A stretch of 64,000 bases of DNA from Isoetes taiwanensis (Eukaryota; Streptophyta; Lycopodiopsida; Isoetales; Isoetaceae): NCBI GenBank assembly GCA_021234155.1, contig JAJEKV010000080.1:3457867-3521866 (forward strand), written 5' to 3'. Within the stretch, counting starts at the first letter, position 1, and each line of letters opens with the position of its first letter. Shown here in pieces: positions 1 to 64,000 of the stretch. The notes beneath the pieces were generated by a model. It did not search any database and was not told the DNA's origin. It saw only the letters and a list, made by a program, of their open reading frames with translations. The translations under genes were made by a program, and so were the position numbers.

Positions 1-535
1 GCTCAATGTCATCTAGAAGTCCACCAGTATCTATAGAATGTTGCTCAATAATGCTTTTTCTATAAATTCCAAGTATCATTTCTTCAACGTCTTCCAGTGG
101 TTGTCCTGCATAAAGTCTTAGTTGCTGCTTCTTGAGAACCATGACCTCAATCCCTTTTGTTGTTGCCTCATTAAGCTGGGATGATCGTCATTTTTGTTGT
201 TTAATCTCATTGCAGAAGGCATTTGAGGCAGCAGAGATAGTATACTATTATATTTTTGTTGGATGTAATCTAAATCAATTTATCAATAATAACCTTCAAT
301 GAAGTTAACTCACCTTTGGCTTGCATGGAACAATTGCAATATTAAAAATTCCAGGGAATTTCTCGTGTTCAATATGCAATATATCAGCAAAGTGCAGTGC
401 ATCTGCTCGGTCTTCAAATGCAATAGCATAAACTTTACTTCTCTGGCTCCCTTTTTCTTCCACATTCTGTGCCATGTCGATAGTGTAGATACCTTGGCGC
501 CGTCCTTCAGAATCTTCTATCTCAAAAGATATGCA
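1..535 (-). CDS. DUF3110-like protein, partial (two exons, runs off window)
   Basis: Two exons read on the minus strand. Exon 535-314 follows a TGCAG acceptor and ends at a GTGAG donor. Exon 175-1 follows CCCAG and continues past the window edge. The first holds a segment ending GIYTIDMA, an acidic-basic linker, then VYAIAFEDRADALHFADIL. The second reads LNEATTKGIEVMVLKKQQL and then LYAGQPLEDVEE. The order of a beta strand, an 'AFED..DA..FA.IL' helix and a later 'LYAGQP' matches my memory of plant and cyanobacterial DUF3110 proteins, which are usually plastid-targeted and have no firm biochemical role. The 313-176 intron is phase 0 and joins K to LNE. The start codon and N-terminal targeting region are not certain. 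The exon at 1044-904 could belong here but the phase does not clearly fit. Confidence 0.6.
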
Positions 536-903
536 CTGCATTTGAAATCACAATGAGGCTAAGCACAATTGTGCCCATAACAAAGTATATTTTGTTTACA
601 TAACAAGCATACTTCTTCTGAGTCTAGTATGTCCTTAAAATATGTGTCTCTAGCTGCAAGGGTTTGCGTTGCCTCGTATATTTCCATTCAGATTTAAGAA
701 TGAAGTAGACTTGTTGCAGACCTATCGATATTAAGGCTGCTGCAATTCCTAGGAAGCGAATGAACAAATGGCATGGCCAGCTGTGTACATGCATATGCAT
801 AAGAAAAACAAGAATCTATCTTTGATACCCACCGTTTTCCCTCTTTACCACCTCTATGGCTAAAAAACTGGTCCTTAAATAAATAAAGATCAAACAAACT
901 CAC

Positions 904-1044
904 CAGCATAGCTTGAAGCTCAAACCACCAGAATTTGGCATCTTTGGGAGGCTTGTACTGTTGATATTTCTTTGCTAATGTTTTCCGACTCATTTTGTTG
1001 GGGATCACAGGATATGCAGAGCCATGTCGGTTGCTCAATATCAT
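904..1044 (-). other. Possible 5' coding exon of unknown gene
   Basis: An open frame starts at ATG 1044-1042 and reads through a basic stretch that includes KKYQQYKPPKDAKFWWFELQ. It ends at a good donor (CTG|GTGAGT at 904/903). The composition looks coding and the donor is strong, but I do not recognise the family. It begins right beside a repeat copy (1046-1236), so it may be a transcribed first exon whose promoter region was supplied or invaded by that repeat. It could be the first exon of the DUF3110-like gene, but no intermediate exon with matching phase was found between 900 and 540. Confidence 0.3.
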
Positions 1045-1045
1045 G

Positions 1046-1236
1046 GGTCCTTACAGCCGGTTAGACAGTTCGAACAGCGGCCCCCAGCAACAGAGGTGAC
1101 CGCGAATTTATTGCCAGTAGTAAGTTTGTAGCAGTTTTCCATATATTCTAAGAATATACTAGCATATATCAAGAATATGCCGAAAACCCACACAAACAAG
1201 GGATTGCCCCCCTAGGGGCAACCCAAAAACTGAAGG
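1046..1236 (-). repeat. Dispersed repeat copy A
   Basis: Read on the minus strand this begins TTTTTGGGTTGCCCCTAGGG, passes through runs of ATATGC/ATATTC, and ends near CTAACCGG. The same order of blocks occurs on the plus strand at 32216-32400, including the TTTTTGGGTTGCCCCTAAG start, 'TTGTTT.TGTGGGTTT', 'ATATGCTAGTATAT' and 'GGCTAACCGG'. Both copies contain a GCCCC-GGGGC type inverted repeat at one end. No coding capacity is seen, so this is probably a small non-autonomous element or an element terminus. Confidence 0.6.
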
Positions 1237-1322
1237 GCATTTTGTAAAACTTGAAATATTACAGTCACATTTATATAGCAGCTTCCCCCCTTCCCTCGGC
1301 GTAGGCATTGACTAAGGGCATT

Positions 1323-1368
1323 ACAAAATTATGAAACTTAAAAGTTACAAAATTATGAAACTTAAAGG
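1323..1368. repeat. Short tandem duplication, about 23-bp unit
   Basis: The unit TTACAAAATTATGAAACTTAAA occurs twice in direct succession. No gene is associated. Confidence 0.8.
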
Positions 1369-1589
1369 GCATGTGGTGAAATTTGTCAAAACGTAAAAAA
1401 CGTAAGGCATTTTGTAGTCTTCCCCAAAGAGCAAGTGAGCATTTTGTAAGGGCATTTTGTCCCATCTGTTCATCGGCCCTTGTGACCATAGGGTGTGAAG
1501 CCGTGTTAATAGAATCAAACGTTGTTCTCAACCTTCGGCTTCGGCCAAGGAGGGCTTCAGGCCAGACACACGCATTGAAGGTCGGATTC

Positions 1590-1817
1590 TCTCAAATCCG
1601 AGAAGATATTTACTGCGCTTCTTTCATGCTTTTTATTCGGGAAGGTACCCTCTTCACTGTGTTTATGCAAAATAATTAGAGCAACGACATGAATTCTTGC
1701 TTAGTTAGAAATCCGAGAAGATATTTACTGTGTTTCTTTCATACTTTTTATTCGGGAAGGTACCCTTATGCAAAATAATTAGAGGAACGACATGAATTTT
1801 CTTTCTTGCTTAGTTAG
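1590..1817. repeat. Tandem duplication of about 115 bp
   Basis: The block from ATCCGAGAAGATATTTACTG through the tail ATTAGAG.AACGACATGAAT and TTGCTTAGTTAGAA occurs twice (about 1597-1708 and 1710-1817), with small substitutions and a short deletion in the second copy. It lies upstream of the YAE1-like gene and might affect its promoter. Confidence 0.8.
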
Positions 1818-2150
1818 AATGGATGTCTCACTAGTCATAAAGGTGCACAATATACCCATAGCATACTAGATCTTCCATACTAGAGACATAGAGGTGTTCA
1901 TTTTTCTGCACATAGATCCTGGCTTGTAATTACATGTCCAGATTACATGCAGATACTTACATGTTTCACATTCAGAGTGTTTAGTGTGCTTATAACACAT
2001 GCAATGTGTAATGAATACAAAGCCTGATGTGCCTATGATTCGTATTACAATTGGGGATACAAGTTACAAGAACTTTCGGATATCCATGAGAATTTCTCTA
2101 TTGAGAGAGAATAATCTTATTTGCAAAACAAAGATTCCTCCTACTTATTT

Positions 2151-2872
2151 ATGTGGTCAAATGATGACAATGTTTGGGATTGTGGTAGGCACATCGTGGT
2201 TGATTTGGGGTCATCTACAATGTCAGAGTGGGCAGATGATGATGATGATAATGGATTGAGCACACAAGAATCGAAGGCTAGGCACACACAGTTCTACAAT
2301 GTATCCTACTTTTCTATGCATGAAATATCTTATTTTGAAGTTAAATTATCTGAAAAAATCAGAGCCTTATCACAATAAAGCTTGGGTACAGAGAGGGAAT
2401 CACTGTTGGCAAAGAGGGTTCTGTTCAAGAAGGATTTGATCTCGGGTTTTCAGAAGCTTCTGTTGCAGGTTTCAAGTGGGGACTTGCACGAGGAATAACA
2501 AGGTATGTAATTCATGTTGTGCCTTTGTGGTTAAGAGAGGCGGTATATATCTTTTTTGCATTAGATATAATTGCGCTCTTTTGTAACAGTGCGTTCGCAG
2601 CATTGCCTGTTCCAGTTAAGGAATCACTGTTGCAAGATAGTATAGTGAGGGATAAGCTACAGTCTCTGCATTCCTGCATTTCTTCAATTTCTTCCAGGAA
2701 GGCGTTCGAAATATGCCATAAGCATCTTATGCCAAATGAAGGTAGTGACAACACATTAAAAGGTGGGACTACAGAGTTGCCTGGTGCTCCACAGCTACAG
2801 GACATAGAGGCATTCTTTCAAAGAGAACTTGGACTAGTGGAAGCAGAGGTGCAGGTTGATAAGTTATGTTGA
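2151..2872 (+). CDS. YAE1 N-terminal domain protein (Fe-S maturation adaptor), three exons
   Basis: Exons are 2151-2300, 2381-2502 and 2590-2872, totalling 555 nt and 184 aa. Introns are 80 and 87 bases with GT-AG ends, and phases match (phase 0, then phase 2: ACA AG|T GCG). The protein starts MWSNDDNVWD, has an acidic stretch (EWADDDDDNG), then the Yae1-type repeats of glycine-centred helices: YREGITVGKEGSVQEGFDLG followed by EASVAGFKWGLARG. This deca-GX3 pattern is typical of Yae1/Lto1. Yae1 with Lto1 recruits the apo-ABCE1 ribosome-recycling factor to the cytosolic Fe-S assembly targeting complex, as known from yeast. The tail (from LPVPVKESL on) is helical and resembles plant homologues. 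ATG 2151 was chosen because it is the only ATG opening a continuous exon with the right phase. The gene looks intact and is probably expressed. Confidence 0.85.
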
Positions 2873-3179
2873 TTCTGATTTTCTATTGGGGAGGGAAAAA
2901 AAAATGCCTATTTCTGCTTGCCCATAGACAATAACCAGATTGTTAAGAACAGTCTGGCCCAACTTTATTCTTCATGTCATCAATTTCGTGAGTAAAGAGT
3001 GGACTTGTCTCATTTTGGAAAATACTTATTGTATCCTACATTGCATGTTCAAACTTCAAAACGCAAAAAATGATGACATCAGATCAGAACCTCTTGCAAA
3101 TGAAGAGAATTATAAAATCCTATACATTCCAATGTCTGCACACATTTCACTTGCTGCCAAAAGATCCAGGGCATTGTTT

Positions 3180-3206
3180 TACTTGGTAACGGGCCGTTTA
3201 CCAAGT
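3180..3206. other. Perfect hairpin, 9-bp arms
   Basis: ACTTGGTAA and TTACCAAGT flank an 8-base GC-rich loop, about 310 bases past the YAE1-like stop. It could be a footprint of a small inverted-repeat element or an RNA 3' structure. No function can be assigned. Confidence 0.6.
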
Positions 3207-3219
3207 ATTGTCTCGTAAC

Positions 3220-5030
3220 CCTTTTCAATTGTCTTTCACTTGGTGCAATCTGGTGATCTTCTAAAAGGATGAACTGGCATCATTTCCAGTGTCGGTTTTC
3301 AGATTACAAAGCTTATTTTTATTTTTATTTCCACTAGGATTAAGATGTGATTTTGTTAAAAACTCCTGGGATGGAAGAATTGGACTAGAAAGTTGCCAGG
3401 AATCGAGAAAACTTCCTTGTTTTGTTCTTCAAACCTGATTGATGTAGCATCGTAAAACAATAGTCACCTCAGTGTGTATTTTAATATGTGCAAAACAAAT
3501 ATTGAAATATTAAAAGCATCACTTGCAGTTCTCGATAGCAACTGCAATTTTCCACTACATACCAGAATCATGTTTGACATTTTCGTCAAAACTCCTAAAG
3601 AAAATCTATATTTTATTTCGCTCGCACTTCTAAATCTAGATAGCAGAAGGCACCAAACTGTTGCATTATAGCAATCCGGAATGCTCCATACCATAATCTA
3701 TTGCTGGCTCTGCATGCAGACTAGAAAATGGAATTATTTGAAGAAAAAACTGAGTAATTCATTAGCCCAGAATTTCCAGAAGACAAGGAGTAACGGTTAC
3801 TCCTGAATAACAACAAGCCCTCTTTTGGTCCAACACAATTCGCCAGAAAATAATCAAGGAACAAAGAAGCTCCAAACCCAAGCAAAAGTGGGAAAGCCCA
3901 AATAGCTAGAAGCTCACGAAACCAGTACACCAATGTCATTACCACAAATATCAAAGAAAACAGTCCTCACCCTGTGTTTATAGCGATTTCAAGAAAATCT
4001 AATTACGTTTTCAACGTTCTCTTTCTAACTAACTCTCTGTTATAACTTTCTGACTTGTATTTAATGGATCCGATACAAGAATGAGGAACTTTTCTCCAAT
4101 GGAAAAAAGGATGTTGCATATTGAACCCATGTTTTGTTTTGCTTGGAGAAGTGCAAAATGCCAATAATGCTTTCCTCTTTTGTTGACATGAGCTTTGTTT
4201 TGAAAAATATATTTGGTGTTAAATCTAAAGATATAATGATATGGAAGTATAATAGAACATCTACAGCTTGTATCGCTTGTAAATAAGAAAAAGGCAACAG
4301 CAGAGATGATTTTTTCATAATATATTTACCTGGACTAAATCCTATTTTGACTCTGATAATAATTTTTTTCCTATCCATCTTTAAAACCAACTCATAGAGA
4401 ACTACAATGGATTTTTGAAGATCGATATCACCTTATAAGGAGTTTTCCTTCTATTAGACTTCTAGATATTGTGTAAGTTGAAACTTGTGTGAGCCTATCC
4501 TAATATGTATTTGTTGAGACCGTCGGGAAATTATCCTTATGAAGGTCTATCTGTAGTGCATTATTACTTCCTTTATAATGCATATCATTTTGTCTTCAAC
4601 TTAACAATGCATTTAGCTTGTTTTGTAGTGCATTAATTTGTTTCAGACCCTACCCTTATTGGGCGCTATAGTAAGAAACCCTACGATACATTGCTCTAGT
4701 TATACTACATGAAGGACCTCAGTGAAGTCTACTTTCACGTGCAATTTATGTATGAATCTAGACATATTGAAATGGGAAAGGACCTATACTACCTCTATGC
4801 CATGAGCAGACAACAGACGAGGAAGTCATCAAATAATTCTCTCTTCTTTGTATAACTTGTCCTTTCCATATCCTTACCAATGCCTTTAAGAGACTATGGC
4901 ATGTCATTCTTTGTACAAGGAAAATAATGAGAAGAGCAATCATATTAGAGCAAAAATGGATTAGATTCCTACTATACATTTCCAACATAATCTTTTTGTA
5001 TTACAATAATCTAAAAACGTTTGCAGGTTC
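3220..5030. other. Intergenic stretch without a recognised gene
   Basis: No conserved coding exon, RNA gene or clear repeat terminus was recognised on either strand. The open frames here have AT-driven, low-information translations. Confidence 0.5.
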
Positions 5031-5330
5031 TGTTTTCTGCTCCTTATGGCCCTATCTGCCTGTTTCAATTCTGCGGCGGCGACGAATGGACGCAGTTGTT
5101 CTATGCCTCTTGATGGGCAAATACCATATACTGATGTGGGCCACAGGCAAGTGTGGGATTAATCTGGCTTTTGTAATGTAATGTTTTAATCTTTTCCAAA
5201 GCATTGGCATCCCAAAGTTTACCAAGGAAGCATGTATTGAGATATTGCTTTAGGTGATTGTGATCTCCATTATTCTGCACCTGTAAACATCCTTGCTTCT
5301 GGACATTCCATCTGAAAAATCAACCTGCAT
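5030..5330 (-). mobile_element. LINE fragment (post-RT region), degraded
   Basis: Read on the minus strand a short segment gives YLNTCFLGKLWDANALEK, which matches the position of 'YLGVEFPSSMYWDAS' just after the reverse transcriptase in the LINE at 10876. Sequence similarity with 30771-31050 runs over about 270 bases, for example the ATGGACGCA block and the CAGATATTG..T.AGGTGAT block. This is a decayed non-LTR retrotransposon copy with no intact frame. Confidence 0.5.
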
Positions 5331-6729
5331 TTCTCCTTTCAACGGACTTGAAGACATTGTGGACTCATAACCAGTGTGAAGGCAAAAGTCAAAAGTTACA
5401 CATCTCGCATATTCTCCACCTTGTGGCGATAGAGTATCCGTCGAGAATTTTATTTAGAGGCAAGAATTTTATTTATTGGAGGAGAATTATAATACGAAAC
5501 CATGGACTCGAGTCTGAGAGATCAAGTCAAGAAGGCTTCCATACTTTCACTCTATCCTATTGTTTAAATTTGGTTTTTCCGTCAAGTGGAAAACTTTTTG
5601 AATTTTTTTTCTAGGCTATTTGCTTAAGGTTTAAGGGATTTTTTCCGCCGAAAAATATTTCTGGCTGCCAAAAACCAAGGACTTCTTTTTTCATGATTTT
5701 TGGCAAGGTTTTTGTTTCGATGGGTTATTACCTTTTTAGACGATCGAGCGTGCTGCTGCATGGCCAATGGAAGACACGTCTTAGCATTACAAGCCATTAT
5801 TCTGAACTCTGACCGGGCAGTAACATTAGTCCGGCGAATAGGTTTGTGGCATTCGGGAAGCTCCTGAAGGGACCGAAATTGAAGCACCCAACGCTTATTA
5901 ATGACTCCGTTTGTCTGGGAAATTTCGGATTCAATAGGATAACAGATTTGTTGTTGAAGGATCATGTGCAGCGCTCGAATTTAGGCTTTTAAAGTCTAAG
6001 TTTTGAAGGGCAAAATTATTTTAGCTAAGCCAGCTCCTCTATAGTGAATTTTTGCTCTCTTGCAGCTATCTTCTTTGGCCGCCTTGAAGCTGGTTTTCGC
6101 AAGATGCCTGTCACGATTGCTTTAAGGGCCAATTCCGAAGGGGTCTTTCTAGATTAGATTGCTACCATGTTAATCTAATGCTTGAGGAAATATGATGAAG
6201 GATCTTTGATGCTCATTCTGAGGAGGCCGAATTTGTTGTCTATGGCTATCTATCTACCTATGCATGAGAGCTTGAAGGGTTCAGGGTTCCCCAAATGTGT
6301 TTTGATCATTCTGTTTATCTTTCACTGCAATGATTTGGCCCTATGTTTTGCAGGTTTGGGTCTTGAGAGAGACTGCGTATGTGTAACAAAACTTTAAACT
6401 CTAGGAATTGCTTATTTTTCCTTTTTGAGATGTGTTCTTTATCTCCATCTTTCTTCGTCTTGCAGCAAAAGGCAACTATTTTCCATATTATAGATGTGCC
6501 ACGCTATGTGTTGAAGAAACTAGAGAAGACGGGAACTACCACCACATGTGGAAAGCCCAAGGTTTTCTTAAATCTTTATTTGCACAAAAGCTGCAGCGAC
6601 GATTGTGACTTTTCAATTGGATTGATTTGGTCTTGCAGGTTTGTGCAGTTTTTGTATTTGTCTCTAATTTTCTATTCAATAGATAGAACAATATTAATAA
6701 GAATATCCATTCCAGCTTCATGGTCCTCT

Positions 6730-7120
6730 TCTAAGAAGCAGGCTTTCCATCTGTGTAAGGCGTGGTTGGTTTGGTTGATTTGGAAACGGCGTCGTTTATG
6801 GATTTTTCAAGGGATTCAGCAACCTGCAGCATCTCTAGTTCCACGACTCAGACATAAGCTATTCCGGAGTTTTCTGGTGTTTACTGGCCTAGAGGAGACA
6901 AAGTTTTGCATCTGGCGAGATATTTTGCACATTGTAAATGCGAATGGGGAGTTTGTACAGTGATTACTAGAGGCGATTGGAAGTTTACGCTCTAGTTTTT
7001 TGGTATGGAGTGCTGAGGTGTCTTTGTCCCTTCGGGGCATTCTTTTTCCTCACTACTCCTCTTGTATCATTGCCATTCTTTTAATATAAGTGTCTCAGTT
7101 CTTCAAAAAAAAAAAAAATG
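6730..7120 (+). mobile_element. L1-like LINE 3' end with poly(A) tail
   Basis: The translated stretch FHLCKAWLVWLIWKRRRLWI is the tryptophan-rich 'W..W..WK.R' signature found after the zf-RVT region of plant L1 elements. It is followed by a 3' UTR that ends TTCTTC and a run of about 14 A at 7106-7120. The same TTCTTC/TTCCTC-plus-A end closes the LINEs at 22671 and 37333. Upstream (5980-6730) the sequence is probably more of the same insertion but shows no recognisable domain. Confidence 0.6.
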
Positions 7121-8620
7121 TCTTTGTATCCCTTTTAAAGCCTTCGCCTATACCCTTTTTTGGCATTAATAGGCTGCAGAAAGGCTTCTGGTTCTGTGAT
7201 TAACTTCATCTTGCATATTGTTTTGCATTTTCCAATTTCGAAATACTTGCTTCAGCTTTAGTATGAAGATGTAATTGTCTATTTATCAGCAAAGAAGTTG
7301 AAATCACTGAAGCAGAGGAGTCACGCATCAAAAGAACCTTAAGGTAAACTATTTTCCTTTTTTCTGGGAAACAGACGATTGCTTTAACAGAACACCTTTC
7401 CTTCTTTCTATGCACCTCTGCTCAGGGACTATGCAATAGAGTTTTTGTTGCCAAAGTAGCTTTGGATTTGATAAGCCTTAGCTATTGCAAAAGCAAAGCT
7501 CCCGAATTATACACAATGGGCCTTCTTCACCTTCGTGGTTCTTCAGCTTCCCATAGGTATTGCAAACTTGCAACACATGCCAAAAAGCCATACAGTCTTC
7601 TTGCCTGATTTTTTTAGTTCATAATCTAAATAAATCAGACCATTAAGGTATTGGATGACTTACTTGATCTTTCCCATCCAAATCCAACTCTATAATGTGC
7701 ATTCAAATTCTACCTCTAGCTAGATATTTTTCTTCTCGTGGCTTCTACACTATATTCATGAATCATAGTGGGTTTTCTCAAGTTTGGATCTGGCTGTTTG
7801 ATTTTAAATTCATATTGTAACTGAGACATCAACGTTTCAGATGATTTATGTGCACATTTAATCATTTTCTACTATTATTTTTTAGGAACAGAGGTTATTC
7901 TTTATCTGTGCTAGAACTGATTCTAAGCAACACTCAGGGGTTTGGAGGCTTTACAATCTTCAAATGCAGAATCTTGGATCCAGAATTTCCAAATGAGGAG
8001 ATTGCTTATCTCTTTTGCCACAAAAGATAACATTCTAAATCAGGTCAGAACCTCACTCCCCTTAGTTGACTTATTGTATTTGAATCAAATTTTCTAGCTG
8101 TTTCATTCTATCCAGTCTCTTTACCAAACTCATTGTATTTGAATCAGGTTTTCTAGCTATTTCATTAAACATTGTTAAAACATTTATGGGGCATTCAGCA
8201 AATGGCAATAGTCAAAAGCATACAACCTTGCATCTTCATTTTTCTACTTGAATCATACAGGAAAATGTTGGAGCTCCGTGAGTTTTTGTGCCACAGTGGG
8301 TATGCAGGATCATATCCTACCTTTTGTGCTACATATCAAGAACAAGCATATTAAAGCTGTTTGAGAATGTTCCAGCATTATTGAACTCCATATGAACATG
8401 ATCAAGGGCATTCTAGATCATCTCCCGTAGCTGGACTTGATGTTGAAACAAAGTTTATTCAAAAACGCAAAAGGTAACATGTTCTCAGCCCGTTCACGTA
8501 TGAGGCCAATGTTTTCTCCTTTTTAGCCAATGAAATACCTTTGCTAAGTGTATGGTCCTCTACTATTTTGTTTTGCAGTTCAAGGGCTCATGTATTGTGG
8601 CTCTGGCTGTAAGGGCATTG
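7121..8620. other. Intergenic stretch with a small tandem repeat
   Basis: No gene recognised. A unit of about 32 bases built on TTGTATTTGAATCA and TTTTCTAGCTGTTTCATT occurs twice (about 8078-8107 and 8133-8166). Confidence 0.4.
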
Positions 8621-9300
8621 CCATCTGCTCCAACATTTGTTGAGCTTTTGCTTCCATTCTAGCTCAATCTTGATGCAACTTGATTTAGGCAAATATTTGG
8701 CACCAACAAAGTGCAAGCATAAAATGTTGGATTCTATGGCATGACCGTCCTGCTCTCAAAATGCAAGTAAGCATGTTGAGTATGTCTTTAATGCTTAGTT
8801 TTCTTAGCTTCAGTCATGCTCTCTTATGCTTATAAGGACTCTTAGGGGTTTTGAGGTCTTAGACTTCTGAAATTTGTACTTGATTCCAAGTTTCTATTCC
8901 TGCAACAAGTTTAACTGCATCATTGCACATGCTCAATTGCAGATAACATGTAATATTCTCCTACTATTGTTTGCACATGATGCTCAAGTGCAGACAACAA
9001 GTATACTAAATATTCTGCTACTCACAACAGAAGTCTTTGCTATTACTGTTGCTTCAGAAAACAGTTCAAACTCTTATGCATTCTGGAACTAATTCAAAGC
9101 ACATTCATGTCCTTTCCAACATTTTATTGAGCTTTGGCTTGCATTGTACCTCAATCATGCTTTATTTAGATTGCTCATCCCGCTCTCAACATTAAGGATG
9201 TTGGATATCTTTAATGGTTAATTTTCTTAGCTTCCAGTCATGCTCCTTTATGTTTAAAGAGATTCTTTGTGTTTGAGTCAAGCACTTCTGGTTAGATACC
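8620..9300 (+). repeat. Diverged direct repeat pair, about 200 bp
   Basis: Blocks at about 8620-8880 and 9110-9300 share order and sequence: CCAACATTT.TTGAGCTTT, a TCAATC.TG block, CTCTCAA.AT, TGTTG..TAT.TTTAATG, TTTTCTTAGCTTC.AGTCATG and AAGCACTTCTG. The copies differ by many substitutions and indels, so the duplication is old. No coding function is seen. Confidence 0.6.
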
Positions 9301-9881
9301 AATTCTATTTTGTTTACTGGCGAAATGTCACTATTCAGGATCAAGTAACTCACTCTGTAATATAGAATTGCCCAGGCTTAAAAAGTTTTAGAAGTCAATG
9401 CTACGGACCCCCTTTTCTTAGAGTTAAGTTATTCTCATAAAATTATGATCTTCCTTCAAGGTGAAAATCATTTTCCAAATCAAGCATAGTCTCATCATTT
9501 TCCAAATCAAGGATAGTCTCATCAACTTGATAACAATCCAGCAATTCTTTTCTTAGCTTATCCATTTCTCTCAATGTTGATTCAGGGTTCCAAAACATTC
9601 GTTATGCAATTTTACAAGATGAATAGCAATCATAGTTTTATGAAACACTAAACACGTCTTCTGAGAGATTCGTGCAACTTGAATTTTAGACAATTTTATG
9701 AACAACGTGAGCAAAAAAAGTAGGTAGGCATGGTTTTCTAGAACTATCACAAGCAGTCACAATCATTTGCAGATTGGCAGGTAGATTTAAATGTCCCTTT
9801 TCTATTCAAAACCATACTAATTGCTACCACATAGGGATTGAATGGTATTTCTTAGCCATCGTTGTTTTTTTAATTATATAC

Positions 9882-10263
9882 TCTATATAATAGTAAGCCA
9901 AACATTGAAACAAAACAACGATTCCATTTTTATTTTAATCCCTCCCTCCCCCCGGCTTCAATCAAATTAAAGACAAACCGCTCAGAACCTCTTCTCTTCC
10001 TTCAATGCAACTATTGACTATATACGCTTTGTAGTTTCAATGGTCCTGGTAACCTATGCATGCGAGTGTACAACTCTCATCTTTGTGTTCAATTATAAAT
10101 CCACTTTGTATACTGCCAATTCTATGAAATGTTCATCTCCCTTCTCTTATTTCTCTTTTCGTTCCTTCTCAAATACCTCGAGGTATTACAAGTGTGTCTA
10201 CAACTTCATGGTCATCATGTAGAACCGTACTTATGCCCGGCAACGCCGGGCACCCATTACTAG
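9882..10263 (+). mobile_element. Short non-autonomous Helitron
   Basis: The 3' end has the classic Helitron structure: hairpin GCCCGGCAACGCCGGGC at 10235-10251, a short spacer, and CTAG at 10260-10263 followed by T. A plausible 5' terminus is TCTATATAATAGTAAGCC at 9882. The same 3' hairpin type recurs at 35755-35782 (minus) and 56280-56309 (plus), so the family is represented three times. The 3' end is secure. The 5' end is a guess because the preceding base is not the expected A. Confidence 0.6.
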
Positions 10264-10389
10264 TATAAAAGAATTGGTTTTACCAAAACCTGAACAAGTG
10301 TGCCTGATGGGACTAATCATAGATCTCCCTTTGTGGCAATTGTTCTGTATGGCATAGACTGCCTTTCAACCTGACGTCACTCGTTGTTA

Positions 10390-10976
10390 TTAGACGCAGG
10401 TGTCCTAGTATGTGGTGGTAGTGAACTCTACTTCAAGATACTTGTATGCTTGTACTACCTCTCTGGTATGACCCTGATAAGTGAAATGAGGTTGTATGTT
10501 GTCTATGAGGATGATATGAAGAGTACCTTGGCCTTTGCCAAGTTGGCCCGCATTCTAGTGTCCTGACAGAAAGTGCTAAGCGCGTCCAGATGCTGTTGCA
10601 TACTTATTAAGGTGTGGTCTAACAGGTCCACATCATCTCTATATCAATTGTCTAATGATGTAATCAGCGAGGTGAGCCCCTTTCCTTGCGGCAAGCCATT
10701 CTTCCAGTTGATAAATATACAGTTCAAATAGCGTTGTTTGGGGGAGGGGGAGGGGAGGGTGATGGACATCCTTGCCGCACTCCCACACTGTTGTTGATAG
10801 GGTGGCTCAAAGGGAGGCATTCGAGCCATGACTCTTTCATACAACCTGTATACTATATTTTGAAACTCGTGTGCAGTGTACAGACTGTACGAGAGCTGCA
10901 CATGCCGCATGCAACCGGAAGGACAGTCATTTGCCAACATCATTGGAGATAGGCAAGGTTGTCCTCTCTCACCCAC
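10390..10976 (-). mobile_element. LINE reverse transcriptase fragment, inverted relative to its neighbour
   Basis: On the minus strand, about 10660-10560 reads RQLIYRDDVDLLDHTLISMQ and then HLDALSTFCQ, homologous to RQLIYADDVDLLAHTPEGMQ in the plus-strand LINE at 10876. The YADD catalytic motif is changed to YRDD, so the copy is inactive. It abuts or overlaps the other copy head to head near 10870-10976, giving an inverted pair. Confidence 0.65.
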
Positions 10977-12457
10977 ACTCTTTGGACTTTACATTGACCA
11001 GTTGGAAGCCTGGCTTGTTGCCAATAGGGGGGACGGTATACAGCTCTTGCACCAGGTCATCCGGCAACTCATCTATGCGGATGATGTGGACCTCTTGGCC
11101 CATACACCAGAGGGCATGCAGGCACACCTAGATGCCCTGGACACATTCTGCCAGGCGACGGACATGCGTGTCAACCTGGCCAAGACTAAGGTGGTCCTCA
11201 TATCCTCCTCACGTCATCCAGCACCTCCGGCGCTCACTTATCAGGGGCAGATGGTAGAGGTCACACCCAGCTACAAGTAGCTGGGGGTGGAATTTCCGTC
11301 CTCAATGTATTGGGATGCATCCATTCGCCTTCGGGTGACCTTGAGGTTGGAAGGCGTTATGCATAATGCAAAACAATAGTCGCAGGCAGTCAGATGATGG
11401 GGCCACCGGGTCCACATTTGTTCCGAACGGTGGAGCAGTTCTTACAGATGGGGTCGAGGTGTGGGGCCCGGTGGTGTCTTTGGCTTAATTTGGAGCGACT
11501 TGGAGCAGGTCGAAGGCATTTTTGACGCTGGCACTTGGGGTCAAGCCCCTCGTTCCATATCGGATCTTGTTGCAGGAGATAGGATTCATGCCCCCGCAAA
11601 GCATGCGCCCCTCGATAGACACATTGTTTATTTCCGAAGATGGCGGCGGCTTACACTCGGCTCCGCGACTTGGCTTCTGTTGTGGCGATGAGCCCATAGC
11701 GACTTCGGGGCTTGTTGGAAGGACAAGAGAGCCCGATTATCGGGCGCTACTGAAGAGGCACATAGGTGCGCCCAGTGCACAGGGCGTCGGTAGGGATAGG
11801 CTAAGGAGGTACTTGGACTCTTGCTTCTGGGGAAGCCTCGGGACCACAATGCTCGAAGCAGTAAAGATGGCACACTACAAACAAAGACATAAACCCCACC
11901 CGGTTCGAGGCCCACGGCTCTACAACGTTCTCGGTTGCCCATGAAGAAGCGCGGGATCATCGCGTCCATTCGAGCGGGGCCCACCATCTTCGGCTTGAGG
12001 CGGGTGTGGTGGATTGGAGAGCCGCCGGGGCGAGGCTTTGTCGGTGTTGCGGGGGGGGTTGTTGAGGATGAAAGCCATGCCTTCCGTGAGCTGTCCGGCC
12101 TATAGTCAAGTCGGGCTCGTTCGCCCTCTTGGTGCGACTGGTCGGCACCTTTGCGACGAAGCTACAAGACGCCGGTCGATTCGATCCCTTGGCTCCTACC
12201 TCCGGGGAGGTTTTGATCTGGCAGACTCACCCCCGTCCAAGACCTATTTGAGGTGCCGGGAATTCATGTGTATATGTATATTTGTACAGCTGCCAGCAGG
12301 CTTGTTGCTGCGACGGTTTTTCCCTCCTAATGGGGTTTTTTAATCCGGGTAGCAACGGGCTTGCTGTACCCATGTAATTTGGGTCCCATAGGCCGATTGG
12401 CCTCCGCGGACGATAAAAGAACCTTCCTTCCTTCCTTCCTTCCTTCCTTCCTTCCTA
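10876..12457 (+). mobile_element. LINE (non-LTR retrotransposon), 5'-truncated, RT to 3' end
   Basis: The frame from 10876 reads a reverse transcriptase core: RQGCPLSPTLFGLYIDQLEA (motif B region), then RQLIYADDVDLLAHTPEGMQ with the catalytic YADD, then NLAKTKVVL. The frame stops at 11278-11280, just before LGVEF of the continuing domain. Downstream pieces in other frames (11522-11944, LGVKPLVPYRILLQEIGFMP) belong to the C-terminal region. The element is GC-richer than its surroundings. It ends with GGACGATAAAAGAACCTTCC and a (CCTT)n tail at about 12424-12457 in place of poly(A), a tail style known from several non-L1 LINE clades. It contains frameshifts and is inactive. Confidence 0.75.
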
Positions 12458-12599
12458 GGCATAATATTAAAAGCCTATGCAAAATCCACATCAGTACAAA
12501 TCTTGTTTTTTATTTTTGTTTTCCTCTATTAAGTGCTTTAACACAGTCAAATATGTGGCTATTTTTATCGTCTTAGTTGTTGCTCTTATCTTAGAAAAA

Positions 12600-12700
12600 C
12601 GAAGTCCTTTATCATGCGCTCTACAGTTCATAAGGGGACAATAAAGCCATTAGGATGGATGGATGGATGGATGGATGGATGGATTGGATGGATGGGTGGG
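12600..12700 (+). repeat. (GGAT)n tail, probably another LINE 3' end
   Basis: A stretch ending GGGGACAATAAAGCCATTA runs into seven or more GGAT units, with one TTGGAT interruption. The form matches the tetranucleotide tail of the LINE just upstream, so this may be a separate 3'-end insertion. It could also be a plain microsatellite. Confidence 0.5.
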
Positions 12701-13205
12701 TCTTTAATGTCCAGGGGAACCTAAGCGATTTAGAAGAACATGTACAACTCAATTGTGTGTTGTCGAAACAAAGGACATGCATACCGATAATGATCTCACC
12801 ATATATCTCCTCTACACCATTTCTTAATATAAGCATCCTTTTGATGATGGCAAGGAAATAAAAAATGAATCATTGACCTTAGATACACGAGTTAAAGATT
12901 GGCAACAACCTATCCATGGAATGCTATTTGGTGATTTTTTAACATTGTTTCATCAAAGAAAAATATGCACTACTCAAAAAAAAAAATGTGTTGCTCAAAG
13001 TAAAATATGCACCACCTTCTTAAACAGATCTTGTTCACTGGGATTGACAACTAAAAACTCCATAACATCTTCAAAGAATTGAATTGCAAAACATCTTCCC
13101 TCAATAGTTTAATGACCATGCATCTTAACAGTGCTTGGTTTTGCAAAAACACTACAATGCTAAATAGAAACCAAGACATGTCTACCTATTTCCTATTTGG
13201 AGCAT

Positions 13206-13313
13206 TTTCAGCTAAAAAGACTCGAGGACCATGCATGCTAGCACTTGTACGTTACCATTTCCAGCTAAGAAGACTCGAGGACCATGCATGTTAGCATCTG
13301 TACGTTACCATTA
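13206..13313. repeat. Tandem duplication of about 54 bp
   Basis: The unit CAGCTAA(A/G)AAGACTCGAGGACCATGCATG.TAGCA.(T/C)TGTACGTTACCATT occurs twice, nearly identical. It lies about 200 bases past the 3' end of the first aminotransferase gene. Confidence 0.85.
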
Positions 13314-13510
13314 GTTAAATATGTTGTGACATGCATCATCACCTGTATTACCAATTAAGATAACTATGCGGTGCGCTTTTAAATTAAACCCGATGATGAA
13401 GAGCATGAAATACATCTTCCCTTTGTTATTATTCAGTTAGCAATGCACCTATGTCAAAAATGGACACCAGTTAATGAATTACAGTCACTTCTGCCTGAAT
13501 TAAGTGAATT

Positions 13511-16276
<2,766 letters not shown>

Positions 16277-16329
16277 TTTGGTCTATTGATTCGCCTCGTA
16301 TTCTTATTATTCTTAATTTATTGGCGCCC

Positions 16330-19300
16330 AATATACTATTTTAAAAACGTTAAATTATTGGATGTGTATAAATAGGATATGAGGCTGGCCGCCATATGTA
16401 TTATTTCACAACAACATATGCAAGTCAATCATGTACAATGCCTTCTATTTTAATCAACCATGATCATCCCAATGCGCCGTGTTATACCAATGTTAAATCA
16501 TGAAACGCCTCCTATTTTCTCCGATATAACAAGACAATCTCTTCTTTTTAATCTGATATATATGTTGCTCGATTGACAAACAAGTACCTGACTATTTGAT
16601 TCGATCTTGAGTTCGAATTTGCTCACGTGATGCATTCAACGTGTAAAGTGATTGGAGGAAGGATCCAAAGAGCAATGTTGGTCTTTTGTCAACTTCTCAT
16701 GGGCCAATTGTTGAGTGGATGTAAAAAATACTCGCTCACTTTTATGAGCTTTAGATATAAGACTTAAGCATTTTGAATACTGTGTTTATGGCTTCTGTTA
16801 TTTGGACATATTTCTATAAGAGCTTTTGATATAAAGAATAATCGTTTCTACTACTACTTAATGACTCTTCTTATTTGTACACGCATTTCCTTGAGCAATA
16901 CGACACGCTATTGACTTGTACATAGTTGGTAGCAAAATTGTCATCTTCCATAGGTGAAACTCTTGACCCTTGTAGGGTGACCATTTGGTATAATATGGGA
17001 TTGAAATCTATAGTAGTTATTGCCTTTCACAAGTGCACAATACAATATAGTCAAAACTGCCCACTAATTCTTGTCTTCTTTTCATATATCTTTGTTGTAT
17101 CACTGTCGATATGCCACTATGAAAACTCTAGAGCATCATTTTCATGGTTGTTACATATGGTGATGTGAGATGTTACTATTGTTTCTTATCATTGCATGAC
17201 AGTGTTGTTTCTTACCATTGTGTGGCGACAAGTTACAAAGTCTAATTCTCACTAAATATTTTTGAAATATTCTTGCACATGTCTGTGTCCTTTCAAATGT
17301 TTCTTTTTCGTGGACTTGTAGTTACAAAAGAATAAATTTCATGGGTTGTAAGAGGGCAATGTGAATAGGCAAAGAAGAACTACAAAATCAACATAACATC
17401 ACCAAGTGAAGCAAAAATATATGAAACCCACTGGATATGAAAGAACCTATACCATATGTCAATTGAGAAGCCATCAAAATCTATCATTTGAAAATTTAGC
17501 ATCCATTTTTACATCGCATGGTAATATGTAACACAATAACAAGAGTTTCCATGGGGATTTGATGGATGAATAAATCACTATCCCTGAGACCATAGACCAT
17601 TTGGTTGCATTGGCTAAAGCATTTTTAACTAGATAGTGAATTATTTTGGTAGAGGTTCAAGTCTTTGTATCTTAAAATCTGAAACCTTAGGAAAACCCGT
17701 ATAGAGATGAGTCCCAGTATTCCATATTCCAAAACCTTAGCCGAACCTGTATTCTATATTTTAAAATCATAGGTGCCCCCAATCATAAATGACCATAATT
17801 GAAACAAATGGCAGCCAAAGTCCCCAATAGACAATTTGGGCCATAGGATGGACAAATCCGATGACTGAGATAGTACAGGGTGCACCTCGTTTAGAATATG
17901 TAGCACAATAACAAAAAAACTAGTAGTAAGGCAGGCTTGGGCAATAAGGATTCCATTAGATTCCTTGAGATTGCATAAAGGTTCCTTACATTTGCATAGA
18001 TTCTCTGGGATGTAGGTTCTTCTGGTAGTAGAGGTGCATTTGTAGTGGAAGCGAAAAGGTTAAGCCTTCATTGCAAGTCAAAGTAACCCTGGAGCGCAAT
18101 GCCAATTCAAAAAGTTGGAGTCAATTTTAAGATAAGCGTAGTACAGGTCAAGGTCAAAGCCAAAGTCCCTTCTTAAAGTCAATTTTAAAAAGTCAAAGTC
18201 ATATAGTAGTCACTAAATCTAAAGTCGATTGGTGAAAATTCCTAATATACCTTTACATTGTAGGAATTTCATGGTGGTTCCATGGAAGAAGGTGCAAGGA
18301 AAGGTCCTAGCTATGTTGGAAAGGAATTATTGAACGTGTTTAAGTTGTTCATGTATGTGTTATACACTGCATGATTCAAAATATATAGTTAAGAAGCTAA
18401 TGCTTTATTTGACTGCATGCATAATGATGTTATAGAGTTTCTATGTCTATTGTCACAATAAGTCCAAACATGCGGCATTCATTTTGATACTAACGATGGT
18501 TAATAATTGCTTTCTAATGGTTAGGCTACCTTCATATTATTATACTAAAAAAAGTGCCCAGCATGTTGGGGCTTTTTGTCAAGCATATCCTAAGAACTAA
18601 CAAAATAATACGAAATTATATTTCGGAGAAGTAGACTTGAATTGTAAGCATACTCTCTAAAACATGATGATTAGGACAGAAAGAAGAAAATACAAACTGC
18701 ACAAATTTTGCACAACAAAAGGAAATTAAATAATGGAGCTTCTATTAAGTTGCTTGAAAATGTTCACAATGGTCTTATAGTTTTACAAATAAAATGTCAT
18801 CAACATATCAATTTTACCATGAGCTATAGAAGAAATAGTAAGCAATGTTCCTTACCACAATTTTATTGTTGCACGTAATTGCAAACATACATGCTAGAAT
18901 TATTATTTCATCAATCCATCTTTTGATTATATCTAGCTAAATTGGGCAGTGTTCAACAGATGAATATTGAAGAAGTGCCTATGAACAATGCATATAAGAA
19001 TGTGTTTCTTCCCTACATTGTTTTGTTGAAATCTTGTTATATACATGATACATGGATGTCATTTTCGCACATCTCCTAACCTCAGCCATGGAGATGCATT
19101 AATTTATCTAAGTTCTGGTATTTGTTTGTTGCTCTTGGTCTAATCTTACTGGATGGAGCAGAATTGATAATCAATTAGTTAAATTGAGATGGTTAAAGAA
19201 ACATGAGAACTCCAAAAAAAACAACATCAATTATTGCATGATTTATGCCCAGGAGTGATGACTAATCAACTCTATAGTTATAGGACTAACTGAACCAGAC

Positions 19301-20040
19301 GTAAGTAAAAAGAAAATCAATTATAGCAAATTGTTAAAGAGGTAATTAATATGTAACAATGTACAGGATCTGTAATGACTAACAATGTATTTCCATTTAG
19401 ACGATGAGACCCTTAGATGCCTTCTGGAAGGAATACAGCCCTAAAGAGTTCGAGCAGTGTAGTTCACGTCTGCATTTAAGATTATACAAGAGTATAATCA
19501 AGATCCTCATTCAAGTGAGCAACATGGAAATGACAGTAAAGATTAGCGTATTTTCATAAAGATGATGCACATTCAAATGCCCACAGCAAACAAGATTTAC
19601 CATAGTCTGCCTACCTTGAACAAACTAATATACCTTTTTGTCCCTACCCTAAAAAAAAGTAACTATCCTCACTGTGTGGTCTTACCCTCTACTTGTCAGC
19701 GTGTTGAAATTCATCACATTGTTGTCGACCTAAATCTATTCGAGGTTACTTCTACTTCCCACATCCATACTTCCATTCAAGTCACTTTTTCCCTTCTGTT
19801 TGATGCTCTTGTCTACCTTCATGTGCCATTCATGGAAAGGTTGGAGTGTCACCATGAGAAAGTTGGCTCTCACTAGTTTTCGCACATTTCACCACATTTT
19901 TAACCTTTGCAAACCTACCGCAAGCCCAATTGTATTCTTGCCCAAGTTCTTAATATTGTTATAATTAAAGGACTATGTTGTCTTATAACATATATATAAA
20001 TCTCAAGGGCAAGATGCTTTAGGCATATTCGGATGTAAGT
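16330..20040. other. Gene-poor spacer
   Basis: No coding exon recognised. 16277-16500 should hold the promoter of the aminotransferase gene, but no box is certain. 18040-18240 is rich in AAAGTCA/TTGAC words. The rest is AT-rich with no clear structure beyond the possible tRNA-like segment at 17590-17690. Confidence 0.45.
17590..17690 (+). repeat. Possible tRNA-derived SINE relic
   Basis: The stretch has TTGCATTGGCTAAAGCATTT, resembling a decayed A box, and about 45 bases on GGTAGAGGTTCAAGTC, close to a pol III B box (GGTTCAAGTC). The spacing fits a tRNA-derived head. There is no cloverleaf and no clear tail, so this is tentative. Confidence 0.3.
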
Positions 20041-20099
20041 CTCTTTTCCTCCAAGCCCAAGTTTTAGGTGCTAAAAACTGAAAAGCCATTTCTGGTTTC

Positions 20100-22671
20100 C
20101 AGTCTCCAGCAATGGATTTTATCAGATTCTGGTTTAACAAGAGTAAACCATTGGGGAGCCCATCCTTGATGCACCAACTTCCAGATTCTGCCTTCTATGA
20201 TTTTCATTGTGCTGCTAATACTTCCTCTCTTCTCAGGAACATTTTTAGAGCCTGGGAGAAAGTTGCCAGTAAGTTTACTCACGACAAAATTACCAACTAT
20301 GTTAGAGATACTTCAATCTTTTGGTCCCCTATCTTAGCTCCTCCTTCTTATTATGCTATGGCCATCTGTCACCCTACCTGCTATAAGAAGTGGCATAAGG
20401 CCAATATTCTATATATTAGGGACCTGATTGATGAGAATGATAAGTGGATTCCCTGGGAGCTGGTCAAAAGGAAAGTAGGGGGAGGGGCCATCGATAGAGC
20501 TATTTATAAGCAGGTAGTGATGACCTACTCTCCTGTTTTGGTTAAGGATGGTAAGGGTGAGAGCCACTCCCCTTTGAATTGGTTCTTTAAAGTCAAAAGG
20601 AGTTATTTACCATGCCTGCCTCCCCCAGAAAAATATGAAGCATGCCTCCCTACAGGGTCTCTCCCTCAAGAATTTCAAGAAGACTCTCTTCTCTAATTGG
20701 CAATCTTATTCCTGTCCCAAAATTAAAGTCTTTGCCTGGCTTGTTCTTCACAATGCTCTTTTATGCAACACTAATATGATCAAGAGGAAGTTCAAGAAAG
20801 TTCACAGCCCTCTCTGCTGTCTATGTAGTAGTCATGACGAATCTGTCCTTCATATTTTCACTTGCCCGAGAATCAAGGATTTCTGGGGGTGGCTGTCCCA
20901 AATTGGCTCCAAACTGAGAATCCCTGATATGGTCTCCATTTCCAACATTGCCCAATTTTTCCAACTTCAGGATTCCAAGGTCAACTCAACTATCCTTCAA
21001 TTAGCCTTGTGGATTGTCTGGAAGCACAGAAATAATGTGGCACTGGCAAATAAGAAGTGTGATCTCAACTGGATGAAGCTCAATTTCCAATTCGAGCTTA
21101 CTAGGTGTGCTATGGCTTATAAGGCTGTAAAACGGGAGAATATGATTCTGATTGGTTGCTTTGGGGGTCCTTCAAGTCTAATTTCTTTGTTGTTCATTTA
21201 AGACACTTGTGCAGACGGTGCTATTGTATGGTGCGCCCATCTGGGGGCCAGGAAGCTCATCTAAGATGTGGAGCCAAATAGAATCAGTGCAAAAAATGTT
21301 CTTGAGAGAGGAGCTCGGAATCAAATCTCAGACATCATATGCAATAATACTTGCAGAAGCCGGGATGCTACCGTTAGAGCTTGAAGCTCTATATCAAACC
21401 GTAAATTTTGTTAACAGACTAAAGAAGCAAGATTCGACTCGAATCTCATATCAGGCCATGATGGATGCGGGTCAGGGATGGTTAAAAGCAAGAACACTAT
21501 TAGAAAGGCTTGCAATAGACCATTTATGGGCTGTCCCAGGCAGCAAGATGCTATACTACAGGGAGAAAGTCAACCACATGGACGAATATAAGAGTCAACC
21601 ATACTTAGATGCTGATATTCCAAAGATATACAAGCAAACAACAGCTAGATATAGAACTAGCTCACACAGATTGGAGATAGAGACAGGCAGATGGTTTAGA
21701 GTTCCCCAGGAAGATAGGAAATGTAAATTATGTGGTTCAGGTGATGTGGAAGACGAAGACCATGCATTTCTACATTGCTCGGTTTATGCACACATTAGAG
21801 ATGAGTTTGACATACACGTAGGTGATTTCTTTACGTTGTTAAATATGGAACCTTATTTTTTAGGTGAGTATCTAACCAAGGTTGATACACATCGGAAATT
21901 TTTGTTGACATTGTAAATAGAGTGCTCCATGACCTCTCAAGGTCCTAAGAGAGCATCGACTAAATAAATAAATAAATAAATAAATTTTGACTCCTTGATT
22001 GACCCGAATTCTTTTGTGGACTGCAGCTTTTTTGAACAGTGTTGTGAAGGTCTTCAGGGGGACCACTCTGTCGGATAACGTCCCTGTTCACCACTCGGGG
22101 ACTCCCAGACAAGCTGTAAGAGCGACCTTCCGACTCACTCAAAGAGGCATACAATGCACACATTCTGCATAAGTTCATCGGTGCCCATAACCGTCTACTT
22201 ACAGAGAAGCAGTTTTCCTGTTTGAGATCCATGTATTATTACCATAAAGGTAGATGTGAAGCAGCTGCCGGTGTACTCCTGGATATAATTCAGGCTCCCC
22301 TTGAAGAATTGTTGTTGCTTACCCCATCTTGCTGGGCAGAAATTAATTGGATTGCTCCCCCGTCCTATGCCATGCCCCTCACTGCTACCCACTCTTTCCC
22401 TGATCTACCTGCAATTCTGGCCTCCTTACTGAACTTATCTTCCATCCCGATCCATACTTTCCCCCCCTCACAGAATTCTGATCCTGCAAGTAGAATCTGG
22501 CTTTGAAGGTGACCTCTGTGCAGATGAGATTTGAGAATAGTTTGCCTGAGATGGTTTTTTGGTTCTGTTCTTATTCTTCAGATACTTGCTATTTGGGCTC
22601 TGAGCCCCATTTTGTATGTTTCTAATTTATGATTAATAAAATCCTTCCTTTTCCTCAAAAAAAAAAAACAT
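20100..22671 (+). mobile_element. L1-like LINE, 5'-truncated, with a second LINE nested in it
   Basis: Open frames at 20112-20696 and 20635-21201 overlap out of phase. The second carries a zf-RVT type zinc-binding region (PKIKVFAWLVLHNALLCNTN, then CCLCSSHDESVLHIFTCPRI) and the tryptophan motif LALWIVWKHRNN. These mark the C-terminal half of plant L1 ORF2. The element is split at about 21195 by another LINE and resumes at about 21986, ending in a 3' UTR (GATTAATAAAATCC) and poly(A) at about 22659-22671. Besides the frame break, the reverse transcriptase proper is missing, so this is a dead 5'-truncated copy. Confidence 0.75.
21196..21985 (+). mobile_element. Nested LINE fragment with (TAAA)n tail
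   Basis: The 235-aa frame at 21209-21916 is a LINE ORF2 C-terminus. It begins TVLLYGAPIWGP, continues LREELGIKSQTSYAIILAEAG, and carries a CCHC-type zinc knuckle (CKLCGSGDVEDEDHAFLHC). It ends HRKFLLTL, then a TAAATAAATAAAT tail at about 21961-21985. It sits inside the L1-like LINE at 20100-22671 and is therefore younger. Its clade differs (short tandem tail, not poly(A)) and its RT half may correspond to the type seen at 63260-63978. The C-terminal frame is intact, but the rest was never inserted or has been lost. Confidence 0.75.
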
Positions 22672-23200
22672 TCGCCATGTATTTGGGGAGAAGAGGGTAA
22701 GATAAAAAAAGCCACAAAAATAGGATCGGAAGAAGATGCCTTTGAATCTGGGGTTTGCAGATCTCCGGCGCTCAGCTGAAACCGCCCTTTTTGGAGCATC
22801 AGACCCATTTGCAGCTCGCCTAATATTTGGAGAAGGAAAGCGACGAGCAGAAGATTTATACATGTTCCAAGTTCCAGAAATGCGATTTGGATGCATCTAG
22901 TTTCTACCGGATCAAATCCTACAGGAGTAATGCCGAGAATGTACAGGAGTACAGACGATGTACATAATGGCCGCCGGGAAAAGTCTATCATCCGCCGGGG
23001 AATGCATGCTAGCATCGGCTTATCTATATGATCCCGAACAGTAAGAATTTTGCAAGGATTTTGCAAGTTCTCATTTTCGTTTATTTATTGGATATTGCAC
23101 ATTATTACTGTATTAGCAAGGGCATGATATAGTAAGGATGCTTTTAAGTGATTCTTTTAAGTATCTGAAGACATAAAAGTAGATGGAATCACTGTAACAG
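22672..23200. other. Spacer with minus-strand GC-richer block
   Basis: About 22740-23040 is richer in CCGCC/CGGCG words than its surroundings and could be a 5' UTR or first exon of a minus-strand gene. No family is recognisable and the open frame runs into the LINE poly(A), so no CDS is called. Confidence 0.3.
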
Positions 23201-23210
23201 GGTTCATCAC

Positions 23211-23307
23211 CTGTGTCTTCCAATGTAGTTGGCAAAGCACCATCATCAAAGTCTAGACTTGCCTGCAAAGCTTTTGCTAGACCCGCATCTTGATCAAATT
23301 GTATTTT
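23211..23307 (-). other. Possible exon with ubiquitin-interacting-motif-like helix
   Basis: Minus-strand sequence bounded by a TGTCAG acceptor and a CACAG|GTGATG donor reads KIQFDQDAGLAKALQASLDF and goes on acidic. 'D..LAKALQASL' matches the UIM consensus (acidic residues, then LA.ALQ.SL). Neighbouring exons were not found, so this may be a gene remnant. Confidence 0.3.
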
Positions 23308-23319
23308 CTGACAAAAGTA

Positions 23320-25400
23320 AATTGACTTTAGTTGAAAAACACATCAATTTAAGACTGTGACTATCATAGAGCAATGGTATATCTAGCATTTAGCTCTAGA
23401 ACATAACATACAGAGCAAAAACAATGGCAAAAAAATAGAAATGTGCATTATCGATAGGCAGTATATGAACTGATATTATGATCCTTAAGTTTGCCTTATT
23501 AATTCATAAACAAGAGCTCTATAGTGTTTATATGATCCTTGCTAAACTAGGCATCTGTAGGATACTCATCTGCCTTTTGAGACTGAGCATAATGGTTTAG
23601 GCAAGAGCACATGGCAGTCTATTTCCTGAATCACTGTAGTAGTATCACGAAGCAAATTCAAGAGCAAACATAGACCTATTTATTGAAGCACACATAGATA
23701 AATAATTCTGTCTACATCAGAGATACAAAACAGTTTAAGTCAGTTAGACCATTTGTACATATAGCTTCTGGATCTAGAATTGAGCAGCAATAATGCATAA
23801 AGCATAATCATCAGACATGCATTGTAATTAAACATTGTAGAGACCTCATTAAGATCTCTAGGCCTACGATTATTAATCACAAAGATCTGCTTATGATTTG
23901 TAGCAAACTTCCAGCCAAATGTATTTTCACATAAAGAATATGATCAAGAAGTTTCATGTGTTGGTGAGAATATAGAAAAAATTAAGAGAGTAGTGTTACT
24001 ATATTAGGGGCTCGTTGAAATAAGTCCCCAAAAGACTGAGGTGTCTGTGCTTCCACTTCAAGAATTGCACGTGTTCCTAAAGCATTTTAAGTCTGATGCA
24101 GCATGACAAAAGGAATAGACAAGAAAATGGCCATCTGGATCTTGGCTTTGTCTTTTGAAATTAGAAGATTACAAGACAAAAGATTTGTCATATGGAATGC
24201 AATTTCAACTGCCAACAATATTTGAAGAGGATACTTATTCCCCAGATTTTCACGCGGCAACCATCATAGACAGTTAATCATAAAATCAGTTGCACTAGAT
24301 CTAGTTGTAAATTTAAGGTTTTCGTCAAATTTGAGCACTTGGATTGGTATTACTCTGAAGGTGATAGCTGCAACAGACATGTTGCAATGTCAAGAAGAAT
24401 CCGACACTGCAGTGGAAGCTGTAGATGTGTCAGATGCAAGCCTAGAAGATTCAAGGGTTGCCAGCATGCACAGTAAGATTGCTGAAACATGGCTTCCCCA
24501 TATAGAAGTAACTTTCTAAAGATTTGAATATAATCATTTCAACAGATAATTCTAATAGAATTTTGGGACAAGCATTGATAGCAGAAGCAAACCATTTTGG
24601 CAGGTGTATGTTTCCTGGCCCAAAATGATGAGTTGTAGATGTATCAGATGCAAGCAAAATTTGTAATTATTGTAGAAAATTGAACTACCTGTAAAATGCT
24701 CTAGTCCATAAATTTTTGATTGAACAGGCTCTAGGACAGCGTGGCTGGTAAATTTTCGTACAAGTTAATATGACTTCTCAAAATTTATATTTGAGACACA
24801 CGTATAAATCAAAATCTAATCCAAGGTACATGTACCCAAAATCAAAGTCAACATGAATGATAATTCTTCAATTCTATTGCAACAATTGAAGTCCATTAAC
24901 ATAAGCAGAGAATTGATAGGTAACTTAGGCCTCTTTTAGTAACTTCCAACAATGCCTTCTTTTAAGTTTAGAAGCACATTAAGAGCTGGAGGGTCTATGG
25001 ATCTATACCACCCAATACATCTGTCAATTTTAATGTCATTGCTTTCTTTCTTAAAACATATCTATAATATATTTATCATGGAACATTACTAACTTGTTAA
25101 TCCCAAAGACTTGGACCATACTATAAATACGTAGTTGAATCATGGAAATGGCTGGCCAAATACATATTAATCCAAGTTACTTTGTGTTGCTAATTGGAAG
25201 GAGAGATATAACTTGTACCAACACAACAAAGAAGAAAATCTTATTCAATTATAGCTGAAAGATTATTATGGATTCCTCGACTCGGCAGATCTTTCATTGT
25301 TATGTTATGTCAGTCTTACATTGTGGCATACTAACAATATGTACCATTGGAATCTACATAATATCTTCTCTACAACAATAAAATTGAATTGAATTGAACT
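23320..25400. other. Intergenic stretch without a recognised gene
   Basis: AT-rich sequence. A 62-aa plus frame at 24331-24519 (acidic middle) has no recognised homologue. A phrase GTAGATGT(G/A)TCAGATGCAAGC appears twice (about 24421 and 24635), suggesting a small duplication. Confidence 0.4.
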
Positions 25401-25419
25401 AGATCACAGAGACACATGT

Positions 25420-25605
25420 TGCATATGCTTCTATACAAAGGAGCCCCCCATATTGGATTGCCCCCCATATAGTATCCCAAAGGTGCTCCACGTGTTGCAT
25501 TATGCTTCTATATAAAGGAGCCCCCCATATTGGATTGCCTCCATATAGTTTAGTATCCCAGAGGTGCTCCCACGTGTAGGTGCTCCCACGTGTTGCATGC
25601 AACTA
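25420..25605. repeat. Tandem duplication carrying three CACGTG boxes
   Basis: A unit of about 75-80 bases (GCTTCTATA.AAAGGAGCCCCCCATATTGGATTGCC, ...CCCATATAGT..., CAGAGGTGCTCC.CACGTG) occurs twice, with a shorter third CACGTG piece. CACGTG is the plant G-box core, so this may be a small regulatory cluster. It lies about 500 bases past the stop of the second aminotransferase gene, so its target, if any, is unclear. Confidence 0.6.
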
Positions 25606-26104
25606 GTCTACTTGAAGACGTTAATATGCGTATAGTGATTGTATAGTGATTGAAGACGTTAACAATAATATTGCGTAAGGTCTTCCTTGTCTCCTTTGTC
25701 TGTTCTATAAATTCGTTGAATGCGTGATAACCGCATCCGTCGAACAAACCAGAATGGTTATGCATAGTCCTACTTAAAGAATTTGATTCCATGAGAATAG
25801 CATCCTTTGCGTTTCCAGTAACAGCTATAGACCCTAATTCTTATCTTAAAAAATGTCACATTGATTGGTTGATCATCAAATGGTTCAGACAATGGTTTTG
25901 CCAGAAATCTTACAATTACTGATACCTTTTGCTGATCTACGTCCATATAGGATCGTTTATGTGATCCACATACTTGTCATTCACCAGAGATGATGAAACA
26001 TATTTTTGACAATAAATATTGAGTGGATAATAGCCACTTAATCAATGACTTCGAATGTCGAATATATCTGTGTTACAGCAGCATCAACTGCATCTAATGT
26101 CAAA

Positions 26105-28755
26105 CTATATCTGTGTTACAGCAGCATGAATTGCATCAGCCAAATGAGGGATAGTACTTGACCGAAGAGCAGCCATACTTATACGTCTGTAAATATGGTA
26201 CAACTTAGTGCCAGCATGCCAGAAAGAATAAAAATCGAAATTTGATTTAACATACCCATCCAAGGTCATGTATATATGGTATATCCTAGTCATGAACTCC
26301 ACCTGCTGCTTGTTGAGGCCACTGAAAGAGAACATCCCAACCTGCTTCAAAATGTGACTCCAATTTCCAGGTGTACCTGCCATTATTCAGTTATTTAACA
26401 AACAGAACCAACAAATTCCTACCAGCCAGTGAATGCCATAACTACTTACCACGAGCTTGAAGGGCATCATAAAGTTGGTGTCTCATATCTGTGACACGGT
26501 CTGCCATAGCCTTCAGTTCAAATGTCCACTCTGAGAACAGATCACTATATATGCATTCTCATTCCAGTCAAGAACATTACAGAGGCATGCTATGAATTAA
26601 TGGATCACCCACCTGTCATTCAGAATAATAGATGCAATTGACGCGCCATGAATTGGCGGACTCGAATACATTGGACGTATAACAAGCTTCAACTGACTCT
26701 CAACACAAATAGCAGCTGCCTCTCCTCGACAGACCTATAGATGCGAGTTAGCAATAAAATCAAACAAAATATTTACACTCAAATAGACTTTTGAAATGCA
26801 AAACACTATGCTCAAACTTAAATTTCAAACTTTAGTGCTTACAATGCTTAATGCCCCAACTCGCTCACCATAAAGTCCTAAATTCTTTGAGAAGCTTTGC
26901 GCTATAAAACATTCTCCACCATCACCTGCAAATGAGCGGATGGCATATGCATCTTCAGAAAGACTGCCACTTGCAAAACCCTGCAAATAAAATGCCAATT
27001 TAAATCTTTGGTGTAATCAAGTGAGAAAAGATTTTGGTACCTGATATGCACAGTCAAATAAGGGTAAATGTCCTTTAGCTCGGATAAGCTGGCGAATTCC
27101 TTGCCATTGCTCACATGTTGGATCAACCCCTGTTGGATTGTGAGCACAAGCATGGAGCAAAATCACTGATCCACTCTGAGCGTCCCTGATATCTTGCAGC
27201 ATCCCTGTAGCCAACATATCTGAATTTATAAAAACTCAAGGCAACATGCTTTAAAAGAAAGACAAGTTTTTAAGAATGTTACCTTGGTAATCAAGCCCAT
27301 GGGTTCTTGTGTCATAATAACGGTAAGTTTTGATAGTCAACCCTGAATTCAGAAAAATTTCATGGTGGTTCTCCCATGTAGGTTGAGGAAGATACACAAC
27401 CTTCTGCAATCACCATAGAACATTAGAAGCATCCCATATTATGTGGCATACAAGCATGATAAAATAGCCATGCCACTGTATATCCAAGTTGATGCACCCA
27501 TTATACCACATTATAATGTTTGGCAAGAAATTCTCCTCCCACCCGCAAGGAACCTGAGCCAGAGAGGCATTGTGCTGTCACAACTCTTTTTTCCAAAATT
27601 GCTGGGCTGGAAAAAAACAGAAAATAGCTTTCTCAATTTCTTTCCCTCGACATGCAGATAATGAACACATACCTATCACTTCCCAAGAGCAACTTTGCAG
27701 CCGCCTTGTTGAAATTTTGGAGGCCAGTTATTGGCAGGTATTCTTTGAACTGACTGCAGTAAAACAGGCCAATCTAAGCATTTCATATGCAAAATTAATA
27801 TGAATTGCATGAACCAATAATGAGAAAGCATGTAAGTATTGTAGGTTCAGTTTCTGATAACAATGAGAATTAGTGGTGCTTTCACCGTTCAGTTATCAAA
27901 CGTTCCTCGGCACGTCTCACGACATTTAGTACAAGCGGTTTGCCTTCCTAAACCAGAGACAAAAAATAGTATCAGCTAAGACAATTTTATATATCAGCTT
28001 GTTTGGTCTGACTCTCTATTCCAAAAGCTATCAAGGATGTCTCATATCAATCTCAAAGGTGTGGACCACTTTTCATAAGCAATAGTATAAAAGATAATAC
28101 GTGGCATATATTCAAATGTTTACCTCTGTCCGATACACACCAACTGCTAAGTTTAGTTTTCTAGGAGTAGGGTCCTTGTTGAAGGCAGCAATCAACTGTA
28201 AAGTCAGTAACTGTTGTAGTCAGAACAAAGGAAAGCTTAGTAAAAACTCTTCAACTCGTGAAACTTTTTATAACGTAAATAGAATCTACTGAGCTGAAAT
28301 TTGCATGTCAGATGCACAAGACCCTAAGAGCAATCAAAATTTTCAGTGACAGAAATAGCAAACTATTTTTCGGATGGCTGGAACCTTGTGCTGTTATGCA
28401 GGTCCCGGACATGTGAATTGAGCTTATATTGGCACGATTTATCAATAAACTCTTGTTGGAAAACATCTCATAATGCGACCTGGTGCATTTGGATTGAATG
28501 ATGCAATTCTAAGCATCATACAGAAATTTAAAGCTTTACAGACTCAAATTAAATAGTCCACAGGTAGAACATTTGTATTCCACAATCTATCCAAAACAAA
28601 AAGCTCGCAATTGAACCTGACTGGAACATAGAAAATCAAACCAAAAAAGCTGTATTCCAATATACCCCATGAATGGAATTATCCAAGGTTTGATCCAAAT
28701 GCTCAAAAGCTGATGCATGGTTAATGTGCTCAGGTTCCAGCTCGCCATATCCCAT
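26105..28755 (-). CDS. Aspartate aminotransferase, second copy, without PTS2, 12 exons
   Basis: Exons (minus): 28755-28666, 28195-28124, 27947-27886, 27753-27673, 27606-27507, 27403-27283, 27204-27041, 26980-26843, 26734-26613, 26544-26450, 26376-26256 and 26186-26105. They total 1248 nt and 415 aa with all phases kept. Catalytic landmarks remain: [46 protein letters not shown] with the PLP lysine, and [16 protein letters not shown]. Compared with the copy at 13511-16276, the N-terminus is [20 protein letters not shown], with no PTS2. The conserved APEDPILG has become TLDNSIHG, and [10 protein letters not shown] has become [10 protein letters not shown]. Exon 4 uses an acceptor adding one residue (RQFKEY). 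A 68-base intron at 26612-26545 is absent from the other gene. It is probably a functional but fast-evolving cytosolic paralogue, though early pseudogenisation cannot be excluded. Confidence 0.88.
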
Positions 28756-29084
28756 GGCAACCGATGCCTTGTACTGAGGACGTGTTTCATGGGTCTGAAT
28801 GGCTAATATATAATCTAAACGGTAAAGGCAACAAAAGAGAATAAAATAAAAGAATACAAAAACGACTAAAGAAAGCAAATGTTTTAAATTCCGTTATTTG
28901 ACCGAGGATGCGTACAATTTATATTTTCCAATGGACAACTCGAAAACGATCAACGTGTCTGTCCAGCCGCCCACATTGTGTACGGTATTTGCTTGGGTTT
29001 TGGCTTCGGAGATTCCGCTAATGTGGATGCCATAAAAACACGCAAGGTTTCGCTATGTGTAAAGTTGTGGCCTTTATCTCTTTG

Positions 29085-29520
29085 ACATTAACTAAGGTAA
29101 GCTAACATCAAACTACATTGTTATTAAGGTAAGCTAACATGGACTCGATTCTTGCTCTGGTCAGTGGGCATCGCGACAGGTGACAATCGGCAGCGAACTA
29201 CCGGAGCAGATCAGGAATTGCCTGACAATACGCTAGTTGGGGAACAACATGGCAACTGCCTCGCTGGTTCCGCCTCCGGAATGGAAAGAGGCAACATGAT
29301 TCCGCTCAACAGGTCGCTCGCAGTTGCCATGTTGTGGCGCATGTTCCGCTCAACAGGTCGCTCGCAGTTGCCATGTTGTGGCGGATGGAAAAATGGGTCA
29401 TTCATTCCAGGACCCGCTCCTAGCCCCCGCCGGTCGCGGGGCCCCCTGGAATAATCTCCCCACTTTCCATGCCGCCATACAAGACACTAGTTACACACTA
29501 GTTGGGGAACAGAATTGCCT
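29085..29520. repeat. Short local duplications upstream of the second aminotransferase gene
   Basis: A 42-base unit (GCTCAACAGGTCGCTCGCAGTTGCCATGTTGTGGCG) is tandemly duplicated at about 29307-29390. AAGGTAAGCTAACAT occurs at about 29095 and 29128. CTAGTTGGGGAACA occurs at about 29233 and 29498, each near AATTGCCTGA. The block is GC-richer than the flanks and has no recognised gene. Confidence 0.65.
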
Positions 29521-29599
29521 GAGAGATTTTTCTTGTTTAATTTACGTGTGTAGCCAATGAGGAAGAATTTGATGACCCAACTACAATTCCTGATTATTG

Positions 29600-30010
29600 A
29601 GGTAAGTGACATGGCAACTGTAAAATGTGCCACCATCCCTAAAAGCGACCCAACTAATGTATTGCTTATGTACATTCACCACAACACATCTCAATTTCTA
29701 CCCCATACGTTTCAAAACATAATGGTTTAATCTGTTCCATGCCTATTCATACATGCACCATGTGGATGGCTAAATTGTCCCCAACTGGGTGTACGGTGTA
29801 TTTCATGCTATATTTATGAAGAGAATATCTCCAGTCGTTGGAATATCGCTTTAGACATGACATAACATAATGGTCTTTTCACTACCGCCATGTAGGGCTT
29901 TGTAGGTTACTTTTAGAGCATGTAAATATATGAAAAGAAACTTGTTTTCTTGCTTCAAGGAATGTCCCCAAAATGTCAAGCAAAAGCTACTCTTTGAAGA
30001 AGTGGAGAAA
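29600..30010. other. Intergenic stretch without a recognised gene
   Basis: AT-rich sequence. No coding exon, RNA gene or clear repeat seen. Confidence 0.4.
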
Positions 30011-30205
30011 GAAAGTTACTTGCAAAGGTGATTTTTCAGTTACTTGCAAAGAAAATTACTTGCAAAGGTGATGCTTACGTAGCATAAACATCATTTTTGC
30101 ACGTAACTTTTTGCATAAATATCATTTTTGCAAGTACCATGCAAGTCTCAAAGTTACATGCAAAGATGATGTTTATGCAGCACCATCTTTGCAAGTAACT
30201 TGCAA
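30010..30205. repeat. Dense inverted-repeat (foldback) block
   Basis: TTACTTGCAAAG and its complement CTTTGCAAGTAA alternate several times, with GATGCTTACGTAGCATAAACATC forming a near-palindrome centred on TACGTA. GATGATGTTTATGC pairs with GCATAAACATCA. The whole block can fold on itself as a compound hairpin. No coding sequence is present. Confidence 0.7.
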
Positions 30206-30769
30206 GTAACTTAGATCTTGATTGACATGTTGTATGATCTTTGTTCACCTAAACAAGCAAGTTCAATACTGAGGATTATTGTATGAGAGCCGTGCTTATG
30301 TGATTCATTTATTGATTGAATGTCTTTTTATTTGATTAGAATGTAGTGGTGTATAGATGCCGATCACTTATGATATATTATTAACTTAATGTCAGTAGTG
30401 ATTTAAATTGAATTAAGTTGAATACAATTCAATTTTATCGTCCATGGAGATCCGATGGCCTACCGAACCCAACAACAAAGAATGACCAGCCTATTATTGT
30501 AAAGAATTGGAAAACCCCCATTTTTGAGGGAAGTAATAGGCCTACTAATGAACTGCACATTTGTACATATCAATGTAACAATTGAGGGCACAATTAAGCC
30601 CTCATGTCCATTATCTCCTGGATAAAAGATGCCAGTATGCCCATCGAAGGTGTATTCATCATCATATGTAGTGGTTAGTTATTGGTGTAAGCAACACGAC
30701 ATATCGTGCCTATATAGGTGAAACTATTGGGCAGTGCTGAAGGGTGTGGCTTTCATCTTCAATGAGTCC

Positions 30770-31290
30770 CAAATGACACCATTGCCAATTCCTGTTTTCT
30801 CACTCTTCCTAGAAATGTCTGCGTGTCTCAATTCTGAGGTGGCATGCCCTTGTTCAATGGACGCAATCGCTCTACATTTTTTCATGGGTAAATGTGTTAA
30901 CAATGCGGACCTCTAGCAAGCACATGAGCAATCTAGCTCTCATAGTGGGACTCCTTTACTAACTCCAAAGCACTGTTATCCCATAGCTTACTTATAAAAC
31001 ATGCGTTCAGATATTGTTTGAGGTGATGATTATGGTCATTGTTATGTAGCTATATGCACCCCCATTTCAGTGGTTAGTAGAAAGTGCCCAAGGCATCACC
31101 ATGTTGCTACATACTTGCTGAATGTAGGTCAAGAGGTCCATGTCGTCCATGTATGTTAGTTGTCTAATAACCTGGTGAGAAAGCATCGCTCCTCCACTTC
31201 TGTGATGTGCAAGCCAATCCTCAAGCTAATCAACATTTAATCCAATTGCAATTGTTATTGCTTTTGCTCTTGCTATACATATATCGATTC
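30770..31290 (-). mobile_element. Degraded LINE fragment, same family as 10390 and 5030
   Basis: On the minus strand, about 31165-31120 reads RQLTYMDDMDLLTYIQQ, homologous to RQLIYADDVDLL of the LINE at 10876, with YMDD in place of YADD. Further on it reads QYLNACFISKLWDNSALE, matching YLNTCFLGKLWDANALEK at 5030-5330. The element is heavily decayed with no long frame. Confidence 0.6.
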
Positions 31291-31509
31291 ATATATCTAT
31301 CATATTCCCTGGCTTGTTGTTTTTCGAGAACTTCGTTTGTTTTTTAGTATCTTAGCTGCTTTTATTATTTCATCCTTGCAGATCCAATTTTGAACCTTGT
31401 TGTTCAAGTTCGTAGCTCACCTCTTTGTCTAGTAAAATCTGATAATGCTCTCTGCTCGTAACTAGATCTATGTATCATATGCTTTATTTTTTTTTCTATA
31501 ATATGATAT

Positions 31510-32065
31510 GTTAGAATGGACAAAATTGCGCTTGGTGCATTTTGAAATTGCCCTTTCGGTTTCTTGTACATTTTTTCAAAACGCGCCAGGTGCGTGTAAA
31601 GTAAAACTTACAAAAAACACCCTTTAGAAAACACGCCTTTTGAATATAAAGCTTTCTAATTATTTTCTGGTGAGAGGAATATTATTTTTTAATTAGTTAA
31701 TTTCTCTCGTTCTAGTGCATTTCACATGGCTGATTCTCATTCAAGTATACTTCCTTTGGACGAGAATCAACGCTGGACTCCGTACAAGTTACTTCTTAAT
31801 TGTGTTGTTCAAAACCTACAAAAAGCGGTGGACAAGCCATTCGACAGTCTTTATGTAAGGCCATGGGAATGCTACCATCGTATCACGGGATTTATGCAAC
31901 TCCTAATGCTCTTGGTGTATCTCATGCCAACAAATAAATATGAGGATATGATTAGGAAGGCCAGAGATTGACGGGATACTCTGATATGGAGACTCGACAT
32001 TCCCAATGAATGGAAGGATGGTGTCATATCAGAGTGGTACAGTGGCCAGTGACTCGTTATCTTGC
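31510..32065 (+). other. Hypothetical element gene preceded by GCGCC palindromes
   Basis: ATG 31726 opens an 81-aa frame (MADSHSSILPLDENQRWTPY) to a TGA at 31969-31971. The frame continues with coding-like sequence (RDTLIWRLDIPNEWKDGVIS) to about 32050. I do not recognise the family. Upstream, TTGCGCTTGGTGCATTTTG (about 31528) and ACGCGCCAGGTGCGT (about 31582) are the same kind of palindrome as those at 46510, 48100 and 49480. This may be the start of another element in that group, truncated by decay. Confidence 0.4.
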
Positions 32066-32215
32066 TGATCAAGTGGGCCTGGGGGAAACTTAGATGTGGT
32101 TTTTTTCTGAAGTATTTTGGGTGTTTTTTTCCAAAAATTGAGACACATTAATTCACTGGACCATTGCCGATTGGATCAATGTTGATGCAGACGAAACTGC
32201 ATGTAGACCAGTGGT

Positions 32216-32400
32216 TCTTCACTTTTTGGGTTGCCCCTAAGGGGGAAAACCCTTGTTTATGTGGGTTTGTGGCATATTATAGGTATATGCTAGTATATGC
32301 TTGGAATATGCCTATGACTGCTAAAAACCCGTTATTGGCTGTAAATGCTCGGTCGTTTTCGTTGTTGGGCAGCCACTCTTGAAACTGGCTAACCGGAGAG
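32216..32400 (+). repeat. Dispersed repeat copy B
   Basis: Plus-strand copy of the repeat at 1046-1236, from CTTTTTGGGTTGCCCCTAAG to CTGGCTAACCGG. A possible first ATG (32484, MASLANFGGFVLIAF) lies about 85 bases after it, an arrangement parallel to ATG 1044 beside the other copy. Confidence 0.6.
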
Positions 32401-33801
32401 GCCTGCTCTGGGATTTAGTATCTGGCAAATAAGAATACAACAGCACAAAACCAACTAAATAAAACAGCAGCAGCGATTTAGATATGGCATCCCTTGCGAA
32501 TTTCGGAGGCTTTGTGCTTATTGCTTTCTGTGTTTCCGGAGGCCTTTTTTCGGAATTTTGCTTCCAGCTTCAAATCTTGAGAAAGAAGGCGCTGGATCTG
32601 CTATTGCGTTATGCGTCGTAGCAGGTTAGCATCTAGAATGATGACACAGTTGTCACTTCTCTTTAAAATGACTCCATTTTTTATTTAGGGTTGGGATTTT
32701 GCACAGTGTTGCCTGCCATTGTTCTGTATTTCGTTGTTCATTAGAATTGACTGTTCATTTTGGCTTTCTTTCTCATGTAAGGCATCAATCCCTGGTTTGG
32801 CGGTGTGAACAAATGTAAAGCGACCGACCCAATTGTGTAATACGCCATCGTTTTGGTGTTTCGTTTTGTTCCAGTGTCCGCCAGATGCAAATTCCTCAAA
32901 CGCCTTTGCGGATTGGTACAAAAAATTAGGCAGATATTTGTCGAAATGGGGTGCCTGTGGTGGCAACTACTCTGGCCAAGGATGATCTAGTTAGAACTAT
33001 CATTCAAAGCCTGATCTCATCGCACCCAAATCTCAGCCAAGCTAAAGTCTCGGCAATCTCCTTCAAGTTGGCCACAAGACTGCCAACTATATTTGCCATT
33101 ATTTTGCAATTTGACATCCTTATTTTGCATCTTCAGGAGGACAACGTCAGATATTGTAGGCTACAGGATTTCCAATCCGTGTAAGACATTTGTTTCAGGA
33201 GGTAAAATGATGCTTTAAAACCATTTCGAAAGGGAGGTATCTTAGGATTTTCTATGCAGGGGAAAACTATGTGTTGTGGAGCTTCTGGTTTACAAGTGCA
33301 GAGCATAGAACATTAGCATCCCAAACAACAATCATTCATAAATTGGCAATGTGGCTTAGTGCTTGTCACAATGGGCTACAAATTGATTGACATAATTATA
33401 ATTTAGCAATTATATCATTACGACAATGTTATGGAGTGGTGGCATAGAATAATTTCATAACATCATTCCTGTGCATGATGCCTTGGCAGATCATGCCTTC
33501 TGGATCCATTCATTTGTTCCATCATAGTGCATCTCTAACAAGCACATTTCTTCTTCAGACTTTTGGCTCTTATGAAGTTGTTTGACCATCATGCCTCTGC
33601 TACTAGAATTTAAAGTTCTGAGGTGTTGCTGCCCTCTTTGGTAGTTCTATGCAGACGAAGATCATGAGGAAACCTTGCTCCTATTAAAATAATGATCACA
33701 AATATCTGTTAATTTTTTTTGTAGCATGTTTTTTATAATGTAAGATTCGTTATGAAGTGCGTCCCATTGTTAAGCTCACTTGTTTTTTGGTATATTTTTA
33801 G

Positions 33802-34498
33802 CATTTTGCTGGTCGGTTGGAAAATGAGCCGACGTTACTTGACACAGCTGCAAGAGGAGAATTGCAGGCTTCTGCAGTTTGGATAGGAAACATGATGCAA
33901 CAATTGGGAGCCCTGCTAATGGAGTTAGGATGCACAACTTTAACATTACGCCTTGGTCAATCACCAGTACGTGTTCCAATTTATTGTCTTATTTTATTGC
34001 AGGCTCACATTATCTTCCTTCTGATTTTTGTCCAATTTGCAGGCTCAGGCTATTGTTAATTGTGGACTGGCAATTTTTGTGTCACCATCAGGACCTAATC
34101 CAATGATGGTTCAGGTAATAGTTAACTCAGGTGCCTTTTTTTTTTATAACTTCAAAAGGCATGCACTAATGAATATGGCCGGAACGCAGCCTCTCCCATT
34201 TGTGACAGACCTTTCACTTGGAGGTGGTCATGTACCTAGTGGAGCAACATCTACGGCTGGATCCACAGCTGGGTCTGGTCTAGGATCAAGAAGCGTCAAT
34301 ATCCACATTCATGCCAATGAACTTGGACGCTTATCTGCTTCACCATTTCCTTCTGCATGTTCATTGTTCTCTCGTCTGCAGAACATTCCATCTTCTATTT
34401 CCAATCTTGGCATTTTACTGTCAGAAAATATCAGTGGATCTCAAGTTTCCAAAGGGCATCCAAGTCGTCCTTTCAAATGTGAGGTCGCTAGATATTGA
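33802..34498 (+). CDS. BAG6-like (ubiquitin-like domain) protein, 3' part of gene or gene fragment
   Basis: Three exons fit: 33802-33966, 34043-34114 and 34190-34498, all phase 0 with GT-AG introns. They read HFAGRLENEPTLLDTAARGE, MMQQLGALLMELGCTTLTLR and LGQSP, then AQAIVNCGLAIFVSPSGPNP and MMVQ, then PLPF, a Gly/Ser/Thr-rich stretch, and SRSVNIHIHANE. This order matches the middle of plant BAG6/CIP73-type large proline-rich ubiquitin-like proteins, which act in protein quality control. The N-terminal ubiquitin-like domain was not found upstream within 1.3 kb and the C-terminus is short (stop at 34498). This may therefore be a truncated gene or a captured fragment. Confidence 0.7.
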
Positions 34499-34499
34499 A

Positions 34500-35280
34500 A
34501 ATATGAAACGTGGTCGCGATATGAAAATGAACTTAAAGATGGGAGGATGCATAGCAGGAAAGGTCAGCTGTCAAGAGATGGGGTGCTGCTACCTTAGAAC
34601 TTTTGAGTTTTCTCTTTTAAATGCTATTACGGATCATGCCACGAATATCCTAGTCCTTGGTGGTGTTTGCTAGAATGAATGAACCTTTGTTCACAAATTG
34701 TACTTGTGATTTCCTTGGAACGCTGGATTATATTTGCCACATAGGTCTGATAGTTGATGGTGTAATATGAAGATTAGAGAATATAGATGTAATAAAATCA
34801 GCCTATTAGTTCAAGCAAAATCACTTGCTGTGGAATTGTTGTTGCAGCTCTTGGATGAGGAAAATTTGCAGAAAGATACATCCCTGAGTGGTATTTCGAC
34901 CATATAGCTTTACTTTCATTGTTGTAAATTGAGGCTAGTCTTTAAGACAATGTGGAATTGCGTATTTGTTTCTTGTGTTTGATCAATTTTTCTCTGTCAT
35001 TATTTTCAAAATTGGAACTTGGAAGCTGCAGTTATTTTTCATTTCTACATAAGCAGGCATGAGTTGAGGCAGATAGGCCAACGTTGTCAGGAAAATTTAT
35101 GATTTGCTTGTTCACTTTATATTCTTGTGTAAATGATAAAAAATAGACATTTCTAGAAATTGCTCGGAATTAAAGAGCCCACTCAGCCATGGGTGTCATT
35201 AAAATTGCTCTAAGGTCACAAATCTAAGGCACGAAATTCAAGAGCGTTGTCCAATTAAAATTGTGTCCAATTAAAATTGC
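34500..35280. other. Spacer after the BAG6-like exons
   Basis: No recognised exon. A short possible coding scrap (LLDEENLQKDTSLSG) occurs near 34851 and could be a further exon of the BAG6-like gene, but no flanking support is seen. Confidence 0.3.
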
Positions 35281-35551
35281 TCGAAGGTCACAAATCTAAG
35301 GCACGAAATTCAGGAGCGCAATCACCAAATTTAAGAGCATTTTTTAATAGGCTTTTACAGTAGTTGCAACTATTAGATGTTTTAAGGTCACAAATTTAGA
35401 GCGCACTCATCAAATTTAAGAACATTTTTTCATAGGCTTTTGTCAGTAGTTGCAACTATTAGATGTTTGTCACAAATCTAGAGCGCACTCATCAAATTTA
35501 AGTTCATATCTTAATAGGCTTTTGTAGTAGTTGCAATTACTAGATGTTCTA
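35220..35551. repeat. Minisatellite, about 84-98 bp unit, three copies plus a partial
   Basis: Units start at about 35286, 35384 and 35468. Each has GGTCACAAAT.TA, GAGCGCA.TCA.CAAATTTAAG, ATAGGCTTTT, AGTAGTTGCAA.TA and TAGATGTT. A partial copy precedes at about 35215. The array ends about 200 bases from the Helitron terminus at 35755. Confidence 0.8.
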
Positions 35552-35754
35552 AGGTTTACATTTTATAACTAATGGTTTTGTGCGATTTAGCCAATGAGTT
35601 CTTTGTAGATGCAAGGGACTTTGATGTTGGTATTGTGTCATCCTAGTTGAACATGTCATCAAATGATCTCCATGTTAGAGAACAATTAGCACAACGGGCA
35701 ACATGTAATTGTCACGTACTTGTTATGATTCTTCTTAGGTAACCTTCTCTCGTA

Positions 35755-36505
35755 CTAGTAACGGTGCCCAGCGTTGCTGGGCATTCGTTGGAAGTTTGTA
35801 AATGTTTTTATTGCAATAAGAAATGTGTGCAATAAGCTTTTATTATTGCATTATTATTCCCCCAAACGGCCTGTCATCTTGGCCTATCTTGCGTAGAACC
35901 CTGTCGACGGCAGTGAGTGCTTGCGTATGTGTCATCCCCATTTCGTCCCATACCATGATGCTTGCCTTTCTAAGTACCTCTGCTTGTTGGCTTGTGGCAC
36001 GTAGTGCAGAGGTTGCCTCTTGTGTGAGGTTGAGTGGTATTTCAATGTCGAATGAACTGTTTGTGCTCCCTTCAAGAGGAGGCTGGCAATGCCTGTCCAA
36101 GCTACTGATACAACACACACGCTGCATCCTCTTAGTATGCTGATCAGACTGTTGAAGAGGAATGTCTTGCCTGTGCCTCCTGGGCCATCCACATTGATAT
36201 GTGGGGCTTGATGCTGGCTGATTGCATCGAGGATAATGTCGGCTATGTGCTTCTGCTCCCTGTTGAGTTTGCCGTAGTTTTCCTGCCCTTCTTTCAACTC
36301 CTTTTCTTCCTCGAAGGTGGGTTCATTTGGGAGATTGCCTAGAATGTCTATCCGTGGTTCTGGCAGTCCAAGTTGTTGGCATGTGCAGCCGCTCATTTGG
36401 CTTCAATTATTTAGAATACAACAAAGTCGTATAGAAGTTTGTCTCAGTTCGGATCTTGATTATTGATGAAAGTTCTTGATATCTCACATTTTTTATATAG
36501 ATCAA
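35755..36505 (-). mobile_element. Helitron with truncated RepHel helicase
   Basis: On the minus strand the 3' end is hairpin GCCCAGCAACGCTGGGC (35782-35766) then ACCGTTA and CTAG (35758-35755) followed by T. This is the same type as the Helitron ends at 10263 and 56309. A candidate 5' end is TCTATATAAAAAATGTG at about 36502, preceded by A, which would fit A/T insertion. The short length shows a large internal deletion. The replication-initiator domain is missing. Confidence 0.6.
35843..36396 (-). pseudogene. Helitron helicase (Pif1-like) fragment
   Basis: Frame 36396-35932 reads KLNREQKHIADIILDAI and then VDGPGGTGKTFLFNSLISIL, the Walker A region of Pif1-type Helitron helicases. A frame change near 36120 leads into SALRATSQQAEVLRKASIMV and WDEMGMTHTQALTAVDR, with the Walker B DE. 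The coding stops at 35843, far short of the remaining helicase motifs, and the element end follows within about 90 bases. Inactive. Confidence 0.75.
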
Positions 36506-36639
36506 ATCAGAGAGAAGCAATAAACCCGAAATGTCTTTTGCAAAATTACTCCAGGTCAAAATATGACTGTCAAAATATGACTTTGAACTATGATTTAAGC
36601 CACTTCACCCTCCGGCCATGGAGAGCAACCCTCCGTGCG

Positions 36640-36780
36640 CAGCACCTTGTTGTTCATGATTTATTTTAACAGTTCATGAAATATAAAGTTAAAATATATT
36701 TGCAAACACTACTTGTTTTTGATAATTTGTTTTAATAGTTCATAAAACATAAAGCTCTACAAATATTTGCAATCATATGT
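36640..36780. repeat. Diverged tandem duplication, about 62-bp unit
   Basis: GATTTATTTTAACAGTTCATGAAATATAAAG and GATAATTTGTTTTAATAGTTCATAAAACATAAAG lead two similar blocks, each with ATATTTGCAA. No gene. Confidence 0.6.
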
Positions 36781-37038
36781 TGCCTACGTAAGAAATATCG
36801 ATCTAAGATATTAACTACCAATACATGTCATTCTTCTTCTGCCTCGTCGTCTACATAAATGCATCGTCTTATCCTTTTTTTTGCTGGTAACAAAATTGGT
36901 GACTCAATCAGCTCCATAAGATAGGCTGCTTGAGCTGCATAAGGTGGCAGCATGCTGTTGGCAATGGCAGATCAGTCAGTAATGTATGTGGAAAAAAAAA
37001 TATGAAAGTAATTGAAATATTTCTGAATGAAATACCAA

Positions 37039-40000
37039 CTAGTCATCTGGTTCATCCACGTCCTCGGCCACAATGTCTGCTTCATCAACATTTCCAGGAA
37101 TATCCTCAAAGGCATGCTCTTTGACAATTATCTCCTCATTGTTTGCGTGTTTGTATGAAAGATGATTGTCTTTGACATCTTCATACATGTCTCGGTCATG
37201 CTCTAGGCCGTAATAATGTCTACCACGAATGGCACATGCCTCCATGAGTGAACCCACACCAGGAATTAGATCCAACACCAACGAATTTGGGGGAACCGGA
37301 TATAATGAACTCCATGAAAAGAACTGACTTTTTTTTTTTTTTTTTTGAAGAAACGGAAGTTTTTATATTTTATATAATAAAAAGTACAGAGTACAATGTT
37401 TCAAACTTCACAGAGGATTACTACAGGAGTAACCTCAACCTCTTCATCCTCTATGAACTGAAACTTATTCAAATGAGTAACAGCAAAACAAAAGAAGTAT
37501 AAGATAGCAAAATATGGTTAAAGAAACCTGATTCTCAAAATGTTGTGTCTGAGGTGCATAGTAGAGTGCTGCATTGTCGGGGTCTGTAAGCCCCCTAGCT
37601 CGGCAATCTCCACTGAAAGGGTCACCCTGTAAGGGAGTCTTCCACTTCCATTGTCCCATCAAGGAGCCCATACATCCTTGATAAATAACCACCAAATCTA
37701 CCTGTATACTACCTTTGATGTAGCATAGAAGACCGGCTATACCACCAGCTGTCACTGCACATTTTACTCTTACCAGATACAAAGAAGTGAAAAAAAAGAA
37801 ACAAATCAGTGTAAGAAGAGCAGCCTGCCACTCTGCTCATAGAAGCTGCCACCGCTTCATGGATTCTGGTCTCTCAGCTTTACTCAAATAAATCACACGC
37901 GGAATTGCATCAAATAAAATGCTTTGATTGCTAGGGGTAGGCAATCCAATTGAAGCTGGCTAGACAAAAAATATGCCCAGCCGCCAGACTCCTCCCTCAA
38001 AAAGCCCGGTACAAGATGTGTAATCTTCCTGCCTACATCATATCCCTAGCTCGGCTATTCTATTCAATTCAAATCCAGCAATTTATTTGCATAAAAACTA
38101 GAAAGCCCCAAAAGTGCCTGAGTACCTGATCTGTTCTTAGTACACATTTTGTCTTTCCGCCAGCAAGAAAGGGTAAGAGTAAATCCAAGATACTTCACAG
38201 AACTGCAAGACTTTACCTTTTCAGATGAAGCTTACCCCGTACTAAACCAGAAAACATGAGCCTGCTTCAGTTTGATCCAATTTGCCTGCATAAATTCCAT
38301 CCATCCCAGGTCGACCCAGCCTCAAAGGAATCCTTCGAGAACTGCAAGGAAAGAGTGGGAAATGCAACCAAGACTGACCCAAAGTTGAAGATCGCCTACA
38401 GACTACATCCCTGGAAAAATCTGGAGAAAACCTGTGATAATCAATCTTGCGGTTAGAAAGCATCATGGCCTGGCATCCAACTCCAGATCTTTGCTTCATG
38501 CCTCGCTGCTAATCCGGAAGCAAGGTGAAGCGGCGGTAGCCTCATCTCCGCCACCGCCCTAGCCGCTGCCGCTTCCGCTCATACGATATCAATTTCATCG
38601 ATATATACTTTTCTCCAAAAGAACTGACTTTTCAAGATCACACCTGTCATTTTTTTTCTTCGATACAAATAACTTCTCTTCATCTGACAGGTAATGCACA
38701 AGTGTAGATGCATGCTGATTAAGGTCTGCACTGCTGAAGACATTCTTAGTGATACGTGGTGTTTTCAGCCCTGCCCTGGAATACACTGATAAGCAGAGGT
38801 GGTTATTGTTAATTGTACCAAGTTCATCTGTAGTGATCCCGAAGGGTGTGGAACTGTATATGTGGTACAGTCTCCTTCTCTGCAAATTTCTCTTCTTTGC
38901 ATTGTAATCGATATTAGGTAGCTTCTCATCCGTGCATATGACTATGAAGAAGCCACTATCATCCATACATAGGTTGGCAATGGCAATGGCCATGTCCTGC
39001 TACTGTAGAGACCTTAGTAGATCTGTTGACGTTCACATCCAGGGTATCATTATTATCTTCCAAATTCTCGACATTCTCTTCATTTGGAATGAGAGTTTCA
39101 CGTCTACTTTTTTTGCTTTTTTTTTTAATCTCTCCTTGCATTTTTTTTTTGTATTTTCCATCTCTGGACTTGACAAATCTTTAGAATTTGATGGCTTATG
39201 TGGATCTATATCTTTTTGAGAACATACTGCCCATCTGTCCTTCTCTTCCTTTGGATACTCACTTTCTGGAAAATCTAACCACCAGGGACACTCCTCAATT
39301 TCAAATTCTACTAACCTTGTATTGAATCTCATGTTGAGTTTATCTGAGTACATCCATCCTTCAGTTTGCTTCCATGGCAAGACAACACTTGATAGTAATG
39401 TAACTCAACAAGATTCTATGCTCGATTACCTGAAGACAGTTCTTTTAGTACAATTGAGAAGATCATGAGCATTATCGTAATCAACAGTGTGGGACATGTG
39501 CTTTTCATTGTTCACGAATATGTTTTTCCTGTACTCCATTTTCATGTAACGGAACCAGGTATGAGCAGTTTCTGTGGTGTTCTCTAAATGAACGAATTCA
39601 GGTTCGTCCTCTTGTATAGCAGTTAGAAGTTCCTTGCTTTTTTTCAGCAAATGCTCCAACCAAGTTTCTTTTTTTATCCATTCATGGAAATCCCTGTCAT
39701 TACCTGGCATTCTGTAGCTATTCAACAGGTTTGACTCAGTTGTGATTAGCAATATCCAATTGTTTCTAACATCATTGTCTACTGTTGCCTTGGCCATATC
39801 ATACAACTTCTCTAGTGTCAGCTTAAAATCTTTTGTGTTCACATCTCTAGTGGTTACTGCCTTAAGCCATGTGGGTCCCAAGCTAGGGCAAACAATTGCC
39901 AAGTACTTATGCAGCTTGTTTGTCCATCTTCTTCTAACTTCCTTCTCGGATTTTTCTCGTGCTTTTAATTTTGGCATTTTCTGTGTGTGGACCTTCAGCA

Positions 40001-41230
40001 ACAATTCAATGTCATTTTCAATATTAGCCTGCACATAGTTGCCATTAGTTATCACAACAATCGATAAATTATTTGAGTGTCAGATTTAACTTACTTTGTA
40101 TAAGATTTGTGCTAGCATGAATCTAGTCAGAGGGTACCAAGGTTCCTCTCCTAGGAATTTCACTTCTTTTGCTCTAGCTTTTGCTATTTCTTCTTCTGTC
40201 ACTTCTTTGGTAAACATTCTCAAGTCCTTGGTAGCCACTTGTGCACTGCATACAAAATATTCTTAAGTGTCTCTCGTACAACTCCTTTTTCGTTAAGTCT
40301 ACATGGAAAAAGCATTCATTTAGTACAAATAATGGGAAATAAATGATGACTAGTTTAAATTCTGAACTTACTCATTAATTCTTCTCATTGCGGTTATGAG
40401 TTCAGCATCTCTTTTTCTATCGACCTCCACAAAGGTTGCTTGAACTCTGATGTGCATGTTCGGGGCATATGTGTATCTCTCAGAAATTTCCTACATCCAT
40501 GCATTGGTACGATGGTTCCCGTCCCAGCACAAGAACATTTTACCTGATAGATCAGACCAATGCGGATTATTGGAAAGTTCCTGCTCAAAGTTTTCATTCT
40601 CCACTTGCCAATTGTCATCCCAAGAACTGATCAATTCCTCAGTAACAAGAGTCTCTTTACCCTTAGGTCCCTTTATAGACAATATGAATTGTCCCTTTTG
40701 CATAATATAACCATCTCTTCGTAGAGTCCACGCAGTTGTTGGCAGTTCGGTGTAAGCATTCTCACAGCCTCGTGTATTTGTATTCTGCATAATGGAATAA
40801 GGGGTGGAGGAGAATCCCTGTTAATCTCCAGCTTCTTTAATGTCTGTGATACTTGATTAATAATGAATGAAGCTGGTAGCTCATCATTGTCTCCTTCACA
40901 TTGTTGTGTGGCCCCAACACTATCCCCTCCATGCTGTTGCATGACATCAATGGTTTCTCCTTTACCTTCATCCGAGTTTACCACATTATCATCTTCCTGA
41001 ATTTCACAATTACGGGGAGTAGCCAAAAGAAAATGAGGTTCAGTGGCATCTACGGCATCAGAGTTAGTACTATGGGAGGCCATGTCTGTGCCAACATCAG
41101 TAGCCTCTGAAGTCATCTTTCTGTCAGTAATAATAGAATTCGACTGGGTGATAGTCAGAGATTGAGAACTGTCTTCAGAGTTTGTTGTTGTTGTCCTTTG
41201 TTTTCGAGGCTTTCTTGGTGGAGTTTTCAT
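37039..41230 (-). CDS. ParB-like plus N6/N4 DNA methyltransferase-like protein of a transposon, decayed
   Basis: Exons read down the minus strand: about 41230-40850 (MKTPPRKPRKQRTTTT, Ser/Thr and acid-rich), 40795-40382, 40340-40096, 40055-39427, 39400-39030, 39003-38620, and 37330-37039 beyond a LINE insertion. The second carries SGKMFLCWDGNHRTNAWM, the W-DGNHR core of ParB/sulfiredoxin-like domains. The sixth reads MAIAIANLCMDDSGFFIVIC. The last reads VPPNSLVLDLIPGVGSLMEA and CAIRGRHYYGLEHDRDMYED. This fits the SAM-binding motif of N6/N4 MTases of the class with motif I last (VLDxFxGxGS..EA...GR.Y.G.E.D). A DPPY-like motif was not securely seen. One in-frame TAG follows NAWM (about 40492), and a one-base frame change is needed near 38650, besides the LINE. 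The gene faces away from the transposase at 42461. The likely role is marking or binding element DNA, which is inference. Confidence 0.6.
37333..38616 (-). mobile_element. L1-type LINE insertion with 16-bp target duplication
   Basis: AAAAGAACTGACTTTT occurs at 37317-37332 and 38617-38632. Between them lies a 1.28-kb insertion that begins (plus) with a T run of about 18, the poly(A) of a minus-strand element. Its 3' end, ATAAAAACTTCCGTTTCTTC then A's, matches the LINE ends at 7120 and 22671. Its 5' part is GC-rich (GGCGGTGGCGGAGATGAGGC). The length is too short for ORF2, so it is an internally deleted copy. It splits the methyltransferase-like gene just before the SAM-binding motif. Confidence 0.85.
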
Positions 41231-41374
41231 GCGTTCAAAGACGGTAATCAAGATTCTTGCGGGTGAAGTACATAACCTTCAACTGCAGCAACATTGAAGC
41301 CATAAGAAAGAAAAAAATACATCAGGAATGCAGAAAAATACTCAGTCAGAACCAGAATTTAAACTGGAAAATGT

Positions 41375-42085
41375 TGAACGGCACCGTTTAAGATAATGTC
41401 GACCATAAAACTCAGCAATGAAAACTCGAACGGTACCGTTCAGGACTTTATGGAGAGATTGAATAGGCTAATTCGAACAGAAGACTTTGCAATGAAAACT
41501 CGAACGGTACCGTTCATGAATTTGTGGAGAGATTGAATAGGCTTCTTCGAACAGAAGACTCTGCAATGAAAACTCGAACGGCTCCGTTCAGGAATTTGTG
41601 GAGAGATTGAATAGGCTAATTCGAATAGAAGACTCGAACGGTACCGTTCAGGAATTTGTGGACAGATGAAATAGGCTAATTCGAACACAAGACTCTGCAA
41701 TGAAAACTCGAACAGTACCGTTTAGGAATTTGTGGACAGATTGAATAGGCTAATTTGTGGTCAGATTGAATAGGCTGATTCGAACAGAAGACTCTTCAAT
41801 GAAAACTCGAATGGTACCATTCAAGAATTTGTGGAAAGATTGAATAGGCTTATTCGAACACAAGACTATGCAATGACGGATTGAATAGGCTAATATGAAC
41901 AGGAAACTCTGCAATCAAAACTGGAACGGCACCATTCATGAAATTGTGGACGGATTGATTAGGCTTGTTCGAACATAAATCTGTATCGTGAAAACTCGAA
42001 CGGCACCGTTCGAGAAAGTGTGGATCGTTTGAATAGGCTTTCGTGAACATAAAATTGTATCATGTAAACTTGGACGGCACCGTTG
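41375..42085. repeat. Palindrome-centred tandem array between two divergent genes
   Basis: Ten copies of a unit of about 52-116 bases (mostly 60-75) carry a near-perfect palindrome of the form CGAACGG(T/C)(A/T)CCGTTCG. They start at about 41375, 41427, 41501, 41575, 41635, 41709, 41808, 41923, 41997 and 42071. The spacer includes AATTTGTGGA.AGATTGAATAGGCT.(A/T)TTCGAACA.AAGACT. The array fills the space between the starts of the methylase-like gene (41230, minus) and the transposase gene (42461, plus). A bidirectional promoter or a transposase/ParB-like binding array is a reasonable reading. Confidence 0.85.
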
Positions 42086-42460
42086 AAGAAATGAACGAAC
42101 TTGAGAAAATTGGACAATGAAATGTTTGCATTGCATTAGAAAGAAAAAATGTGATACCAACCTGTGTTCTTGCTCTCTGGCCTTGGTGATGGATCAATCG
42201 AAGAGCGCATCATCCGCTTCGGGTATAAGATTTACTGTTCAACCGATTCAAATGTTTTAATGAAAATACCCACTTATTATAATTAGGTGAGAATACTAAA
42301 ATGCATTATTTCTTGGTTAGTGGGATTGAAATTCGCTAGTCGTTGGCTACGTAACTGACAGTAGTGCACCCTTGAATTACGCAAACATAATTTGTACTTA
42401 ACCGTTGGGACTGTCATATTAAAATGTGTTTAAAGGGAAGTACAAATTTTACTTAGCCAT

Positions 42461-45400
42461 ATGGCGTCTTATCTCACAGTGAAAGCTTCAGGTTTACAAC
42501 AAATACTGTTGCTTCCTTTCCAAAACGGAGTATGTGAGATTAGTACAGCAGATTTGTCCAGAACTTTCAATGTACTACCTAGCAATTTATGTATGATTCA
42601 AAGTTCTACAGATGTGGAATCCAATGTAGCTAGCACTGTATTGTTGAATCTGTTAGTGCTTCTGGACTAGGAATTTTTAAAGTTGAGGAAAGAAATGGCA
42701 CGGTTGTGGAGGTACATGGTATTCCTGCTGAAGGCAAATCTCCTCTATGTCCAGTTGTTCTTGATTCACCCCATTCTTCTAATGGAGCAACTACATCCCA
42801 ATGCACCTCTACATACTTAAAGATAACATCATATCCCATTAACAACAAACTTAAAAAATTGTTATTGGAAATTGGAAAACCAAGGCAGGTGGATTTTTTG
42901 CCACAATATTATAATGGAAAAATTGTTTTTGAGTTGCCAGGTTAGTCCATCAGTAAAACCCCGATGGAAGGTATGCAACATTCGGTTGATCCACACGTAT
43001 GGACGCATGCCAACAGGACTGACATACCTAGTTTTGATGGGACAGTCAGGTTGTCATATTGTGGCAGTCACTTGCAATGTAAAAACATGTCTTGTGACCA
43101 TTTATTGACTAAAGGCAACCACAATGAGTTGCATTGGAGAGGTGCATTGCAGAGAAGACCTGAGATTGGTGAACTAACTTCATTCCATGGATCTATAAGT
43201 TGTGAATACTGTCATCTGCCACCAACTTGTGTGGCACGTTGTCTAGTGTCCATGTACTATTGTTTGCCTAACAGTTATAATCTCAAAGACAAGACTAGCT
43301 ATCCATACTGGTGAGCACACACATCCCATTAAAAAGGCAGAATGTAGAAGTCAAGTCAAGCAAATGCGGGACCTAGTTAACTCAGACACAACCTTACATC
43401 TTGGTGGGCCTAGACATAAACAGAATGAATTAGCTATGGACGAAATTGTTCGTTCAATTATGGGCTCCTCAGATGGAGACAGTGTTGAGAAGATGGATAC
43501 AGATCAAATAAACGAGTTGTTGACAAGGTTGGAACCATTATGCAATCAGAGAAGGTATGACATTGATATTACGTAATAAATTATATTAACAAGTTATTTG
43601 ATTTGTTTGATAAGAAAAATATTGCTTGTGTAGGTTGAAGAGATGGATTGATGATGCGAGGAGAAGAAATATGCAATGTTCAGATGATACTTTTGGTTTA
43701 TTGGAGCTAAAGAAAAGAAGCAAATATGAATATTTCCATGGATCTAAATTTCCTTACCAGCTTCATGATCCGCTCAATGAACGCTGTTACATTTTTAAAA
43801 TGTCTACAACTGGTCCTGGATCAGGGGTTGATTTGGTCAACAGGATGAGACCAACAGGTGATCTTAGCAACAGTTGGGTGCATTTTGATCACGTCAAACG
43901 AAGTCAAGGGTGGACAACATTAGCTTGTCACGTGTATGATCACAAGTAAGTGGTTTGCGAAAATCAAATGAAAAAAGTACATTGATAAGTTTTTAATAAT
44001 CTTGTTTTGCGTGCAGAATTAAAGCCCTGTTGACAATTGCGGTTTGTGACATGAAGACAGAGGATGCAGAGGCACAGAAAAAGTTTTGGAGGAAGCTTAA
44101 TAAGGTCATGGTAGCAAAAGGTTATTCAAAAGCTGAGTTTTTTGGGTTCATGGCAGACGAAGCTCAACCTAATTGGATTGCAGTCAGGGAAGTTTTCTTC
44201 AATGGGGAAACTAGACCCGAAAAAGAGTGTTCCTGTTACTTCCATTTCGAGCAATGCATGCATCGACATACAGAAAGACACTTGCCAAAGAAATATTGGG
44301 ACGCCCATAAGGATCTGTGTAGAAAATGGCATCAATCAGCAACTGAGGAGGAAGCAGATAAAATATACCACTCCATAATGGATTGGTGGGTGGGCAAGAC
44401 TACAGATAATCATATTAAAGTTTTGAGTTCTTGGCTATCATGGTGGCATCATAGGGTAAGCAGATGGGGTAGGTTTATGGTCAACAAACAGAATTGGCAG
44501 ACAACAGTACATATTCCACAAACAAACTTATCAGAGGCAAAGCACGGGAGTTGGTTAGCAGCATCAGGAAACAAGAATAATTTTTCCTTGTATGATGCCT
44601 CCCTCTTCGATCTCACAGAAGCTGTACTTCAGAGTACCAAATACAAATCATTTCTAGACTGCAACTACTTAGGTACTGGCCCAGGTGTATCAGATCTTTT
44701 TAATAGACTGCAAAATCGTCAAAGCAGTGGTGCCAAGGCTAAGGAGGTAACAAACATTATAAACTTGGAAGCAGAAATGGCAGACATTGAAGAACATGAC
44801 AGTGATGCAGGAGGTAACTTGAACACTGTGTACAAGAAGCAACGTTCCATAGACACAGTTGATCTCACAGCAGAATCAGGAACCCATCGTCCCGACAAAC
44901 ATGCAACTAATGTTAGCAGAGTATGTAAGGATGATCCTGTAGTGAGGACTCTTTTCAATGATTCTTTAGAAGAGAAGACTGTGCATAGGTCTCTTTGGGC
45001 TATTCGAAGAACAGAAGAAGGCAGTAAGGTCAGGTGTCAAGGGAGGAAGTCAGAACATGGAAAAAAATGTAATAATCCAATTAATGCGGGTATACAACCA
45101 ACAACTGCTCCTTGCTTTTATGGGTTAAGAAAATTCCGGGGACAACGAGTGTCACAAATGATGTGGTTCAGTCCTACTACAGTTGAATGCACATGGTTTC
45201 CAGATAAGTCTTTGGTGTGTCCCCCACAAAGACCACCATTATGGCCTGTGGATAAAGATACTGACTTGATGAATGAAGAGATTGAGAAACTCGGAGCAGC
45301 GGGCTTTTTGTTGGGTGGTAGATCTCAATCTAGCTTGACTGTAGCCAATGCAGCCTCGAGTATGCAAGCACGTAGATCCACCATGGCAGGGTCTGCTAGC

Positions 45401-45751
45401 TCTGTAAGGAGCAGAACTAAAATGACAAGGAAGGGGAAGGTTGTGAATTACAGGAAGGAAATGAATGGAGAAACGAAGGTCAGATTTGTGCAGTCAAAGA
45501 GAATGAAGATGGATTCTGTGCAAGAGAAGACCTACTCAAAAAATAAACATGTGGACTATGTAGTCAAGCGTGAAGATAGCACATACATTGTATCCATCAA
45601 GGATGAGCCAGAAACCTTGCAAGCACTTGTTGTACGTATACAATCAAGTGCTTGGAATCGATCCATTATTCGACCCTGCAGTGATCCAGCCAATGCTACC
45701 GGAAGCTGTGTTGGAGCGTATACTCCTGAAGTAGTTGTCAGTGGTAAATAA
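42461..45751 (+). CDS. MULE-like DDE transposase with zinc-binding region, decayed in N-terminal part
   Basis: The first part, 42461-42646, shifts frame to 42649-43288, and one in-frame TAG lies at 42943-42945. It contains RLSYCGSHLQCKNMSCDHLL and SCEYCHLPPTCVARCLVSMY, a cysteine-rich DNA-binding candidate. A further frame change near 43290 leads to RLAIHTGEHTHPI, the 'GxHxHP' step common before MULE catalytic domains. Introns at 43555-43633 and 43946-44016 are in phase. The catalytic region reads WVHFDHVKRSQGWTTLACHV, FFGFMADEAQPNWIAVREVF and CSCYFHFEQCMHRHTERHLP. D in HFDH and D in MADE are candidates for the DDE triad. The last 573 aa are open. The tail has a second Cys cluster (RCQGRKSEHGKKC) and is basic. 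The MULE-like assignment rests on this order. It could instead be a related, unnamed superfamily. Confidence 0.6.
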
Positions 45752-45759
45752 GTATATGC

Positions 45760-46500
45760 ATTGCTATTCTTTCTTCACTTTGGTTTACAGTTCGAGAACA
45801 GTTCTGATGTAAGTTGGCTGAGTTTATAAGTATCTAGTTATGCTGTCTTATTAATGAAAAGTAGTGAGCATGTGAATCAAATAAACAATTGCAAAGACAT
45901 CTGTCCTTTTCCCTTTGCATTTTTTGTACTTAAAACATTCTGGTTGTTTCAGATACAGTTCTGGTACAGCAAACAACCAATCATCAAATTTCATATTCCC
46001 ATACAATTCCATTGTCACATACAAAAAACCTAGCTCCGGCTCCTCACTAACTGCTCGCTTCATGGCAAAGGAATTGGGCGAAGGATTGGCCGAAGGAATT
46101 GAAATAGGGCGGAGGAATTGGGCGAAGGATTATGCGGACAATGGGCGGAGAATGGGCGCCAAGGGTGGAATGGATATAGGCTGGATTAGACGTGAAAATC
46201 GTAGGAATGATTCGAATTCCAGTCCTATCAACCATCATTAAATGCCATTATGTGCATGTCTCGATATTTGAGCCATGCATAATGCCATAAATATCCAATA
46301 TCTTCCTTTTTTAACGTTATTCCTAAACTATAAAAATGAACACCGCTATAATTCGAATTGAACATTCAATTAAATACCACAATGCTACGTCACACCACGT
46401 CGATAATTGGGATTTGAAAAAAAAACACTCCAAACCCTCCTCGAGAAAACCACGTAAGTGCCGACCTCAGTGGGCCTTTGTAGATATGTACAGCCTCATT
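45760..46500. other. Right flank of the transposase gene
   Basis: A small frame at 46060-46240 encodes a short repetitive peptide from GAATTGGGCGAAGGATT-type repeats (MAKELGEGLAEGIEIGRRNW). No terminal inverted repeat pairing with the left flank near 37000 could be identified by eye. Confidence 0.35.
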
Positions 46501-46504
46501 ATGT

Positions 46505-46625
46505 TAGTTTGCAAAGAACTCGCGCCTGGCGCATTTTGACACTAAATCAAGAATATGTACATCCCATTTTATGAATATTAAAACAATCTCATGCCTGACA
46601 CAATTTTGTACCGCAGTGCCTAATT
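46505..46625. repeat. GCGCC palindromes, group 1
   Basis: ACTCGCGCCTGGCGCATTTTG (about 46518) and a decayed CATGCCTGACACAATTTTG (about 46590). They are the same motif type as the intron array at 49400-49720. Confidence 0.6.
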
Positions 46626-47924
46626 TGATGTTTCCATCTAAACTCACAAAACTTTTATTATGTTTTCTTTTATACGCAATTTCGAAAACATTAAAATCCT
46701 TTGATGCCCTCTAGCCAGTCTGACCAACCCCGAGAAGCTACACATTTTGATTGATGTGTGGTTTTCTAGAGTTGATAAGACTAGCTAAAGAGCATCAAAG
46801 AATTCAATATTCACATCATGATGCACATGGTATGATATATTCATATCATGTTTTAGTAATCAATAGAATTATATACATACCTTTTTCAGACGTTCTTTTG
46901 GCCACGCTACAAATGTGCCCACGCTTTTGCCAACTGTGTCGCCACCGGGATGTTTTATAGAAGAGCCTCATCCTCATAGTTGTAATTTATAATTGAAATT
47001 TTATAGAAACTATTTCCAAGAGGAACGCCATGGCACATAGAACTTGGATTCAGATCTTCGACTTTACATAATCCTACTCGACGCTTCAAGTTAGCTGTTA
47101 AAAGATAACATTCTTCTCCGACACTGATAAACAACTAGAATGAAAGAATTGGCATGAAAAAAAAAAAAAGGACGAAGCTATGTATATTCAGAATAAAATG
47201 ACACTCACCGTAGTTCAGCCGATGTATGATTGATTAAAGACGTTGAAGATGTTCGATTGAAGGCGCTGAAGACGCTATCAGAAGCGGGTCGGTGATCTTG
47301 AGAGATTAGGTGGTCGATTAGGTGGAAGTATCTTGCCACATATGCGTTTCGTGAAAATAAGAATTAATTATTTTCTTAAAATTGCAATAAAAAGAAAAGC
47401 ACATTCAAAAAATGTAAATGAGCGGGATGGGCGGTTATTTTAGGCGATATAATTTTAAAATGACGGGAATTTAAAATGACAATTTTAATCTGACGGCTTA
47501 GATTATCAACCCATACATATAAATTTGAACGAAAACTTCAGTCTCATAACATATCTTCTGAACTTGTAGTTCTATGGCATCTGGAGGATCTGGCAGCCAT
47601 GGCCGAGGCGCAGGTAGAGCTGGGCGACATGCCAAAGCAACCCAGGATCTTGCTGAACAAGCTGAAAGCACTATTCCAGCCAGCTGTTCATGTATTCATC
47701 AATTTTACTTATAGGTTTTGTTTCTCTGTCCCTCCTTTTGTTAGGTTTCCAGGGTGTTTTTTTTTTAATACTACAATTATTATCCGCTAAGAAGCATATG
47801 TCCTTTAATACTTCAGTTCATATGTCTCAAGATGTATGCAAATATATGATGTGACGAGATATCTTTATTTTTTTATATTTCTTCATGTTGTGTTTTGGTT
47901 CATTTCTGTATCCACTATGTTTAG

Positions 47925-47995
47925 TCTTCTATAGTTAGTAGAACATTCTTCTATAGTTAGTTGTGCTTTCTATAGTTAGTTGTGTTTTCGGATTA
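47925..47995. repeat. Tandem TCTATAGTTAGTTGTG units
   Basis: TCTATAGTTAGT occurs three times in succession with slightly varied spacers, within the first intron of the decayed ParB-like gene. Confidence 0.7.
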
Positions 47996-48019
47996 AGATT
48001 AAAATCTCTAAGCTCGGTT

Positions 48020-48205
48020 TCAAAGCGTGCCAAACGCGTATTTGTTGCATATATTTCAAGCATTATGTTTGTTTCTTATCTCTGGATTCTATATTGACAA
48101 ACCCCTTTTTTTTGGGACAAAATGCCCCTGGCGCAATGTAGACTAAGTTTAAAATTTCTCAAGTTCGTTTTCAAAGCGCGCCAAATGCGTTTTTGTTGCA
48201 TACGT
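48020..48205. repeat. GCGCC palindromes, group 2
   Basis: AAAGCGTGCCAAACGCGTATT, AAAATGCCCCTGGCGCAATG and AAAGCGCGCCAAATGCGTTT occur within 180 bases. TAAAATCTCTAAGCTCGGTTTCAAAGCG and TAAAATTTCTCAAGTTCGTTTTCAAAGCG precede two of them, so a unit of about 160 bases is itself duplicated. All lie in the first intron of the decayed ParB-like gene. Confidence 0.65.
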
Positions 48206-49404
48206 TGTGAGTTAGTATATATTTTCGCATTTCAACATTAACATTATGCTATCATTCTGCAGGAACACAAAGGACAATCAAAAGGAAAACCAAACTCGGT
48301 CAAATATCTTCAGCCCAGAAAAAGCAAAGGACAGATGAAGACGTAACCGTTATAGACCTACAACATGTGTTGACGTTAGAAGATACATATGGAATAATAA
48401 AGGCTCAGGTAGAACCTCCCTGTCCAGAAGAAGATCTTATAGAGGGGTCAAAATGGTACGTCGAGATCTTCAAGACTAGTAGGAAGATAGATCTTATTTT
48501 TATGTCTAGGGTAAAAGAGATTGATCAAATGAAGAAGTTATCACATGCGAAGAATAGGGCGATTCATATTGACTAGTGTTACTTGAAGTGAGGCAAAAAA
48601 TAAGAAGAGCCTAAAGAAGATTAATCGCTACAGTTCTAGTTGTTACTGCCCTAAGATCAGACGACTCTGCCGACATCCTGTTCAAATTTGGTTGGACACT
48701 TGGCGAGCCCTTGGCGCCTAAAAGAATATGCGAAGGGCTTTCAACTGTACGACGAAACATCAACATGAGGCCCTTAGACAGTGTCTACATGCAGGCATTG
48801 AAGGATAAAAAGGATGCAAGTTCTTGAGGCAGGGACACTACAGAAGTCACAGCAGGCTTTACAAGTGATGATGACAAGGCCAGCAATTTGAGGCGATGAG
48901 CAAGCTCAAAAAAATATGCTGACAAGTATCCACTGGGCTTTAGCTTCACCCATCCCATCCACGTCGATAGGCTTTTCAGGTCCACTAAAGCTATTTATGT
49001 CAGCAGAAGATACGACAAGCAGCATTCCTTGGAAATAGTCAACATCATGATCGAAAATCCAAGGCAGGTACCAATGCCGGCAGATGTAGTGCCTTACGAT
49101 ACGAAGACGAGGAAGGTATTGATGTGGAACAAGCTGGATGACTTCAGCGACAACCAAGACGTACATTTCATGATAATAGATGGGCAGCACTCAATAGAGG
49201 CTCAGAAGGTTCTGATTTGGAAGGCACAGAATACTGAAAATCAGCAAATCTATAGGCTGCACTTGGTCAGAAACTGCCAGTTCCTGAGCGCTCAACAACT
49301 CCTGCCGAGCTAGCGAAAATCAGTGCACTTTTTAACAACATGGGAAAAACATTTCTGTACAAAAGGTAACTCTTTCTTCCCTCGCTTTTTGTTTTGGTAT
49401 TTGC

Positions 49405-49720
49405 AACAGGCGCGATTTGCCTATTCAGAAACTCGATATGTTTAATTGAATAGAGGTTTTTGGTTAGTCAAATCGCGCTTGACGCGATTTCTCTTTCATT
49501 TTGAAATCGCGCCTGGCACAATTTGTATATTCAGAAACGGGAGTGCTTTTCAATCAGTCAAAGCATTCTCTTTTTAGAATAGGCAAATCGCGCCTGGCGT
49601 GAGTTCCCTTCCATTTTGAAATCGCGCCAGACGCGATTTGCATATTCAGAAATGGGAGTGCTTCAACCAGTCAAACCAGTCTCTTTTCACAATATGCAAA
49701 TCGCACCTGACACAATTTAT
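49405..49720. repeat. Intronic array of AAATCGCG-n5-CGCGATTT palindromes
   Basis: AAATCGCGCTTGACGCGATTT (about 49480) and AAATCGCGCCAGACGCGATTT (about 49618) are perfect 8-base inverted repeats around five bases. AAATCGCGCCTGGC-type copies at about 49504, 49576 and 49696 are partly decayed. Each is followed by (T)ATTCAGAAA.GGGAGTGCTT or TTTCATTTTG, so the unit is a tandem repeat of about 65-75 bases. It sits in the intron following the DGQH exon of the decayed ParB-like gene. Confidence 0.8.
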
Positions 49721-51159
49721 TGTTAACCTGGAACTAACAAATTTATTTTTTGCAGTCCCTATATAGAGCAATTGCGGCATGCTCGTAACCAATGGATAGA
49801 ATATGGGAAAGCAATGCCGACCAAACAGGGTCAGTCCAAAAGCACTAAAATCAAATTGCTAGAAAGGACACTTTGTCAAACCATAATACAGGACAAGAGT
49901 AAGAGCATCAGGTCGAAGAAAAAAAAAGGAGATAAAATGGGAGATGCTTCTGAAACTCCTACTGTACCCAAGGATGCCTGCAAAATAATATTTGCTTCTG
50001 AACAGGTCTGGGATAAATGGAATGAGTTCTAGGATGTCTATGTGGAGAAGAAGTTGCCTGATTCACAAGGCAAATTTCCTCCTGTCGACACATCAATATT
50101 CGATCTCCATGTCACAGAGATGAGGAAGGCCTAGAGATTAGACGATGAAGAACTGATCTCGGTTCTGGACAGGTGCATCAGAAAGGAAGTCCTTTACGAG
50201 AAAAGTTCTACAGCAAAGGACATGGTATCATTTGAGGACGTCTGTGACCAATTGAAGAATATTCGAGTGCTCAAGAAGGCAGTTGGAGATGAATTACAAA
50301 GGCTTATAGGGGAATGGTCATTGTCAGAGCTAGGATAATGCAAAAATACGTCTCCAACAATGATCTGAAGAAGTATGTTTTTTGGTCGAAAGACTTTGTC
50401 AAACAACATAAATCGAAAAATGTTGCACACCTGCATGGGCTTCACACGAAAGTGGCATCCGACTTGAAAGGAAAAGTCGCTTTGGTGAAGGAGACCCTGA
50501 AAGAAGAATTCACTTTCTTTTACCAAGTGTTCACTGGTTTTAAGTGTGCAATGTCAAACGTGGATGAAGGATGACACGATATCACACCTTTCGTGCTTGA
50601 TAGCCGAGTGACTATAACACCTTCTACAATACATGCGGTGGTTTTACCCCTCCGACATGCCCTATGTATATGCTCTATCTGCTGCAAAGGAATTAGAATG
50701 CATTAAAGTGATACGGCAAACAATACTGATAGATGAAAATAGGGATCGTGAGTTTAGTACAGAAAGTAAAATCTCACATGTGCTAATCATTATGATAGCC
50801 ATGATAGATGATAAGGAATATGAAAGGCTTAAGGGGAAACCAGAAGGCAACTTGCACCGCAGTGCTATTAGCTCAATGAACCCCTCATTGCGAAATGTCT
50901 TCTATCTTGAGCAAGCTACTGAAGATAAGGGGAAGGGTGTGGTAGACGTGGAACAGCTAGAACTTGAAGAGGAAGATGAGGAAGAAAGCCAGGCGGACCC
51001 TGTTCTTGTGGAGCACATTAAGTATGAGCTCCGAATGTCACATAAGGGGAGGCTAAACAAGAACAGGTTTTCTATAGCCCTTTCTCATTATCTCATTGAA
51101 GCATTTTGCCCATTGGGGACAACTTGCCGGGAGCTTCACGTCGGAGGTAAAATATTTAG

Positions 51160-51560
51160 TCCTCATCCTCCTCGTCCTCCACTTCTTCCTCTTCGCTTTC
51201 TTCTGCCATCTCTTTAAGGATAGCTTCTGCAACATCTTCATCATCAGAGGAGAAGAGGGCATTCATGATAATGTGCTTCTTCTCTTCTTCCAATTCTTTG
51301 CGCCACTCATCCACTTTCTCCATTTTTCTGCTTTTTTGACCTCCTTCTCCAGCTCTTCATCAGAATCTGCTGGTGTATGGGGGGACTCCAGACTGCTAGT
51401 GCTGCTACTAAGATTTGGATTTCTTGGGTGAAGCTTGCCCTCCAGAAAGAGCAGGCAGCCACAACGACATCTGCGGGAGGGGGGACGGGATTTCTTGATC
51501 TCCTTCTTCGCCTCTCTCAGGCGAGTTCGGCGGGATGGAGCGGGCCGGGCGGCATGGCTC
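51160..51560 (-). other. Minus-strand acidic open stretch, uncertain
   Basis: On the minus strand a segment reads EWRKELEEEKHIIMNALFSS and then a long Glu/Asp tail (EESEEEEVEDEEDED) to a stop at about 51155. It overlaps the 3' end of the decayed ParB-like gene on the other strand. An upstream piece (PHTPADSDEELEKEVKKAEK) is one frame off. It could be the end of an unrelated gene with a charged C-terminus, or a purine-rich accident. A (GGGA)n tract at 51572-51602 lies just upstream. Confidence 0.25.
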
Positions 51561-51639
51561 ACTATGGTAAGGAAGGGAGGGAGGGAGGGAGGGAGGGAGG
51601 GAGCTTGAAGGAAGAAATGATGGGCGCTTGAAGGAATGA

Positions 51640-52230
51640 AGGGTTTGATGCAAGATATAGTAGTTGCATGCAAGATTTCGTATAGCTTAGTAAGCGCGGT
51701 TGTAATTATGATTCCATCACATCATATACGAATTATATCCTATACGAATTAGCTATCATTAATTCTATTGAATTAATTACACCTTAGGTTATCATTAATT
51801 CTCTAGAATTACCCACACGTCAGCTATGCTTACAACTTATTTTTGCCTATACTTAATACTCTAGAATTACAACCTCTACTTAACTCTTTAGTACTACTTA
51901 TATACACCCTATGTTATCATTAATTTTATATAATTACCTACACCTCAGCTATACTTACAACCTATTTTTTACTACACTTACAACATATATTTGCCCACTT
52001 AATGGTTTTTTTTTTTTTTGTATTTTTTGAAGTTCCCTTTAACCTATTCTCATAAGTACTTTGTCCTTTTTTCGAGCTAATATTAAGAACATTTAAATTT
52101 ATATAGATGAAGCGTGTGGATCCTAAAAAGGGTAAAAATGTAATGCCTTTCACCCCCAACATATATCAACATTGTTACCACATGTTCTTATCACATTGTT
52201 ACCCCATTGTTAACATTGTTCTTGTAGGTC
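51640..52230. other. AT-rich spacer with local repeats
   Basis: Short phrases (TTATCATTAATT, TATACTTACAAC.TATTTTT, CTCTAGAATTAC) recur between 51740 and 51990, suggesting slippage or decayed repeats. A run of about 15 T occurs at about 52006-52019. No gene. Confidence 0.4.
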
Positions 52231-52236
52231 AATGGT

Positions 52237-52842
52237 GTGGACCACCCAAAGGGTGTTGAGGCTGAGACTACTAAGCAAATTATCCTCTACAATAGGTTGG
52301 ATTGGAAGAATAAGAAGGTGAAAATGAAGCACCAATGCAATAAGGAGCTAGTAGGTGAAGGAACTATCATACTAGCTGATCCTATCCAAGATGTCAATGA
52401 TGAAAGGTTAGGAGAGGATAAAGTGGGTGTGGTCATAATAAGTTTAGAAGAAAAATGGAAGGAAAAAGGGTCAAATCACTAGGATTGCACTGCTTGTGTT
52501 AAACAATTGGAGGTTCCATGCATCATGCCATGGCCTATAGCCTGCATTGAGTTTATAGGAGATTTCCTTTTACCAGAGCCAGAGGTTGTGGATGACACTG
52601 ATTTTCTTAATGCACCTCCAATAGCTGCCAGGACCACGTTTTCAGAAAAGAGGGCACACGCAATGGTGAAACATTATCCTAGCAAGAGGTCCAAGTCAAG
52701 TAGTGATTGTTCACGTGAAGCTATGGCTAAGATAAGGGGAATGGAATGTTGTTGGGATAATTGTGTTCAGAAATCGATGAATTGGTGGAAGCAAGCATGG
52801 AATAATTTAAGGGTCAAACTTAGCTATTTGGCGATTTTTTAG
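52237..52842 (+). pseudogene. Transposase C-terminal fragment, CACTA-like (tentative)
   Basis: Two plus-strand frames, 52237-52482 and 52507-52842, read KKVKMKHQCNKELVGEGTII and LADPIQDVNDERLGEDKVGV, then after a stop VPCIMPWPIACIEF. The order 'K-V.G.G.....DP...V....LG...V.V........I.WP...I.F' resembles the C-terminal region after the TNP2 domain in plant CACTA transposons. The tail is Cys/Trp-containing and basic. There is one stop between the parts. No catalytic domain is present. Confidence 0.4.
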
Positions 52843-52914
52843 CACATTTTCGGAAAACATTGGCTAAAGTAAAAAAAAAAATTGAGAAAAAAATAATAAT
52901 CTACTTACTTAAAA

Positions 52915-53120
52915 AGTTTTTTTCCGGCGGTGTAACGCCGGCGCTAACGCTTTTTCCGGCGAAAAGCGTGAGTTTTAGAATCCAAAAATATTTCCGGCGC
53001 CATTTTGGCCCCCTTTCTCCCGTTACTTTTTTTTGTGAGGGGCTATGGCGCGCATTAATCTGGCCCGTTACAGACCCGGTTCTCCTCCCTGGCCCGTTAC
53101 AGATGGCGGGGTTCTCCTCT
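52915..53120. repeat. GC-rich hairpins and small direct repeats
   Basis: CCGGCGGTGTAACGCCGG is a perfect 6-base-arm hairpin at about 52924-52941, followed by further TTTCCGGCG words (about 52953 and 52995). TGGCCCGTTACAGA occurs twice (about 53061 and 53090). This may be a small element end. Confidence 0.5.
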
Positions 53121-56100
53121 CTGTTCCATGATTTTTTGTGTTAAAAAATGGGAGATAAAAAAAATGGGAGATGGCTTGGTTTCTCAGTTTTAGGGTTTGT
53201 AGCCAATGCAAGGAAGCATAAACGGAAAGCAAAATGAGGAAGAGAGCAAGCAAGCGGATTTCGACGGCTGGATTTTCTTAGAATGGTCGGATTTAGGTAC
53301 AAGATTGGAGCAAATTCCATCATTTTGTTGTAGATGACGTTTTTGCTTTTCCTAATTGCTGAAACTGTTGTGGCAAAGCAGAGGACGCTGAAGTATTATT
53401 TCTGGGTTTGGTTAATCGGCTATAGCAAAGGTGGGCAGTGAGAAATACAGCCGTTACGTGGATAATGCCTAAAGAATCATGTTTCCTGCTATTCAAATCC
53501 ATTTTCAGGTCGGGTTCTTCACAAATTTCAGCCGCTTTCTGCACAAAGGAGGCTCTGAACAAGACTCTGCGACGGATTTGCACTGGATCTCCAGGTGCTG
53601 CGATGTATTTGCATGGCTAATCCGGTTCTGATCTTTGATTTTTGGATACTGCATGTGCTTTTATTATGGACTCCATCCAAATCCGGCACAATTGCTTAAG
53701 ATCATGAGCCAAATTCCTTATCTGCTGCGCATTCTCTGATGAATCCACATTTTTGCCTTGATGGGTCATCTGTTTTGGGTTCTTCATCCGATTTCGTCCT
53801 GTTTGTATGCAGCTAATCGCCGGAGCAGGTAGCACTCTAACACCCTAAATCCTTTGCAGAGGCTTGAAGACTTCTAACAAGGCAATCTAATAGGGCCAGA
53901 GTTTAACAAAGGAAGCTGCAGCAGGCTAGCACATTCTCCTGGTTACAGGGAGACTTGGTTGCAAAAAAATCAGAAGAAAAAAAAAAATCGAGGTATAAGC
54001 CTTTCCTGTAAATCGAGCAAATCACTTGGTTGCATTCACTTTTCAAGAAGCTTTCTGACTGCCAGGTAAACTTTTCGTTCTGCAACATTCCTATAATTAT
54101 TTGTTTTGGTCTGTAAACCTAAATTGTAATCTGTAGGGCACAGCGGTGGTACGATGGAACTTGGAGCAATTTTTTTCCTCTTTGGCTTCTGTCTTGGCAT
54201 GCCACACATAAAAAGATGATGATCTTTCTCTCTAAAATGATCGTTCTTTTACTTTACTGTTTCTGGTCAATTCAGAGTTTCTGGTGTTCTTACAGCTGCA
54301 GCTGCATGAGGTAAATATGCAGATGAGCAATTGTGTTTTGTTATAAATCAGATTTGGTGCAGATCTTTTGCAATCCTTGACCATCTGTTTTTGCATATTT
54401 ATACAGGTTTTATCTTTGGCTTAAACATGCACACACTGGTGAAACCTGGTGACATTTATGTGGGCTTGCGTCTTTCAATGTGAGTGGCTTTACTTTAGAT
54501 AATAAATTAAGTGAAGTGCAATGTATATTAAGCCGATTTTCAGGTCTGCGAGAAGCAAAATATGTCTGAACATTGGCATAATTATCAATTTAATATGTAA
54601 TATACAGAAATGGACTGATAGTTTTTGCATTTGGTATCTACATTATATGATTTATACATTCCTTATGAATGAAACAAATGCAAATCTGGAATAGACTAGA
54701 AAAGATTTATACCAAATTGTGTGTTTAACCTTTTGAACATGAGTTGTTCTAGAGCTTTCTTTTAACTACGTCTAAGGATTTTTCATGTGACTTGGCAGGA
54801 ATGTGAGTTCATCCATACTGTTACATTGCCTGTGCATTTCATTTCATTTCATTGTGACAGTCTCTGGTGAAGGATTGGAAGGATGGTACACCATGTGAGT
54901 TGCCACAAGTGTCACTGCATTGGGCATATGCTTTGATATTTGAAATTGTACCACAAAGCAAGTGTTGGAAAACTGGCATATATTAGAGAAGTTCTCTGCT
55001 ACAATTGATAGGGTATAGATAGTTGCAGGCATGTTTTATTGCCAATTTTTTCCTTGATGGTTTTAGTTTGCGGTTTATATAGGTCATTCTTATTGTGGCA
55101 GATGCTAGATATCATTCCATATTGCCAAATTTGCTATGATTATTTTAGTTTGTGGTTTATATAGGTCATTTCTTATTGTGGCAATGTTAGATATCTTTCC
55201 ATAACGGCAACATTATAAATTCATCCTACTTGGTAGTTGGACTGGTATTCTCATGCGTTATTAAATCTGTGCGCAGCAGCGTAACAGGAAGAAACAGGTG
55301 GTAGGTGGGTTCTTACATTTCAAATTTTTTACAAATGTTGATACAGACATTTTGCCATGTTCGTTACATAGATTCAAGGTTATTTCGTGGTTAAAATCCA
55401 CCTCAACACATATTCACACGTCATTCATTGAATTGTAATGCAACAGAGTCCTCTGATTTGTATCACAATGCACATGTTGGAAAGGTATATAGACCAAGTT
55501 GAGTATTCTAGCATGCAACTTTTCACTTATTCATTTGTTTCAGCTTCAACTCCATTTCATCAGGCTGGGCGACATATATAGGTATTTCCAAACTGATTTG
55601 AACTGATTTCTGGGCTTTATAGATGTTGCATAGAACTATGTTCTCAAGCTAAACTGAATGTCAAAATGTCTGCTTCTTCTATGACACATAGGAGGATTTG
55701 GAAATGAGCAATTGCAAGAAAGCCTTGCGATCAGAAGCACCTTGAATATCGAGGATGGTGTATTAGTTGTCCTTAAACTAACAGTAGTTTATTTCCTCGA
55801 TATTGAAGTGATTTTGCCTTAGAATGGTTTGTGCTCCAACTTTGTTTTACGTTCTGGATTGTTGGAAATAATTTGTTAAACTAAACCATTTGCCCCACAA
55901 AATAGTTTGTGCACCAACGTCGCTTATGCTAGCAACTACACTTGTAGTATAGATGTGCCAAATTTCAGGGAATGTGGAATGCTATATCTGCAAAGGATAA
56001 GATTGAACTTTGCATGGAAAAGAAAAATGTTGAATGTAATAAATAGTTGAAACTCAACATATGTGGTGAGCAATTTACAAAAACGTTTAATCCCATTGGA

Positions 56101-56279
56101 TGCAACTCAACATGTGTTGATTTAAAAACTCAACTAAAGGTTGATTAATATAATCTCAATTAAAGGTTGATCAACATAAACTTTGCAAGGCCCATATAAA
56201 GATTGTTGTGATATGGGTTCTTAAAGGTTGATCAAGGAAAAGGTTAGATGCCAAGGAATAACGCATGCCCAGAACATTG
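53120..56279. other. Long stretch without a recognised gene, upstream of a Helitron end
   Basis: No conserved exon found. It contains a tandem duplication of about 80 bases at 55064-55205 (TTTTAGTTTG.GGTTTATATAGGTCATT...TTATTGTGGCA) and short AGGTTGAT repeats at 56115-56230. Because it ends at a Helitron 3' terminus, part of it is probably the body of a non-autonomous Helitron whose 5' end I could not place. Confidence 0.45.
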
Positions 56280-56309
56280 GCCCGGCAACGCCGGGCACAC
56301 GTTTACTAG
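56280..56309 (+). mobile_element. Helitron 3' terminus
   Basis: Hairpin GCCCGGCAACGCCGGGC at 56280-56296, spacer ACACGTTTA, and CTAG at 56306-56309 followed by T. The hairpin is identical to that at 10235-10251. Confidence 0.75.
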
Positions 56310-56329
56310 TTTTAGCTTAACTTTTTTCG

Positions 56330-56510
56330 GGACTGCACCAACCCTAGAGCTCTTTAGCCAAATGCTAGAAAGTAAGAGAGTAAAATTTTGTATTATTTAG
56401 CTAAACCATAGAAACCTTTAGAATGAATTTCAGGCTACTTTAACTAACATTATTCTAGTTTATAAAAAATATATGATTAGTAGGTTAGTTTCTAGCAGTA
56501 TAAATTAATT
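56330..56510 (+). repeat. Repeat shared with 59895-60075
   Basis: The two stretches share TTAGCTAAACCA.AGAAA, a diverged A/T block, TTTA.CTAA.(A/G)TCATTCTA-type sequence, and A(A/T)A(T/C)(A/G)TGATTAGTA. The second copy leads into the DUF7869 transposase relic, so this is probably a loose end of the same element family. Confidence 0.55.
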
Positions 56511-56787
56511 TGAGTCCTAGACCCCGGGGGTTTCACATTGAAACCCCGTATGACCCAAGAGCGTGACTGGGTAGGGGTTTTTTTGAACTTGAGACGTCCG
56601 TATACGGACTGCTGCCTCATACGGTCGACCACCATTTCCCCCGTAGGTGGTCGAGAAGGGGGAGTTGGGCGGGAAGCGCCAATCCGTCTCATACGTTAGG
56701 CCTCTGATTGACCTTGGTATATTCTGTCATACTGCTGAAATATCTCATTTTTCTCCTTCCGGCTCCTTATCTGGAGCTTGAAGCATA

Positions 56788-58520
56788 TGATTTACTTATC
56801 TGTTTCTATTTTCCCAGCATCCCTTTCTACTTTTGCAGCTTCAAGAGTCCTTTGTAGAAAGCGAGTTTGGCAGAGTATGAAAAATGTCCAGGTAAATTTT
56901 TTCTTCTTATGCATCCTCTGTTTAGTTTTAGAGGTCTTCATTTATCCAGAAAAGTATGTCTGGGCAAAAGCTATCCAGACAAAGAATAGCAAGCTTTGAA
57001 GAACTCAGTATCCATTTCTTCTACCAGGAATCATTTCATAGGTAAAAAAACGTGCGGGGTCTACAGATTGTTCTTGGTTTTGGTGGAGTCTGGGGCCTTA
57101 TTATCAGGTATGGATTGGCATGTTAGCTGCATGAATGCTTGTCTCTCCTGCTACGGAGTAACAATTGAAACACGCTCTTTCCAGGTTTCTTTCTCCTCTT
57201 GCACACGGCCCTATTATCATGCTTGTTGGTCTAGGACTCTACGGATATGGATTCGCTTCGGTATGCATTTACTCATTGAACCTCAACATCTGCATCATTT
57301 GCTTTCTATCGTCCTAAACAATTTAGAACAATATTTTGTTCCTGCTTCTATTGAACTATCTGAATGCATCAAAGAAGCATTATCATTGCAACTTGCACTG
57401 CATACGTGATGAATCCTAAAATTGGAATGGCATTTACTTGCCAGGTTACTTAGGACCATTGTATGTTAACATAGCATGCTAAACTCAATATAAGCTTACT
57501 GCTGAGTATATTTTCAGATAGCAAAATGTATCGAGATTGGCCTACCCGCAATTATTGTTCTAGTGCTCTTTTCTCAGGTTAGTACTTGTGTGTGATATTA
57601 TCCTGTTCAAATGCATACGATTAAGGATGAGTTCTTTAACATCTTTTCGTTGTCTGCGATCAAGATATGATAGCATTTCACAAGAAAAAGAAATTTCCAA
57701 TATTTTCACAATTTCCAATAATCTTTGGTGTGGCGTTCGTTTGGGCCTATGCTATTATCTTGACCGAGAGTGGTGCCTACCGTAATGCTTCCAAGAAGGG
57801 AAAGGATCATTGTCAGACAGACCGTCCTCATCTTATTGAGGCTGCGCCATGGTATGGCATCTATATATTCAGGCTTAGCAGAATCCCTAAGCATGCAGTT
57901 TTTAACTGACTCTGAATTGGTTTGTAGGATACGGCTGCCATATCCTTTAGAGTGGGGGGCTCCGACCTTTAATGCTGGTTCTGCTTTTGCCATGATGGCA
58001 TCTGCAGTGGTTGCTCAAATTGAGGTCCATCCCTTCACCTCATGTGTTATCCCTTGCTTGAATACTGAAATTGCACTCTTAAGCTTACAAAACATTTTGC
58101 TTCACTGGTGGCTCGAAATTCTTGTGTAGGGAGAATGCTGGTCTCCTTGGAATTACAAGAATTGGTAGCCGAAGGACTACCCTAGTTGCTGCTCTTTTCA
58201 TGCTAGTCTTTGCAATTCTAGGTAACGACATATTGCTTTTTGCAAATATATCTTTTGGTACAATTCCTCTGTCAACATTATACATCTATATATCTGCTTA
58301 ATAGGGAAGTTTGGGGCTGTAATTGATTCAATTCTTCAATCAATTGTTGGGGCAATACACTGTCTCCTGTATCGTCTTAGGTAACAACCTTTAAAACAAC
58401 TGCCAGAACATATATTTTAAAGTCCCATTAAACATTGTACATTTTGTCTGTAACAGCTGGTGTTGGCATATGGTGTTGCTAATCAAGTACGTTATCTCTA
58501 TTGCGGAATTCAAAAGGCAT
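56788..58520 (+). pseudogene. Nucleobase-ascorbate transporter (NAT) remnant
   Basis: Exon-like pieces in order: VLCRKRVWQSMKNVQ (to about 56890), GLQIVLGFGGVWGLIIR (about 57059-57109), FLSPLAHGPIIMLVGLGLYG and YGFAS (about 57187-57260), IAKCIEIGLPAIIVLVLFSQ (57520-57579), FPIIFGVAFVWAYAIILTES then GAYRNASKKGK and CQTDRPHLIEAAPW (about 57664-57852), and IRLPYPLEWGAPTFNAGSAF then AMMASAVVAQIE (about 57928-58023). ENAGLLGITRIGSRRTTLVA (about 58131-58221) and GKFGAVIDSILQSIVGAI (about 58305-58380) follow. Most are bounded by GT-AG. NATs are polytopic membrane transporters for purines and uracil or ascorbate. The exon that normally carries 'GI.....GLFGTGTG..' between AQIE and ENAGLL is missing, the 57050 piece has no open lead-in, and the last part has lost conserved residues. 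Non-functional. Confidence 0.8.
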
Positions 58521-59248
58521 GTCAAAATTGCATGAGAGCAGCGCTATATATATTGATTGAAGCAGATCAAGCAGATCAAGCACTCTCAAGGTGCAATTAA
58601 GTCAGATGAGTTATGCAATGAAGGTATTTACCATGTCCATCTCTCTTCCATACAAACACAGCTATAAAAGGTTCTATTAAGCATATTATTGAGGTTTGTT
58701 CAATAATAGATGCTCTATTAAATTCTGTATTTCTTTTCATAAGGCTGTTATGGAGGACATGCAGGAATGCATAAAAAAATTTGGGCACATGAGCTTTTAG
58801 GGTTGTATTTTGAGACTGAAGATGAAGGCTGATCTACAAGCTGTCTTAGATCTACATTCAGACATCTTAAGGTCCATGCTAATGGAGGAAGACATGGACT
58901 CAGCCATGAGTACTTGATTGAGATATACTCTAATCTACAAGCTTCAAGTTTATGGAGACTTGGTATTTCAAGGGTTTATTATGTATTTGATATTTCTGCT
59001 TATCAGATGAATGTATTGATGATTAAGGTTAACAGCTTCGAAATGAAGATGGTAAAAAACATGATATTTTCTTCATGGTTCTGGAATTAATAATTAAAGG
59101 TTAAAGATATTTGAATATTTGGAGTAAAAATGGTTTTGCCACTACACGTCTTTGCTAAGTTTTTCCCATCAGGTTTGGCCGAGTTTAGATTAACCATTAT
59201 TGTAGGATCTGCCCATCTTTATAGGGGCAACCAGAACATTGCATATTG

Positions 59249-59414
59249 ACATTATAGGTCTTTATTCAACAAGCAAACAACATGATTATTATTGTAACTT
59301 ATTACTATTCATTAGAAATCCCTATAATATAACATTATAGGTCTTTATTCAACAAGCAAACAACATGATTATTATTGTAACTTATTACTATTCATTAGAA
59401 ATCCCTATAATATA
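59249..59414. repeat. Exact 83-bp tandem duplication
   Basis: The block beginning ACATTATAGGTCTTTATTCA and ending CCCTATAATAT is repeated without visible mismatch, so the duplication is recent or conserved by chance. It lies within the candidate TIR element. Confidence 0.95.
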
Positions 59415-59894
59415 CTTCACATAAGAATATTAACACAATGGAAATATGATTTGAAGTATACATCCTATATATGTGATTATTCCCTTTGTCTTGAACGTGT
59501 AGAAAATAGTGAAACATTGTGATTTTTTTTTTTGTTTTCTCTAAATACTATTTATTCTCTACATAAGGCGCACAAGCACAAACTCAAGTACAAGATCGGG
59601 TAGGGGTATGTAAAAATTAGGATAGTTCGAAAGTACATCTACGGAAGGGGGCTTGGAAACTGGCTTTTCCTATTTACGTATGTAGGGGTTTTCCACCTCC
59701 AAAAAGTCGTATACAGGGGTTTTTTGTTGACCCCTTGCACGCAGATGTGGTATCCCCATATGCCTAGGTGATACCCCCGGGTCCTAGACTTTGCTAGTTA
59801 GCATTATTTTAGAATGTTTTCACAAAGAAAATGATTAAAATAAGTGGAAACAATTGAAAACAAGTATAGTAATTTGGCTTAATGTTTTCCATTG

Positions 59895-60075
59895 GCCAAG
59901 CCATAGGAATTTTTGGGATGATGTTTGGGTTAGTTTAACTAAACACTAGAATATATAAGAGGAAATTTGTGTAGAGTTTAGCTAAACCACAGAAAGTTTT
60001 GGGATTAATATCAAGCAAGTTTAGCTAAAGTCATTCTAACTAATAAGAAATACGTGATTAGTAATTTATTCCCTG
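59895..60075 (+). repeat. Repeat shared with 56330-56510
   Basis: Second copy of the repeat at 56330-56510, located 240 bases before the DUF7869 coding region. Confidence 0.55.
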
Positions 60076-60315
60076 GAAGCAAGAGCCACCTTCCAAGAGT
60101 ATACTTGTGATGAGAGGGGGACTTACATGTACTCCATTCATGAGCTTGCACTTCAAGATGAAAAATATCCAAACAAAAAAAGATACCCACTGCTAGGGGC
60201 ATGGATATGTAAAGTTGCATGGATAAATATTCATGGCATTCCAATTTCATCTTGGCAAAATTAGCAAGCAAGTCATGCAAAGGGGAGCAAAATTGCATTA
60301 CAAGGAAATAATGGC

Positions 60316-62246
60316 ATGTTGAGGCCAACTTCTAGGATCCTAGCTGCTAGGGAGCTTTTTGATAAATATGTTGAATTCAATGCTGAGAATATGCCACATA
60401 AAAGTAGGAAAGATCAACAGGGAAAAATAGTTGTCGAGAAGAGATTGCCATCCCATTGTACCCAGAAGAGCATATTGGAGGAAGTGAATGCTTTGCTTCG
60501 AGAACTAATGGTAACTGCAATATCTCAACCCAGCTTTAGTAGACTATGGAGCAAGCACTTCAAGCATGTCACTATAGACACTTCGAACAACTTTGCAAAG
60601 TGCAATTTATGTGCTAAGTTGAAAGAGATTCTGGATAAGACCAAGCAACCAAGCCAAAGGGCTAAGATAAGGGAGCAAATGAAAGATCACATGACATACC
60701 AACTATCATGTAGATCCACTTATTGGATAGGGAGAACATTATCATGTTTGGAACCCAATAACTATGTTTGTATTATACATGACAAGATGGATCAATCGAA
60801 GACTCGTTTGCCACAGTATAGTTACATACCCAAGCAAATCAATATAGAGCTTATACTATGCAAATCTTTCTGACAGGTGCAACAGTGCATAACTTGGTGC
60901 CAATTTATTATGGCCATTTTAGTTTGCAATTGTGGAGTGATGGTCCTGATTTTTATATTCGAAGTGTGATGAGGTGCTTGAGGAACTATGAGAGTGGTTA
61001 TTCTGGTGACCTCCACAACCTCGGAGGTGGTAGCCAACCACTCTTCAGTGCATTGTTGGATAGAAAGCCTAATAATTTAGAGAAGTTTACTAAGGCAAGG
61101 TTTAGGAAGTCAGGTGCTTCTGAACACGTTGGAGCCTCAAGTTCACGTCCCCAACCTCGAGATCTACCACCAAATTTCCTCCTCCAAGTTGACAATTGTG
61201 GTGGACAGAATAAAAACAGGTATACGTTCTCATTCCTATCTTATTTAACAGCTGTGGGTGTCTTTAATAGAGTGAATTTAGGGTTCTTAATGCCTGGACA
61301 TACTCATGAGGATGTGGATGCATTGTTTGGGAAGTATAGTGCACGGTTGAAATCTCAAACTGTGACCAATCTTCCTAGACTAATGGAAGTTCTTAGTGAA
61401 TGCATTTCACCTTCTCCTATAGGGTTGATCATACAAGAGGTGCCTGATTGGAAGAATTTTATCGAAGCTTATGCTCTTGATATGGAAGGTCAATCTAGAC
61501 CTCTTCAGTACACTTTCTGGGTCATGGAAAATAAGCCAATAATGAAATGGAAGATGAGACCTTCAGATGATAAATGGAGGCCAGATGAGGGAGTACCTAT
61601 ATGGCACGAAGATGAAAATGGTAAACCTAAGATTCCCAGGGGTTAACCAAAAGCTCTTAAGTCTTTTGCAGAGGTGGATTCATTGCAAAGCACATTGGAC
61701 GACATTTCTGAATACATCAAGTATTGAAAAAATAACCCTGATGATACCAACCTTGCATTGATAGATTATTGGATACAGGTACATGGATTATTGGGACAAG
61801 TAGACATATCCTCTGATGAACTGAAAGATTGATGGCTACCTAAGTCGAGGTGGAGAGACGTGATAACACCTGAGGAAGTTGATGATGTGTTTAGTAGTAT
61901 TCGCAAGTCGATGGCTCCTCCAGCTGCTGAAAAACATTATGTTGGTCCTAGAAAAGGAAGGCCTAAATATCTCAGGCTGGAGGATTATGATTCCAAAGAT
62001 GACTTGCTTTGCCATCAATTTGCACTTATAGTACAAGAGCGCAAAGAGATACACCCTGTGTGGATGGGTTACACCATCTTAGATGTTTACAAAGAAGTGG
62101 GTGACTGCAATGTGAACAAAGTTCGTGTGGAGTGGTGGTGTCCAGTGCACCAGTTAAATGCAATGGCAGAGGATGAAAGATATAGAGACTGTTGGACAAA
62201 GAAATGGAAGAAAAACCCTATTGAAGGGATGATTGGGTTGAGTTAG
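60316..62246 (+). pseudogene. DUF7869-type transposase-like gene, decayed
   Basis: Coding runs 60316-60865 in one frame, then 60858-62246 in another, with three in-frame stops in the second part (61644-61646 and near 61727 and 61832), so about four breaks. The first part has CNLCAKLKEILDKTKQPSQR and YVCIIHDKMDQSKTRLPQ. The second has FLLQVDNCGGQNKNRYTFSF, followed by LGFLMPGHTHEDVDALFGKY. 'DN..GQNKN' and 'GHTH.D.D..F' are hallmarks of the DUF7869 family, common in mobile elements of seed-free plants and some animals and probably an RNase H-like nuclease. The C-terminal part (VRVEWWCPVHQ) is also typical of these proteins. Inactive copy. Confidence 0.7.
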
Positions 62247-62249
62247 ATA

Positions 62250-63240
62250 CTATTTTATTTTTATGGACCCCAAAGGCCATTCCAGGCAAGACTGCTAGGG
62301 TTACAATACCTGTGGAAGTGAGAAAGAAAGATATGATATCTCTAGGGTAACTTCTGAGAAGTAATTGGCATTATGTCACTCGACATACATATGTAAAATA
62401 TTTTCAATTTTTAATGCAATCATGTTGTGCTGTTATAAAAAAAAAAGTCACATTCTCGATGCAAATTTACTAACTCGGGAAAAAGTTGCAGTGCCAAAAT
62501 GGTCCAAAATCCTGACATAAATCTAATTTAAATGAATGATGGTTTATATAGCATTCAGAGAGTTTGTCCAGCGATTCTGAAAAGTATACCCACCATTATG
62601 AGAGTTTACCTAGCATTCTAAATAGTTCTATTACCCACAAAGTTTAACATAATCTGTTTTTACATAATGGTAACGTTTGCAATTTAAGGTTCAGGTATGT
62701 TTATAACATATGATTTGCAATGGTTAGTGCAGTTCATATAAAAATATGTAGAAGAGATGATGTGGCACGTGGGCGAAGTTATAGGGGTTAAATTGAGAGC
62801 CTGCAAAAGAATAGGACTGAAATTGATGCGATGTTAAGCAATGCCCGTATAAACAGAAGACCCGTATAAACAAAAGACCCATATAAACCTAGTTAGTGTG
62901 TCGAAGGAGGTTTTTTCTCAATGTTTTCGTACGTATACTGGGGGTTTAAATCCTCTCTTACTGACATTCTAGGGTATTTTTCCCACGGAAGGGGTGTTTT
63001 TCCAACACTTTTTATATATATATATATATAGGGGTGTTTCTTCTCACCTCAAGCATGCAGGCGGCATATGCTCATGTGATAAAGGTGAATCCCCCAGGCA
63101 ATGCCATTTTGGTGCTGCCAAACAGAGTTTTGGAATGATGAAGCATAGGCCAGCAAAATGATCTAAATCTTGGTGGGATCTAGAGTGTTCAGAGATGCGA
63201 AAATCCTTACCAAAAGGTCTGAGATTCAAACCGAGCTGGT
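62250..63240. other. 3' flank of the DUF7869 relic
   Basis: No gene. Contains a (TA)9 tract at about 63013-63030. A region at 63030-63110 (AGGGGTGTTTCTTCTCACCT...GCATGCAG...CATATGCTCATGTGAT...CCCCC) resembles 59715-59775 in the same orientation (AGGGGTTTTTTGTTGACCCC...GCACGCAG...CATATGCCTAGGTGAT...CCCCC). This may be another right end of that TIR family. Confidence 0.4.
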
Positions 63241-63259
63241 ATAAGAAGTTTTGAAGAGG

Positions 63260-63978
63260 AAAAAGAGATCCTTTCAGGGAACTCGGCAAATGGAGCTAGA
63301 CGTACTGTTAGAAGAGGAGCCCAAGAGATTTTGGGCTATCACTCAATTAGACCATGATCATACAACCTTGAATGTAGATGAACGGCTGGAATTTGTCCGC
63401 CAACTGTACTAATATATCTGGGGCTACCACTATGAAAGAACTTGAGGTATAGGAAGATTTATTTACTAAATTAGAAGTGCAGGATTATCTAGGAGCAATG
63501 TCAAATGGCAAAGCATTAGACACAGATGGGCTTTTAGCCGAATTATTTAAACGGGGTGGGGATTGTATGATCTCATGTTTGACTGCGATCTTGAATAGAG
63601 CAGCTAAAGATGGGTTTCCTAGAGTGTGGTGAGTTTGCAAAGTAGTCCCTATTTCTAAAGCAGGTAATAAGCATGATGTACACAACTACGCAATTATGTC
63701 TAATAGTGTGTGCAAAAGTCTTTGGTGGTTTATTTGAACGTAAAATAAGTGATTGGACGGAGGTAAATGGCAAGAGAGCAATATGCCAGGCTAGTTTTCA
63801 AAGGAATCGCAGTCCATATGACCATATTATGACACTCCGTTGTCTTATTAAGCGAGCAAAACGTCCCAAAGAAACATTGTATTTGGCCTTCATTGATTTC
63901 ACAAAGGCATTTGGTTCTGTCCCAAGAGCAAGCTTGCAGGAAAGAATGGAGCAATTAGGTATCCCGACATCCATGTGA
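63260..63978 (+). mobile_element. LINE reverse transcriptase N-terminal region, decayed, runs to window edge
   Basis: Coding-like pieces on the plus strand: DTDGLLAELFKRGGDCMISC and LTAILNRAAKDGFPRVW (about 63518-63630), then KVVPISKAGNKHDVHNYAIM, and in another frame GKRAICQASFQRNRSPYDHI followed by LYLAFIDFTKAFGSVPRASL. The last contains RT motif A with the catalytic Asp of FIDF. Several stops and at least one frame change separate them. The element probably continues beyond 64000. The style matches the C-terminal fragment at 21196-21985. Confidence 0.65.
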
Positions 63979-64000
63979 GGTGCAGTTACAAAGCTGTATG

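Follow-up and report, generated by a model that had tools for sequence, protein, structure and literature searches.

The minus strand of positions 41230 to 37039 carries the relic of a eukaryotic gene, and its last part (37316 to 37039) is, by profile comparison, the C-terminal part, with motif I, of an amino-methyltransferase. We interpret the relic, with moderate confidence, as a decayed accessory gene of a DNA transposon that joined a ParB-like front to an amino-methyltransferase back and lay head to head with a transposase gene. The encoded protein would have combined a ParB-like DNA-binding segment with a DNA methyltransferase of the N4-cytosine or N6-adenine (amino) type. By analogy with an element published from a brown alga, the gene most likely belongs, in decayed form, to an already known kind of transposon accessory genes. 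Positions throughout are those of the window, the whole stretch of 64,000 nucleotides that was analysed.

Layout and breakage of the minus-strand gene

The gene, the array next to it and the neighbouring gene are laid out as follows.

41230 to 40676, minus strand: N-terminal reading frame, low-complexity and acidic, with an ATG at 41230, in an open frame of 41278 to 40676
40820 to 40372, minus strand: frame with CWDGNHR (motif at 40529 to 40509), a TAG at 40493 to 40491 and a phase change relative to the upstream frame
40371 to 40246, minus strand: first intron-like interval, frame-keeping, GTAAGT...GCAG
40245 to 40095, minus strand: exon-like open frame, AQVATKDLRMFTKEV...LAQILYK
40094 to 40029, minus strand: second intron-like interval, frame-keeping, GTAAGT...GCAG
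40028 to 39429, minus strand: linker region, a long open frame without family match in Pfam or NCBIfam
39404 to 39036, minus strand: open frame that includes EIEECPWW (ECPW from 39293), the best weak motif IV candidate
38999 to 38617, minus strand: open frame MAIAIANLCMDDSGFFIVIC...KNDRCDLEKSVL, which runs open over 38999 to 38598
38616 to 37333, minus strand: insertion, about 1,284 bp long, with poly-T at an edge (poly-A when read along the minus strand) and flanked by a 16-bp duplication
37316 to 37039, minus strand: C-terminal methyltransferase segment with motif I and the stop TAG, matched by profiles
41376 to 42085, no strand assigned: ten palindrome copies, GAACGG(T/C)ACCGTTC with at most 3 mismatches, within a tandem repeat of about 74 bp
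42434 to 45751, plus strand: divergent gene, by eye a putative transposase, with phase changes and stops upstream

This copy cannot yield a whole protein, because an in-frame stop, several breaks of frame and an inserted piece interrupt it. The long upstream frame (41278 to 40676), which near its end holds IPLCRIQIHEAVRMLTPNCQQLRGLYEEM, where the ParB-like region may start, differs in phase from the CWDGNHR frame; the latter is open over 40820 to 40494 and then meets the in-frame TAG at 40493 to 40491. Positions 40795 to 40382 had been proposed as a single exon in an earlier note on this DNA, a proposal that the phase change and the stop rule out. The two intron-like intervals, recognized from the sequence, keep the frame. 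Past 39429, stops interrupt the frame of the gene, which is open again over 39404 to 39036; a second phase is also open over 39180 to 38962, overlapping that stretch. The segment at 37316 to 37039 and the frame that precedes the insertion differ in phase.

The methyltransferase segment

Motif I, VLDLIPGVGSLMEACAIRGRHYYGLEHD, lies at 37278 to 37195 on the minus strand; like CWDGNHR, it stands in a minus-strand frame where the earlier note had placed it. In PHROGs, the segment matched phrog_3008 over 47 residues (E = 2.3e−6) and, weakly and with the C-terminal part only, phrog_498 (E = 0.013 to 0.051); a phrog_498 match spanning both the ParB and the methyltransferase parts was not found. The Pfam family PF01555 (N6_N4_Mtase) aligned with the segment at the C-terminal end of the profile (180 to 219 of 221, E = 0.0099), under the curated cut-off.

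The segment was also compared with a phage reference set of 92 ParB-methyltransferase relatives (84 distinct), made up of 2 annotated phage genes, each with the two domains by Pfam, and 90 sequences from viral contigs. The methyltransferase profile built on this set has 91 rows (83 distinct) and the ParB profile has 92 (81 distinct). Against the methyltransferase part, the open reading frame at 37042 to 37362 scored 90% and ranked first among the 87 open reading frames of at least 90 residues in the window, the next reaching 2.3%. A longer read-through scored 87%, and the best of its 60 shuffles reached 3.9%. By these comparisons, chance cannot plausibly account for the match of the motif-I segment, and the methylase end claimed in the earlier note is borne out by the phrog_3008 match and the phage profile. 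When the methyltransferase read was used as a query, tblastn against phages returned phage DNA methylases from E = 2e−3, and the PDB search ranked methyltransferases, DpnA among them (E = 0.57 to 1.1), below unrelated glucanotransferases (E = 0.1).

The catalytic motif [DNSE]PP[YFWH] was found in none of the three minus frames of 37000 to 41230, whereas 91 of the 92 phage relatives carry the canonical motif IV, [DNS]PP[YFW]. The best weak candidate for this motif in the window gene is the ECPW noted above. Because the copy is broken, an intact relative may carry the canonical motif IV.

An insertion that split the gene

Judged by its form, the stretch of 37333 to 38616 is a retroelement that inserted into the gene and split it. 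A 16-bp duplication, AAAAGAACTGACTTTT, flanks it at 37317 to 37332 and 38617 to 38632 and rules out that the insertion was part of the gene. Because of this target duplication, both flanks of the insertion were contiguous DNA beforehand, and continuity of the DNA across the insertion is supported. Matches of the insertion to the rest of the window are limited to 33 and 20 bases, and a search with one of its open reading frames gave no family assignment.

Continuity of the protein is modestly supported at best. A read-through over the insertion, with X at the breaks, is collinear with PF01555 (E = 4e−4, 20.8 bits, with a cut-off of 26.7 bits); its phases were picked by eye to fit the profile. 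A shorter read-through reached 19.6 bits and the segment alone 14.1, while two upstream sequences scrambled by hand, which are not exact permutations, gave 15.5 and 13.7. Earlier joins brought no gain (15.9 bits in Pfam), and the segment with its own upstream codons scored 16.3 bits. The frame at 38617 to 38999 has no methyltransferase profile match on its own, and in the read-through its end falls into collinear alignment ahead of motif I. In a programmed control with the phage profile, 49 of 1,000 shuffled upstreams equalled the real one; scores were 0.3% for the upstream frame by itself, 84% for the read-through and 90% for the segment alone. The control with 1,000 shuffles backs continuity less strongly than the hand-scrambled one.

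A divergent neighbor and a palindromic array

The relic and the plus-strand gene at 42434 to 45751 lie head to head, and both are decayed. The last exon of the neighbor is open for 583 codons (44000 to 45748). The relic had been described as divergent from a transposase; the divergent coding gene is present, but it has no transposase family match in Pfam or PDB, and its identity as a transposase is therefore unproven. Structure prediction of the neighbor exon from the single sequence gave nearly all helix at a confidence too low to be usable (pLDDT 44), and a pattern-based search for it in viral contigs was unproductive. Both genes may have belonged to one element. Among the 25 listed of 56 inverted pairs in 30000 to 62000, none was convincing as terminal inverted repeats; a few weak pairs that bracket both genes (e.g., 32096 to 32130 with 46419 to 46453, 35 nt, 74%) look no better than the rest.

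Between the two genes, the palindrome GAACGGTACCGTTC occurs in 10 copies versus 0.75 expected at up to 3 mismatches, and at the same threshold no copy was found in the rest of the window. No other centre in the repeat comes close to its self-complementarity, with 59 of 70 pairs against 39 for the next; its conservation is only tied second among 61 repeat windows. The observed/expected ratio of CpG is 1.31 in the array versus 0.50 in the window.

Such an array could be a mere promoter or a subterminal repeat bound by the transposase and unrelated to the ParB-like protein, an explanation to which we give almost an even chance. Subterminal repeats of CACTA-type elements are bound by the transposase, and tandem repeats are common near transposase genes. 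The latter fits a plain promoter or subterminal repeat, as does conservation that extends beyond the palindrome, and nothing direct counts against it. This explanation bears on the array alone and leaves the identity of the gene untouched.

If the gene encoded a ParB-methyltransferase, as we prefer to read it, the array is a hint of its target. The ParB-like part would hold the protein on the DNA of the element, perhaps at the palindromic array in the promoter region that the two genes share, and the methyltransferase would mark that DNA. The mark, in turn, could serve control of expression, recognition by the transposase, or host silencing. We regard as speculative and distinctly unlikely a more specific version, a land-plant transposon family in which the ParB-methyltransferase binds a centromere-like palindrome array in its own bidirectional promoter and writes 4mC or 6mA there; if true, this would be an element outside algae that marks itself at a target site that can be identified. 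Non-standard DNA methylation and binding of a ParB-like protein could be sought specifically at the array.

A candidate ParB-like segment

The candidate for the ParB-like part is CWDGNHR (40529 to 40509, minus strand), which we take to be a ParB/Srx-like (sulfiredoxin) signature. It is the single occurrence of DG.HR in the six frames of the whole window, and it is followed by HIRVQATFVEV...MRRIN, presumably a ParB-like pattern as judged by eye. The uniqueness of DG.HR is suggestive only with regard to ParB identity.

Profile searches, which all used one broken sequence as the query, returned no ParB match. The CWDGNHR region has none in Pfam or NCBIfam; PHROGs gave a "peptidase" family at E = 0.47 in one search and nothing in another; PDB gave nucleases only (E = 0.15 to 0.26), over the stretch that precedes the motif; and HMM-HMM comparison with the phage ParB rows (92, of which 81 are distinct) scored 0.2%. 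Of the ParB-methylase fusion that the earlier note had proposed, the methyltransferase half stands, and the ParB half may hold but has no profile support. Single-sequence structure prediction of the CWDGNHR frame was uninformative (pLDDT 31). DNA coding for the heptapeptide occurs at 8 loci in viral contigs, in frames of 8 to 169 codons, and PF02195 was not found in two viral records. Because these 8 loci look like chance, CWDGNHR alone proves little.

The gene could instead have encoded an amino-methyltransferase without a ParB domain, with CWDGNHR as a chance resemblance and the N-terminal part as some other DNA-targeting region. The profile results and the chance-like viral loci favor this alternative. 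The uniqueness of DG.HR in the window, with what by eye looks like a ParB pattern after it, speaks against it, as does a published fusion with the same opposite-strand layout (PMC12477816). We consider the alternative somewhat unlikely. A ParB-like fold at the front of the methyltransferase is plausible, given how the parts are ordered and given the parallel in print.

The order of parts is that of phage ParB-methyltransferases (phrog_498; OQ627803.1, MW202489.1): as checked in two phage proteins with Pfam and PHROGs, a ParB-like signature is followed by a long linker and by motif I at the C-terminus. Unlike the window gene, the 2 tested phage proteins have clear PF02195 and PF01555 matches.

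Relation to known systems and origin of the gene

The closest parallel by description comes from the brown alga Ectocarpus. In a 2025 paper (PMC12477816), the 21.5-kb Sola1 element Sola1-1_Ec32 is reported to encode, on the strand opposite to the transposase, a protein of 1104 residues that combines a ParB-like domain with a methyltransferase, whose predicted product is N4-methylcytosine or N6-methyladenine; transposon cases from green and red algae are mentioned alongside. The Ectocarpus gene and ours share an amino-methyltransferase, a claimed ParB-like segment and a position opposite a transposase, which in our case is putative, but the window copy is broken and its ParB and transposase assignments are putative.

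Bacterial-type amino-methyltransferases also occur elsewhere in eukaryotes. The bdelloid N4CMT and the Marchantia 4mC methyltransferase resemble the window gene in this respect. They differ from it in being described in PMC8885841 as host enzymes; N4CMT has a chromodomain, and the Marchantia enzyme is said there to lack additional N- or C-terminal domains.

A fusion of this kind had seemed undescribed in land-plant transposons. Among the literature matches listed (titles and abstract openings, with subscription journals sparsely covered), there is indeed no land-plant case of a ParB-methyltransferase transposon. The claim of novelty is nevertheless weakened, because the same fusion opposite a transposase is published for the brown-algal Sola1 element and green and red algal cases are cited (PMC12477816). 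New aspects could be the possible plant host and, as a candidate target, the palindromic array. The intron-like intervals, the reverse transcriptase piece, the aspartate aminotransferase exons and the CpG ratio of 0.50 agree with a plant and equally with other eukaryotes. Should the host be a land plant, transposon-borne DNA-marking proteins would be extended from algae to plants. To our knowledge, such proteins have so far been described for algae.

The relic might also be a former host gene, or a bacterial or viral gene captured once, that lay outside the element of the neighbor. This would agree with the failure to find element ends and with a neighbor that is only a putative transposase. 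It would leave the head-to-head layout, the repeat array between the genes and the decay of both genes as points against it. Scans for close relatives, which are seeded with short exact peptide patterns and would overlook distant ones, speak against it as well: no relative was found among 2 stretches in viral contigs for the ParB-linker read, 23 stretches in viral contigs for the motif-I end, or 43 stretches in bacterial and archaeal genomes for the methyltransferase read. With the intron-like intervals also arguing against a recent arrival by contamination, we hold a host or one-off captured gene to be very doubtful. Recent bacterial contamination itself we reject, given these intervals and the lack of a close bacterial or archaeal relative in the pattern-based scans.

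Other features of the window

Several other coding remnants lie in the window. A PIF1-like helicase fragment at 35932 to 36402 on the minus strand (PF05970, E = 1.3e−19) is possibly derived from a Helitron, and a reverse transcriptase fragment lies at 10864 to 11277 on the plus strand (PF00078, E = 8.7e−13). Aspartate aminotransferase exons (14161 to 14914, minus strand) and a piece of a Yae1_N gene (2354 to 2869, plus strand) look like ordinary eukaryotic host genes, and a DUF7869 gene occupies 60822 to 61643 on the plus strand (PF25273, E = 4e−37). An 82-bp tandem repeat of 3.1 copies lies at 35297 to 35555. Rfam and tRNA scans of the window found nothing.

On the plus strand, a coding stretch with FMIIDGQHSIEA in broken surroundings lies at 48900 to 49310. 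It came top of the 87 open reading frames against the phage ParB profile, with a score of only 13.7% over 12 columns that lie away from FMIIDGQHSIEA. Near this gene there is a second repeated pseudo-palindrome, AAATCGCGCC.GGCGCGATTT, at 46517 and at 49470 to 49639, with weaker copies at 31523, 31578, 48119, 48173, 49398 and 49698. At up to 3 mismatches, it has 9 strand matches in 5 places, compared to 0 in 100 shuffles.
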